The notes below the pieces were generated by a model that was not told the DNA's origin, made no database searches, and saw nothing but the letters and a program-made list of their open reading frames with translations. Positions 1 through 44,567 of a stretch of DNA of 44,567 nucleotides are shown here, in pieces. The DNA is taken from positions 1-44,567 of the IMG/VR virus record IMGVR_UViG_3300008954_000089, one strand, 5' to 3'. Source of the DNA: a virus. Position 1 is the stretch's first letter; every line of letters starts with the position of its first letter. Position numbers and translations under genes: made by a program.

Positions 1-318
1 TATGCCGAGGTGTGCTATAAAGATGGCAAGACATCCTTCTCTGTCAAGCCGAGAGAAACATTAGATCCCGCCAACTTTAAAAGCCTGCCAGATATGATAT
101 CCTATCTTGGATACCCCTTCTGGATAAGGGCATTCTGTTTCTTGAAAGTTCGGGAGGCAAACAAAAATTTTACGCAGAAAGAATTCGATGATTTTGTGCG
201 TGAAGTTGAGGGCATAAAGAAATATGTTGACATCGAGGCAGCTTTGGTGTATATTAATAAGACGATCAATCCTTTGATGATCTCTAATTTTGATGGAAAG
301 CCAACTTTTAGTTTTTAG
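1..318 (+). CDS. C-terminal part of unrecognised phage protein (5' end outside window)
   Basis: The reading frame is open from base 1 (Tyr-Ala-Glu-Val-Cys...) to the stop at 316-318, so the GTG at 10 is probably internal and the gene starts upstream of the window. The visible ~105 residues are mixed alpha/beta in composition, with no signal peptide, membrane segment or motif I recognise. It ends 7 bases before the start of the family A polymerase, so it is probably cotranscribed with it and may belong to the replication module. No function is proposed. Confidence 0.6.
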   Translation, partial: YAEVCYKDGKTSFSVKPRETLDPANFKSLPDMISYLGYPFWIRAFCFLKVREANKNFTQKEFDDFVREVEGIKKYVDIEAALVYINKTINPLMISNFDGKPTFSF

Positions 319-325
319 GTGACAT

Positions 326-1534
326 ATGACATGCTTCGTCACGCTCGACGATAAGAGGGAATGCGTAGGCGTCTTTAGTGACGGTGAATTGCACTTCAAC
401 AACCTCCCAGAAAATTTAACTCACACTTGGAAGCCAACACCTTCCTTGGGATCTATCTCTGCCTCCGAAGCAGAGTTCGCGTACATCTATGCAGACGGTG
501 CCAACTTGGATGAGCTGTGTCCTGTAGATCTAAAGCCCAAATGGGACACTATCATTAAACGAATGAAGGCATACAAAAATTCCTTCCGAGAAGCGAAGGT
601 AAACCTAGCAGAAAACTGCATCTTCGACTTGATACCACTCCAGTATCTCACTGAGTATTGTTACCTCAAGACAGAGATCATAAAACATGCTTTTAAAACC
701 CTAGAAAAACCTCAAAACTACGACTTCATGAGGGGGCTGCTCTCCTTACTTAACGAAATTGAGGGGCAAAAAATCAAGCTTAATGTGGGTGTCTTAGAAC
801 GTAAGTTACACATCAAGAGAGCGCGAGATTTTGCCAAGGATTTGCGCCAGGGAACGATGCGCGCCTTTGTTTCGTATGATGCATTTAAAACAAAGACAGG
901 AAGACTTTCGGTAAAAAAGGGATCCTTCCCGATACTTAATTTAGATAAAGAATTCCGTTGCATCGTCGAACCCACGAACGATTGGATCTTGGAACTCGAT
1001 TACAACGCAGCCGAACTCAGAACTCTTCTTGCTCTGGCAGGAAAGGAACAACCACGCGAGGATATTCATCAATGGAATGCAGCCGTTCTAGGCGTCTCAA
1101 GAGAAGAAGCAAAAAAGTCCGTAATATCGTGGTTGTATGGCTCCAAGACATCCGATATTGGCGAAAGACTTTCGCGGATGTACGAGAAAGAAAAGGTTCT
1201 AAATGAGTTTTACGATCCTGAGAAAGAGATCGTGACGACTTCGTTCGGGAGAAAGCTTAAAGCCGACGAGCACCACGCCCTCAACTACCTGGTTCAGAGT
1301 ACGACGGCAGATCTGGTGTTTGATCGCATGTTGGAGATCCGAGATCTCCTAAAAGGAAAAAAAAGTTTCATTAAATTCTGTCTTCATGACTCGGTGGTGA
1401 TTGATTTAGCGCACGATGACCGCGCCGAAATCAAAGAGATTTTCAAGATTTTCTCTGCCACGAAGCTCGGAGAATTTGTCTCATCTGTGTCTGCCGGAAG
1501 GAATTTTGGCAAGCTGAAGAGCTTTAACATTTAA
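326..1534 (+). CDS. Family A DNA polymerase, polymerase domain only
   Basis: Template-directed DNA synthesis. All three palm/finger motifs of Pol I enzymes are visible: motif A LELDYNAAELR (catalytic D225, with the Glu steric gate), motif B REEAKKSVISWLYG (O-helix Arg, Lys and Tyr271) and motif C LHDSVV (H354, D355). At 402 residues it is far shorter than E. coli Pol I (928) or T7 gp5 (704), and the N-terminal ~130 residues show no DEDD proofreading exonuclease motif, so it is essentially a bare polymerase domain. The 5' nuclease is encoded separately at 5781. The residue matching E. coli Phe762 is Ile267, and the following Gly is Ser. The SD AGGTGA lies at 317-322 before ATG 326. A second polymerase (DnaE type) lies at 13900, so the role here may be repair, primer processing or specialised synthesis. 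Confidence 0.93.
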   Translation: MTCFVTLDDKRECVGVFSDGELHFNNLPENLTHTWKPTPSLGSISASEAEFAYIYADGANLDELCPVDLKPKWDTIIKRMKAYKNSFREAKVNLAENCIFDLIPLQYLTEYCYLKTEIIKHAFKTLEKPQNYDFMRGLLSLLNEIEGQKIKLNVGVLERKLHIKRARDFAKDLRQGTMRAFVSYDAFKTKTGRLSVKKGSFPILNLDKEFRCIVEPTNDWILELDYNAAELRTLLALAGKEQPREDIHQWNAAVLGVSREEAKKSVISWLYGSKTSDIGERLSRMYEKEKVLNEFYDPEKEIVTTSFGRKLKADEHHALNYLVQSTTADLVFDRMLEIRDLLKGKKSFIKFCLHDSVVIDLAHDDRAEIKEIFKIFSATKLGEFVSSVSAGRNFGKLKSFNI

Positions 1535-1552
1535 GCGGATCTGCGTTATAAT
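1524..1552 (+). promoter_or_regulatory. Sigma70-type promoter, TTAACA-17-TATAAT
   Basis: A -35 box TTAACA (1524-1529) and -10 box TATAAT (1547-1552) are separated by 17 bp, 19 bp ahead of ATG 1571. The -35 box lies inside the last codons of the polymerase gene. Two direct copies of GATCTGC (1538-1544 and 1554-1560) flank the -10 box and could bind a regulator or be methylation-sensitive. Confidence 0.7.
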
Positions 1553-1570
1553 AGATCTGCAGGAGATCAC

Positions 1571-2416
1571 ATGATAAATATTATTGGACTAGGCGACATG
1601 GGATGCAAATTGGCTGACGAGTTTGCTGTGCACGACAATTACGATGTCTATAAGTTGGGGATTGATTTGCCCAAGGGCAAGCGGTCTCGCGGGTTCAAAA
1701 AACAAAAAAGCCCAGAGAGCTATGAGAAAAACTGCCCACCAATGAAACACTTTTTTAAGGACTTAACTGGTAGAAGTATCTTTATTGTAAATGGCGGAGA
1801 ACAAATCGCTGCAGCATCTCTCAGGGTATTAGAACATGCTCGTCCATGGTCCACTACAGTTGTATATATTCAACCAGAATTGTCCGCTCTTAACGAAGAG
1901 ACAAAACACAGTGAGAATGTAGTGTTCAGCGTGTTGCAGGAGTATGCACGTTCGGGAGCTATCTCTAAAATACTTTTGTTTGATGTCCACAATGTTGAAG
2001 AGGCAATGGGTGATGTACCCATCATAGGATACGAAGAGACGATGCATAAGTACATTGTCTCATCGCTTAACTTGATTAATTATTTCGAACATTCGGAACC
2101 AGTCTTGAGTGTCGATTCAGAGTGCATCGACTGGGCTAGAATTATGACAGTCAGCATGATTTCTCTGGACAAATCTCAAGAAAAGAAGTTTTTTGATCTG
2201 CAAGACGTGCGAGAGCGCATGTATTATTGCGGGATCAATGAGGATGAATTGAGGAATGATAATAAATTACTCACCAAGTTAAAGGACATCATAGATGCCT
2301 ACCGCGAGGGTGAACAACGAACTTCATATAGGGTGTACTCCACCACATACGAGGAACCACACGTCTTTTGCGTACAATCTTCAGCGATGATACAAAAAAG
2401 ATCTGAAAGTGCTTGA
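1571..2416 (+). CDS. Putative tubulin/FtsZ-superfamily-like protein (uncertain)
   Basis: A 281-residue protein whose layout recalls tubulin/FtsZ. It has an N-terminal beta strand and glycine loop IIGLGDMGCKLADEF (GxGxxG). A hydrophobic strand then leads into a glycine-containing turn and helix, IFIVNGGEQIAAASLRVLE, at the place of the FtsZ G-rich tubulin signature. A strand ending in a conserved-looking Pro follows (VVYIQPEL), then a hydrophobic strand KILLFD. The tubulin signature GGGTGTG itself is not conserved, so GTP binding may be altered or absent; a plain Rossmann-like nucleotide-binding protein is the alternative. It has its own promoter (1524-1552) and SD AGGAGA, suggesting regulation separate from the polymerase gene. 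If truly tubulin-like it could organise phage DNA or replication in the cell; this is inference only. Confidence 0.4.
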   Translation: MINIIGLGDMGCKLADEFAVHDNYDVYKLGIDLPKGKRSRGFKKQKSPESYEKNCPPMKHFFKDLTGRSIFIVNGGEQIAAASLRVLEHARPWSTTVVYIQPELSALNEETKHSENVVFSVLQEYARSGAISKILLFDVHNVEEAMGDVPIIGYEETMHKYIVSSLNLINYFEHSEPVLSVDSECIDWARIMTVSMISLDKSQEKKFFDLQDVRERMYYCGINEDELRNDNKLLTKLKDIIDAYREGEQRTSYRVYSTTYEEPHVFCVQSSAMIQKRSESA

Positions 2417-2441
2417 CAGCCCTTTTGATCCGTGGTAAGAT
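2413..2441 (+). promoter_or_regulatory. Sigma70-type promoter, TTGACA-17-TAAGAT
   Basis: TTGACA at 2413-2418 overlaps the TGA stop of the preceding gene. TAAGAT at 2436-2441 follows after 17 bp. A GATC site sits in the spacer at 2427-2430. It drives the gene starting at 2472, whose SD is AGGAG. Confidence 0.78.
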
Positions 2442-2471
2442 TTAATTTTACAGGAGAAAGATTAATATAAT

Positions 2472-3587
2472 ATGAGCAAAATAATTTTAAAACGAAATAC
2501 ATACAAACCAGTCAAGAGAGTTACCTATGTTGACCCAGACAATGGCAACGTTACAGAATTCATAGGGGATCTGGAATTCCGCCATCATGGAACGGTTAAC
2601 CGTCGCCCAAAGAGCAAGCAGATTCGATGCCTCGGCACGTCATCTGACGGCATCCGCACGAAGATTAAACAACTTGCTGAAGATGGTTTGAAGGATGGCA
2701 TGTGGCTCGAAGGCGATGACGCCACCGACGGGCATACAAGACTTGCTGCTATTGACGAGGGAGATTTTGACCTTTCCGAGTTTGCCGATGGGCTGCCCTT
2801 TTATCGATTGCGGGGAACACACACGGAAGAAGATATTCAAAATTTTCAACTTGCAGTAAACAAGAAGATCGATGATTACCAGGGAAACGATGAAGCTACC
2901 ATCAAAGAGGTACTAGAAGATCGCCTGATCACTGGCTCAAAAAAGAACGCCACTGAAGAGGAGAAGCTGGCGGAGTGCAGAAGGGTTGTTTGGAACTCTG
3001 TATCTTCTCGCTGGTCGACAAAGAAGAAGAATAATTTTGCAAAAGAGATTTTCAACGATTGTGTCGAAAACGGTATCCAAGCCTTGGCTCGAATTGAGGG
3101 TTATAGCGTAGGCATCGTTTCGGGCGTCCTTGTTTCTGAAATTGAAAGAGGTTTACATCCGCAATTCAAAAATTTTATAAGGAAGACGAAAGATTCTACT
3201 ACGGGTAATGAATCTAAATCTTTTGACTCCGGCGAAAATGACGGCATCAGATCTGTTCGCTTGTTGCCTGAGTCTGATCACGCCAACAACGTTGGTAAGG
3301 AGATGCTTAAATGGGTTAAAAATGGTCAACGCCCAGCCCAGCTCCACTGGATTATGTGGACGAAAAGTTTGAAGGCTCCAAATATCTTGAACAAAAGAAA
3401 AGCAACGGAAAAGAATATTCGAGCCGCGTTTGATCAACTTAAAGAGCCTATAGATTTGTACATCTGGTGGATGCCGCAGATTTTGGAGGACATCGGAAAG
3501 ATCAAAAAGGAGCCAGAGGGAGTTCTGATTGCAGGATATGGTAATCCCAAGCCCTACGAGCAGCCAACAAATTATTTACATGAATAA
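2472..3587 (+). CDS. Phage protein with ParB-like motif, function unknown
   Basis: 371 residues. Residues 78-93 read WLEGDDATDGHTRLAA, which resembles the D/GxHR-x2-A core of ParB/sulfiredoxin-fold proteins (T85 D86 G87 H88 T89 R90). The rest is hydrophilic, rich in Lys and Glu, with helical segments and no membrane segment. ParB-fold phage proteins include nucleases and DNA-binding NTPases, but one short motif is weak evidence and I do not assign a function. It is monocistronic by context, with a promoter on each side (2413-2441 and 3592-3620), and sits just before the SSB gene, so a role in DNA transactions is plausible. Confidence 0.75.
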   Translation: MSKIILKRNTYKPVKRVTYVDPDNGNVTEFIGDLEFRHHGTVNRRPKSKQIRCLGTSSDGIRTKIKQLAEDGLKDGMWLEGDDATDGHTRLAAIDEGDFDLSEFADGLPFYRLRGTHTEEDIQNFQLAVNKKIDDYQGNDEATIKEVLEDRLITGSKKNATEEEKLAECRRVVWNSVSSRWSTKKKNNFAKEIFNDCVENGIQALARIEGYSVGIVSGVLVSEIERGLHPQFKNFIRKTKDSTTGNESKSFDSGENDGIRSVRLLPESDHANNVGKEMLKWVKNGQRPAQLHWIMWTKSLKAPNILNKRKATEKNIRAAFDQLKEPIDLYIWWMPQILEDIGKIKKEPEGVLIAGYGNPKPYEQPTNYLHE

Positions 3588-3591
3588 ACAC

Positions 3592-3620
3592 TTGACACCA
3601 AAGTGATCCCATGATATAAT
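3592..3620 (+). promoter_or_regulatory. Perfect-consensus sigma70 promoter, TTGACA-17-TATAAT
   Basis: TTGACA (3592-3597), a 17-bp spacer and TATAAT (3615-3620) match the bacterial housekeeping consensus exactly. A GATC lies in the spacer at 3605-3608. The transcript would carry a leader of about 50 bases before the SSB start at 3678. Strong expression fits the high copy number needed for a single-strand-binding protein. Confidence 0.9.
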
Positions 3621-3677
3621 AACAACAACCAGCACTGAGGGAAATTTGCCTTGGTGACTATAACAGGAGAAAAAAAC

Positions 3678-4433
3678 ATGACAATTGACATGACTAAAAT
3701 GCGTGAGCGCTTAACTAAATTACAATCCAAGGGGGCCGGCGGATCGGCTTTCTGGCGTCCCACTGATGGGAACCAAACCATTCGGATTGTGACAACCAAA
3801 GATGGGGATCCTTTTAAGGATTATCATTTTCACTACAATGTTGGAAGTAATTCTGGCTTCTTGTGCCCGAAGAAAAACTTTGGCGAAGAATGCCCAGTGT
3901 GTGACTTCGCTCGAAAGCTTTACAAAGCTGGTGACGATGATAGCGTGAAGATGGCAAAAGAGCTTACGGCTCGACAGCGATTTTTCTCGCCCGTGTTGGT
4001 TCGCGGCGAAGAGAACTTGGGTGTGAAAATCTGGGGCTATGGCAAGATGGCTTATGAAACCTTGCTTAACCTTGTGTTGAACCCTGAGTACGGTGACATC
4101 ACCGACATCGAAGCGGGAACCGATCTCGATTTGCATTACGGCAAAGCACCGGGGCAATCGTTTCCACAGACAAAGTTGACGCCCAAGCGTTCTACTTCCA
4201 CCGTCTGTGTGGAAGCCACTCCCGAAGCTTGCAAGGAAATCTTGGATAGTATCCCAGATATCGATGCACTTTTCGAGAAGAAGACAACGCAGGAAGTTCA
4301 GTCCTACATGGACGAGTATCTTTCTGACGATACTTCGGCAGAAGGGGATTCCTCCGAGACTGCCAAGTTTGCTGCAGCATCTGATGCAGCGTCAAGTGTC
4401 GATAAATCATTTAATGATTTGTTGAGCGCTTAA
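3678..4433 (+). CDS. gp32-like single-stranded DNA-binding protein
   Basis: Coats single-stranded DNA at replication and recombination forks. The 251-residue protein has the T4 gp32 plan: a basic N-terminal segment (MRERLTKLQSKGAG), an OB-like core with a zinc motif of His (FHYNVG), Cys (FLCPKK) and Cys-x2-Cys (EECPVC), and an acidic, Ser/Ala/Asp-rich tail ending in a short hydrophobic patch (SFNDLLSA) that in gp32 recruits partner proteins. ATG 3678 is chosen because the SD CAGGAG sits about 9 bases upstream; an in-frame TTG at 3651 would overlap this SD. It is transcribed from the perfect promoter at 3592-3620 and followed by a structured RNA/terminator region. Confidence 0.88.
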   Translation: MTIDMTKMRERLTKLQSKGAGGSAFWRPTDGNQTIRIVTTKDGDPFKDYHFHYNVGSNSGFLCPKKNFGEECPVCDFARKLYKAGDDDSVKMAKELTARQRFFSPVLVRGEENLGVKIWGYGKMAYETLLNLVLNPEYGDITDIEAGTDLDLHYGKAPGQSFPQTKLTPKRSTSTVCVEATPEACKEILDSIPDIDALFEKKTTQEVQSYMDEYLSDDTSAEGDSSETAKFAAASDAASSVDKSFNDLLSA

Positions 4434-4443
4434 TTAGTGAATG

Positions 4444-4532
4444 GTTCCCTTTGCCTCCACCGGGCGCGTGTACATAATCCTCACGCACTTGCCGGGCAGC
4501 AAGTTGGCAAAGGGAACTGCCCACCTTTTTTT
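4444..4532 (+). promoter_or_regulatory. Structured RNA element with alternative terminator fold
   Basis: Two exclusive folds can be drawn. Fold A: a perfect 12-bp stem (GTTCCCTTTGCC 4444-4455 with GGCAAAGGGAAC 4506-4517) closing a junction with two hairpins, GCGTG 4466-4470/CACGC 4482-4486 and ACTTGC 4487-4492/GCAAGT 4499-4504. The second hairpin's loop CGGGCA is complementary to TGCCC at 4518-4522, allowing a pseudoknot. Fold B: GGGCAG 4494-4499 pairs with CTGCCC 4517-4522, followed by seven Ts (4526-4532), which looks like an intrinsic terminator. The T-run abuts the first base of the tRNA. It may be the SSB terminator, an attenuator, or a stable small RNA processed from the tRNA precursor. 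Confidence 0.55.
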
Positions 4533-4608
<76 letters not shown>

Positions 4609-4632
4609 TCTTTTAGTAAACGAGGTATCGTA

Positions 4633-5769
4633 GTGGCAACAAATTTAAAAAACATCAAATCAAAACCGGGCAAGCTAGGCGTCAAAGGAATCGCAACCGT
4701 TCTTAATAAGAGGATGGGCATGACTGTTGCCCACACGATGACGGACACCAACCCTTCCGAAGTGTCCGACTGGATCCCAACGGGTTGCACATGGCTGGAC
4801 GGCATCATTTGCCGAGGCAAAGTGGCTGGCATTCCCGTTGGCAGAATTACAGAAATTGCTGGGCTTGAAGCATCTGGCAAGTCTTATATGGCAGCACAGG
4901 TTGCAGCTAACGCTACAACTAAGGGGATCAGCGTTATCTATTTTGATTCCGAAGCTGCCATGGACTTTGAATTCTTAAGAAAAGCGGGAGTCGATGAAGA
5001 AAATTTCCTAAGAGTTACGCCTACTTCCGTCGAGAACATGCTTGAGACCATCGAGACAGTCCTCACTGAAGGAAACGAGAACGTCTTATTTATATGGGAT
5101 AGTCTTGCAAACACGCCGACGGAATCCGATAATTCAGGCACGTTTAATCCACAAGAGACAATGGCACTCAAAGCCCGTATCCTCTCCAAAGCGATGCAGA
5201 AGCTCACCATCCCACTGAATGAGACTAACAGCACCTTCTTGGTGTTGAACCAGTTAAAAACAAACATCCCACGCCCCGGCGATCACGTCTCGGCTATGAT
5301 TGATCCGTTTGTTACACCCGGCGGCAAGAGTATGCAATACGCAGCATCTTTGCGTATCTACCTCACTGGTCGCAAGTCTAAGGCGTCTTATATCTTAGAC
5401 GACAATGGCTTCCGCATAGGTTCAGAAGTAAAAGCCAAGATTAAAAAGTCTCGCTTTGGCTCTGATGGTCGCGAGTGTTTCTTCAAAATTTTGTGGGGAG
5501 ACGAAGTAAGAATTCAAAACGATGAAGGGATTTTTGAAGCTATCAAGGGATCAGATCGCGTTAAGAACGCAGGTGCATGGTATACCATCGTCCACTCGGA
5601 CGGAAAAGAAGAAAAATTCCAGTCGAAGATGTGGCTGGACAAGATGCAGGATGAGAACTTTAGATCGACAGCGATGGACATCTTTGAGAAAGAAGTTGTT
5701 TTGAAGTTTGCGGAGCGATCTGGTACAGCCTCCGACTTTTATGACCTCGATGCTGACGAAGCACAGTAG
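4633..5769 (+). CDS. recA: RecA/UvsX-type recombinase
   Basis: Forms filaments on SSB-coated single-stranded DNA and catalyses strand exchange for recombination-dependent replication and repair. The Walker A is GLEASGKS (about residues 77-84) and the Walker B VLFIWDS. A NQLKTN segment and a glycine-rich PGGKSMQYAAS region match the RecA switch and L2-adjacent region. Length 378 is close to RecA (353) and UvsX (391). The C-terminus is acidic. GTG 4633 is chosen as start: GAGG lies 7 bases upstream, and the longer reading (ATG 4576) would begin inside the tRNA. The FEN nuclease gene follows after 11 bases. Confidence 0.93.
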   Translation: MATNLKNIKSKPGKLGVKGIATVLNKRMGMTVAHTMTDTNPSEVSDWIPTGCTWLDGIICRGKVAGIPVGRITEIAGLEASGKSYMAAQVAANATTKGISVIYFDSEAAMDFEFLRKAGVDEENFLRVTPTSVENMLETIETVLTEGNENVLFIWDSLANTPTESDNSGTFNPQETMALKARILSKAMQKLTIPLNETNSTFLVLNQLKTNIPRPGDHVSAMIDPFVTPGGKSMQYAASLRIYLTGRKSKASYILDDNGFRIGSEVKAKIKKSRFGSDGRECFFKILWGDEVRIQNDEGIFEAIKGSDRVKNAGAWYTIVHSDGKEEKFQSKMWLDKMQDENFRSTAMDIFEKEVVLKFAERSGTASDFYDLDADEAQ

Positions 5770-5780
5770 CGGAGGTTCAC

Positions 5781-6764
5781 ATGAAAAGATTACTGATTGT
5801 AGATGGCTTAAATATTTACATGCGGAATTATAATGCTAACCCTAGCATCTCAACCAATGGTGATCCCATTGGCGGATGCAAGGGTTTTTTAGCGTCCGTA
5901 CAAAAGGTTGCTAGAGAAGTCGATCCAGATAAAATTGTTGTGGTGTGGGACGGCGAAGGAGGCAGCATCCGCAAGCGAAAGATTGTCAAGGGGTATAAGG
6001 ACGGCAGAAAGCCAGTTCGCCTTAATCGCATGGTTCGCAACTTGCTCACCGAGGAGCAGGAGATGGAGAACCGCGCTTGGCAATATGAACGAACCATCGA
6101 CTATATAAATTCAATGCCCATCCACCAGATCCGCATCGATGGCTGCGAGGCAGACGACATTATCTCCTACGTCAACCAAATGGACAACTTTGATGATTGG
6201 CTGAAGATCATCGTCTCAAGCGACAAAGACTTTTACCAATGCGTAGGAGCCGACGGTAACATAAACAAGACTGTCATCTGGCGGCCGAGGGAAAAGGGAA
6301 AGAAAGAAGTCGTTCGAGAAAAAGATCTCCTTGAGACTTACGGCATCCACCCAATAAATTTCGTTATAGCTCGTTCTATGGAGGGTGACAAATCTGACAA
6401 TCTCCCTGGCGTCCCTGGCGTCGGCCTGAAGACGGTTGCCAAGAGGTTTCCTTTCCTGAAAGAGAGCAAAGAGTACATGCTCCAAGATATTTTTGAGGCA
6501 TGTGAGAAAAACCTTGGCAAACCAAAAATATATGATAAGATATTAGAGAGTAAGGAACTTGTCTTGACGAACTACAACATGATGCAACTAGCAACACCCA
6601 ACATCCCATTCCAGAGCCTTGCGTATATTCGCACCGCCATCGAGGAAATGGATATGTCCTTTAACAAGACAGAGGTGGTAACGATGATGATCAAGGACGG
6701 CTTCGGCGCAGGCAATTGGGATACACTTTATTCGCTCATGAAGCGATACTCGGTAGAGGGTTAA
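5781..6764 (+). CDS. 5'-3' exonuclease / flap endonuclease (T4 RNase H-like)
   Basis: Removes RNA primers and 5' flaps. The 327-residue protein starts with the FEN/PIN strand LLIVDGLNIYMR (first metal-binding Asp). It carries the acidic clusters IDGCEADDIIS and SSDKDFYQ, and has the helix-3-turn-helix DNA-binding segment GDKSDNLPGVPGVGLKTV typical of the Pol I 5' nuclease, T5 exonuclease and T4 RNase H. It supplies the 5' nuclease that the polymerase at 326 lacks. It sits 11 bases after recA and ends immediately before the helicase ATG, so the three are almost certainly one operon. Confidence 0.93.
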   Translation: MKRLLIVDGLNIYMRNYNANPSISTNGDPIGGCKGFLASVQKVAREVDPDKIVVVWDGEGGSIRKRKIVKGYKDGRKPVRLNRMVRNLLTEEQEMENRAWQYERTIDYINSMPIHQIRIDGCEADDIISYVNQMDNFDDWLKIIVSSDKDFYQCVGADGNINKTVIWRPREKGKKEVVREKDLLETYGIHPINFVIARSMEGDKSDNLPGVPGVGLKTVAKRFPFLKESKEYMLQDIFEACEKNLGKPKIYDKILESKELVLTNYNMMQLATPNIPFQSLAYIRTAIEEMDMSFNKTEVVTMMIKDGFGAGNWDTLYSLMKRYSVEG

Positions 6765-8135
6765 ATGCAAAAAGAAATAGCAAGTTTTGCACACTATGGC
6801 AAGTCATTTCAGGAGAAGCTCACGCGACTGGTGCTGGAAGATCGCCAGTTCTCCGATCAGATCGGAGAGGTGATGGACGTGGGCTTTTTCGAGACAAAGT
6901 ATTTGCAAGTTTTCAACCGAAAGATATTTGATTACAAGGAGAAGTACGGCACCCACCCCACCAAGTCCATTGTGGAGACAATCCTCCGAACCGAACTGGA
7001 GGAGGAGAACGAACTTGTAAAAAAGCAAGTGCGTGAATTTTTTGCTCGGACGTTTTTTACAGATTTTGAACTTAAGGATTCCGACTACGTTAAAGAGAAC
7101 GCTTTGGAATTTTGCAAGAAGCAGAAACTCAAAGAGGCAATGATTAAGAGTTGTGAACTCCTCAAGGATAACTCGTTCGAGAAAATTAAGAATACCCTCG
7201 ATGATGCTCTCAAGCTTGGCACCGACACTGATTTTGGCTATGATTATCTTTTAGATTTCGAGAAGCGTTTTGAAATCCAATCTCGAAGCCCCGTTAGTAC
7301 AGGATGGAAGGAGACAGATGATCTCCTCAGAGGTGGATTAGGAAAAGGCGAACTTGGCGTCGTGGTTGCACCCACCGGCGCAGGCAAATCAATGGCACTC
7401 GTCCACTTAGGTACTCAGGCGATTAAACAAGGTTTAAACGTGATCCACTACACTTTGGAGCTCACAGACACGGTGGTAGCCAGCCGCTATGATTCGTGCA
7501 TAACTGGCTTTGGGCTTAACGCATTGCATGGTTTAAAAGACGAAATTTACGAGAAAATAAAAGATATGTCTGGCGGCTTGATAGTTAAAGAGTACCCAAC
7601 GAAGTCGGCGTCACCGCAGACTCTTAAAGCTCACTTGGAGAAACTCCGAAAGAGGGAAGTGCCGATTGACATGATTATTGTTGACTATGGAGATTTGCTA
7701 AGGCCGGTATCAGCGCAGAAAGAAAAGAGAAACGAGTTGGAGTCAATATATGAGGAAATGAGAGGAATGGCGCAGGAATATGAATGTCCTGTGTGGACAG
7801 CCTCTCAAACCAACAGATCTGGCTTGAATGCCGAAGTGATCACGATGGAATCGATTAGCGAAGCATTTAACAAGTGTTTTGTGGCGGATTTTATTTTCTC
7901 TATTTCCAGAACGGCAGAAGACAAAGTGGGGAAGACAGCGCGCATGTTTGTTGCCAAAAACCGCAATGGCCCTGATGGGCTCGTCTACCCCATGTATATG
8001 GATCCCCGCAAAATTGAGTTAAAAGTGTTGCCCTATCAAGGCGACACTCCACACTCGATCTCTGTTGTTACAGCAAAGGATCAGCGGGAAAAATTGAAAG
8101 AGAAATACAAAGAATTTAAAGAAGGCAAAAAATAG
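6765..8135 (+). CDS. DnaB/gp41-like replicative helicase
   Basis: Hexameric 5'-3' helicase unwinding the fork. The N-terminal ~170 residues are helical, as in DnaB primase-interacting domains. The RecA-like C-terminal domain starts at STGWKETDDLLRGGLGKG, with Walker A APTGAGKS (202-209), Walker B MIIVDYGDLL, the DnaB H4-type motif ASQTNRSG and a C-terminal KNRNGPDG (arginine-finger region). At 456 residues it matches DnaB (471). No separate primase gene is visible in the window. The last codons (Lys-rich tail KEKYKEFKEGKK) lie inside a 70-bp sequence repeated at 18128. It starts directly after the nuclease stop codon, and the host would read both from one message. Confidence 0.94.
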   Translation: MQKEIASFAHYGKSFQEKLTRLVLEDRQFSDQIGEVMDVGFFETKYLQVFNRKIFDYKEKYGTHPTKSIVETILRTELEEENELVKKQVREFFARTFFTDFELKDSDYVKENALEFCKKQKLKEAMIKSCELLKDNSFEKIKNTLDDALKLGTDTDFGYDYLLDFEKRFEIQSRSPVSTGWKETDDLLRGGLGKGELGVVVAPTGAGKSMALVHLGTQAIKQGLNVIHYTLELTDTVVASRYDSCITGFGLNALHGLKDEIYEKIKDMSGGLIVKEYPTKSASPQTLKAHLEKLRKREVPIDMIIVDYGDLLRPVSAQKEKRNELESIYEEMRGMAQEYECPVWTASQTNRSGLNAEVITMESISEAFNKCFVADFIFSISRTAEDKVGKTARMFVAKNRNGPDGLVYPMYMDPRKIELKVLPYQGDTPHSISVVTAKDQREKLKEKYKEFKEGKK

Positions 8136-8165
8136 GGTATGAAACACCCAGAGGAGAAAGAGATG
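8096..8165 (+). repeat. Copy 1 of a ~70-bp dispersed repeat (gene end + RBS + ATG)
   Basis: This segment is nearly identical to 18128-18196: two substitutions and one single-base indel by eye. It spans the last 12-13 codons of the helicase, its TAG, an ATG (8139), the SD GAGGAG and the next ATG (8163). Similarity stops right at the start codon in both copies. The indel lies between the SD and the second ATG. Confidence 0.9.
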
Positions 8166-10577
8166 TCGAAAGTTGAAACCGTAACGCGAGAAACAAAGGA
8201 ATATTTTGATGGTGATGATTTAGCCACCAACGTATTTGTCACCAAATACGCCCTTCGAGATAAAAATGGAGATTTCTTTGAGACGAATCCTAATGATATG
8301 CATATTAGGATGGCAACGGAATTTTCCCGAATGGAAGAGAAGTTCGGCGGCAACAAATTAACGAAGGAAAACATTTTCGACAGCATCCGGGGCTTTAAAA
8401 AGATTGTGCCACAGGGCTCTCCCATGTTCGGCATCGGCAACAACTTTGTAAACGTATCTCTTTCCAACTGCGTAGTTGTTGACTCACCCCAAGATAATAT
8501 TTCTTCTATTGTAGACTCAGGCAAGGATCTTGCCAACCTCTTTAAGCGACGTTGCGGTGTCGGCTTGGATATCTCAGAGCTACGCCCCGAAGGAACCCCT
8601 GTCAGCAACAGCGCCGGAACCACCACAGGTGCGTGGTCCTTTGCCGATTTCTATTCTTATGTGTGCCGTATGGTGGGACAGAATGGCAGACGAGGAGCCC
8701 TCATGATTACCATGGATGTACGGCACCCCGATATTGAGAAGTTTGTTAAGATGAAACAAGATCTCAAAAAGGTCACAGGCGCAAATATTTCAGTGAAGAT
8801 AAGTGACAGTTTTATGGAGGCGGTGGAAAACAAAGAGACGTTCAAGCTGCAGTTTCCTGTCGAAGCTCTTAATCCCAAGATTACAAAGGATATAGATGCC
8901 ACTGAGCTGTGGGATCAGATTGTTGAATCCGCCACCGCTACAGCAGAGCCCGGTATTTTGATGTGGGACAACATCACCAAAAATTTACCTGCCCACGAAT
9001 ATGACGCTTATAAAACTATTTGCACCAACCCCTGCGCTGAGATCCCCCTTTCTGCATATGATAGCTGCCGCCTTATTTCCGTCAACCTTAAAAATTTTGT
9101 AAGCAATCCTTTTACCAAGGATGCTTCGTTTGACTTTGAAGACTTTGGAAATACCGTAAGGACAGCCATGAGGCTATCCGATGACTTGGTGGAACTTGAG
9201 ATAGAAAAGATTGAGTCTATTATACAATCGTGCGACACACCTGATGAGCAGGCTTTATGGCTCAAACTCCGACAGGCTGCAAAAGGCGGCAGGCGCACCG
9301 GACTTGGAACCCATGGACTTGCAGACGCCATCGCTTGCCTCCGCCTGCGCTATGACAGTCCCAAGGCACTTAAAATCATTGATAAGATATATGACACTTT
9401 AAAGACGGAAGCCTACCGAGAGTCCTGCAACTTGGCAGTTGAGCGCGGCGCCTTCCCTCATTTCTCGTGGGAGACTGAGAAAGATAATGCGTTTATCAAA
9501 AACCTCCCAGAAGAAATCAGGGAGATGATTAAGAAGAATGGCAGACGAAACATTTCCATTCTTACCAATGCTCCTACGGGATCAGTTTCGATCATGAGCC
9601 AGACAAGCTCCGGGCTTGAACCAGTATTTCGTAATTTTTATACTCGACGGCGCAAGATTAGCCACAACGATAACGACACTAACCCGGATTTCGTCGATGA
9701 GGTTGGCGACAAGTGGCAGGAGTATAAAGTTTTTCACCACAATGTGCGCGATTATTTGAAGACTTTCGGAAAGAGAGAAACTTCTAAACTTCCCGCTTTC
9801 TTTGTGGAGTCCGATCAGATCGACTGGCTCCGCCGAGTACAGATTCAGGAGATAATTCAAAAGCATATTGATCATGCTATCTCCTCGACAATCAACCTTC
9901 CAGCAGGAACTCCACCCGAAGTGGTGGGTGAACTGTATAAGGAGGGTTGGAAACGAGGACTCAAGGGAATCACTGTTTATGTGGATGGCTCACGAACAGG
10001 GGTTCTGGTGACAGAAGACTCGACAGAGGGGTTTATGCAACGCGATGCCGCCCACCGACCGGAGCTTGTGGAGTGTGAAATTCATCGTCCTACCATCAAG
10101 GGAGAGAAGTGGGTTGCGCTCATCGGATTGGTGGAAGGGAAACCTTATGAACTTTTTGCAGGGCTTTCTTCAAAAATAACCTTGCCAAGCAAGTATACTC
10201 ATGGTACAATAGTAAAGCACCCGCGCAAGACAACCAGATCGATTTATGATTTGGTTCTTGGAGAGGGGGATGATCAGCTGGTTATAAACGATATTATTAA
10301 TATATTTGATAACCCGAATAATGCGATTATGACTCGCATGATTTCCCTTTCCTTGCGGCATGGAGCGAATGTGAAGTTTGTCGTCGAGCAGATGCAAAAA
10401 GATTTGGACACAGACTTTACTTGCTTCAACAAAGTGCTATCGCGGGTGCTGAAAAAATACATCTGCAACGGAGAGAAAGCATCCGATAAAAGATGCCCAA
10501 GCTGCGATGCACAGGGCTTGATTTATCAGGATGGATGCGTAACATGCACTCAGTGCGGCTACACAAAATGTGGATAG
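8163..10577 (+). CDS. nrdJ: Class II (adenosylcobalamin-dependent) ribonucleotide reductase
   Basis: Makes deoxyribonucleotides from ribonucleotides. Visible are the substrate-site cysteine (VSLSNCVVVD), the loop RRCGVGLDIS, the active-site NPCAEIPLS (Cys radical and Glu), the phosphate-binding-like segment NAPTGSVSIM and a C-terminal four-Cys ribbon (RCPSCD ... CTQCGYTKCG) that re-reduces the active site. Class II enzymes need vitamin B12 and work with or without oxygen. ATG 8163 (804 residues) is preferred to ATG 8139: GAGGAG lies 6 bases upstream, and in the sister repeat the equivalent of ATG 8139 opens only an 8-codon frame. It follows the helicase after 27 bases. Confidence 0.93.
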   Translation: MSKVETVTRETKEYFDGDDLATNVFVTKYALRDKNGDFFETNPNDMHIRMATEFSRMEEKFGGNKLTKENIFDSIRGFKKIVPQGSPMFGIGNNFVNVSLSNCVVVDSPQDNISSIVDSGKDLANLFKRRCGVGLDISELRPEGTPVSNSAGTTTGAWSFADFYSYVCRMVGQNGRRGALMITMDVRHPDIEKFVKMKQDLKKVTGANISVKISDSFMEAVENKETFKLQFPVEALNPKITKDIDATELWDQIVESATATAEPGILMWDNITKNLPAHEYDAYKTICTNPCAEIPLSAYDSCRLISVNLKNFVSNPFTKDASFDFEDFGNTVRTAMRLSDDLVELEIEKIESIIQSCDTPDEQALWLKLRQAAKGGRRTGLGTHGLADAIACLRLRYDSPKALKIIDKIYDTLKTEAYRESCNLAVERGAFPHFSWETEKDNAFIKNLPEEIREMIKKNGRRNISILTNAPTGSVSIMSQTSSGLEPVFRNFYTRRRKISHNDNDTNPDFVDEVGDKWQEYKVFHHNVRDYLKTFGKRETSKLPAFFVESDQIDWLRRVQIQEIIQKHIDHAISSTINLPAGTPPEVVGELYKEGWKRGLKGITVYVDGSRTGVLVTEDSTEGFMQRDAAHRPELVECEIHRPTIKGEKWVALIGLVEGKPYELFAGLSSKITLPSKYTHGTIVKHPRKTTRSIYDLVLGEGDDQLVINDIINIFDNPNNAIMTRMISLSLRHGANVKFVVEQMQKDLDTDFTCFNKVLSRVLKKYICNGEKASDKRCPSCDAQGLIYQDGCVTCTQCGYTKCG

Positions 10578-10587
10578 AGGAAAAATT

Positions 10588-11172
10588 ATGACACAGAAAA
10601 TACATGAAAATTGGAAACAGTTCTTGAGCGAGATGTCTTCATTGTCTAGGGTGTACTCACATATGCTGGAGCATGACACCGCCATTTTGACAAGCTTTCG
10701 AGGAGACAGGGAAACAAAAGAGAACTACGAAAGTAATAGAATTTTAAAAGCTCGCCTGATGGAAAGAGGATATGGAGTCACGACGGTGAAAGGTTCCTAT
10801 ATAGAAAACTTTGAACAACCAGCTGCGATGGAGGTTGCCGAGGAAAGTTTCTTTGTTGTAAACCTCCCAGATGATCCAGGGTTTGAAACAATGATGTTCG
10901 CTCTTTCCGAAGAGTATGGACAGGATTCTTTTCTTTTTATTCCCATCGGAACTGAAGGTGCTTACCTTTTTGGTACGAGCGAAACTAACAAGTTTCCCCC
11001 CTACGGGAAGAAACACATGGTTGGCGATTTGAAGATGGGCAAAGAAGATCAGTTCATGACGAGGGTTAAAAATCGCCCACTCACTTTTAAAGAAGATCTG
11101 GATACATATGCCAAACTCTCACGAAATTCTAAATGGTCTGTTAAAAAATTAGCAGAACAATTCAACAAGTAG
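10588..11172 (+). CDS. Conserved phage protein of unknown function
   Basis: 194 residues, globular. The segment AILTSFRGDRE near the N-terminus, then a helix-rich stretch and ESFFVVNLPDDPGFE and FLFIPIGTEGAYLFGT, suggest a small alpha/beta fold. The overall pattern recalls DUF3293-like proteins, but I cannot confirm this. The C-terminal helix ends in a Lys-rich segment. ATG 10588 follows the SD AGAGG; the upstream GTG 10570 overlaps the reductase stop. It lies between the reductase and the small genes before groES-like, probably in the same operon. Confidence 0.8.
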   Translation: MTQKIHENWKQFLSEMSSLSRVYSHMLEHDTAILTSFRGDRETKENYESNRILKARLMERGYGVTTVKGSYIENFEQPAAMEVAEESFFVVNLPDDPGFETMMFALSEEYGQDSFLFIPIGTEGAYLFGTSETNKFPPYGKKHMVGDLKMGKEDQFMTRVKNRPLTFKEDLDTYAKLSRNSKWSVKKLAEQFNK

Positions 11173-11187
11173 GCAAGAGGAGAAATC

Positions 11188-11445
11188 ATGACTACAGACA
11201 ATAATGAAATAAAAGTAACCAAAGAAGACCGCATTGTGGATTACATCAAGTCGGTTGCCGCAATCGACGAGGCAGTTGAGCCTTTCAAGGAGCAGAAGAA
11301 AGCTCTTAAAACAAATTATGTTGAAAATGGCTGGCTTGACAAGGATGAAATCAAGATGGCAATGAAGGCATATAAAATGATTAAAGACGATATTGATCTC
11401 GAACAGTTGATGGATTTTTATGAGACTGTCGGGAGAAATGTTTGA
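11188..11445 (+). CDS. Small acidic/basic helical phage protein
   Basis: 85 residues, strongly charged and predicted helical (VDYIKSVAAIDEAVEPFKEQ, then KALKTNYVENGWLDKDEI). It has a clear SD (AGGAG, 11176-11180) and an ATG. Its TGA overlaps the ATG of the co-chaperonin gene (TGATG), which implies translational coupling. No motif that I recognise. A small DNA-binding or adaptor role is possible but not shown. Confidence 0.8.
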   Translation: MTTDNNEIKVTKEDRIVDYIKSVAAIDEAVEPFKEQKKALKTNYVENGWLDKDEIKMAMKAYKMIKDDIDLEQLMDFYETVGRNV

Positions 11446-11717
11446 TGAAAATTTTTCCTAAAAACAAGCACATTTTGGTGGAGCTTGTGGAGGAGGAAGA
11501 GGTAGACAAGCCTCAAGTCCTCCTTCCAGTGGACTACCAAAAACAAAAGGATTATGTCGTGGCAAAGGTGCTCAGTGTACACGACTCAGTTAAAAATGAG
11601 ATCCAAGAAGGCTCTCTGGTTATCGCAGAGCCGAATATGATTAGGGAAATTTCCCTTGAAGGGCAAACCTACTACTTACTGCAAGCAAATTATGTATTGT
11701 GCGAAGTAAGGCTCTAA
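11445..11717 (+). CDS. GroES-like co-chaperonin
   Basis: 90 residues, the size of GroES (97) and slightly smaller than T4 gp31 (111). It shows the Cpn10 order: an N-terminal strand KIFPKNKHILVELVEEEE, a flexible mobile-loop position (EVDKPQVLLPVD, where GroES has its GIVLP), a barrel strand YVVAKVLSV, a glycine turn EGSLVIAEP and a closing strand YYLLQANYVLCEV. It would cap a chaperonin ring; the phage encodes its own GroEL at 25697, so the two may pair or this may redirect host GroEL as gp31 does. ATG 11445 overlaps the previous stop. Divergent sequence keeps some doubt. Confidence 0.72.
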   Translation: MKIFPKNKHILVELVEEEEVDKPQVLLPVDYQKQKDYVVAKVLSVHDSVKNEIQEGSLVIAEPNMIREISLEGQTYYLLQANYVLCEVRL

Positions 11718-11733
11718 TAATTTAGGAGAAGTT

Positions 11734-11943
11734 TTGTCTACATCTGGGCGAGCTGAGTTTTACGGAAGTAAAGAAGAGCTTTATTTCACTCGCCTTGATG
11801 ATTATGGATACTCCTTCACCAAGCTCAGGCTTCAAGTGGAACAGACTTTTCAGAGCACTAGGTGTTTTATGCACAATAGTGTTCCCAAGTTTTATTCTTG
11901 TTGCCGCATGCTTTTATCCGTCCATCTTGGATCTTGTTTATAA
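11734..11943 (+). CDS. Possible small ORF with TTG start, maybe 5' part of a frameshifted gene
   Basis: TTG 11734 follows AGGAG by about 7 bases. The first ~27 residues (MSTSGRAEFYGSKEELYF...) look like a natural protein start, but the second half loses protein-like character. A two-helix membrane protein continues in the +1 frame from about 11795, so this may be the N-terminus of that protein, joined by a frameshift or broken by an indel. Confidence 0.35.
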   Translation: MSTSGRAEFYGSKEELYFTRLDDYGYSFTKLRLQVEQTFQSTRCFMHNSVPKFYSCCRMLLSVHLGSCL

Positions 11944-12031
11944 TTTTATTACGACGGTGAGAGACGGCTTCGTGCTTATAGGCACCGCGCTTGTGGTTCT
12001 TTTGATGGAAGTCTTTGCACTTTTCGGGTGA
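11795..12031 (+). CDS. Small membrane protein, two transmembrane segments
   Basis: Up to 78 residues (TTG 11795 or ATG 11798/11804). Two hydrophobic helices are clear: ALGVLCTIVFPSFILVAACF and GFVLIGTALVVLLMEVFALF. No SD lies before any of these starts, whereas a good SD precedes TTG 11734 in another frame, which favours a single gene with a frameshift. It could be a holin-like or inner-membrane accessory protein; function unknown. Confidence 0.5.
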   Translation: MMIMDTPSPSSGFKWNRLFRALGVLCTIVFPSFILVAACFYPSILDLVYNFITTVRDGFVLIGTALVVLLMEVFALFG

Positions 12032-12034
12032 CAG

Positions 12035-12889
12035 TTGAAAACATACATTCATACATATGAAAATATCATCATAGGGGGCAGCTTAGAGGCGCTTAAATTC
12101 GCTTATTCTAGCGGCTACCCTGTGCTGTGCATTCCACAAAAACCCCATTTCTTTTGCCCTAAGTCCGTCGCTAAGTGGGAGCATTTGGCATTTGTTCTGT
12201 CGTTGTCTGGTGGCATTCCCCTGTGGGATAGTATTGCATCGATTCGGGTTGATCCAGAAGCGAAGGAGATTAAATGTTTTACCACCAATTCGAGGGTGAT
12301 TCGGTTTTCGTATGAGAAGGCATATATCCTTGATGATCTGGGTGTGGAGGGTCTCCCGGTACCGACTGTTCTCGCAAAGAAAGAGTATTTAGTTTTTGAT
12401 TGGATCAGCGTTAAGCGCGGCGGGAATCATCCCTATGATTATATTGAAGACGAGGACAGCCTCTTTGTGAGAAGGCTGCAGTTCTACCCCAGCAGACGGG
12501 CAACCTACGACAGAGGGGATAGGAAGGACGCTTGTGCTATTTCTATAATGACAGACAAGCAGCTCAAGAACAACGGTTATTCTGAATCGTATGTTCTTCT
12601 CAAATCCAGAGAGATGATGAAGGACGCAGGCTTGAAGGGTTCGAGAAACGGTACCCAGGCTTATAATGGAAAGCCAGCGTATCTTTCGATTAAGATTGAG
12701 GTTGCCCATCGCGACACTCGCCCTCTGCACAAGAATCAATATGAGGATACCGAGAGTTTAAAATTTTTTCCACTTGACGTGGGAGAGATAAAAGAGTATA
12801 ATAAGTATCTGGAATATTTTTTAGGAATGGATGATGGAAGAGGAAAAGCTAGAGGGAGTAAGAATCCTTCGAGACAAGCGGAAGTCTAA
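12035..12889 (+). CDS. Conserved phage protein with N-terminal dinucleotide-fold-like motif
   Basis: 284 residues starting at TTG 12035, 3 bases after the previous stop, with GGGTGA as a weak SD. The N-terminus ENIIIGGSLEALKFAYSSGY resembles the first beta-alpha unit of FAD/NAD-binding proteins (strand, glycine turn, helix), although the classic GxGxxG is reduced to GGS. The remainder (hydrophobic strands, charged loops) has no motif I recognise. Its last codons contain a promoter for the next gene (12774-12802), and it overlaps that gene by 59 bases. In marine T4-like phages, as I recall, a similar protein neighbours the nucleotidyltransferase-like gene, suggesting a linked role. Confidence 0.75.
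   Translation: MKTYIHTYENIIIGGSLEALKFAYSSGYPVLCIPQKPHFFCPKSVAKWEHLAFVLSLSGGIPLWDSIASIRVDPEAKEIKCFTTNSRVIRFSYEKAYILDDLGVEGLPVPTVLAKKEYLVFDWISVKRGGNHPYDYIEDEDSLFVRRLQFYPSRRATYDRGDRKDACAISIMTDKQLKNNGYSESYVLLKSREMMKDAGLKGSRNGTQAYNGKPAYLSIKIEVAHRDTRPLHKNQYEDTESLKFFPLDVGEIKEYNKYLEYFLGMDDGRGKARGSKNPSRQAEV
12774..12802 (+). promoter_or_regulatory. Intragenic sigma70-type promoter, TTGACG-17-TATAAT
   Basis: TTGACG (12774-12779) and a perfect TATAAT (12797-12802), spaced 17 bp, lie inside the 3' end of the preceding gene, 28 bases before ATG 12831. The location matches the gene it would serve. Confidence 0.7.
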
Positions 12890-13730
12890 AAAGGGCAAGT
12901 ATGCCGTTGGCGACTTTCACCTTGCTGGGATCATTCCTGTCACCGGTCAGAAGCTAGACTTCGAGATGCCATGGCATGACTCGTTGATGCCAATCTCTCA
13001 AGACTATCTAGCAATTGAACACGCAGTCTATGAATGTGCGTGTGCAGGTGTTAGCACTATATGGATCGTATGCAAAGAGGGCACCACTCCCCTCCTTCGC
13101 CACCGCCTTGGTGATTGGGTGCATGATCCCGTGGAGATAGACAGGATAGCCAAGAACCCTCGCTCCATTCAAAAAGATAACATCCGCCGCATCCCCATTT
13201 ATTATGTAAAACTCAAGCCTGTGGATTTTGAACGCAGAGAGAGCTTAGGCTGGAGCACCCTGGTGGGTGCCATCACTTCCTTTCGCATGTCTTTCAGGGT
13301 GAGCAAGTGGCTGATCCCCGATAAGTATTTTGTTTCCTTCCCCTACGGCATTTACGACACCGACATACTCAGGAAGAAACGTCACATGCTGCGCTCCAGC
13401 AAGTCTTACGTTGTTTCATACAATGGCGAGTCTGTAGCGAACGGGTTGCACACCGCCTTCACTTTTGATCGCGACGTATTTGTGTATGCTCGACGGGAAG
13501 TAAGAAAATATAAAACAGGACTTGACGAGATTTTTAAATCTGTTATAATGGATGAACCAATAGAAATTGAGATCCCCACTTATCATCAGATTGATACCTG
13601 GGAAAATTATAGAAACTATCTTGGCTCGACAGACCAAGTGGAGAAACACAAGGAAGCAGCAAATGGAGTTGTCACATTCCAAAAACGAATGGCTCAAAGA
13701 TCTTACCGACTGGTCGGGGCTGACACTTGA
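12831..13730 (+). CDS. Nucleotidyltransferase-like phage protein
   Basis: 299 residues. The N-terminal region resembles sugar-nucleotidyltransferase (GT-A-like) folds: LAGIIPVTG at the NTP-loop position, MPWHDSLMPISQDYLAIEHA like the PK/M-P-I segment that precedes the helix, and AGVSTIWIVCKEG like the strand in which these enzymes read GI..I.IV. The canonical GxGTRL signature is absent, so activity is uncertain. I recall similar proteins in T4-like marine phages. Start codons ATG 12831 and 12834 both follow AGGA; the upstream promoter is 12774-12802. The 3' end carries another promoter (13522-13549). Confidence 0.72.
   Translation: MMEEEKLEGVRILRDKRKSKKGKYAVGDFHLAGIIPVTGQKLDFEMPWHDSLMPISQDYLAIEHAVYECACAGVSTIWIVCKEGTTPLLRHRLGDWVHDPVEIDRIAKNPRSIQKDNIRRIPIYYVKLKPVDFERRESLGWSTLVGAITSFRMSFRVSKWLIPDKYFVSFPYGIYDTDILRKKRHMLRSSKSYVVSYNGESVANGLHTAFTFDRDVFVYARREVRKYKTGLDEIFKSVIMDEPIEIEIPTYHQIDTWENYRNYLGSTDQVEKHKEAANGVVTFQKRMAQRSYRLVGADT
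13522..13549 (+). promoter_or_regulatory. Intragenic extended -10 promoter, TTGACG-16-TGtTATAAT
   Basis: TTGACG (13522-13527), a 16-bp spacer and TATAAT (13544-13549) preceded by TGT, an extended -10. The spacer holds the palindrome GATTTttAAATC (13529-13540). It lies inside the nucleotidyltransferase-like gene and would drive the small gene at 13663 and the DnaE polymerase at 13900. Confidence 0.75.
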
Positions 13731-13896
13731 GCGCGGAGATTTAGTGGAGATAGTTACCCCTCTGGACTATTCACGCCAACCAGATCGAGAAATCGGAATT
13801 GTATTGGGTACTGATAAATTGTGGGATTCCGCTATGATTTTTGTAGGCGGTCAGCGCCTCAGTATTGCACACTACCATTTAAGGAAAATAGGTTAA
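13663..13896 (+). CDS. Small GDLV-type (SH3-like) phage protein
   Basis: 77 residues. ATG 13663 is preferred over upstream starts because AAGGAA lies 7 bases before it. The core RGDLVEIVTPLDYS followed by REIGIVLGTD matches a motif shared with several small proteins in this window (GDLV, then a G-I/V-V strand): these look like small beta-barrels. It overlaps the end of the previous gene and ends 3 bases before DnaE, so it is probably cotranslated with the polymerase. Role unknown. Confidence 0.75.
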   Translation: MELSHSKNEWLKDLTDWSGLTLERGDLVEIVTPLDYSRQPDREIGIVLGTDKLWDSAMIFVGGQRLSIAHYHLRKIG

Positions 13897-13899
13897 ATT

Positions 13900-16800
13900 A
13901 TGACAGAACGAGAAAAGCCCCAGACAAAGTATGTTGGACTACACGCACACAGCGTGGCAGGCTCCCCTTTCGACGCATTGGGATACCCTGCCGAACACAT
14001 GGAGTCGGCATATAAAAATGGGATGGACGCACTGGCGCTCACAGATCATGGCAACATGAATGGGCTACCTTATCAGGTACTACATGCCAAGAAAATGAAG
14101 GCGAAAGGAAGGGCTTTTAAGCCGATCTATGGGTGTGAAGCATATTTTGTACCTTCTTTGGATGAGTGGCGAGAAGAAAAGCAGTTGGCAGAACTAGATA
14201 AGAAGAGGGCTAAGAACGATGGCGAGGCTACTGGTACGACAGTCGAAGATGAAGCAGCAAGCAAAAGCGCTGTTAAAGATATTCTGTCTCGGCGTAGTCA
14301 TCTTATTCTGCTGGTTCGTAATCAGAAGGGGCTGAACAATCTCTTCAAGATGGTTTCGGAATCTTACACTCCCAAAAATTTCTATCGTTATCCTCGCATC
14401 GACTTCGACATGCTGGAGAAATATGGCGAAGGGATCATTGTAGCGAGCGCCTGTATGGGCGGCGTCTTCGCTGGCGATTATTGGGCCAATCGAGGAGATG
14501 GCGAAGAGGCAGTGCTCACCGCTATGCGTAAAACTGCCACCCGCTTTAAAGAAATCTTCGGAGATAATTTTTACGGAGAGGTGCAGTGGAACGCCATCCC
14601 CGATCAACATGCCATCAATAAGTTTGTTATTAAAGTATGTGGCGAGGGAGGCATTGAGCTAGTATCGACATCGGACAGCCACTATCCAGATAAGGAGCGA
14701 TGGAAGGATCGCGAGCTTTACAAGCAGTTGGGCTGGCTTCGCAAGGGAGCCGAAGCCACTCTGCCTGAGACGATTGATGACACAAGATGTGAGCTTTATC
14801 CCAAGAACGGCGATGAAATGGTGGAGGCTATACGCAAGTATATGAACCCTGATAATTGGATTTATCGGGAGAGAGACACACCCCTGTTCCCCACCGACGT
14901 GGAGTATGATGAGTCGCTTCTTATTAGAAGTGTGGAGAGAACGCATGAGATAGCTTATGAGAAAATAGAAACCTTCTTTCCCGACAACACAGTAAGGCTA
15001 CCAGAGTTTGTCATTCCCGAAGACATGACAGCAGACGAGGCAATGTGGGCATATGCCAACGATGGCATGAGAACCAGAGGTTTCGTGGGAAACAAACAAT
15101 ATGAGGAGCGCCTAGAGAGAGAGTTTGATGTCATTAGTTCGAGAGGTTTCAGTAAATACTTTTTGACGATGAAGGCTATTTCGGACAAGGCACAACAGGT
15201 ACAACTTGTGGGCCCTGGCAGGGGATCGGCAGCAGGCTCTCTCATTGCTTATTGCCTCGGCATCACCCAGATTGATCCACTTAGATACAATCTTCAGTTT
15301 GAGAGATTTCTTCGGAAGGATGCGGTGGATTATCCCGATATTGATTATGATGTTGGAGATCCTATGGCGCTCAAAGATATGCTTATCGAAGAGTGGGGAG
15401 ATAACGTAGTGGTTCCTATTTCCAACTGGAACACGCTGCAGCTTCGCTCTCTCATTAAAGATATTTCCAAATTTTATAGTATTGATTTTGCGGAAGTGAA
15501 CACGGTAACGAGCCGCATGTTGAGCGAGGCAATGCCCAAAGCAAAAGAGGCGAATGGCGTCTTGTCAGGAGTTTACACGCCCACCTTCGAGGAGGTGATG
15601 GAATATTCTGACAGCCTCAAGAGCTTTCTTCTTAAATACCCGCATGTTAAAACCCATGTGTTGCGTATTTTTGGGAGTGTGCGCTCATGCTCTCGACATG
15701 CAGGCGGTGTTTTAGTTGGCGAGGACTTGGATAAGTATATGCCACTGATTGCCTCTGGCGGGGTAAGACAAACCCCGTGGAGCGAGGGACAAAACGTCCG
15801 ACACCTGGAGCCAATGGGTTTCATTAAGTTTGATATTTTGGGGCTTGCCTCTTTGCGGATGATCGAGGGAGCAATTCGTCACATCCTCAAGCGCAAGCAT
15901 GGTGTGGAAGAGCCAACGTTCGAGGATGTTAAGGAATATTACAACAAGCACCTCGATCCAAGTGTGATTGATTTTGAGGATGAGAAGGTGTGGAAGAATA
16001 TTTTTCACAAAGGAAGTTGGGCAGGAGTGTTTCAGTTCACCCAGCAGGGAGCTCAGAAGTTTTGCACAGATGTTAAGCCGAACAACCTTGTTGATTTGGC
16101 AGCGATTACTGCTATCTATCGTCCCGGTCCATTGTCGGCAGGTGTCGCCAAAGACTACACTAAAGCAAAAGCTAATCCAGAAGAGATTGAATATGGACAT
16201 CCTGTTATTAGAGAGTGTCTCGAAGAAACTTCCGGCTTCATCGTATTCCAGGAGCAGTTGGCGCTTTTAGCACACAAACTTGGGCGTGATGTTTCGTTGG
16301 ATGAGGGGAACTTGCTTCGTAAACTCCTAACCAAGAAGGGCACAGGCAAGGGAGCCGAAGCACTTGAAGTGATCCGCCTCAAGTTTGTTGATGGCTGTGT
16401 TGACAAGGGACTCACAGAACAACAAGCTATGGAAATTTGGGAGAAGCTGGAATACTTCTCAGGATATGGCTTCAATGCTTCTCATGCAGTGTCGTATGCT
16501 ACGCTGTCCTATCAGTGCGCGTGGCTTTTGAATTACTATCCTGTCGAGTGGGTCGCAGCCTTCTTGGATAAGGAACCAGAAGGGCGCAAAGAGGCAGCAA
16601 TTAACCTCGCTAAGAGCCTCGGCTTCAGGTTGGAGCCTTTGAATGTCAACACGTCAGGAAAAGTCTGGGAGATCTCAGAAGATGGAACAGCCCTTATTCA
16701 GCCGTTGACGGCGGTTAAGGGACTAGGCGACTCAGCGATTGAGCAGATATTTAAGGGACGACCATTTAATAAGATTGAGGACTTCTTGTTCAGCGAGAAA

Positions 16801-17358
16801 ATTACATATAGTAAGCTAAACAAGAAGGCGCTAGATGTTTTGATACGAAGTCAGGCTCTCAACTCTCTGATGGACAAGCGTTTTACAGGATTAAAACACT
16901 ACTGGTCTGCGGTGGCAGTTGAGCGCCCAAGAAAAGAAAAGGACTTGGACGACAACATTAAGGCATATGCACCAGAGGGAGACTTTTCCATTGAGGAGAA
17001 AATTGAGTATCTCACTGATTTAACTGGGGTTTTCCCGATGCACTTGGTTGTCGACGACATAATCCAAGCGCGCCTGAGAGAATACTGTGTACCAGCTATT
17101 TCAGATTACGATGCCGATTTGAATTTGGTGTGGTTCATTCCACGCAAAGTAACACCTCGCAAGACAAAGAACGACAAGACGTATTGGGTTGTCGAGGTGA
17201 TTGATGAGAACAGTGTCTTGACTAAGATTAAGTGCTGGGGAGTTAGAGATAGAGATAGACTCCATATTAACCGCCCGTACATGGCGAAGCTTGATTACAG
17301 CGAGCAATGGGGTTTTTCATCCCGAAGTATTTATCACAATTTTAGGATATTGGGATGA
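13900..17358 (+). CDS. dnaE: DnaE-type (family C) DNA polymerase III alpha subunit with PHP domain
   Basis: Replicative polymerase, 1152 residues (E. coli DnaE 1160). The PHP domain keeps HAHS, LTDHGNMNG, GCEAYF, RSHLILL and TSDSHYP, the metal ligands that E. coli has largely lost, so it may proofread. The palm carries D480 and D482 (YPDIDYDVGDP) and D645 (IKFDILGLASL), matching E. coli D401, D403 and D555. Also present are GPGRGSAAGSL, the fingers IYRPGPLSAGV, FIVFQEQLALLAHKLG and GYGFNASHAVSYA. A helix-hairpin-helix-like segment and a C-terminal OB-like region follow. A hydrophilic insert (about residues 96-125) interrupts the PHP domain. No clamp, clamp loader or separate proofreading exonuclease is visible in the window. 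Confidence 0.96.
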   Translation: MTEREKPQTKYVGLHAHSVAGSPFDALGYPAEHMESAYKNGMDALALTDHGNMNGLPYQVLHAKKMKAKGRAFKPIYGCEAYFVPSLDEWREEKQLAELDKKRAKNDGEATGTTVEDEAASKSAVKDILSRRSHLILLVRNQKGLNNLFKMVSESYTPKNFYRYPRIDFDMLEKYGEGIIVASACMGGVFAGDYWANRGDGEEAVLTAMRKTATRFKEIFGDNFYGEVQWNAIPDQHAINKFVIKVCGEGGIELVSTSDSHYPDKERWKDRELYKQLGWLRKGAEATLPETIDDTRCELYPKNGDEMVEAIRKYMNPDNWIYRERDTPLFPTDVEYDESLLIRSVERTHEIAYEKIETFFPDNTVRLPEFVIPEDMTADEAMWAYANDGMRTRGFVGNKQYEERLEREFDVISSRGFSKYFLTMKAISDKAQQVQLVGPGRGSAAGSLIAYCLGITQIDPLRYNLQFERFLRKDAVDYPDIDYDVGDPMALKDMLIEEWGDNVVVPISNWNTLQLRSLIKDISKFYSIDFAEVNTVTSRMLSEAMPKAKEANGVLSGVYTPTFEEVMEYSDSLKSFLLKYPHVKTHVLRIFGSVRSCSRHAGGVLVGEDLDKYMPLIASGGVRQTPWSEGQNVRHLEPMGFIKFDILGLASLRMIEGAIRHILKRKHGVEEPTFEDVKEYYNKHLDPSVIDFEDEKVWKNIFHKGSWAGVFQFTQQGAQKFCTDVKPNNLVDLAAITAIYRPGPLSAGVAKDYTKAKANPEEIEYGHPVIRECLEETSGFIVFQEQLALLAHKLGRDVSLDEGNLLRKLLTKKGTGKGAEALEVIRLKFVDGCVDKGLTEQQAMEIWEKLEYFSGYGFNASHAVSYATLSYQCAWLLNYYPVEWVAAFLDKEPEGRKEAAINLAKSLGFRLEPLNVNTSGKVWEISEDGTALIQPLTAVKGLGDSAIEQIFKGRPFNKIEDFLFSEKITYSKLNKKALDVLIRSQALNSLMDKRFTGLKHYWSAVAVERPRKEKDLDDNIKAYAPEGDFSIEEKIEYLTDLTGVFPMHLVVDDIIQARLREYCVPAISDYDADLNLVWFIPRKVTPRKTKNDKTYWVVEVIDENSVLTKIKCWGVRDRDRLHINRPYMAKLDYSEQWGFSSRSIYHNFRILG

Positions 17359-17576
17359 CAAAGAGATTCAATTCTATAGTGGTGATTCACAAGAGCAAGC
17401 TAAAGATCGAGGAAAGAAGAACCTTGCGGGGTAACGAAGAGACAGAAAGAGCATGCGAGGAATTGAGAGAAAAATATAAAGACAGCGATTACGATGTTTT
17501 TGTAACTTACGGCGGCGCCTTCGATGTTTTGAATTGGATGATGCTGCGGGGATTAGAAAAGACGGAAGTCAATTAA
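17355..17576 (+). CDS. Small unrecognised phage protein
   Basis: 73 residues. ATG 17355 overlaps the DnaE TGA (ATGA), implying translational coupling. It has a basic N-terminus (KSKLKIEERRTL), a Glu/Arg-rich helix and a hydrophobic C-terminal part (YDVFVTYGGAFDVLNWMML). No recognised motif. Confidence 0.7.
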   Translation: MTKRFNSIVVIHKSKLKIEERRTLRGNEETERACEELREKYKDSDYDVFVTYGGAFDVLNWMMLRGLEKTEVN

Positions 17577-17587
17577 AGGAGAAAATT

Positions 17588-17980
17588 ATGGCAAGAGCAA
17601 AGAAAAAGTGGAATTATGAAAATTTGAACCATCTCATAGATATGGTTGCGGAGAGGATAAAGAAGGAGGGCTTGTGTCACAATGGTGCCGCATTATCGAA
17701 GTTGCACCGCCAGGAGATTGCCAATGGATATTATTATGGATATGCAAGGTGTCTACCCGAAGAGCAGATCCCAAAAAGCGCCGACGCTGTTGAGGCAATG
17801 GTTAATTTCATAGTCTCATATCAGAAGCCGAGTCAGATATTGCAACGCCATCCCACCAGTATGAAGTTTAATGCTGGAGTTATTATTTGCGCGAGATATA
17901 GATTGTTCGGAGAACACGGGATTTCTATTGTAGAGGAATTCATGGCACCTAGTCTTCGATTTGAGGACACTATTAACTAA
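17588..17980 (+). CDS. Unrecognised phage protein
   Basis: 130 residues. ATG 17588 is preceded by AAGGAG; the longer frame starting at 17534 would overlap the previous gene and lacks an SD. It has a basic N-terminus (ARAKKKWNYENLN), helices and a central segment IANGYYYGYARCLPE. No motif that I know. It sits between dnaE and dut, probably in the same transcript. Confidence 0.72.
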   Translation: MARAKKKWNYENLNHLIDMVAERIKKEGLCHNGAALSKLHRQEIANGYYYGYARCLPEEQIPKSADAVEAMVNFIVSYQKPSQILQRHPTSMKFNAGVIICARYRLFGEHGISIVEEFMAPSLRFEDTIN

Positions 17981-17990
17981 GGAGAATAAG

Positions 17991-18167
17991 ATGAAAAAAA
18001 CTGGCACCGAAGAATCAGAATTAGAAGACTATAAGAAGCATGTTCAAAGTGCTTTTCAAAGAATCTATGACCTCTTAAAAGAGAAGTACGGAGGACACCT
18101 TACAACTTCAGAGCTCATAGAAAAGCAGAAAGAGAAATACAAAGAATTTAAAAAGGGCAAAAAATAG
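17991..18167 (+). CDS. Small protein whose C-terminus copies the helicase tail
   Basis: 58 residues, ATG 17991 with SD GGAGAA. The last 13 residues (KEKYKEFKKGKK plus the preceding Lys/Gln) match the DnaB-like helicase tail (KEKYKEFKEGKK) because the 3' end of the gene lies in the duplicated 70-bp segment. The N-terminal part is a charged helix. The gene looks like a chimera formed by that duplication: either a remnant or a small protein carrying the same basic tail. Confidence 0.65.
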   Translation: MKKTGTEESELEDYKKHVQSAFQRIYDLLKEKYGGHLTTSELIEKQKEKYKEFKKGKK

Positions 18168-18196
18168 GGTATGAAACACCCAGAGGAGAAGAGATG
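18128..18196 (+). repeat. Copy 2 of the ~70-bp dispersed repeat
   Basis: About 67 of 70 aligned positions match copy 1 (8096-8165). It covers the end of the 58-residue ORF, its TAG, an ATG that opens only eight codons (MKHPEEKR-stop), GAGGAG and ATG 18194. The single-base deletion relative to copy 1 lies between the SD and the start codon, leaving the initiation site usable. Confidence 0.9.
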
Positions 18197-18481
18197 AAGA
18201 AGTATCCAAAATTAGAACAATTAAGAGTTGTGTCCACTTCGGGCGCCAAGAAATTTAAAGAAGGGGCAGACCTTGAAAAAATCAAGGCGCTATGGGGAGT
18301 CACAGGCGACACAGACGAGGAAATCATCAACAACTTTGTGGAAAAATCCACGCAAGAGATGCTTGATAAGTTTGAAGATGAAGAGTTCCAGAAGATGGTT
18401 GAAGCCAAACGCAGGAAAAAAGATAAAGAACTTCTCAAAGGTAAATTTTTAATCCTCACAAACCAAAAAGAAATCAATTAA
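18194..18481 (+). CDS. Small charged helical protein
   Basis: 95 residues starting at the ATG that ends repeat copy 2. It is rich in Lys and Glu, with segments VTGDTDEEIINNFVEKST and KMVEAKRRKKDKELLKGK that suggest long helices. No recognised domain. It follows the 58-residue ORF and precedes dut with a typical SD. Confidence 0.7.
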   Translation: MKKYPKLEQLRVVSTSGAKKFKEGADLEKIKALWGVTGDTDEEIINNFVEKSTQEMLDKFEDEEFQKMVEAKRRKKDKELLKGKFLILTNQKEIN

Positions 18482-18490
18482 GGAGAAAAT

Positions 18491-18985
18491 ATGATTGTAG
18501 AATATAGTAAAGTTAGAGAAAGTGCCCATCCACCGGAGAGAGCCAATCCCTCGGATGCAGGATTGGACTTGTTTTTTAATCCAGAGCCAACGGGGTTTCT
18601 GCCTCACCCTGAGCGTGATGCCATTACCATTGAGCCCGGTGAGAACAAGGTGATCCCAACGGGAGTGCGCTTCGGTGTACCACATGGGTATATGCTTGAG
18701 ATTAAGAACCGAAGCTCTGTCGCTTCAAAGCGCAGCCTAATTGTTGGAGCGTGTGTTGTAGACTCAGGCTATGACGGTGAAGTGTTTGTTAATCTCCACA
18801 ACATCGGAAACAAACCACAGACGCTAGCGCCCAAAGACAAAATCGCTCAGGCAGTGATGGTTCCAGTGGTGTCTTTCCGAGCTTTGGAAACTCACAGTGG
18901 GGATCTCTATGGGTGGTACCCCATTACCATTAGTGAAAGAGGCGACGGAGCTCTTGGTTCAACGGACGAGGTGAAGGGTGAATAA
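18491..18985 (+). CDS. dut: dUTP diphosphatase (dUTPase)
   Basis: Hydrolyses dUTP to dUMP and pyrophosphate, keeping uracil out of phage DNA and feeding dTMP synthesis. All five trimeric dUTPase motifs are present: SDAGLDL (1), IKNRSSVASKR (2), VDSGYDGEVFVNLHN (3, catalytic Asp), PKDKIAQAVMVPV (4) and RGDGALGSTD (5, P-loop-like). The 164-residue length is typical; an insertion around residues 30-42 (PEPTGFLPHPERDA) is longer than usual. SD AGGAGA precedes ATG 18491. It overlaps the methyltransferase gene by 8 bases. Confidence 0.96.
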   Translation: MIVEYSKVRESAHPPERANPSDAGLDLFFNPEPTGFLPHPERDAITIEPGENKVIPTGVRFGVPHGYMLEIKNRSSVASKRSLIVGACVVDSGYDGEVFVNLHNIGNKPQTLAPKDKIAQAVMVPVVSFRALETHSGDLYGWYPITISERGDGALGSTDEVKGE

Positions 18986-20183
18986 GATTTTATGCGGAGA
19001 TTGCGTGACTGTCTTATCAGACTTGCCACCGGACTCGGTGGATCTGGTAGTTACGTCGCCCCCTTATGATGACATCCGCTTTTATGCGGATGGCTTCACT
19101 GAGGAATTCGATAAGAGTCCTGCAGATTTTGCTAGCGAAAGTGATTACAAGAAAGAGTTACAGCGGTTTAAGAAGCAGAAGGTTGCCGAGAAGCTAGAGA
19201 TTAACAACGGTTATTCTTTTCCTTTCGAGGCAATCGCTCGTCAGCTTTATCGCGCCATCAAACCCGGCGGCACCGTGGTGTGGATTGTTGGAGATGCGGT
19301 GGTTAATAAATCCGAGACAGGCAGCTCGTTTCGCCAAGCTCTTTACTTTAAAGAGATTGGTTTTAACTTGCATGACACGATGATATATGAGAAGAACGGA
19401 AGCTCGTTCCCTGCACGACACGCCGGGAACAGATACTCTCAGATCTTTGAATACGCTTTTGTGTTTACCAAGGGTGACAGCCCTCGACACGCTTCTTTGA
19501 TTTGTGATAAACCCAACCGATGGGCAGGTTATACCACCTTTGGCAAAGGCACACTGAGAGATAAGAGCGGGGAATTAAAGGAGAAAAGCCAGAAACCAAT
19601 CCCAGATTTTAGTCCCAGAAATAACATCTGGAAGTACAACACTGGAAAGGGTTTTTCCACCAAGGATGTCGAGGCATTTAACCATCCTGCAATTTTCCCT
19701 GAAAAACTTGCTGAAGATCACATTTTATCTTGGAGTTCGGAGGGAGATGTTGTTTTGGATCCCTTCTGCGGCTCAGGAACAACATGCAAGATGGCTCTTC
19801 TGAATAATCGTTGCTTTATTGGCGTAGATATTTCAGAGGAATACTGCGAGCTTTCACGCAACCGAGTAGAGAAGGCAGTTCGAGAAGGCCGCACCGCAGA
19901 AATAGAAACTCTTGAGAAAGAAATATCTTCTCTCCAAAAGAAAGAAGATGCTGTCCGAGGCATTTTGGAGGGCGACGATTCACGCATGATTGATTGCCTC
20001 GCCAGCGGCATCATTCTGGGAACGTTGGTTGATTATGTACCAAACGCCAAGAGGAACAAGGGTGAAGACAAGAGTGTTGCCATCCTCTCTAAAGTAGCGT
20101 CGCTGCTGGAGAAAAAGAAGAATTTAAACAAGAGCCTTAAAGAAGGTATCGAAGAAACGGAGAAAAAACGTGAAGAAAAGTGA
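18978..20183 (+). CDS. DNA methyltransferase, N4-cytosine/N6-adenine (beta-class order)
   Basis: 401 residues. The catalytic motif IV TSPPYDD is near the N-terminus (about 30-36) and the SAM-binding FxGxG motif DPFCGSGTTCKMA is near residue 258, the order of beta-class enzymes. SPPY is most often seen in N4-cytosine methyltransferases but also in some N6-adenine enzymes. The last ~110 residues are a Lys/Glu-rich helical extension. GTG 18978 overlaps the dut stop and follows GAGGTGAA. A second methyltransferase gene follows directly. No restriction endonuclease partner is adjacent, so it probably protects or marks phage DNA. Confidence 0.93.
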   Translation: MNKILCGDCVTVLSDLPPDSVDLVVTSPPYDDIRFYADGFTEEFDKSPADFASESDYKKELQRFKKQKVAEKLEINNGYSFPFEAIARQLYRAIKPGGTVVWIVGDAVVNKSETGSSFRQALYFKEIGFNLHDTMIYEKNGSSFPARHAGNRYSQIFEYAFVFTKGDSPRHASLICDKPNRWAGYTTFGKGTLRDKSGELKEKSQKPIPDFSPRNNIWKYNTGKGFSTKDVEAFNHPAIFPEKLAEDHILSWSSEGDVVLDPFCGSGTTCKMALLNNRCFIGVDISEEYCELSRNRVEKAVREGRTAEIETLEKEISSLQKKEDAVRGILEGDDSRMIDCLASGIILGTLVDYVPNAKRNKGEDKSVAILSKVASLLEKKKNLNKSLKEGIEETEKKREEK

Positions 20184-20184
20184 T

Positions 20185-20649
20185 ATGAAAGTTTTGTTTA
20201 GTAGTAAGAGTTTGGAGTGGGCAACCCCACGAGAATTCTTTCAGAGGTTGAACAGGGAATTTAATTTTGATTTAGATCCCTGCGCCCAGAGCCACAATGC
20301 TGTGTGCTCAAAATATTATACCGAACGAGAGGACGGCCTCATTCAAGATTGGAGTGGCACAACCTCTTTTGTTAACCCGCCCTATGGCAGAGCAATCGGC
20401 GCGTGGATAAAGAAGGCATATGAAGAAGGTTGTAAACCAAACACAACTGTTGTGATGCTCATTCCCAGTCGAACTGATACTAAGTATTGGCATGACTATG
20501 TTATGCGATCATCGGAGATACGCTTTGTTAAGGGGAGGTTGAAATTTGGTGGAGGAAACAACTCGGCACCCTTCCCGTCAGCGGTGGTGGTGTTTGATGG
20601 CGAAACCGGACACGCAATTGAAAACCCGCCAAAAATGAAGGTGATGTAA
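20185..20649 (+). CDS. Phage DNA N-6-adenine methyltransferase (Dam-type)
   Basis: 154 residues. It has the phage_Dam pattern: LFSSKSLEWATP near the start, FDLDPCAQSHNA (SAM-binding region), and the catalytic motif FVNPPYG followed by a WIKKA helix; a LIPSRTDTKYWHDY segment matches the family. ATG 20185 is preferred (TGATATG junction with the previous stop); an in-frame GTG at 20170 is possible. It most likely methylates adenine; I cannot tell the target site from sequence. Confidence 0.9.
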   Translation: MKVLFSSKSLEWATPREFFQRLNREFNFDLDPCAQSHNAVCSKYYTEREDGLIQDWSGTTSFVNPPYGRAIGAWIKKAYEEGCKPNTTVVMLIPSRTDTKYWHDYVMRSSEIRFVKGRLKFGGGNNSAPFPSAVVVFDGETGHAIENPPKMKVM

Positions 20650-20931
20650 GTGGTTAGGAAAGTAAAGAATAAGAAAAAGCACAAGCAAATCCAAAAAGAT
20701 TTGCAGCAGAAGATGGGCATGTTTAATCAGTTGCCCGAAGAATGCTTGGCTTGTGAGGAACCCTTTGATCGCCAGAACAAAGAGCAGGTGATGAGCTGGA
20801 GTGTCGTCGTAAAGCGCGATCCCGAAGTGGTGCGGCTTTACTGCCCCACTTGCTGGGATACCGCGCAGACAATTGTGAAGGACTTCGATAAGATGCTCCG
20901 GGAACGAGAAGAGAACAATGCCGAAAGATGA
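20650..20931 (+). CDS. Small zinc-ribbon-like phage protein
   Basis: 93 residues with GTG start directly after the previous stop. Two CxxC pairs, CLACEEPFD and YCPTCWD, are spaced about 35 residues apart, which suggests a zinc-binding knuckle. The N-terminus is very basic (VRKVKNKKKHKQIQK), consistent with nucleic-acid contact. Function unknown. Confidence 0.75.
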   Translation: MVRKVKNKKKHKQIQKDLQQKMGMFNQLPEECLACEEPFDRQNKEQVMSWSVVVKRDPEVVRLYCPTCWDTAQTIVKDFDKMLREREENNAER

Positions 20932-21280
20932 AGTGCCAGCAAAAATAGAGGAATACGGACAACTCAACAGGAGAGTCTATCCTACTTTGTACTATGACAG
21001 CACTGATACTATTTACGTCAATTTCATTATGAAGCTGGAGTATGAGAAGCTAACTAAGACAGAATTCTTTAGGGCCCTCGTCGATGGCTTCATTCACGAT
21101 GACAAGAGCATCACTTCCTTTTTCGAGGAATATAAAGAAAAGAAAGAGATCGATAGCAAGAGAAGCCGCCGCATGATAAAGAAGGAAAGAGAAAAAGCTG
21201 ACGAGGTGAACCGAAGATTTGCTCTCACCCCAGAGGACATTGAAAATATCTTTGATTTGATTGGGGGCGAAGATGTCTGA
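20918..21280 (+). CDS. Unrecognised phage protein, basic C-terminal half
   Basis: 120 residues, overlapping the previous gene by 14 bases. A beta-like N-terminus (YPTLYYDSTDTIYVNFI) is followed by a helix-rich, highly charged region (EEYKEKKEIDSKRSRRMIKKE). It lies immediately upstream of the sigma-like HTH protein and overlaps it by 8 bases, so the pair may act together, for instance on host RNA polymerase. This is inference from position only. Confidence 0.72.
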   Translation: MPKDEVPAKIEEYGQLNRRVYPTLYYDSTDTIYVNFIMKLEYEKLTKTEFFRALVDGFIHDDKSITSFFEEYKEKKEIDSKRSRRMIKKEREKADEVNRRFALTPEDIENIFDLIGGEDV

Positions 21281-21566
21281 TATTCTGAGTAGTATCTTTA
21301 CAGATGCCCCTTCGAGAGAGCCACCTTGCGCGACTGCATGCAAACAGAATAAGGTTTCATGCCCCAATTCAGACTGCAGATATTGGATGGACTACGAAGA
21401 AGATCTTAACTGTTCTTTAATTGCCGTGGACAAGCACGAAGGTGGACTTACGCTCCGCGAAGTGGGCGAGCGCCTTGGGATTAGTTTCGTGCGTGTTTGT
21501 CAAATAGAAAAGGGCGCCGTTACAAAGCTGAAGAAAAGGCTCGAAAAACTTGTTTCTCGCAAATAA
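21273..21566 (+). CDS. Cys-rich protein with sigma70 region 4-like helix-turn-helix
   Basis: 97 residues. The C-terminal part TLREVGERLGISFVRVCQIE closely resembles sigma70 region 4.2 (LeEIG..L.vSrERVRQIE), which reads the -35 box. The N-terminal part holds five cysteines (CATACKQNKVSCPNSDCRYW and a later Cys), possibly a zinc or Fe-S site, not found in sigma factors. ATG 21273 is preceded by GGGGGCGA and overlaps the previous stop. It lacks regions 1-3, so it cannot be a complete sigma factor; it could modify promoter choice of the host enzyme or be a stand-alone DNA-binding regulator. Confidence 0.72.
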   Translation: MSDILSSIFTDAPSREPPCATACKQNKVSCPNSDCRYWMDYEEDLNCSLIAVDKHEGGLTLREVGERLGISFVRVCQIEKGAVTKLKKRLEKLVSRK

Positions 21567-21671
21567 AAGGGGTTTTTGATAAGCCTCACACTATTTATAA
21601 TAGTTATTCTGCACTTTGTAGAGTAAATCTTGAAAATCGATTAAAAAAACATCAAGAGGAGATAGTATACT

Positions 21672-22490
21672 ATGAGTAAGAAACTTTTAAACGAATCAAC
21701 AATTCGTCGTTTCATGGGATTAGCTAACCTCGAACCACTTTCAGAATCCTTCTTGGACTCACAAGTGGACGAGGAAGCCGAACTCACCGAGAGCGATGAA
21801 ACTGTTGACGAAGCAACGGACGAAACCGTTGATGAAGGCGGCACCGCCAAACGATCCGAAAACAAGACCAAAGGTCCTGAACGCGGAATGAACTTGGCAG
21901 ATCGCATTCACGAAGAAGACGACGTTAAAGCCGAAGGCTTGGTGTCCATTGCCGAAGAGCTTCCTGAAGAGGAAGAAGAAATCGCAGGCATTGAAGCTGC
22001 TGATGACATTGGCGATGCCGAACATGACATGGCAGATGCTGAGGTAGACATGGGCGAACCCGAAGCCGAAGCTGGCGGAGAAGACTTGGCTGCAAAGGCT
22101 CAAGCTATTTTGTCCGACTTGGCTGACTTGCTGACTCAAGCAGGCATCGAGACAACTGTTACTTCTGACGAAGAAGAGTTGGATATGGATGCTGCCGCTG
22201 CCGATGACTTGGAGGATGCCGCTACTGATTTGGATCACGCCGAAGAGCATGAAGAAGAAGAAGTTGAAATGGCTGAAGCTAAGGTTACTGAATACGGTGG
22301 CAAAGCCGGAGACATCAAGGGAACGCTCAAGAAGGATGGCCATTACGGTCGCGGACCAAAGACAAAAGAGACTGCAGAGGAAGAGGGCAAAATTGACTAT
22401 AAGAACAAGAACAATGAATCCAAGAAATCCTCAGTTGACGCTTTAGTTGCTGAAATTACTTCTAAAGTAATCAGCCGCCTAAACAAGTAG
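21672..22490 (+). CDS. Acidic phage protein, possible prohead-core or virion protein
   Basis: 272 residues, very rich in Glu, Asp and Ala, with a central low-complexity region (for example EELPEEEEEIAGIEAADD). The N-terminus LLNESTIRRFMGLANLEPLS and the C-terminal amphipathic helix DALVAEITSKVISRLNK look like conserved anchors around a variable acidic middle. Similar acidic proteins in marine T4-like phages are thought to be internal or core proteins, by memory. SD AAGAGGAG precedes ATG 21672, and a strong terminator follows. Confidence 0.65.
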   Translation: MSKKLLNESTIRRFMGLANLEPLSESFLDSQVDEEAELTESDETVDEATDETVDEGGTAKRSENKTKGPERGMNLADRIHEEDDVKAEGLVSIAEELPEEEEEIAGIEAADDIGDAEHDMADAEVDMGEPEAEAGGEDLAAKAQAILSDLADLLTQAGIETTVTSDEEELDMDAAAADDLEDAATDLDHAEEHEEEEVEMAEAKVTEYGGKAGDIKGTLKKDGHYGRGPKTKETAEEEGKIDYKNKNNESKKSSVDALVAEITSKVISRLNK

Positions 22491-22504
22491 GATTGATTTA
22501 GTCC

Positions 22505-22533
22505 TTTACAAAAGCACTGTAATGTTATATAAT
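22505..22533 (+). promoter_or_regulatory. Promoter TTTACA-17-TATAAT embedded in a terminator hairpin
   Basis: TTTACA (22505-22510) and TATAAT (22528-22533), spaced 17 bp. The spacer forms the 5' arm of the terminator stem, and the -10 lies in its loop. It would drive the membrane protein at 22569 and the endolysin behind it. Confidence 0.7.
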
Positions 22534-22554
22534 ATAACAAAGCAGTGCTTTTTT
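22510..22554 (+). terminator. Intrinsic terminator with nested inner hairpin
   Basis: A 10-bp stem (AAAAGCACTG 22510-22519 with CAGTGCTTTT 22543-22552) is followed by a T-run to 22554. The loop contains a second perfect inverted repeat, GTTATA-taa-TATAAC (22524-22538). It ends transcription of the acidic-protein gene. Confidence 0.88.
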
Positions 22555-22568
22555 ATATGGAGTAGAAC

Positions 22569-22988
22569 ATGATAGTAATTTATATAATCGGTGCCTTTCT
22601 CGCAGGGGCTTTTTTTCACAAGGTGTATAGTGCACTGGCGATCATTTTTGGCTTGAAGAGCCACCTTTTAACTGTGGTGGAGAACGAAATTCTTACTTTT
22701 GTTGTTAAGATGTATTCTAGAATGATAATGACGCTGGAGATGGGCTACGCCTCTCTGCGTCTGACAGGCATTGACGAAGAGAAAGTCAAGCTCTTGAGAA
22801 ACGAAGATGAACACGACATGAGAGAGTGGCGAAAAGAGATCATTCAGCATTTTGTGGACTCATACCCGCCAGCTTATAAAGCCTATTTGAATATTGAAAG
22901 CTGGGAAGGCGCCATGGAGCAGTTGGCAGCTTACAACGAATTTCCTGAAAGGAGTGAAGGTGATGAAATCATTGATGGCAATCCTTGA
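22569..22988 (+). CDS. Membrane-anchored phage protein
   Basis: 139 residues with an N-terminal transmembrane helix (VIYIIGAFLAGAFFHKVYSA) and a charged, helical soluble part. The gene directly precedes the amidase (26-base overlap), which makes a spanin/lysis-accessory role possible, but no lysis motif is visible. Probably in one transcript from the promoter at 22505. Confidence 0.75.
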   Translation: MIVIYIIGAFLAGAFFHKVYSALAIIFGLKSHLLTVVENEILTFVVKMYSRMIMTLEMGYASLRLTGIDEEKVKLLRNEDEHDMREWRKEIIQHFVDSYPPAYKAYLNIESWEGAMEQLAAYNEFPERSEGDEIIDGNP

Positions 22989-23844
22989 TATGATCCTAAG
23001 TTTGTTTTTTCGGGGAAAAAGACAAAAGGTTATGACACCCTCTCCTTTTTATAAGGAGCTACCACCACCCGAAGAGCTCCCCACTCGCCACAGCTTGGGA
23101 ATAGATAAAGACGGAAATGAGATGTTTATTACTGAAGACATCTCAGAAGAGGATCTGGCACACGCTAGAGAACAGTTTCGCATAGACAACATCGACAAGA
23201 AGATTGTGTGCAACAACGTGGAGATATCCATTGATTGGGAAGACACTATTCTGTGGACAGAGCCGGGAGCTCTCATGTGTAAGTCGAACCAGTACAAGAC
23301 AGTCTCAGGAAATCGAATGTCCTCCATTGACAAAATTGTGGTGCATTGGGATGGCTGCTTAAACTCAGCTCAGTGCGCGAAGGTTCTAGGACAGCGCGGC
23401 TTGTCTGCCCATTTCTGCATCGACAATGATGGCACCATTCACCAACTGATGGACACCAACCATGTTGCATGGCATGCCCGTGGCGTCAACTCCAAGAGTA
23501 TTGGCATCGAGATCAGTAACGCCGTCTTTAAAGAATATGTCCACAAATATGATCCTCCGCGCCCAATGGTTCCCAAAAGCACTTTGCATGGGAAGCCATT
23601 TCCTGAACACATGGGGTTCTATGATGTGCAGGTTGAGGCACTTCAGGAACTATTAAGATCTCTTTGCAGCTTCTATAATGTGCCTTTAGAGTACCCAAAC
23701 CAAAATGGCGAACTAATTAAGAACGTAATTAAAGCGTCGACGTTCAAAGGGGTGATATGTCACTACCATGTAACCGAGAACAAAGTAGATCCTGCGTGTC
23801 TGGATCTGGCACAAGTTATCGAGGAGATTAAAGATGAAATATAA
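22963..23844 (+). CDS. N-acetylmuramoyl-L-alanine amidase (PGRP/T7-lysozyme type), probable endolysin
   Basis: Cleaves the bond between muramic acid and the peptide stem in peptidoglycan to release progeny. ATG 22963 (293 residues) follows AAGGAG. The N-terminus MAILDMILSLFF is hydrophobic, like a signal-anchor. The amidase domain occupies about residues 120-280: IDKIVVHWDG (zinc His128), GLSAHFCIDNDGTIHQL (core strand pair), VAWHARGVNSKSIGIEI, and a C-terminal VICHYHVTENKVDPACL with the second zinc His and a Cys/Asp ligand. Amidase_2 families use this arrangement. A linker of ~90 residues precedes the domain. The holin-like gene is at 27316. Confidence 0.92.
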   Translation: MKSLMAILDMILSLFFRGKRQKVMTPSPFYKELPPPEELPTRHSLGIDKDGNEMFITEDISEEDLAHAREQFRIDNIDKKIVCNNVEISIDWEDTILWTEPGALMCKSNQYKTVSGNRMSSIDKIVVHWDGCLNSAQCAKVLGQRGLSAHFCIDNDGTIHQLMDTNHVAWHARGVNSKSIGIEISNAVFKEYVHKYDPPRPMVPKSTLHGKPFPEHMGFYDVQVEALQELLRSLCSFYNVPLEYPNQNGELIKNVIKASTFKGVICHYHVTENKVDPACLDLAQVIEEIKDEI

Positions 23845-25630
23845 TGACTGGCTGACAGAGGAAGTAATGAAAGTGCTATTGGAGGGTTACAGCCCCGAAG
23901 GGCAAGTCGGCACCCCTATTGGTGGCAGAACTACTACGGGCTGGTACACGCCAGATGATCAAAAATTCAAAGGAAAGCTCCCTGGCGAAGAACCCAACAT
24001 CCACGACGATGATCCGAACGAAGAGGAGGGGCTATCTCTGCAGGAAGTGGCAAAAAAGCTGAATATTGAAACTGCATGGCAAGCCATCCCATCCCCAGAG
24101 CTGTCTGAGCTTGGCTGGGCAGATCCTTCCAAGTCCAAAGATGGCAAACTAACAAACAAATCTCGAAGCGAGGTTAGTAATTATTTGAGCAGCAACGCCT
24201 TACATGCCAACACTTTGGAGGGGCAGCTGAAAAACTTAGAAACACTCCTCAAAGAAGCCGGCAAAAAAGAAATGACGGTATCCGAAATTCTCAGCTTTCT
24301 TGTATTTTATAAGACTTTGACTTTTATAGTCTCCGATTTTAATCCGGCTACTGCAGGCTTTCTCTTTGAGTCCCTTTTAGGAGTTTTATCTGGTGGCCAC
24401 CAGATTGCAGCTGCCGGCGCCGGCGGCGGCGACACCATCGCAGATTTTGTCTACAAACGCGGCGTAAAATCAACTGGTGGCTCCCAATATGTCAGTCTGA
24501 AACTTTTAACAGAGGGTGGAACTGGAATTGGTGGCTCGTTTCGAGATTTGATAAAAGATATGAAAGCAAAAGGCACCATGCAATATATTGTGGTTCTAAA
24601 ACGTCTTTCTGGAGAAAAAACTGATATTGAAGGGAGTCTCATTTTCTATGAATTCGATTTTAATGCTGAGTCGTTTCTTGCGTTATTGAGCGGGAAAAAA
24701 GAACTCATTCTTGTTGCGCCCGAATCGCGCCACTTTGTGGATGGCGAAGATGATGAGTTTGATCCTGTCATGTCGAAAACGAAATGGAACGAGTGGATAA
24801 CCAGCGAACCCGTCGTAACAGCACTCGTATCGACTCTTCACTCTGCACAGGCAAGGGGTGGTAAGTGGGATTTTTCCGGCGCCCAAGACAACCTTCAGGG
24901 GGGCACACACAGCCTTCGTAACAGAGGACCACAGTTTGATTTGGCAGCAGCGATGGCAGAAGACGCAAAGAGACTTTCGCCACAGAATTTTGAAAATATT
25001 CTACAGGGAGGGTCAATGAGCCATGGCGCAGATGATGAGGCACCCCAAATCTCCCAAACTAAAGTTCCACATACCTACTCGTATTTGAGAAAGGTTTGGA
25101 GTGATGAAAATAAGGGATCCCACTCAGAAGACGCTCTAAAAACCCACCGCCTTTCTCAGCTGGGCAACGTGCTGCAAAAAAAGCCTAGAGGAGCAGGCAA
25201 AAAAATGACTTATACGCCCATGAAGAAAAAAGGACACAACTGGATGACATTGGAAGAATCTCTTGCAGAGCTCTCCAGCATTGCCAATCCTGATGAGCTC
25301 TGGGATGTTCTGCAGAGGTATTCGCGAGGATACTTGACAGAGGGGCAGTTCGAAATCACGCAAAAAGAGATGAAGACACAAACAGGAGATCCTTTTGCTA
25401 CGCTAACAGTGGGCCGCGCAATTGTTGCTGACGTAATGGGAAAGATGGTGAATAATGTTAATCAAAAGATGTTCGACATATATTCTCAACTGAATGCGCT
25501 TAAAGATCATCTGCGTGAGTTTTTTATGAAAGACCTGGACGCAGAACACGGTACACAGGCAAAGAAGTCGGCAAACAAAGTGGCTTACACTACAGGAACT
25601 TTGGTGCAGGCGGCGAAGAAAAAGAAATAA
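23834..25630 (+). CDS. Large phage protein with PD-(D/E)XK-like motifs, function unknown
   Basis: 598 residues, overlapping the amidase by 11 bases. Around residues 176-223 the order FLFESLLGVLSGG (Glu179), GDTIADFVYKR (Asp204) and YVSLKLL (Ser-Leu-Lys 221-223) matches the E...D...xxK order of restriction-endonuclease-like folds, though the usual second acidic residue is Ser. A VGTPIGGRTTTG N-terminal segment and a long helical C-terminus with Lys-rich tail complete it. Alternatives are a virion protein or an enzyme ancestral to such nucleases. I cannot decide from the sequence. Confidence 0.75.
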   Translation: MKYNDWLTEEVMKVLLEGYSPEGQVGTPIGGRTTTGWYTPDDQKFKGKLPGEEPNIHDDDPNEEEGLSLQEVAKKLNIETAWQAIPSPELSELGWADPSKSKDGKLTNKSRSEVSNYLSSNALHANTLEGQLKNLETLLKEAGKKEMTVSEILSFLVFYKTLTFIVSDFNPATAGFLFESLLGVLSGGHQIAAAGAGGGDTIADFVYKRGVKSTGGSQYVSLKLLTEGGTGIGGSFRDLIKDMKAKGTMQYIVVLKRLSGEKTDIEGSLIFYEFDFNAESFLALLSGKKELILVAPESRHFVDGEDDEFDPVMSKTKWNEWITSEPVVTALVSTLHSAQARGGKWDFSGAQDNLQGGTHSLRNRGPQFDLAAAMAEDAKRLSPQNFENILQGGSMSHGADDEAPQISQTKVPHTYSYLRKVWSDENKGSHSEDALKTHRLSQLGNVLQKKPRGAGKKMTYTPMKKKGHNWMTLEESLAELSSIANPDELWDVLQRYSRGYLTEGQFEITQKEMKTQTGDPFATLTVGRAIVADVMGKMVNNVNQKMFDIYSQLNALKDHLREFFMKDLDAEHGTQAKKSANKVAYTTGTLVQAAKKKK

Positions 25631-25635
25631 AACAC

Positions 25636-25663
25636 TTTACAAATCCCAGTCAGGGGTTATAAT
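25636..25663 (+). promoter_or_regulatory. Promoter TTTACA-16-TATAAT before groEL
   Basis: TTTACA (25636-25641) and TATAAT (25658-25663), spaced 16 bp, start 34 bases before ATG 25697. No heat-shock (sigma32) or CIRCE-like element is visible, so groEL appears to use the housekeeping polymerase. Confidence 0.75.
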
Positions 25664-25696
25664 ATATATATACCTTAATTTCAGGCGGGAGTTTCA

Positions 25697-27268
25697 ATGA
25701 AGAAATATAATAACGGCAATGAGTTGAGCGAGAAGATTCTCGCTGGAGTCAACAAGCTTGCAGACAACGTGGCGTCAACCATGGGCCCATGCGGAAGAAA
25801 TGTTATTCTTCATCAACAGGGAACCAATCCTATCATAACCAAAGATGGCGTAACGGTTGCCAAGTTTGTTGAGTTCGAGGATCCTTTTGAGAATGCTGCA
25901 GCCCAAATTATCAAACAGGCATCAGAAAAAACTAATTCTATTTCCGGCGATGGCACCACCACAGCAACGGTGCTGGCTCGTGCCATCCTGACAACTGCCC
26001 AAAAATACTTGAAGGCTGGCTCCAATCCGGTTGAACTCAAGAGAGGTATTGATGCAGCCGTTGAAGTGGTGGTTGATTCCATCACCGAACAAGCCCAGCC
26101 TATTTCCAGCGAAGAAGATATTTCTAACATCGCCACCATCTCGGCTAATGGTGACGCCACCATCGGCGCACTGGTTGCGAAGGCAGTCGACTTGGTGGGA
26201 AAGGATGGAGCCATTACAATTCAAGAGGCACGTTCGCATGAGACAACCCTTGATGTGGTTGAGGGCTTTCGTTTTGATAGCGGCATTTGTGCTTCGGCTT
26301 TCGTGAACGATGAGCGACAAGGAATTTCAAAGCATGAAGATGCCTTTGTTCTTGTCACGGATTCATCGGTGGAAACCGTCGAGGAAATTTTTCCTGTCCT
26401 AGAGGTTGCAGCTAGAGAGCAGCGCCCACTCGTCATCGTTGCTGAGAACGTAGAGGGACAAGCTCTTGCTGCTCTTATCATGAACGCCATGCGCGGAACG
26501 ATGAAGGTTGCAGCGATTAAAGCTCCTCGCTACGGAGAGGAAAGACGTAACATTCTCAAGGACTTAGCTATCTCCGTCGGTGCAACCTATGTTTCCCGCC
26601 AAAGCGGGATGAGACTTCAAGAGGCAACACTGGAACATCTGGGCAGAGCCAAGACGATTGAGTCGAGCAAATATAACACCACCATCGTCGGCGGCAATGG
26701 CAGTCAAGATGAGATTGATGAACGCATTGCCACCTTAAAGGCGGAACTTACCACCACAGAAGATCTGCGGGAGTGTGAAAAAATCCAAGACAGGATCACC
26801 CGACTTTCCAGCGGCATCGCCATCATCAACGTCGGCGGCGCAACTGAGGTGGAAATGACAGAGAAGAAGCATCGCATTGAAGATGCTCTCTCTGCCGTAG
26901 ACTCAGCTCAAACGGAGGGAATTGTCCCCGGCGGTGGTACGGCATTTATCAATGCAGCGAAATCATTGCGAACTCTGCGTCTTGCCAACGAAGATCAGAA
27001 GCTTGGTGTGGAGATTGTCAAGAAGGCAATCGAGGAGCCGCTCCGCCAAATGGTAAAGAATGCAGGCTCTTCTCCTGATGTAGTTCTGGAGAAGGTGAAG
27101 GCATCTACCTCCAAGGCGCGAGGGTACAATGTAGCGTCCGGAAAGTTCGAAGATTTATTATTAAATGGAGTGCTGGATCCAGCCAAGGTTACAAAAACTG
27201 CCTTGAGAAATGCAGCGTCAGCATCTTCGGTACTTTTGACAGCTGACTTTGCAATTGTTGAGAAGTAA
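25697..27268 (+). CDS. groEL: GroEL-type chaperonin (phage-encoded)
   Basis: Forms a ring that folds proteins with ATP. The 523-residue protein has the GroEL signature throughout: STMGPCGRNVI near residue 28, the ATP-binding TKDGVTVAK, the hydrolysis motif SGDGTTTATV (D85, matching E. coli D87), and GGATEVEMTEKKHRIEDAL (D equivalent to D398). The C-terminal Gly-Gly-Met repeats of bacterial GroEL are missing. It is about 25 residues shorter than E. coli GroEL, mostly from the tail. Its own promoter is at 25636-25663. The co-chaperonin candidate is 14 kb upstream rather than adjacent. It probably folds phage capsid or polymerase proteins. Confidence 0.97.
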   Translation: MKKYNNGNELSEKILAGVNKLADNVASTMGPCGRNVILHQQGTNPIITKDGVTVAKFVEFEDPFENAAAQIIKQASEKTNSISGDGTTTATVLARAILTTAQKYLKAGSNPVELKRGIDAAVEVVVDSITEQAQPISSEEDISNIATISANGDATIGALVAKAVDLVGKDGAITIQEARSHETTLDVVEGFRFDSGICASAFVNDERQGISKHEDAFVLVTDSSVETVEEIFPVLEVAAREQRPLVIVAENVEGQALAALIMNAMRGTMKVAAIKAPRYGEERRNILKDLAISVGATYVSRQSGMRLQEATLEHLGRAKTIESSKYNTTIVGGNGSQDEIDERIATLKAELTTTEDLRECEKIQDRITRLSSGIAIINVGGATEVEMTEKKHRIEDALSAVDSAQTEGIVPGGGTAFINAAKSLRTLRLANEDQKLGVEIVKKAIEEPLRQMVKNAGSSPDVVLEKVKASTSKARGYNVASGKFEDLLLNGVLDPAKVTKTALRNAASASSVLLTADFAIVEK

Positions 27269-27315
27269 GCTGCCACCCGCGACTACTTATTTAGTGTTAA
27301 TAAGGAGTTTGAAAT

Positions 27316-27609
27316 ATGGAAGATAATTTTACAGATAACTATCATATATTAGCGACGGAAGTTAAGGCGTCCCTTGAGGTGTTGTCCCTAAAGATGGATG
27401 ACATAAAAGAAAAGCAAGAGGAGATGACTTCCATCATCAACCGCGTAGAGAAGTCTCTTTATGAGCCCGATCAGGGATTGTATGCTCGCGTGAGAGACTT
27501 GGAGCAGTGGAAGAGAACACATTCTAAAATTCTCTGGATTGTGGCAACTGCCACTGTCGGCATGTTGGCATCTTTCGTCAAATCAGGAATAGAAAATTTG
27601 TTACAGTAG
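27316..27609 (+). CDS. Holin-like coiled-coil membrane protein (XhlA-like)
   Basis: 97 residues: an N-terminal coiled coil (LSLKMDDIKEKQEEMTSIIN), a conserved-looking segment ARVRDLEQWKRTHSKI, and one C-terminal transmembrane helix (ILWIVATATVGMLASFV). This is the layout of XhlA/DUF-type hemolysin-like holin accessories, often next to endolysins. It lies 3.5 kb after the amidase, so lysis function is plausible but not proven. Confidence 0.68.
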   Translation: MEDNFTDNYHILATEVKASLEVLSLKMDDIKEKQEEMTSIINRVEKSLYEPDQGLYARVRDLEQWKRTHSKILWIVATATVGMLASFVKSGIENLLQ

Positions 27610-27617
27610 GAGTGATA

Positions 27618-27992
27618 ATGAGCACAGAAGAAAAAATCCCATCCAGAGTCTCTATTACTTATAGTGTGGACTTCAAAGAAGTTCCAGAGCGTGTTAAAAT
27701 TCTGATGACAGAACTGGCTCATGCGTTTAACAGCATTTCTAAGCTGTGCCGAGATGCAGGGAACCTTGCCCCGGACGATGGAATTGAGGCGCTCAAGTCT
27801 ATGGTAGACATTAAGGCACTTGTTTCTAAATCCGGTATTCGTGTCGACGATTGCATGGAGATATTGATTGGTTACTTGGGCTTGTTGAAACAGGCGCAGG
27901 AGGAAGAGCCTGTCGAACCAGAGGAGGCTGTCCCCTCTCCCGAAGAAGATGAGAAACCTAAAAAGAAAAAATCTAAAAAGAAAGAAGATTAA
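27618..27992 (+). CDS. Unrecognised phage protein with Lys/Glu-rich tail
   Basis: 124 residues. ATG 27618 is chosen, with AGGAG 5 bases upstream; GTG 27612 is an alternative. The N-terminal two thirds are helical, with VDFKEVPERVKILMTELAHA. The last ~40 residues are acidic then basic low complexity (EEDEKPKKKKSKKKED), resembling nucleic-acid- or protein-binding tails. Function unknown. Confidence 0.7.
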   Translation: MSTEEKIPSRVSITYSVDFKEVPERVKILMTELAHAFNSISKLCRDAGNLAPDDGIEALKSMVDIKALVSKSGIRVDDCMEILIGYLGLLKQAQEEEPVEPEEAVPSPEEDEKPKKKKSKKKED

Positions 27993-28054
27993 AACCCGGC
28001 GCTCTTTTGGCACACCCTCCCTAGTTATTCAGGAACAGAAGAATCAACACTTCT

Positions 28055-28426
28055 GTGGCGAGGGAATTCAGCTTGGCCAAGGAAGAAAAGAGTGCTCTTC
28101 AAAAAATTGAGGCATTTTTGCAAGTCAACAACATCGAACTGTGTTATACAGAAGATGATGATAATTATATAGATCTGATAGAGGATCGTATTGTGGTATC
28201 CCGCCACCAACCATCCCGCAAAGTGATTTATACTATTCTTCATGAGATCGGACACTACTTTAGCGATTTCCACCCCGACGAAGAGTCCCACGCTGCTCAG
28301 GTTATTGAAGAAGTTTTGGCATGGGACACTGGAAAAGATGTTGCCTATGCTCTTAGGATAGACATTGACGAAGATGCGTGGAATTCCATTATGATTGCTA
28401 GTATCGCCAAATATATTGAGAAATGA
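28055..28426 (+). CDS. ImmA/IrrE-like zinc metallopeptidase domain protein
   Basis: 123 residues. HEIGH (63-67) is the zinc-binding motif, preceded by the hydrophobic strand VIYTIL and followed by E85-E86 in EEVLAW as the likely third ligand. This is the minimal ImmA/IrrE arrangement; some relatives cleave a repressor or regulator. Start choice is uncertain: GTG 28055 has no adjacent SD but follows a 7-bp hairpin (ACAGAAG 28035-28041/CTTCTGT 28050-28056) that could bring AGGA at 28031 close. TTG 28073 follows GAGGG with 8-base spacing and may be the real start. Confidence 0.82.
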   Translation: MAREFSLAKEEKSALQKIEAFLQVNNIELCYTEDDDNYIDLIEDRIVVSRHQPSRKVIYTILHEIGHYFSDFHPDEESHAAQVIEEVLAWDTGKDVAYALRIDIDEDAWNSIMIASIAKYIEK

Positions 28427-28465
28427 TCTCTGTTCGTTCCTTTTTTACCTAATTACATATAAGGC

Positions 28466-28654
28466 ATGGAAAACAAACTGTATATTAAAGTCAAGTGTTC
28501 TATTTGCAGGGGTGAGAAGCCTTTTTCGTGTCACTATTGCGATTCTCTAGGTGAGAGCTATATAGAAGCCTCTCACAAAACGATAGTTCGTATTGTTAAA
28601 GCAATATTACCAGATGAGGATTTGTGCAGACTGTCGAGGGAAGAAGATGTTTGA
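28466..28654 (+). CDS. Small zinc-finger-like protein
   Basis: 62 residues with two CxxC pairs, CSICRGEK and CHYCDSLG, as in DnaJ-type zinc knuckles, in its first 27 residues. A short helical tail follows. Probably a metal-stabilised accessory protein; function unknown. Confidence 0.7.
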   Translation: MENKLYIKVKCSICRGEKPFSCHYCDSLGESYIEASHKTIVRIVKAILPDEDLCRLSREEDV

Positions 28655-28940
28655 TGATGAATTTCAAGATAATGAGCTGATTGAGGAAGCGTATAAGACT
28701 TACACCAAGATCTTGTCCGATGCCATTCGGCTAGGACAAGTGGATGATCCCTTAAAAATGGTAGGACTTTTTTTGGGACTAAATATTGCCGAAAATATCA
28801 TGTATCAGAAGCTTCTCGACAGTGGGTGCACCATTGAAAGTATTGAAAAGTCTAAGAAAAAAGTAGAACGCATCAGTCAAGACATCATCGCCCAAGTGAG
28901 AGGCAAGTTGGTGCAGGGCGGCGGCGACGACAAGGTTTAA
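28647..28940 (+). CDS. Small helical phage protein
   Basis: 97 residues. ATG 28647 follows a purine-rich SD (GAGGGAAGAAG) and overlaps the previous stop by 8 bases. The segment DPLKMVGLFLGLNIAENIMY forms a hydrophobic helix, and the rest is charged. No recognised domain. It ends just before the promoter of the MopE-repeat gene. Confidence 0.7.
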   Translation: MFDDEFQDNELIEEAYKTYTKILSDAIRLGQVDDPLKMVGLFLGLNIAENIMYQKLLDSGCTIESIEKSKKKVERISQDIIAQVRGKLVQGGGDDKV

Positions 28941-28948
28941 TTAAATCC

Positions 28949-28977
28949 TTGTAAGATCTTTCAAAGTGTGATATAAT
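28949..28977 (+). promoter_or_regulatory. Extended -10 promoter placed for a leaderless transcript
   Basis: TTGTAA (28949-28954), a 17-bp spacer, and TATAAT (28972-28977) preceded by TGA, an extended -10. Only 7 bases separate the -10 from the ATG at 28985, so transcription should begin at or next to the start codon. No SD lies in that interval. A GATC site is at 28955-28958. Confidence 0.65.
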
Positions 28978-28984
28978 TACTTAT

Positions 28985-30913
28985 ATGGGAAAGAAACGCA
29001 CCCTCCTATTGATATTGGCGATACTCTCGCTTCTTCTCCCAGCTTGTAATGGCTGTGAAGAAGAACTGCAGCGTGTGTGTCCACCACCTCAAGAATGTGT
29101 TATAGATTCTGAGGGATATGTACGAACCGGAGAGGAATTCCGTGTCCGAACGATGGGCGAATGTTCTTTAGGTGTGACAACTTGCGATGAAGAACTCAAC
29201 CTAGTGTGTGAGGGTTATGTTGTTCCTGCACCGGAAGAGTGCAACAACAAGGATGACGATTGTGATGGGCTCATCGACAATGGCATCTCTTGGGATAACG
29301 ACGAAGACGGAGTGAACTCTCTTGATTCGTGCCTTAACGCGAGAGATTGTGATGACACTAACCCAGCCATTTATCCAGACCACGCTGAGATCTGCGATGG
29401 TGTGGACAACAACTGTGATGGAAAGATAGACGACATCGGCCCTGTAGATTGCTGGACGGGCTCTGATGATGTCATCTTTGATGACATCACCCAATGCAAG
29501 ATGGGCATTATGGAATGTATTGATGGCACCATGACTAACTGCCAAGGCCAAATACTCGATGAAGATGAAACCTGCGATGGTTATGATAACGATTGTGATG
29601 GGATTATCGACGAAGATCCAATGGAGCTTCGAACCCTCCACCAAAGGGTATGTGGTTATAATGATCGGGGCTTGTGTTCCTATGGGATGAATTACTGCGT
29701 CGAGGGCGATATCAAATGTTTTGATGCGGTGATGCCTGAGAACGAAGTGTGTAATAACCTCGATGACAATTGTAATGGTATCGTCGATGAGAATATTTAC
29801 CAGCCATGTGAGACAATCTGTGGCGTTGGTGTAGAGATGTGTCAAGATGGCAGTTGGGTAAACTGCAACGCCCCCACACCCCAAGTTGAACTATGCGATT
29901 ACATCGATAATGATTGCGATGGCGTCGTCGATGAGGGATGTTTGTGTGTGGTGGACGACACTCAAGTCTGCCGCGAGAACATATACGATTCCGACGGCAA
30001 CCTCTTGAATTGTGGCTATGGCATTCAAGTTTGCGATATGTTTGGTGTCTGGGGCCCCTGTATGTATCAGGGCATTGAACCAGAAATCTGTGACAATTGG
30101 GATAACGATTGTGATGGCACCATTGACATGATCACGGCGATGTGTGGTAACAACCCTAGCCTTCATGGGGTAGGCGAATGTATGCTTGGCACCACCACCT
30201 GTGAAGTTGGCGAGTGGGGCGAATGTGTAGGCGAGATAGAGCCCACCGAAGAAATTTGCGACATGCTGGACAACGATTGCGATGGAGAAATAGACGAAGA
30301 CTTAAACACCCATGACCAAGTTGATATGTTATTTATTATAGATATCTCAGGCTCAATGTGTCCATACATCCAAGCACTCTACGAGGGCATCACTGCTTAT
30401 GTGGCAGACTTCCAGGATTCGGAGCATCGCTTTGGGCTGATTGTCCATCCAATGCGTCATCAATATGCGACACCCGAACTTTTAACACCCAGCATGATGA
30501 TCGATGCGGCATCTTTTCAATCCCTTTTGGGTGGTTTGTCGTGCAACGGCGGCGGCGCCGAACCCACCACCAACGTTATTATGGATGCGGTTGATCCCAT
30601 GAACCCAATGGGTATCCCTTGGCGCAGCGATTCCTTTCCTTATGTAATCAGTATCAGCGACGAAGGACCCCAAAGCATGGGCAGTACCTATGAGTCGCCT
30701 TCGGACATCGCACCGTTTGTTTCTACTTGCCAACTTGCAGGCTGCGAGCCCGGCGATTCAGTGGAGATATTTTTTATTGACGCTGCCAATTATTTAAGCT
30801 CTTGGGGGCCAGCATGCTTCCAAGATCCGGATCGAACAATAGACATTGATCCCGCATCCGGCTCACGTTACACTCAGATTTTGCAGGATATTTTTGAAGA
30901 TGTTTGTTTCTAG
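28985..30913 (+). CDS. MopE-repeat lipoprotein with von Willebrand A domain
   Basis: 642 residues, predicted exported lipoprotein: a basic N-terminus and hydrophobic stretch ending in lipobox LLPAC (Cys21). Seven copies of the putative metal-binding motif follow (each roughly C-x3-D-N/D-x-C-D-G-x-I-D, for example ICDGVDNNCDGKIDD), at about residues 86, 136, 196, 255, 303, 368 and 424. After about residue 446 comes a VWA domain with MIDAS DISGS (453-457). Such repeats are typical of MopE-type surface proteins in Myxococcota and related bacteria, and are unexpected in a phage. It may bind metal ions or host-surface partners. It starts leaderless from the promoter at 28949. Origin by gene transfer from a host is likely. 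Confidence 0.93.
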   Translation: MGKKRTLLLILAILSLLLPACNGCEEELQRVCPPPQECVIDSEGYVRTGEEFRVRTMGECSLGVTTCDEELNLVCEGYVVPAPEECNNKDDDCDGLIDNGISWDNDEDGVNSLDSCLNARDCDDTNPAIYPDHAEICDGVDNNCDGKIDDIGPVDCWTGSDDVIFDDITQCKMGIMECIDGTMTNCQGQILDEDETCDGYDNDCDGIIDEDPMELRTLHQRVCGYNDRGLCSYGMNYCVEGDIKCFDAVMPENEVCNNLDDNCNGIVDENIYQPCETICGVGVEMCQDGSWVNCNAPTPQVELCDYIDNDCDGVVDEGCLCVVDDTQVCRENIYDSDGNLLNCGYGIQVCDMFGVWGPCMYQGIEPEICDNWDNDCDGTIDMITAMCGNNPSLHGVGECMLGTTTCEVGEWGECVGEIEPTEEICDMLDNDCDGEIDEDLNTHDQVDMLFIIDISGSMCPYIQALYEGITAYVADFQDSEHRFGLIVHPMRHQYATPELLTPSMMIDAASFQSLLGGLSCNGGGAEPTTNVIMDAVDPMNPMGIPWRSDSFPYVISISDEGPQSMGSTYESPSDIAPFVSTCQLAGCEPGDSVEIFFIDAANYLSSWGPACFQDPDRTIDIDPASGSRYTQILQDIFEDVCF

Positions 30914-30965
30914 CCTACCAATAAACCGCTACGTTAGGAGTTTCCCTTTTCTATTTACTGATACT

Positions 30966-31298
30966 ATGGAAAAGGAGAAAGTTAAAACAGGTGACTTGGT
31001 GTGTTTCGATGGCGATGAAGATGGGCTCCTCTTGGGCGTCGGTCTCGTTGTTGATACCAAGGGTGATGTGGAGGATTTGACAGATCTTGATGACGCCATT
31101 AAAGACTTCTATGATGAAGATGAATACTGGAAAATTTCTCATGTTTTACCTGCGTCACCGATGATACTTGTATTGTGGAGTCGCTCTCCTTCTTCTGCCG
31201 AAAGTGATTTTAACCTTTACAATATCGACAAAATGGGTTATTCTTTTATGTGGGTATATCCTACCGAAGTCAAAGTGATATCTAAGAAGGGAAGATAA
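30966..31298 (+). CDS. GDLV-type small phage protein
   Basis: 110 residues from ATG 30966; the upstream frame (to 30846) would overlap the MopE gene and lacks an SD, though no clear SD precedes ATG 30966 either. Core KTGDLVCFDGDEDG followed by LGVGLVVDTKGD matches the GDLV family in this window. Acidic overall, with a C-terminal VKVISKKGR. It may be a small SH3-like fold; role unknown. Confidence 0.7.
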   Translation: MEKEKVKTGDLVCFDGDEDGLLLGVGLVVDTKGDVEDLTDLDDAIKDFYDEDEYWKISHVLPASPMILVLWSRSPSSAESDFNLYNIDKMGYSFMWVYPTEVKVISKKGR

Positions 31299-31299
31299 A

Positions 31300-31533
31300 G
31301 TGGAAGAAAACGAACCGATCATTGAACGAAGCCGAATGAACCTGCTTCAATTTATGGCGCTTATTGCCATGTTACTGACTCTCTTAACTGGAGAAAAGAT
31401 AGGATTCTGTGTTGCCACCGCATTAATGTGTGCGCTCAAGGGGATTTCAATGGTTGTGTATGAGGATTCCAAGGAAGCAATCTTCGCTACCATTTATGCT
31501 GGCTTTGCCGTGATGTTCTTTTTGGATTTGTAG
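31300..31533 (+). CDS. Small membrane protein with two or three transmembrane helices
   Basis: 77 residues, GTG start 1 base after the previous stop. Hydrophobic helices cover LLQFMALIAMLLTLLTG, GFCVATALMCALKGISMVVY and AIFATIYAGFAVMFFLDL. It lies between two envelope-directed genes, so a membrane role in the accessory cluster is plausible. Function unknown. Confidence 0.72.
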   Translation: MEENEPIIERSRMNLLQFMALIAMLLTLLTGEKIGFCVATALMCALKGISMVVYEDSKEAIFATIYAGFAVMFFLDL

Positions 31534-31540
31534 GATAGTT

Positions 31541-32182
31541 ATGAATATGTTAAAAGCTTTCATAAAAGTGTGTGTTGTGTTATCCATTCCCATCGCTATA
31601 CCTGCCAGCGGAGCAGAAATTGGTGCCTTGTGGAACAATGTATCTCTTTTCCACACACCCCTTTCAAATAAGAGGTGCTCGGCAGTTCCGGCTGACAAGC
31701 CGCATCGGATACCAGGGTACGAATTTGGATATCAAACAACTGATGACTGCGATTATTTTTATCCGTCGCATACTTCTGTTGCGATGCACCTCTTTTATGT
31801 AGAGTGGGTGAACAAGTTCCGCGACGATGACGGACGCATTTTGAAGGCACTTAATAATTTATATGTGGAGTATGGCACCTACCAGCGAATGGTTGCGCGT
31901 ATTTATAGTATTGATGGAAATTATCGCCCAAAGCCAACGGTGGTGAACGGGCTAGCTGGCAATCATGGCAAATATATATTTGTTTGGATTGGCAAAGGAG
32001 CTCACCCAAAGTTGTATAAGACATCACTTGTGCATGAGCTGGTGCATGTGGCAATCTATGCCCTAAACTTTGGCAAACATGGCGATCCCGATCACGAAGG
32101 TGATAAATATGAGGGATGGAGTACCATGCACACGAAATTTATTGAAGATACTAACAAGATTCTTGAGAGTATGGATCTGTAA
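31541..32182 (+). CDS. Secreted zinc metalloprotease (HELVH)
   Basis: 213 residues with a signal peptide (positively charged start, hydrophobic core VCVVLSIPIAI, predicted cleavage near ASGA/E25). HELVH at 165-169 is a zinc-binding HExxH site, and DPDHEGDKY (His185) could give the third ligand. Cys46 and Cys70 may form a disulfide. This fits a small exported metallopeptidase, possibly acting on the cell envelope or on host surface proteins. Another family with the same motif is possible. It follows the membrane protein gene with an 8-base gap. Confidence 0.78.
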   Translation: MNMLKAFIKVCVVLSIPIAIPASGAEIGALWNNVSLFHTPLSNKRCSAVPADKPHRIPGYEFGYQTTDDCDYFYPSHTSVAMHLFYVEWVNKFRDDDGRILKALNNLYVEYGTYQRMVARIYSIDGNYRPKPTVVNGLAGNHGKYIFVWIGKGAHPKLYKTSLVHELVHVAIYALNFGKHGDPDHEGDKYEGWSTMHTKFIEDTNKILESMDL

Positions 32183-32198
32183 CAAGAAGGAGCAGAAG

Positions 32199-32519
32199 AT
32201 GCAGAAAAATATTGTTTTTGGAGTTAACGCAGCGATGGCAGCGCAGGGAGCAAAGGCAGCCGACAAGCAACCAGAGCCCACTACTGCGCCGATCATCGAG
32301 GATGTCGCAATCATCGAGGATGTCGCCACCTTACAGAACGACATGCAACAACTAAAAGAGGAAAACTCTCAGTTTGCTACAACGGTGGATGAGATGAAAA
32401 AGCAGAACGAGGAGTTGCAAGAGAAAATCGAGCAGCTTCTGGCTGCAGCCATCGCGCACAAAGATAACGCCAAGCCACCGGCGAAGAAGAAAAAGAAAAC
32501 CAAAAAGAAGGCGAAATAA
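32199..32519 (+). CDS. Small coiled-coil protein with Lys-rich tail
   Basis: 106 residues. ATG 32199 follows AAGGAGCAG. A short Ala-rich N-terminus, a duplicated IIEDVA (encoded by an 18-bp tandem repeat), a coiled coil (LQNDMQQLKEENSQFATTVD ... NEELQEKIEQL) and a strongly basic C-terminus (PPAKKKKKTKKKAK). It probably binds nucleic acid or acidic partners. Its stop overlaps the next ATG. Confidence 0.72.
   Translation: MQKNIVFGVNAAMAAQGAKAADKQPEPTTAPIIEDVAIIEDVATLQNDMQQLKEENSQFATTVDEMKKQNEELQEKIEQLLAAAIAHKDNAKPPAKKKKKTKKKAK
32292..32327 (+). repeat. 18-bp tandem repeat (two copies) in the coiled-coil gene
   Basis: Two adjacent copies of ATCATCGAGGATGTCGC(A/C) encode IIEDVA twice and differ only in the last base. 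Such in-frame repeats can vary in number by slippage. Confidence 0.85.
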
Positions 32520-32848
32520 TGACAGCTCCGCAAATTAATGATTGGAATAATAATATGAGTATGAAAAAGAAACTTTATGATCAAGCAAAACAAACCCAAA
32601 AGGAAATAAAGGATCAAGATGGCGATGCCATTAATTCTGTTAGCAATTGGGAGGGTATTGTAGACGATTATTGTACGATAGTGCAAGCGCAATCGGTGGC
32701 AGGAGAAGAAAAACACTTCTTTGACATGAGTGACTATAGCCAAGCCACCATCACTAGGGTTTCTATTGCACTCAAAGAGAAACTAGAAGATGTGTTAATT
32801 GTTGTATGTCCTCGTGGTATCGAGGCTAACTGGGAGATGTGTGAATAG
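32519..32848 (+). CDS. Small unrecognised phage protein
   Basis: 109 residues; ATG 32519 overlaps the previous TAA (TAATG). Hydrophilic with charged helices (MKKKLYDQAKQTQKEIKDQD) and a beta-like C-terminus (DVLIVVCPRGIEANWEMCE). No motif recognised. Followed after 2 bases by a GDLV-type gene. Confidence 0.7.
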   Translation: MTAPQINDWNNNMSMKKKLYDQAKQTQKEIKDQDGDAINSVSNWEGIVDDYCTIVQAQSVAGEEKHFFDMSDYSQATITRVSIALKEKLEDVLIVVCPRGIEANWEMCE

Positions 32849-32850
32849 CT

Positions 32851-33084
32851 ATGAGCTTGAGCTTAAATATGGGCGATCTCGTAAAGGGTAGAAAGCCCTG
32901 GAACGCGGCTGCCATGATAGGGGTGGTGGTGGATTATACCACTTCGGGAGAGCACTTTGATACGTTTCGTATCTTTTGGCTAAACGGTGAAAAAAATCTC
33001 TTTTGTGATAAAAAAACCTTCACCACCTGGGAGGTAGCTGCCTCTTTGGAGAGAGTAGATGATGATGTCAACCAAGAAAGATGA
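32851..33084 (+). CDS. GDLV-type small phage protein
   Basis: 77 residues. Core MGDLVKGRKPW ... IGVVVDYTTSG ... FRIFWLNGEKNLF is the clearest example of the GDLV pattern: a GDLV strand, a G-V-V strand, then an aromatic strand (FWLNG). Probably a small beta-barrel. It overlaps the next gene by 26 bases. Confidence 0.75.
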   Translation: MSLSLNMGDLVKGRKPWNAAAMIGVVVDYTTSGEHFDTFRIFWLNGEKNLFCDKKTFTTWEVAASLERVDDDVNQER

Positions 33085-33355
33085 AATCCAACGGGTAAAC
33101 ATAGAGAGAATCGCCCACGAAGAGGGACAGTGGCTGGATCTGCCAGATAATGATCTTATAATCTTCCAAACCGCTATTTTTGAATCTGTTTTTAGCTATA
33201 TAAACATGGCAGCAGAAGATGCCAAGCTTAGTGGAGAATTTGATATTACCCCCGAAAAGATCATCAATGCCATGATGAAAAGAACGGAGATCGAAATCGT
33301 GGACGCGCTCATAAAGGCTTATAATAAAAGACTTTTCAACAAAAGTGATAAATAG
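33059..33355 (+). CDS. Small unrecognised phage protein
   Basis: 98 residues. ATG 33059 (followed by two more in-frame ATGs) has GGAG 7 bases upstream. Mostly helical (IIFQTAIFESVFSYINMAAED) with a basic tail. It ends just before the promoter of the next operon. Function unknown. Confidence 0.72.
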   Translation: MMMSTKKDEIQRVNIERIAHEEGQWLDLPDNDLIIFQTAIFESVFSYINMAAEDAKLSGEFDITPEKIINAMMKRTEIEIVDALIKAYNKRLFNKSDK

Positions 33356-33357
33356 AC

Positions 33358-33386
33358 TTGACAGGCTTGGGGGTATGTGGTACAAT
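33358..33386 (+). promoter_or_regulatory. Sigma70-type promoter, TTGACA-17-TACAAT
   Basis: TTGACA (33358-33363), immediately after the previous stop, and TACAAT (33381-33386), spaced 17 bp, with a GATC at 33387-33390. It starts the gene at 33415. Confidence 0.8.
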
Positions 33387-33414
33387 GATCCCGCACCTAG
33401 AAACCGGAGGAAGT

Positions 33415-34056
33415 GTGAGTAAAGAACGCCTTGATAAATTGATTCGAGCCAAAGAAGAGGAAAAAGACACAAAAGATTTGTCCTTTCTTCAATCCTTGCT
33501 CTCCAATGTAGAGAAGTGGGGACAACTCACAGAAAAGCAATCCAAAGCACTGGACAAGATCGAGTATCTCTCTTCTCCAGAAGGCAAAGCAGCAGTACAT
33601 GCGTGGCGCGAAAATTATGTGTCCAAGTTTAGAAAAAAAGCCATTGTTTGCGCTCGTTATTACCTCGCCAATCCCCCCTATTTCAATGACATTGCTAATA
33701 ATGTAATGTCGAACCCTGAGTTTGTCCCGACAGAGCCTCAGTATCGCGCCATGTGCGAAAATAATTATACGAAGCGTGTATTACAGGAAGCAGCCCGACC
33801 CCCTTTGTTTGACAAGGGTTCGATTGTTCAGATCCGCAACGCCCAATCATTGCCATGGGCAATGCGTGAATTAAGGGGCACCCCCTGTGTGGTGATTGAT
33901 AATGATACAGGCGCGATTCTTACACATGCCCAAGGCGCAAAAGGCTACAAGATTTTGCCCTTTGGACACACTAAGGTCTTTGAGTGTCAAGAACGATACC
34001 TCAAGGACTTCAAGCGCCAGAAGAAAGCTTCTGGTAAAGGAGAGAAAGATGAATAA
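33415..34056 (+). CDS. Conserved-looking phage protein, function unknown
   Basis: 213 residues from GTG 33415 (GGAGG at 33406-33410); the longer frame beginning at 33358 would start inside the promoter. N-terminal helices (LDKLIRAKEEEKDTKDLSFL, then WGQLTEKQSKALDKI) precede an Arg-rich middle and a C-terminal beta-rich part with DKGSIVQIRNAQ ... TPCVVIDNDTG, which weakly resembles the GDLV pattern. It may bind DNA or RNA. The next small gene overlaps its stop. Confidence 0.75.
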   Translation: MSKERLDKLIRAKEEEKDTKDLSFLQSLLSNVEKWGQLTEKQSKALDKIEYLSSPEGKAAVHAWRENYVSKFRKKAIVCARYYLANPPYFNDIANNVMSNPEFVPTEPQYRAMCENNYTKRVLQEAARPPLFDKGSIVQIRNAQSLPWAMRELRGTPCVVIDNDTGAILTHAQGAKGYKILPFGHTKVFECQERYLKDFKRQKKASGKGEKDE

Positions 34057-34180
34057 AGAAAATATGAAAGCACTCCGCGATGCAGCTATGGCTTCATTGA
34101 CGAAAGGTGCTGATATGGCGTTTAAAACCGCTGTTGTTGTTCTAACTTTGAAATTCATGGGCATTTTGCAGGTTCCCTAA
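34049..34180 (+). CDS. Tiny membrane-associated protein
   Basis: 43 residues; SD AGGAGAG and an 8-base overlap with the previous gene. The second half (MAFKTAVVVLTLKFMGIL) is a hydrophobic helix, the first half amphipathic. Its TAA overlaps the next ATG, suggesting coupled translation. Confidence 0.6.
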   Translation: MNKENMKALRDAAMASLTKGADMAFKTAVVVLTLKFMGILQVP

Positions 34181-34395
34181 TGAACGCATTTCTTGAATGT
34201 GGCGATCTGGTTCGCATGTGCGCCATGGCAGAACCTTGGGCTGTAGATCCCGATAGCATCACTTGGTGCTACGGGGTGTTTATAGAAGCGCGAGAAGTGA
34301 AGCCATTCCTTGCTGGCGACAAACAGGATCTCATTCTGTGTGAGGGCAGACCCATGCTCTTCGATCATTATTGGCACAAGGAGAAGATTGCCTGA
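34180..34395 (+). CDS. GDLV-type small phage protein
   Basis: 71 residues. ECGDLVRMCAMA near the N-terminus and a hydrophobic strand with G (CYGVFIEA) fit the GDLV pattern, and a DHYWHKE segment ends the protein. It has four Cys. Its stop overlaps the next ATG (TGATG). Confidence 0.65.
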   Translation: MNAFLECGDLVRMCAMAEPWAVDPDSITWCYGVFIEAREVKPFLAGDKQDLILCEGRPMLFDHYWHKEKIA

Positions 34396-34556
34396 TGTCA
34401 GAGGAGGAAAGAGAACTTTTTAATAAGATGTTGATACATCACAATAAAAGTTTTGCTCAGGATAAAACGGAAGAAGATCGTGGACGCCACAAAATTATAT
34501 ACGAAGAGGCAAAGAAGGAACTGTGGAGACTACAGGACGAGTGCCGAGGGAGGTGA
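34395..34556 (+). CDS. Tiny charged helical protein
   Basis: 53 residues. ATG 34395 overlaps the previous TGA. Mostly Glu/Lys/Arg-rich helices (SEEERELFNKM, DRGRHKIIYEEAKKELW). No motif recognised; the short SD-rich spacing suggests it is a real, coupled gene. Confidence 0.6.
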   Translation: MSEEERELFNKMLIHHNKSFAQDKTEEDRGRHKIIYEEAKKELWRLQDECRGR

Positions 34557-34559
34557 CTT

Positions 34560-34733
34560 GTGATTGTCTGTTTATGCAATTCTTTAACAGATAAACAAAT
34601 AAAAGAGGTTTGCGACTCCTGCCTAACCAAGCAGGAGTTTGCAGACTGCATGAAGAAAAAGTTTTGCGGGGGAAGTTGTCTCCTGTGTTACGCGGAGCTG
34701 ATTGCCAGTTTCGAGAAGGAAAAGAAACAGTAA
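34560..34733 (+). CDS. Bfd-like [2Fe-2S] ferredoxin
   Basis: 57 residues from GTG 34560. The N-terminus VIVCLCNSLTDKQIKEVC has Cys4-x-Cys6-Asn and the C-terminal GGSCLLC has Cys40-x2-Cys43. E. coli Bfd (64 residues) has its four cluster ligands at 4, 6, 38 and 41, so the spacing matches closely. Four further Cys (18, 21, 30, 36) are extra. Bfd normally feeds electrons to bacterioferritin to release iron, or acts in Fe-S delivery. Here it could supply iron or reducing power to a phage-era metabolism. SD GGGAGG precedes the start. Confidence 0.8.
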   Translation: MIVCLCNSLTDKQIKEVCDSCLTKQEFADCMKKKFCGGSCLLCYAELIASFEKEKKQ

Positions 34734-34746
34734 GGAACATAGTTGC

Positions 34747-34775
34747 TTGACAAGGAAACAATTATGTGTTAGAGT
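34747..34775 (+). promoter_or_regulatory. Promoter TTGACA-17-TAGAGT, near-leaderless placement
   Basis: TTGACA (34747-34752) and TAGAGT (34770-34775), spaced 17 bp. Only 6 bases separate the -10 from ATG 34782, so the transcript would start at the ATG. AGAG at 34771-34774 is at best a weak SD, and it would lie upstream of the transcription start. Confidence 0.6.
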
Positions 34776-34781
34776 GATAGT

Positions 34782-35036
34782 ATGGAAGAGAATTTTGAAA
34801 ACCTGAAATTAGAGATTGAAAACTTGAAATCCCAGATTCAGAGTTTGAAAAGCGAGATAGAGTCTTTGAGAGACAAGCTTTCTCACAAGGGTAAGCTCTT
34901 GGAAGAATGTTATGGAGTCATTCACTACAAGGGTGCATGGCTCAGTCTTTCCGATGATAATATCGACGGGTTAAGAAAGTACATTAAAGAAGCGAAGCCC
35001 GCTTTACAGTTGGGCTACAAGATTTGGGGAGTTTAG
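34782..35036 (+). CDS. Coiled-coil protein, possibly leaderless
   Basis: 84 residues. The first ~50 are a continuous heptad coiled coil (ENLKLEIENLKSQIQSLKSE, then SLRDKLSHKGKLLEE). The C-terminal ~35 residues form a small mixed segment (YKGAWLSLSDDNI ... LGYKIWGV). A scaffold, adaptor or partner-binding role is likely. It has its own promoter, and the next membrane protein starts 1 base after its stop. Confidence 0.72.
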   Translation: MEENFENLKLEIENLKSQIQSLKSEIESLRDKLSHKGKLLEECYGVIHYKGAWLSLSDDNIDGLRKYIKEAKPALQLGYKIWGV

Positions 35037-35037
35037 T

Positions 35038-35166
35038 ATGAGTTTTGCATTTATACACAGTTTGATAATTATTACTGCTGTAAATTTTATTGTCGTCTTC
35101 GGGGGAACCATGGGGTTTCTTTACGTTAGAGACAAAATTACTGCAAAGAAGGAAGAGGAAGAATAG
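35038..35166 (+). CDS. Small single-pass membrane protein
   Basis: 42 residues starting with ATG 35038. The helix LIIITAVNFIVVFGGTMGFL spans the membrane; a short basic/acidic tail (DKITAKKEEEE) follows. Its stop overlaps the next GTG. Function unknown. Confidence 0.65.
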   Translation: MSFAFIHSLIIITAVNFIVVFGGTMGFLYVRDKITAKKEEEE

Positions 35167-35474
35167 TGATTTACGATAAACTTGTAAGAGATCGTATCCC
35201 TACCATTTTAGAGGCAAAGGGAAAGAAGTTCAAAGTTTGCCAAATAGCCGAGGGGTTTGAAAAGGGAAATTATTTGAAGAAAAAACTCATTGAGGAAACA
35301 GATGAGTTTTTGCAAGATCCTTCTATCGAGGAGCTTGCCGACGTGCAAGAGGTAATCTTTGCGTTGGCAAAGAACATGGGCTTCACCCGCGAAGATCTAG
35401 AGATCGTGCGCGAGTCTAAAGCCGTTCAGCGAGGTGTTTTTGATGACAACTGGGTTCTCCAAGAGGTTGTATAA
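35166..35474 (+). CDS. MazG-like / phosphoribosyl-ATP pyrophosphohydrolase-like NTP hydrolase
   Basis: 102 residues, GTG start overlapping the previous TAG. The N-terminal MIYDKLVRDRIPTILEAKGK and the helical metal-binding motif KLIEETDEFL ... EELADVQEVIFALAK match the short all-alpha MazG/HisE-like family (EExxE and ExxD acidic pairs). Phage relatives hydrolyse NTPs or alarmones such as (p)ppGpp and may reset host stress signals. The substrate cannot be told here. Confidence 0.83.
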   Translation: MIYDKLVRDRIPTILEAKGKKFKVCQIAEGFEKGNYLKKKLIEETDEFLQDPSIEELADVQEVIFALAKNMGFTREDLEIVRESKAVQRGVFDDNWVLQEVV

Positions 35475-35734
35475 TGAAGAAGTTTATTGTTGGTTGCCTC
35501 TTCGTGGCAGCATGCGGCGCCCCTCCGGTTCCGGCTCCCGATGAAGATCCGCGCTACTGCTCTCACTTATATCCCATCGACTCACCTCCTACCTTGTGCG
35601 AGTCCAACTCTTACGGTGACTGTTGCACTTGGGAGATAGAGACTGATGGTGGCATATGCCGATCAGACTATTGTTCCTACTATGGGACGCAGAACTGTGA
35701 GTGGAAGCTGCAGTACACGAACTGCGCGAGGTAA
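35474..35734 (+). CDS. Small Cys-rich lipoprotein
   Basis: 86 residues. A signal sequence MKKFIVGCLFVAAC with lipobox FVAAC (Cys14) then Gly-Ala-Pro-rich residues indicates an exported lipoprotein. The mature region has about nine Cys, suggesting disulfide or metal stabilisation. It may alter the host envelope, or protect the phage-infected cell from superinfection. ATG 35474 follows the previous stop by TAATG overlap. Confidence 0.78.
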   Translation: MKKFIVGCLFVAACGAPPVPAPDEDPRYCSHLYPIDSPPTLCESNSYGDCCTWEIETDGGICRSDYCSYYGTQNCEWKLQYTNCAR

Positions 35735-35736
35735 AT

Positions 35737-36111
35737 ATGACAAAGCGAGAAGCAGCGAGAGAGTTTAGGGAACTTTGTGAGAAATACAATTTACGATATA
35801 AGCCGAATGAAGCTGGCGAACCTACGTCGCCAACTCGTAAGCGCCTGAATCCTGACGATCATTTATATTATCTGAGTCCCGACAGGGTTGGGATTGCAGT
35901 TTCGCGGGACTCAAAAAAGAAATACACATTTCTCAAAAACAAATTAATAGGACTTGGGTGTGAACTTATCCAAGGTGGAGACAGCGAAGGAAACTTTGCA
36001 ATTTCAGAAGATAAGCTTTTGGAGATCGCAAAGCTTCTTTCATGTGTTAAGAAAAACCGCACTTTTTCCATTGAGGAAAGAGCTGCCATCCGAAGGAGAC
36101 TAATAGGATGA
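35737..36111 (+). CDS. Unrecognised phage protein
   Basis: 124 residues. ATG 35737 follows GAGG. A basic N-terminal helix (TKREAAREFRELCEKYNLRY) and a second part with YTFLKNKLIGLGCELIQGG and a basic C-terminus (ERAAIRRRLIG). May be a nucleic-acid binder. Overlaps the next gene by 4 bases (ATGA). Confidence 0.68.
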   Translation: MTKREAAREFRELCEKYNLRYKPNEAGEPTSPTRKRLNPDDHLYYLSPDRVGIAVSRDSKKKYTFLKNKLIGLGCELIQGGDSEGNFAISEDKLLEIAKLLSCVKKNRTFSIEERAAIRRRLIG

Positions 36112-36320
36112 AAAGGAAAACTACGACTCTAAGTGACACGTTCGGTGATGATTTTTTGACAATTGACGGTTTGATGTCTTTTTTCAGATACAAAACGGTG
36201 AGCCAACTGGCACAAGAATCTGGGATCGAATCTAAGAAAGTATCGAAAGTGATCAAAGAAATGCGGAAACTTGGGTATGTCCTCAAGCGCGGCAGGGCAT
36301 ATAAATACCCTAATGGTTAG
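36108..36320 (+). CDS. Small winged-helix/HTH-like protein
   Basis: 70 residues. SQLAQESGIESKKVSKVIKE is a good helix-turn-helix (residues ~31-50), followed by a basic winged tail (LGYVLKRGRAYKYPNG). This fits a small DNA-binding regulator. Its target cannot be inferred; the nearest palindromic operator candidate is at 36649-36680 before the MoxR operon. Confidence 0.72.
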   Translation: MKRKTTTLSDTFGDDFLTIDGLMSFFRYKTVSQLAQESGIESKKVSKVIKEMRKLGYVLKRGRAYKYPNG

Positions 36321-36326
36321 TAAAAT

Positions 36327-36518
36327 ATGAGAAAATTATCCCCTGGCACCCCTTTGAGGGTAAAGGTGGAAGGCGGTGGCGAGGATTTTGCCACCGTCGT
36401 TCACGCCTCCCCATCTAAATTTACCAGAGATCTCTATCTTGTGCGTTGGGGCGACGGTACTTACACACTTTTTGAGGCAAAAAAGGAGAATTTGATTAAA
36501 GATGACAAAACTACCTAA
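36327..36518 (+). CDS. Small basic beta-rich protein (SH3/GDLV-related?)
   Basis: 63 residues. A short beta-strand pattern (TPLRVKVEG ... FATVVHASPS ... LYLVRWGDGTYTLF) resembles the GDLV/SH3-like set although the GDLV motif is replaced. It overlaps the next gene by 17 bases. Confidence 0.62.
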   Translation: MRKLSPGTPLRVKVEGGGEDFATVVHASPSKFTRDLYLVRWGDGTYTLFEAKKENLIKDDKTT

Positions 36519-36645
36519 AAGAAAACTATTTAAAAGGGTACTAGATGTGGCTGTTGCGGCCGGCATCATTTTGCTGATAAAAGGAGAGGAAACAGCGCAA
36601 GCCCTTAAAAAGAAAGCAGAAATTTTTTCCGCAAAAAGGACTTGA
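36502..36645 (+). CDS. Tiny membrane protein
   Basis: 47 residues from ATG 36502 to TGA 36643-36645. Basic start (TKLPKRKLFKRV), one short hydrophobic segment (VAVAAGIILLI), then a Lys/Glu tail. SD AAGGAGAA is 12 bases upstream. Its stop lies within the -35 box of the next promoter, as seen also at 2413. Confidence 0.5.
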   Translation: MTKLPKRKLFKRVLDVAVAAGIILLIKGEETAQALKKKAEIFSAKRT

Positions 36646-36670
36646 CATGATCCCTGCCATGGTGTATAAT
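36642..36670 (+). promoter_or_regulatory. Perfect-consensus sigma70 promoter, TTGACA-17-TATAAT
   Basis: TTGACA (36642-36647), 17 bp, TATAAT (36665-36670), identical to the bacterial consensus. It overlaps the stop of the preceding gene and drives the MoxR-VWA pair. Confidence 0.92.
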
Positions 36671-36680
36671 GGTAGGGATC
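36649..36680 (+). promoter_or_regulatory. 12-bp inverted repeat over the MoxR promoter (operator candidate)
   Basis: GATCCCTGCCAT (36649-36660) and ATGGTAGGGATC (36669-36680) are inverted repeats with one G-T mismatch and an 8-bp spacer containing part of the -10. The left arm lies in the promoter spacer and the right arm reaches the transcription start. Two GATC sites cap the arms. A dimeric repressor, or adenine methylation, could control the promoter here. Confidence 0.75.
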
Positions 36681-36708
36681 AGAAAACACCAACCCGGAGA
36701 AAAATCAC

Positions 36709-37794
36709 ATGGCAATCGACTTTAAGACGTTTAATCAAACCGCACCTCTCATTTTAGACTCGAAATTCCCCGTTTTATTGCGTGGGCGCCACGGGATAGG
36801 TAAATCTCAGGTGGTTTATCAGGTTGCCAAGAAGCTCCGTGTGCCCGTTGTGGAACGTCGAGCCTCCCAGATGACAGAAGGCGATCTGCTGGGTATTCCT
36901 TCCCCCGATGGCATGACTATTAATGGTGAGCAAGCATCGAAGTTTCGCCCATTTGATTGGCTCGTGCAAGCATGCACCGAGCCCGTGGTGCTTTTCTTTG
37001 ATGAAATTGATCGCGCAACCATTGAGGTGCGCCAAGGCATTTTTGAACTCACTGACTCTCGCAAACTTGCGGGATGGCACCTACATGAAGGTACAGTGAT
37101 TGTTGCTGCCATCAATGGTGGTGAGCATGGCTCTCAGTATCAGGTAGGTGAAATGGATCCTGCCGAGTTGGATCGGTGGGCAACATTTGATGTTGAGCCC
37201 TCTGTGGAAGATTGGCTGGATTGGGGTAAGGATAATGTTAATGAACTTATCTGGGACTTCATCAATCAAAATCGGAAGCACCTGGAACACTTGGATGACT
37301 TTGAACCTAATAAAGTTTACCCGTCTAGGCGTTCGTGGGATCGCCTGAGTCAAACGATGGATGAAGCTGGGCTCTTTGCCAAGCCTTCTGCCAAAGCAGT
37401 TTTCAACTTGACTTCTGTTTTTGTTGGGTTTGAAGCAGCTGTAGCATTTTGCGACTTCATCAAGAATTATCGCAAGATTGTAACTCCCGAAGATATTTTG
37501 GCAAATGGCAACATTAGCCTCACCGAGAAGTTCGGCATCAACGATCATTCTGCGCTCGTAGAGAAAATGGAAGCAGCAGGATCGTTTAACGATAAGTTGA
37601 AAAAGAAAGAACTTAAAAACCTTGCGGCTTACTTCAAGACGCTGCCTTCTGAGGTAGCGATGAAGCTGTGGTATTCCCTCACCGCATCAGGCGGAGACAT
37701 TCAGAATACCATAAGTCTGCATCCTCTCATCAAGGAAGAGTTGGTGGGTATGCTCACCAACATTGATGATCCTAAACTTAACACCGAAGAATAG
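36709..37794 (+). CDS. MoxR-type AAA+ ATPase
   Basis: 361 residues. Walker A GRHGIGKS (26-33), Walker B VVLFFDEI (93-100), sensor 1 near VIVAAIN, and a SRRSWDRLS region typical of the arginine-containing lid. MoxR family ATPases act as chaperone-like remodellers together with VWA proteins. The VWA partner follows after 8 bases, so this is a classical MoxR-VWA pair inside a phage. SD CCGGAGA precedes ATG 36709. The promoter and operator lie at 36642-36680. Confidence 0.93.
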   Translation: MAIDFKTFNQTAPLILDSKFPVLLRGRHGIGKSQVVYQVAKKLRVPVVERRASQMTEGDLLGIPSPDGMTINGEQASKFRPFDWLVQACTEPVVLFFDEIDRATIEVRQGIFELTDSRKLAGWHLHEGTVIVAAINGGEHGSQYQVGEMDPAELDRWATFDVEPSVEDWLDWGKDNVNELIWDFINQNRKHLEHLDDFEPNKVYPSRRSWDRLSQTMDEAGLFAKPSAKAVFNLTSVFVGFEAAVAFCDFIKNYRKIVTPEDILANGNISLTEKFGINDHSALVEKMEAAGSFNDKLKKKELKNLAAYFKTLPSEVAMKLWYSLTASGGDIQNTISLHPLIKEELVGMLTNIDDPKLNTEE

Positions 37795-37802
37795 GAGTTA
37801 AG

Positions 37803-39002
37803 ATGACTAAAAAAGTATTTAACTTGAATCGCCACACTGCACGTCTGTTGATGGATGAGCCATTCTTTGCTGCCTTGAGTCGCAGAGTGGATAAGGTAGA
37901 GTGTCGAGCTTTGCCCACTGCCGCAATGAGGCTGGATGATGATGGCTTCTTCACCATGTTGTATAATCCTGATTACTTTGCTGATTTGACAGATCAGGAA
38001 ATGGCAGATGTATTGAAGCATGAGTTTTATCATATTATTTTTGAGCATGTCACTGGCAGACTCCCCGGAGAGACTGTTACGATGCTGTGGAACTTTGCTA
38101 CCGACTTGGCTATCAATAGCCATCTGCGTCATCTGCCCGAAGGTGCGTTGATACCAGGAGAGGCAGACTTTGAAGATCTCCCCAAAGGGTTATCCGCTGA
38201 ACAGTATCATGCCATTCTGCAACAGAGGCAGAAGGAAGAAGAGAAATCTCAAGGTGAAGGAAGTTCATCCGGTTCCGAGGGAAAGAAAACACTCGATGAA
38301 ATCGATGAGTTTGATAGCCACGATGGTTGGGGCAAGTCCGAAGGTGCAGCCCCACAAATTGCCAAAGAGCGATTGAAGAACATGATCCGCGAAGCAGCTA
38401 AGGAGGCATCTGCCAGTGGTGGGTGGGGGAGTGTTCCTGAGAATATCAAGAAAGACATCCTCTCTCGCATTGATGGTACGCTGGACTGGAAGAAGGTTCT
38501 GAGGTATTTCATAAAAACCTCCCAGAAGGCAGAGAAATCCTCCACCGTTAAGCGTGTCAATAGACGATACCCTTACCTTCACCCTGGTAGAAAGACGAGC
38601 CGCCAAGCTCGTGTAGCAATCAGCATCGATCAAAGCGGAAGCGTTGATGATGGTATGCTTGCAGCATTTTTTGGTGAACTGAATAAGTTGGCAGAGATTG
38701 CCACCTTTACTGTTGTGCCGTTCGATACGAACGTAAGCGAGGAGAATGTTTTTGATTGGCGCAAGGGGCAGAGATTTGCCCACAAGCGTGTGCTTAGTGG
38801 CGGAACCTGCTTTGATGCACCCACTGCTTATGTAAACGAACGAGCCTTTGACGGACATATTATCTTGACAGATATGTATGCACCTAAGCCAAAGTCAAGC
38901 AAGTGCCAGCGCATGTGGATGACTACTCCACAGAACGCCAAGAACCCTTACTTTAAAACCAACGAAAGGGTGGTAGCTATTAGTTATGATCAAGGGAATT
39001 AA
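37803..39002 (+). CDS. VWA/metallopeptidase-like partner of MoxR (DUF2201-like)
   Basis: 399 residues. HEFYH at 73-77, within a helical domain, is an HExxH-type zinc motif; a charged, low-complexity linker (about 140-180) follows. The VWA-like C-terminal domain starts at residue 271 with MIDAS SIDQSGSVDD (D276, S278, S280) and an ILTDMY segment. The two-domain layout matches the DUF2201 family, which pairs with MoxR ATPases. The pair may load or unload a metal or remodel a host complex. Its end overlaps the next gene by 17 bases. Confidence 0.9.
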   Translation: MTKKVFNLNRHTARLLMDEPFFAALSRRVDKVECRALPTAAMRLDDDGFFTMLYNPDYFADLTDQEMADVLKHEFYHIIFEHVTGRLPGETVTMLWNFATDLAINSHLRHLPEGALIPGEADFEDLPKGLSAEQYHAILQQRQKEEEKSQGEGSSSGSEGKKTLDEIDEFDSHDGWGKSEGAAPQIAKERLKNMIREAAKEASASGGWGSVPENIKKDILSRIDGTLDWKKVLRYFIKTSQKAEKSSTVKRVNRRYPYLHPGRKTSRQARVAISIDQSGSVDDGMLAAFFGELNKLAEIATFTVVPFDTNVSEENVFDWRKGQRFAHKRVLSGGTCFDAPTAYVNERAFDGHIILTDMYAPKPKSSKCQRMWMTTPQNAKNPYFKTNERVVAISYDQGN

Positions 39003-39282
39003 AGGTTTTGCGCTAGGCTTCTTTCTAGGAGGTGCCGTGTTTTTCATTCCTGCCATGGCATCGGTTGCACAGGTGGAAAGACAGATTGGAAAATTTATCG
39101 GCTCCTTTAGATGCAGAACGGTTGAAGTTCAGGACATTGATTTGTGGGGAGGCAAGGTTCTTGTGAAATCTGAGGAGTTGAATTTGAGCTTTGTCATGAT
39201 TGCCAAGGGGAGTGCTACCTATGATATTTGCCCTGTGGGTGTGGGTGTCACTAGCCTTAAAGCGATCCCTCCCAAAAAGTGA
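38986..39282 (+). CDS. Exported or membrane-anchored small protein
   Basis: 98 residues. MIKGIKGFALGFFLGGAVFFIPAMA is a signal peptide or anchor with a plausible cleavage at PAMA/S; the rest is a beta-rich mature domain with two Cys (RCRTVEV and DICPVG) that could form a disulfide. It overlaps the VWA gene by 17 bases. It probably acts in the periplasm; no function visible. Confidence 0.75.
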   Translation: MIKGIKGFALGFFLGGAVFFIPAMASVAQVERQIGKFIGSFRCRTVEVQDIDLWGGKVLVKSEELNLSFVMIAKGSATYDICPVGVGVTSLKAIPPKK

Positions 39283-39292
39283 TCTCCAATTC

Positions 39293-39341
39293 CCCTTTAA
39301 AAACAGCTACTTAGCTAAGTACTTGATTTTAAAGGGTTTTT
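39293..39341 (+). terminator. Intrinsic terminator with nested palindrome
   Basis: An outer 10-bp stem (CCCTTTAAAA 39293-39302 with TTTTAAAGGG 39327-39336) encloses the perfect 14-bp palindrome TACTTAGCTAAGTA (39308-39321), then a T-run (39337-39341). It ends the MoxR operon. The architecture (outer stem, inner AT-rich palindrome) resembles the terminator at 22510. Confidence 0.87.
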
Positions 39342-39488
39342 ATTTAGAGGTGCGTGATGCCGATGGATCTAAGAGATCCCCCTAAGTACCAGCAAGTTGG
39401 CATAAGTCCAGCCCATGGGCATAAGTCTAGCAATGTCGTTTTTTCCCTAGAGCCCCGTATTTTAAGGAGAAACGAGGGTATAAAAGCC
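39342..39488 (+). other. Non-coding stretch without a supported gene
   Basis: Between the terminator and the next promoter I find no supported gene. It holds partly repeated segments (TTGGCATAAGTCCAGC and GGGCATAAGTCTAGC), a GCCCATGGGC palindrome at about 39411-39420, and a purine-rich ATTTTAAGGAGAAACGAGGG stretch. It might encode a small RNA or carry regulator sites; no promoter inside is clear. Confidence 0.4.
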
Positions 39489-39516
39489 TTGATCTTCTTG
39501 GCCAGTATGGTATGAT
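39489..39516 (+). promoter_or_regulatory. Promoter TTGATC-16-TATGAT
   Basis: TTGATC (39489-39494) and TATGAT (39511-39516), spaced 16 bp, precede the late block of small genes at 39551. A GATC lies inside the -35 box itself (39491-39494). Confidence 0.6.
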
Positions 39517-39550
39517 GGTACATCTTAAAAATTGAGAAAGGCTCAAAATT

Positions 39551-39886
39551 ATGGCTCATCCAGCAACCCCATTTATCTACACCCGCAAAGACTACATCCA
39601 AAACAACGCTTGCACCCATAAACAATACTATCGCCAGCTTGTTAAGCCAGCACTGTTGGATATAGTCAAGAATTACTTTGGACTGGAGGCTCTCATGAGC
39701 CCTCGAAATGACGGACACTTCAACCACCTCGCACTCAAGAAGTGGGATCGTTTGGCGTACAACGTCCATATGCCCACGGATGCAGATTGGAAAATGGTTG
39801 GTGACTTCCGCACCCAAGCAGGTTGCGTATGTGTATTGAAACAAGCAGCCGCGATGGTTGTCGAGCAAGAAAAGGCAGGTGAATAA
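39551..39886 (+). CDS. Small unrecognised phage protein
   Basis: 111 residues with SD AAAGG. Contains a His/Tyr/Asn-rich N-terminus (YTRKDYIQNNACTHKQYYRQ) and a region HFNHLALKKWDRLAYN. Three Cys. No recognised motif. It is the first gene of the block of small ORFs after the promoter at 39489. Its TAA overlaps the next ATG. Confidence 0.7.
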   Translation: MAHPATPFIYTRKDYIQNNACTHKQYYRQLVKPALLDIVKNYFGLEALMSPRNDGHFNHLALKKWDRLAYNVHMPTDADWKMVGDFRTQAGCVCVLKQAAAMVVEQEKAGE

Positions 39887-40092
39887 TGAAAGAATTTGTA
39901 ATTTGGGGAATTCCGCCCGGAAAGACCGAAGAAGAAGTCCTTTACACTAAGGCAAAATCTGGTAAAGAGGCAATTGTTGTGGCTAACAACCTAGTGATTG
40001 CCTACGGTGTAACCAAGCCTAGAATTCAAACCATCGATTTGTCCGAGTGTCCCTCAAAACTTTTTAAGTCAAAGGATATTGTTAATGTTTAA
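39886..40092 (+). CDS. Small unrecognised phage protein
   Basis: 68 residues; beta-like (KEFVIWGIPPGKTEEEV) with a helix KSGKEAIVVANNLV. It reads like a short alpha/beta domain. Overlaps the next gene by 8 bases. Function unknown. Confidence 0.65.
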   Translation: MKEFVIWGIPPGKTEEEVLYTKAKSGKEAIVVANNLVIAYGVTKPRIQTIDLSECPSKLFKSKDIVNV

Positions 40093-40330
40093 AGCCAAAG
40101 CGAACGCAAGCAAGCGAACCAAAAACCGCTTCCGAGAGCATACCTTGGTAGTGGGAGCCCGAATGGAGGAAACCAACGAGCCCGTAACCACCATTTTTAA
40201 GTTTGGTGAGTTGCAAGGTAAAAAGTGCATTTCCATGCAATCGCTGGAAGAAGATACCAAGTTTCCCACCTCCCCACGTTGGATGGGCTGGATACCTTTA
40301 GACGAAATTGAAGAAGTAGAGGAAGAATAA
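40085..40330 (+). CDS. Small basic phage protein
   Basis: 81 residues from ATG 40085, which has AAGGAT 8 bases upstream. A basic N-terminus (KAKANASKRTKNRFREH) and an acidic tail. Possibly nucleic-acid binding. No known motif. Confidence 0.65.
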   Translation: MFKAKANASKRTKNRFREHTLVVGARMEETNEPVTTIFKFGELQGKKCISMQSLEEDTKFPTSPRWMGWIPLDEIEEVEEE

Positions 40331-40660
40331 ATGATTAAAATTTCAGGCCCAATGAACCCAACTGTATTTCAGACACCCAATAATAAATGGTACGCATGCG
40401 CGGGAGGCGAGTGGCTCGAAGTACCCGCTGGCACCCAACTGAGCGACCTTGATTGGGTTGACGATTGGAAGAAGGAAGGGGCATTAATTGATCCAGAGAT
40501 TAATCGATGCTATAGGACAACCGTGAAAGGCTCCAAGGGCAATGAGTATAAAGTAGAAGTCTGGACTGACGGGAAAACCAATTGCGAATGCACTGGCTTT
40601 GCCTATCGTCGAACCTGTAAGCATGTAGAGGCTGTTAATGCCGAAAGGAACGTTGAATAA
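40331..40660 (+). CDS. SWIM zinc-finger protein
   Basis: 109 residues. The pattern CECTGFAYRRTCKHV is a SWIM zinc finger (CxC ... CxH), often used to bind DNA or protein. The N-terminal half has W/Y-rich segments (YACAGGEWLEVPAG). ATG 40331 follows the previous stop directly. In bacteria, SWIM domains occur in DNA repair and helicase-linked proteins; here the partner is unknown. Confidence 0.82.
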   Translation: MIKISGPMNPTVFQTPNNKWYACAGGEWLEVPAGTQLSDLDWVDDWKKEGALIDPEINRCYRTTVKGSKGNEYKVEVWTDGKTNCECTGFAYRRTCKHVEAVNAERNVE

Positions 40661-40898
40661 TATGAACCCAAACGACTGGAAAGGCCCCAAGGGAGGCAAT
40701 GGCATCTTCGCAACATGGACAACCACCGATCTGGATGGTATCGTAAAGGAGGTTGGGCTGTACCGTAGCTCCACCGGAGCCATTGAGAGGAAAATGTTTA
40801 GAACGGTGCGCGAAGCATTGGACTATGGATTTAAGATGGATTATCGCCACCGAAGCCACATCCGTTACAGCGATTTCCTAGCGGGAAAAGGAGAATAA
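40638..40898 (+). CDS. Small unrecognised phage protein
   Basis: 86 residues from ATG 40638 (AGAGG 6 bases upstream); ATG 40662, after the SWIM stop, gives 78 residues and is the alternative. Polar, with FATWTTTDLDGIVKEVGLYR and REALDYGFKMDYRHR. No known motif. Confidence 0.65.
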   Translation: MPKGTLNNMNPNDWKGPKGGNGIFATWTTTDLDGIVKEVGLYRSSTGAIERKMFRTVREALDYGFKMDYRHRSHIRYSDFLAGKGE

Positions 40899-40899
40899 A

Positions 40900-41109
40900 A
40901 TGACATATCAAGTGGTGATAAAAAGAGATGGTGACGCACCGGAGAACGAAGGTGGGGTTATCGCATCCTTTGTTACGAGAGAGTGTGCCAATGCCTTTGT
41001 TGATGGTGTTGAGTATGTAAACTGTTACGACTCAAGTTTGCTTGTTGCAGTGGTAGAAATCGAGCGACCCGATGAAGCACAAGAGCGATACGATTGGGGA
41101 GAAGAATAA
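40900..41109 (+). CDS. Small unrecognised phage protein
   Basis: 69 residues with SD GGAGAA. Mixed alpha/beta (YQVVIKRDGDAPENEGGVIA, ECANAFVDGVEYVNC) and an acidic tail. No known motif. Confidence 0.65.
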   Translation: MTYQVVIKRDGDAPENEGGVIASFVTRECANAFVDGVEYVNCYDSSLLVAVVEIERPDEAQERYDWGEE

Positions 41110-41110
41110 A

Positions 41111-41320
41111 ATGGAAAAGTATCATCAAGTGATTAAAGATTTAGCCCGTTATGAATTTGGGTGCGGGTATTATACTCGCCCCACTAACCCCTCGCAAGAG
41201 GTTCAGGTGAAAGACTTACAACGTAGAATAGCAGAACATTACCCCGATTTGAAATCCGCCAAGCAAGCCCTCAAACAAGTACAAAAAGGAAAACATAATG
41301 ATTATATGTCCATCCATTAA
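41111..41320 (+). CDS. Small basic unrecognised protein
   Basis: 69 residues; ATG 41111 follows GGGGAGAA. A Tyr/Arg-rich first half and a Lys-rich helix (KSAKQALKQVQKGKHNDY). Its end overlaps the next gene by 23 bases. Function unknown. Confidence 0.65.
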   Translation: MEKYHQVIKDLARYEFGCGYYTRPTNPSQEVQVKDLQRRIAEHYPDLKSAKQALKQVQKGKHNDYMSIH

Positions 41321-41522
41321 GTCCCCCCGCATCAACAACCATCTTAAAAACACCTTTGGTGTTGATCGCGAAGAGGCAATCCTTGATGAAGTGTGCGTAC
41401 CCGCGCCCATTGGTTGCGGCAAGCCTGTTATCAAGTTTCACACTGTGGAATCCGCGAAGGAATTTGAAATCTCAGGACTTTGCCAGTCCTGCCAAGACGA
41501 ACTTTTTGAAGGAGAAGAATAA
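41298..41522 (+). CDS. Small zinc-ribbon-like protein
   Basis: 74 residues. Cys-rich: VCVPAPIGCG in the middle and LCQSCQDELF at the C-terminus provide likely zinc ligands. SD AAAAGGAAAA precedes the ATG. May be a metal-stabilised adaptor. Confidence 0.65.
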   Translation: MIICPSIKSPRINNHLKNTFGVDREEAILDEVCVPAPIGCGKPVIKFHTVESAKEFEISGLCQSCQDELFEGEE

Positions 41523-41523
41523 A

Positions 41524-41979
41524 ATGACTCAAATTAAAACCGAAAACACAATACGTGTATCCACTGAAACAGAAAAGTGCTTTGTAACCCTTAAAGAATT
41601 CTGCCAACTTTTCTGGCGCGGCGATTTTCCCCTCTTGAAGAATAGGTATTTTAACGGAAGGGGCAATGTGAATTATGTTAGAGGCGTCTTAGCCCCTAAA
41701 TGCTGCAGCCGCACAAGAAGAAAGCATCGGAACTGTTCAGCCATCAATCGGCAGAAGAACTCGTCGAACCACTGGGAAGTTGATTTAGTCTCTTGCCACC
41801 GCGAAGAGGCACGTCTGTGGAAGGAGGCGGAAGTGAGAAAAGAGGTAGAACAGTTACCTGCAACGATGGCGTTGAAAATGCTGCAGGAACAACAAGAGAA
41901 GCTGCTAGGGGAGACTCAAGCCAAACTCGCTGCCCTGCGTGAGCAGGAATTTCAAGTACGCCATAGCACGACTGCTTAA
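41524..41979 (+). CDS. Unrecognised protein with coiled-coil C-terminus
   Basis: 151 residues from ATG 41524 (GGAGAAG upstream). The N-terminal part is Cys/Arg/Asn-rich and contains KCCSRTRRKHRNCSAINR, which could bind nucleic acid or metal. The last third is a coiled coil (ALKMLQEQQEKLLGETQAKL). Function unknown. Confidence 0.7.
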   Translation: MTQIKTENTIRVSTETEKCFVTLKEFCQLFWRGDFPLLKNRYFNGRGNVNYVRGVLAPKCCSRTRRKHRNCSAINRQKNSSNHWEVDLVSCHREEARLWKEAEVRKEVEQLPATMALKMLQEQQEKLLGETQAKLAALREQEFQVRHSTTA

Positions 41980-42005
41980 TATAATTAAACTAACAGGAGA
42001 ATAAT

Positions 42006-42344
42006 ATGGGAACCCGAAGCGATATTGTTGTTTGTATGAAGAGTGAGATTTATAAGAAACTCTCAGATGAAAGCCGCCACTTTCTGCAGCATGATGCACG
42101 ATTGGCAGCACCAGAACCAGAAGGCATTGCATTTATCTTTGAGGACATTAAGTGGTATCGATATTCGGACAAAGAGATAGATAAACTCTATTCTGATTTG
42201 GCACCCCAAGATATTGAGGACTATATTGTCATCGAAGCATGCCCCGAATACCCTTCGGACGAATCTAGTGGTGATGAAGGTGCTTGGTGGGACAACCCTT
42301 GGGGATTTAGAAAAGAAATATCAGTTAGCATTGACGGCATTTAG
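42006..42344 (+). CDS. Small unrecognised phage protein
   Basis: 112 residues with SD AGGAG. MGTRSDIVVCMKSEIYKK at the start is a motif I have seen at the N-terminus of phage proteins that read a small domain, but the function is unknown. Acidic C-terminal half (YPSDESSGDEGAWWD). Confidence 0.7.
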   Translation: MGTRSDIVVCMKSEIYKKLSDESRHFLQHDARLAAPEPEGIAFIFEDIKWYRYSDKEIDKLYSDLAPQDIEDYIVIEACPEYPSDESSGDEGAWWDNPWGFRKEISVSIDGI

Positions 42345-42355
42345 AAGGAGATAAC

Positions 42356-42589
42356 ATGGAAGAAAGATTAAACACAATTTTAAACATTTTTGAACGCTCC
42401 CTCATTGAGAATCAAAGAGGCGAAAAGTCAGACTACGCTTTGAAGAACGATTACATTGATATGAAGTATGAGTTTTTGAAATTGCTACTGGACGCAACCC
42501 ACCGAAAAGAATGGTCTTCCTTTAACTTTGATCTGTTTCAGGAGAAGGTAAAAAAGACGAGCCCCCTCATGCAACTGGATGGGGAGTAA
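42356..42589 (+). CDS. Small helical phage protein
   Basis: 77 residues with SD AAGGAG. Leu/Glu/Lys-rich helices (ERLNTILNIFERSLIENQRG, MKYEFLKLLLDATHRKEW). No motif recognised. Confidence 0.65.
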   Translation: MEERLNTILNIFERSLIENQRGEKSDYALKNDYIDMKYEFLKLLLDATHRKEWSSFNFDLFQEKVKKTSPLMQLDGE

Positions 42590-42595
42590 AATAAC

Positions 42596-42799
42596 ATGAT
42601 AGAAGTTGGAGATTTAGTTACACACGACAGTCTTTCACACAACCAAGAAGTGTTTGGGTACCCCAAACTTCAAGGGATTGTGAAGAAGGTTGTTAATAAA
42701 AGCCCTCACGCCCATATTCAGGTGTTCTGGCTCAACAATGGCTCTAAGTTTAACATAGATGAATGGTTCCTCGTAAGCTCACTCACAAAATTATCATAG
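42596..42799 (+). CDS. GDLV-type small phage protein
   Basis: 67 residues. VGDLVTHDSLSHNQE, QGIVKKVVNKSPHAHIQVFW and a C-terminal aromatic strand (DEWFLV) match the GDLV family: GDLV strand, GIV strand, FWLN strand. Probably a small SH3-like barrel. Confidence 0.73.
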   Translation: MIEVGDLVTHDSLSHNQEVFGYPKLQGIVKKVVNKSPHAHIQVFWLNNGSKFNIDEWFLVSSLTKLS

Positions 42800-42807
42800 G
42801 AGATAAT

Positions 42808-43035
42808 ATGTCACAAGAACAAACCCTCGCCCACCTCACTAGCAAAATCCTCATGGCATCCCGCTTGCATTGCCCAGACATGGCTCTGCTGTCCTTCCTC
42901 TCTCAGCTAGGGGAGTTGGATGACACCCAACGCAATGCCGTCTTAGAGACTGCTAGAGTGGCTCATGATGATGTGGTGCAGCGCACTGAGATGCTCTACC
43001 GCGCACCATTTGATCAAGCCTGTTACCACGATTAG
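42808..43035 (+). CDS. Small unrecognised phage protein
   Basis: 75 residues from ATG 42808 with AGGAG 6 bases upstream. Hydrophilic with helices (LAHLTSKILMASRLHCPDMA). Its stop codon lies within a tandem duplication (43018-43051), so the C-terminal end may have been created by that duplication. Confidence 0.65.
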   Translation: MSQEQTLAHLTSKILMASRLHCPDMALLSFLSQLGELDDTQRNAVLETARVAHDDVVQRTEMLYRAPFDQACYHD

Positions 43036-43051
43036 CCTGTTACCACGTTTA
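43018..43051 (+). repeat. 17-bp tandem duplication spanning a stop codon
   Basis: GCCTGTTACCACGATTA (43018-43034) is followed directly by GCCTGTTACCACGTTTA (43035-43051), differing at one base. The first copy ends with the TTA of the stop context; it covers the end of the 75-residue ORF and the region before the next SD. Confidence 0.85.
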
Positions 43052-43064
43052 GAAGGAGAAAAGT

Positions 43065-43754
43065 ATGAAAAAATTAACCACTAAAGACGACGTTCTTGAT
43101 TATTTATATAACGATAGGGCATGGGGATATGAAGCTATTGGTATCTTTGAAATGCGATATGGGGGGAAAATGTTTGGTATTGCCTATTTGGAGGACAAGT
43201 ACAGCACCCTCGCAAAGCTAGAGGAAGAATTGGACGGTAAAGTTTTAACATCTCAGCTTATGAGTTTACCATGGCACACAGCCATTTATCACGCCCTTAG
43301 TTCCCGATTAATTATTAGGAATAGAAATGATGCTGTTGGAGATTATGATATATATTATGATGGGGAGTGGCACCCGTGGGAGCTAAAAACAACGCAAGGC
43401 GAAAAGTTTCAAGGCTCTACTCATTCTAGCAGCAAGACACCCCGTACTATTTTATTGAAGTATGAGGTGGATCGCACAATGCCTATTGTAGATGGCGCAA
43501 TGCCCGGTCTTGTAACTGCCATTCATCTGGAAGCACACGAAAAGTTGGGGATTTTCAGTGGATGGTTTGGGAAACCAACCAAAAAGAATAGTCGAACTAC
43601 TTTGGGCGTACACATTTCAGATCTTGCGGCGTATGTGTCTGGGATTACTTTCGGCTCGGCTCGTGCATGTACGAAGTGGTGCAAACACCTCACTGAACAA
43701 TTAACAACACCAAACACAGAGAGAGTAAACAATGCAATTAAAACCATTAGGTAA
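43065..43754 (+). CDS. PD-(D/E)XK nuclease candidate
   Basis: 229 residues with SD GGAG. The stretch GDYDIYYDGEWHPWELKTT places D93/D95 and E106-x-K108 in the order of a restriction-endonuclease-like active site, after an expected strand-turn-strand. A downstream STHSSSKT and FGKPTKKN are basic. It may cut host DNA, resolve branches or serve packaging. No methyltransferase is adjacent. A type II restriction-like or DNA repair nuclease are both possible. Confidence 0.72.
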   Translation: MKKLTTKDDVLDYLYNDRAWGYEAIGIFEMRYGGKMFGIAYLEDKYSTLAKLEEELDGKVLTSQLMSLPWHTAIYHALSSRLIIRNRNDAVGDYDIYYDGEWHPWELKTTQGEKFQGSTHSSSKTPRTILLKYEVDRTMPIVDGAMPGLVTAIHLEAHEKLGIFSGWFGKPTKKNSRTTLGVHISDLAAYVSGITFGSARACTKWCKHLTEQLTTPNTERVNNAIKTIR

Positions 43755-44076
43755 AAACAAAACCCTCATCACATATGAGGTAATCGATCCTGCATTCCCA
43801 GCCACCATCTATGACAAGGATGTATATTTTTCTTACGGTGAGCCTGTTGTTATTGTCGACTGGCTCAACAAGAAGGTTTACAAGACGGTTGAAAAGTATA
43901 GCCGAACCACCTCCAAACATGCCAACGAATTCATGCGCCTTTCAAACCGCTTTGATTATGAAAGTGATGGTAGCCCTGTTGCGATCCCAAAATGGACTTT
44001 CATTCATGCAAACAAAATGCGTATGCACGAATTAGCCGCACCTAAAACCGAACCATTAACTCATGAGGTAATATAA
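43732..44076 (+). CDS. Unrecognised phage protein
   Basis: 114 residues; overlaps the nuclease candidate by 23 bases, so the ATG at 43732 is coupled to it. Beta-rich (KTLITYEVIDPAFPATIYDK, EPVVIVDWLNKKVY) with a His/Met-rich tail. Its stop overlaps the next ATG. Function unknown. Confidence 0.68.
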   Translation: MQLKPLGKNKTLITYEVIDPAFPATIYDKDVYFSYGEPVVIVDWLNKKVYKTVEKYSRTTSKHANEFMRLSNRFDYESDGSPVAIPKWTFIHANKMRMHELAAPKTEPLTHEVI

Positions 44077-44264
44077 TGAAAGATGTTGTAAATCAAATTA
44101 TGGCCTACGAGCAAGGGGATATGGATGATGAGGAAGTCATAGACTTCTTTCAAGTCCTCCTAGACACCCGCATAATCTATAGTCTGCAAGGGTCGTATCA
44201 GCGACAGGCACAGGCTCTACTGGAGGCTGGCTATATTGAGAGGAGTGTTCCCAATGACGCATGA
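44076..44264 (+). CDS. Small acidic protein
   Basis: 62 residues; ATG overlaps the previous TAA (TAATG). Asp/Glu-rich N-terminal half and a helical C-terminal part (YSLQGSYQRQAQALLEAGYI). No motif recognised. It ends 8 bases into the next gene's leader. Confidence 0.65.
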   Translation: MKDVVNQIMAYEQGDMDDEEVIDFFQVLLDTRIIYSLQGSYQRQAQALLEAGYIERSVPNDA

Positions 44265-44487
44265 ATATGACTGGATAACCAATGAAATGTATGATGCCAA
44301 ATTGCGAGAGATCTGCCGTGTGGAGGGGAGTGACTTTTTGGTTACGCACGTTACTGGCGTCTATGAAGCGGTTAGAGAATACTTTAATAATGATGTGATC
44401 CAAGAACTGGAGGATGAGCGTGAAGAGCGCATCTACACAACCGATTGGGATGACACAGAAGAAGGAGAACCAGAAGATGACTTATAA
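44254..44487 (+). CDS. Small acidic protein
   Basis: 77 residues from ATG 44254 (GAGGAG upstream). Acidic, especially the C-terminus (DWDDTEEGEPEDDL). Overlaps the final partial gene. Function unknown. Confidence 0.65.
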   Translation: MTHEYDWITNEMYDAKLREICRVEGSDFLVTHVTGVYEAVREYFNNDVIQELEDEREERIYTTDWDDTEEGEPEDDL

Positions 44488-44567
44488 GATTATTAGATTT
44501 AGATTTAAAGGCGACAACCGTGTTATTGCTAGGGGCTTAACCCTTGAGCAAGCACAAGCACACTGCA
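44477..44567 (+). CDS. Start of a small gene cut by the window end
   Basis: ATG 44477 opens a frame reaching the window edge, 30 codons (MTYKIIRFRFKGDNRVIARG and LTLEQAQAHC visible). The pattern is like small basic phage proteins that contain a YKI..F...G strand pair. It overlaps the previous gene by 11 bases. The remainder is outside. Confidence 0.6.
   Translation, partial: MTYKIIRFRFKGDNRVIARGLTLEQAQAHC

Follow-up and report, generated by a model that had tools for sequence, protein, structure and literature searches.

A phage-encoded lipoprotein with seven MopE-type repeats and a VWA domain represents a large viral family that may act on the host envelope

The window analyzed here, the whole of the IMG/VR record IMGVR_UViG_3300008954_000089, is a linear fragment of 44,567 bases. 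It encodes DNA polymerase III alpha, RecA/UvsX, DnaB, ribonucleotide reductase, GroEL and an amidase, together with a protein of 642 aa that a preliminary description, made from the letters of the sequence, had read as a phage-encoded lipoprotein with seven MopE-type repeats and a VWA domain. Our analysis supports this call, and the coordinates and strand given for it were correct. The following features of the locus are considered below:

22894..23844, + strand, N-acetylmuramoyl-L-alanine amidase, endolysin candidate (PF01510, 1.5e-22)
27316..27609, + strand, protein with a coiled coil and a C-terminal TM segment, weakly hemolysin/XhlA-like; late-like motif ACTACTTA upstream of it, at 27282
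28055..28426, + strand, HEIGH protein, metalloprotease-like and cytosolic, the upstream neighbor (phrog_87, 3e-6)
28949..28977, + strand, sigma70-like promoter (consensus match only), TTGTAA - 17 bp - TATAAT with TG upstream of the -10; 7 bp separate it from the ATG
28985..30913, + strand, MopE-VWA lipoprotein, 642 aa, ATG at 28985, stop codon ending at 30913; five close homologues
28985..29044, + strand, signal peptide, residues 1-20, with lipobox LLPAC; the lipid-bearing Cys21 follows at 29045-29047
29240..29281, + strand, MopE repeat 1 (CNNKDDDCDGLIDN), residue 86; PF11617, EF-type loop pattern
29393..29434, + strand, MopE repeat 2 (CDGVDNNCDGKIDD), residue 137; the best PF11617 stretch covers residues 121-150
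29573..29614, + strand, MopE repeat 3 (CDGYDNDCDGIIDE), residue 197; PF11617, EF-type loop pattern
29750..29791, + strand, MopE repeat 4 (CNNLDDNCNGIVDE), residue 256; PF11617, EF-type loop pattern
29894..29935, + strand, MopE repeat 5 (CDYIDNDCDGVVDE), residue 304; PF11617, EF-type loop pattern
30089..30130, + strand, MopE repeat 6 (CDNWDNDCDGTIDM), residue 369; PF11617, EF-type loop pattern
30257..30298, + strand, MopE repeat 7 (CDMLDNDCDGEIDE), residue 425; separated from the first VWA strand by a linker of ~8 residues
30320..30910, + strand, VWA (integrin I-like) domain, residues 446-642 (AlphaFold2 and Foldseek; relatives pass PF00092)
30341..30355, + strand, MIDAS DxSxS, D453-S457 (DISGS), invariant in a 19-sequence alignment and in 80/80 viral VWAs
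30560-30562 and 30659-30664, + strand, E526 and D559-E560, which with C641 are further family-invariant residues in the same two alignments
31300..31533, + strand, 77-aa membrane protein, conserved in the close clade
31541..32182, + strand, exported HELVH (zincin-like) protein with a signal-peptide-like N terminus, three genes downstream

The lipobox was confirmed by sequence comparison, since Cys21 is unchanged across six close homologues. The count of repeats was likewise exact: there are seven, at residues 86, 137, 197, 256, 304, 369 and 425. The MopE-family assignment, for which a profile check had been proposed, was borne out by PF11617, which matched the window protein in seven stretches with 107.1 bits against a cut-off of 27 (E=5e-31). 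Every one of the seven repeats matches the pattern of an EF-hand-type loop, D-x-[DNS]-x-[DNS]-G-x-[ILV]-D; shuffling the residues of the protein (n=2000) gave at most one such loop per shuffle. The protein is rich in cysteine (51 residues) and very acidic (131 Asp/Glu vs 21 Lys/Arg), and histidine is absent from the seven repeat motifs. Judging from these patterns, the repeats are seven disulfide-braced EF-hand-like (MopE) loops.

The presence of seven such loops makes calcium a likelier ligand than copper. In MopE the high-affinity copper site is formed by His132, His203 and kynurenine-130 and lies in the secreted MopE* part, outside the repeats, while calcium keeps the protein stable (PMC3423442). 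The window protein has the same Asp/Cys repeat type as MopE/MopE* of Methylococcus capsulatus, but it is without the MopE* copper part, is a lipoprotein and carries an added VWA domain. A profile of the six homologues found no sequence relative in the PDB. Metal capture during infection, one of the functions suggested in the preliminary description, was not supported as far as copper is concerned, because the MopE copper site is in MopE* and not in the repeats, which are carboxylate EF-type loops without histidine. Although PF11617 bears the name Cu-binding_MopE, we regard capture of copper, or buffering of metal at the surface during infection, as very improbable. In comparison to MopE-repeat proteins in general (PF11617), the window protein is similar in its seven repeats above cut-off and its secreted or surface setting; it differs in being phage-encoded, in having its last repeat compactly fused to a VWA domain and in the lack of a copper domain.

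The VWA assignment held through the fold and through relatives, but not through the Pfam score of the window protein alone, for which the match was weak (VWA_4, E=0.062, below cut-off) and PF00092 also remained below cut-off. The PF00092 cut-off of 23.8 bits was exceeded by two relatives, L034 (27.1) and L103 (31.1). An AlphaFold2 model based on the 19-sequence alignment had a pLDDT of ~80 over residues 446-640, and Foldseek matched it to integrin alpha I domains and to those of the VWF A type, at E ~1e-7, with a probability of 1.00 and a TM of ~0.7 as measured on the target (integrin I / VWF A). The MIDAS motif DISGS, placed earlier near residue 453, is located at 453. The MIDAS D, S and S, then E, D-E and the final Cys are present in 80/80 viral VWAs. 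At the sequence level, the C-terminal part is a VWA/I-type domain with the acidic and serine residues of its MIDAS intact. The fold and the MIDAS residues are common to VWA/integrin I domains (PF00092), whereas the viral domains are distinguished by E526 in a GGxE motif, by the terminal Cys and by a clade of their own.

Close homologues with 64–85% identity, all with seven repeats and a lipobox, occur in five viral contigs. Both flanks of the window are matched in gene order in L002, L003 and L004, and fewer neighbors are common to L005 and L006. The 191-kb relative G001 (L002) encodes terminase, a T4-type major head protein, tail sheath, tail tube and baseplate wedge and is, by its gene content, a contractile-tail phage genome. 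Estimates of dN/dS were 0.064 (window vs L002) and 0.057 (L005/L006), which are rough because dS exceeded 1; at about 0.06 they indicate strong purifying selection on the gene. An assembly chimera, which had been named as a possible refutation of the call, is ruled out by the synteny with related phage contigs and by this selection, and the gene is truly viral. Absence from close relatives had been given as one sign of a chimera; the gene was found in 3/3 loci that have GroEL at ≥83% identity and enough flank, and a fourth contig with such a GroEL ends too soon to show it. Among more distant GroEL-bearing phages the occurrence of PF11617 repeats is patchy (2/13 large contigs). On these comparisons, the gene is fixed in the window clade and accessory beyond it.

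Some bacterial background exists for a passenger gene, acquired by mis-assembly or recent host capture and without phage function: the domain types are bacterial, and MopE repeats and VWA are also combined by bacteria, as in L051 of a deltaproteobacterial genome. That protein resembles the window protein in having both domains in one exported protein, but a long insertion separates its repeats from its VWA, which is placed on the bacterial side of the tree. The synteny in phage contigs, the dN/dS of 0.06 and the single viral VWA clade speak against a passenger, as does a pattern scan of genomes that gave no full-length close relative in bacteria. The chance of this explanation is negligible in our view, and for the window clade it is already refuted.

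A first widening of the profile gave 21 loci, and later searches yielded at least 208 confirmed IMG/VR stretches with the MopE-VWA lipoprotein, the best 80 of which were analyzed. The architecture of the family comprises a lipobox, 2–9 repeats and a VWA domain, with a short linker between the last repeat and the VWA. A lipobox is found in essentially every member with a readable N terminus; 55/77 members have the strict pattern, most others show a looser one, as judged by eye, and Asp at +2 is rare. PF03237 was detected in 7/22 family records, the remaining records often being fragments. In a tree of these best 80 viral VWAs and a limited bacterial sample of 24 sequences, all viral domains fell in one clade (support 0.87). 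Bacterial MopE-repeat proteins from the first genome scan align only to about residue 489, mostly over the repeats. A bacterial origin via Myxococcota was considered and rejected: the VWA profile gave one strong match in 237 genomes, itself on a phage contig, in a search that scored only 12 candidates per genome and may miss weaker bacterial relatives. Neither PHROGs nor INPHARED had a match for the two members queried in each (the window protein and L103), no paper on a phage MopE-VWA protein was found in the open-access literature, and we know of no isolate phage with a member of the family. A phage-encoded surface lipoprotein is a kind of protein already known, but this large viral family is apparently undescribed. 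It provides a coherent and widespread home (at least 208 contig stretches) for proteins left uncovered by PHROGs and by annotated phage genomes.

The other secreted protein mentioned in the preliminary description corresponds to the HELVH protein at 31541-32182. This exported protein is conserved beside the MopE-VWA gene in three viral lineages; it had no Pfam match, and its low-confidence structural model (pLDDT 53) gave no fold match. In 35 contigs, found among L078-L123, the gene belongs to a fixed cassette of a divergent trypsin-like lipoprotein (Trypsin_2, 1e-13), a ~90-aa protein, a ~156-aa membrane-anchored protein and MopE-VWA, the two small proteins being exported or membrane proteins. 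A trypsin-like gene also lies at +1/-1 in L064, L067 and L070, in different gene settings, and an M50 (RseP-like) protease is added in nine contigs; the window itself contains no trypsin-like neighbor. Control loci centered on phage GroEL (n=77) contained neither the HELVH protein nor the small proteins of the cassette; nine of them had trypsin-like genes, with weaker scores.

In all six close homologues the top promoter-like site within 80 bp upstream is sigma70-like, although each such match occurs in 1–4% of random 80-mers of the window. The distance from the -10 to the ATG is 7 nt in four homologues and 22 nt in two; the transcript would be nearly leaderless in the former. A different, strand-biased motif, ACTAYTTA, is found in G001 (L014-L023) and at positions 21590 and 27282 of the window. 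In G001 it has 20 sense and no antisense copies (third-order Markov mean 6.1, maximum 16 in 60 simulations), 14 of the 20 lie in the intergenic 8% of the sequence, and the genes that follow it include those for baseplate, head/neck and tail tube. This motif may represent a late promoter of the phage group, and it was not found within 250 bp upstream of the lipoprotein gene in the six close homologues. Two further candidates for phage promoters, the T4-type late promoter TATAAATA and the general TATAATTA motif, were rejected, as they are not enriched before genes.

These data bear on two other roles. The holin-like gene 1.4 kb and the amidase 5 kb before the lipoprotein gene mean that a role in lysis fits too: the protein would act late and destabilize or tether the outer membrane, alone or with proteases, in place of spanins. 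An o-spanin is a small lipoprotein that pairs with an i-spanin of the inner membrane, next to the endolysin, and the window protein is similar in its lipoprotein topology; the recurrence of exported proteases as neighbors also agrees with lysis. Unlike spanins, however, it is a large, acidic protein of 642 aa with folded calcium-loop repeats and a MIDAS-bearing VWA, its promoter is sigma70-like with no late-like motif, such an amidase lies within the loci of only 8/93 family members, and elsewhere in the family (L030) the gene adjoins replication genes. We retain lysis as an unlikely rival because the amidase and the hemolysin/holin-like gene share the window segment. A place in the virion, as a receptor-binding or decoration protein, would suit the binding-domain architecture, and a MopE + beta-propeller lipoprotein without VWA (L039:9710-11776) lies among tail sheath and tube genes; but virion proteins of tailed phages are assembled in the cytoplasm, the lipobox is near universal in the family and no late-like motif precedes the gene, so that the probability of such a role is very small.

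The protein had also been regarded as the best clue to the host. Proteins with PF11617 occur in Myxococcota/deltaproteobacterial MAGs according to our genome scan, and one family phage contig (G246:C1; L147, L148), 34.9 kb long and containing runs of small "VGDLV" (SH3-like) proteins, was binned in a MAG of the phylum Myxococcota, although its G+C of 46% differs from the 67–70% of the MAG. A second MopE-repeat protein, in a 267-kb phage contig (L029:17075-18766), has a MYXO-CTERM-like tail (Cys, TM helix, RRK), and the MYXO-CTERM tag has been described as universal in Myxococcota (PMC11980579). A search of NCBIfam gave no MYXO-CTERM match for the L029 protein and nothing useful otherwise. The tail is a possible direct clue to Myxococcota, which as host are plausible but unproven, the evidence being suggestive only. 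Such a host, social or predatory, would give room for an adhesin that alters the behavior of the infected cell (aggregation, prey or kin contact, type IV pilus function) and so aids phage spread or protects the cell. Integrins and pilus-tip proteins use VWA/MIDAS domains for adhesion, and the frequency of MopE proteins in these MAGs and the MYXO-CTERM-like tail of the related phage agree with this proposal; nevertheless, the host is not established and there is no known aggregation partner, and we consider an adhesin improbable, though well above a virion role.

Taken together, the Sec/lipobox signal, the seven EF-type loops, the VWA fold, the invariant MIDAS and the purifying selection favor a protein of the host envelope, as do the conserved position of the sigma70-like promoter, the absence of the late-like motif and the recurrence of exported-protease neighbors. 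That it is a host-envelope lipoprotein is very likely, and a calcium-bound stalk with a MIDAS binding tip is likely, though somewhat less certain. We propose that after infection the gene would be transcribed by the host RNA polymerase from its own sigma70-like promoter, consistent with early expression. Signal peptidase II and the lipoprotein route would anchor the protein, most likely in the outer membrane, where it would be exposed at the surface. Calcium would turn the repeats into a rigid stalk of about 45 kDa, and, by way of a divalent metal, the VWA tip would bind a surface ligand at an acidic residue. This contact could mask or remodel the surface of the infected cell, with the exported proteases encoded alongside joining in in relatives, and the outcome would most likely be blocked adsorption of competing phages, i.e., superinfection exclusion.

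There is a known system of this kind, as Llp of T5 is a phage superinfection-exclusion lipoprotein. The window protein is much larger than Ltp and Llp, no sequence relation to them is claimed, and its role is inferred here. Ltp of TP-J34 is likewise a phage lipoprotein at the host surface, the location predicted for the window protein, and Ltp-type surface lipoproteins act in superinfection exclusion (PMC3952083). That the protein serves mainly for superinfection exclusion or receptor masking is a tentative suggestion, and the whole explanation, a phage lipoprotein on the host envelope with superinfection exclusion or surface remodeling as its most likely function, comes slightly nearer to an even chance without reaching it. 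Of the earlier proposal of metal binding or host-surface change, it is thus surface alteration that persists as the best functional guess. Many large uncultured bacterial viruses carry a gene for an envelope protein that is probably lipid-tethered, with a calcium-stiffened stalk and an integrin-like tip. The family points to a strategy common among large uncultured phages, in which a MIDAS binding domain modifies the host surface, and the invariant residues and the fixed protease cassette make this idea directly testable.

A bolder and rather doubtful scenario is an ancient, virus-specific module for envelope remodeling, in which the stalked, MIDAS-tipped lipoprotein would operate with envelope proteases (the trypsin-like lipoprotein, the RseP-like M50 and the HELVH zincin) and small membrane proteins in envelope-rich, possibly predatory or social Gram-negative hosts. 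If true, phages would run an integrin-like binding system on the surface of the infected cell.

At 36709-39002 the window encodes another VWA system, a cytosolic one, in which a CobS-like AAA ATPase is followed by a DUF2201 metallopeptidase/VWA protein; the pair is conserved across the clade and on the phage contig of G246 as well. In L024-L028, L032 and G001, many proteins carry LLENWRxxL or KITKxxLxxIIKEE at the N terminus, or LYGKLLxEW at the C terminus. These termini resemble the capsid-targeting peptides of T4, and many proteins may possibly be injected.
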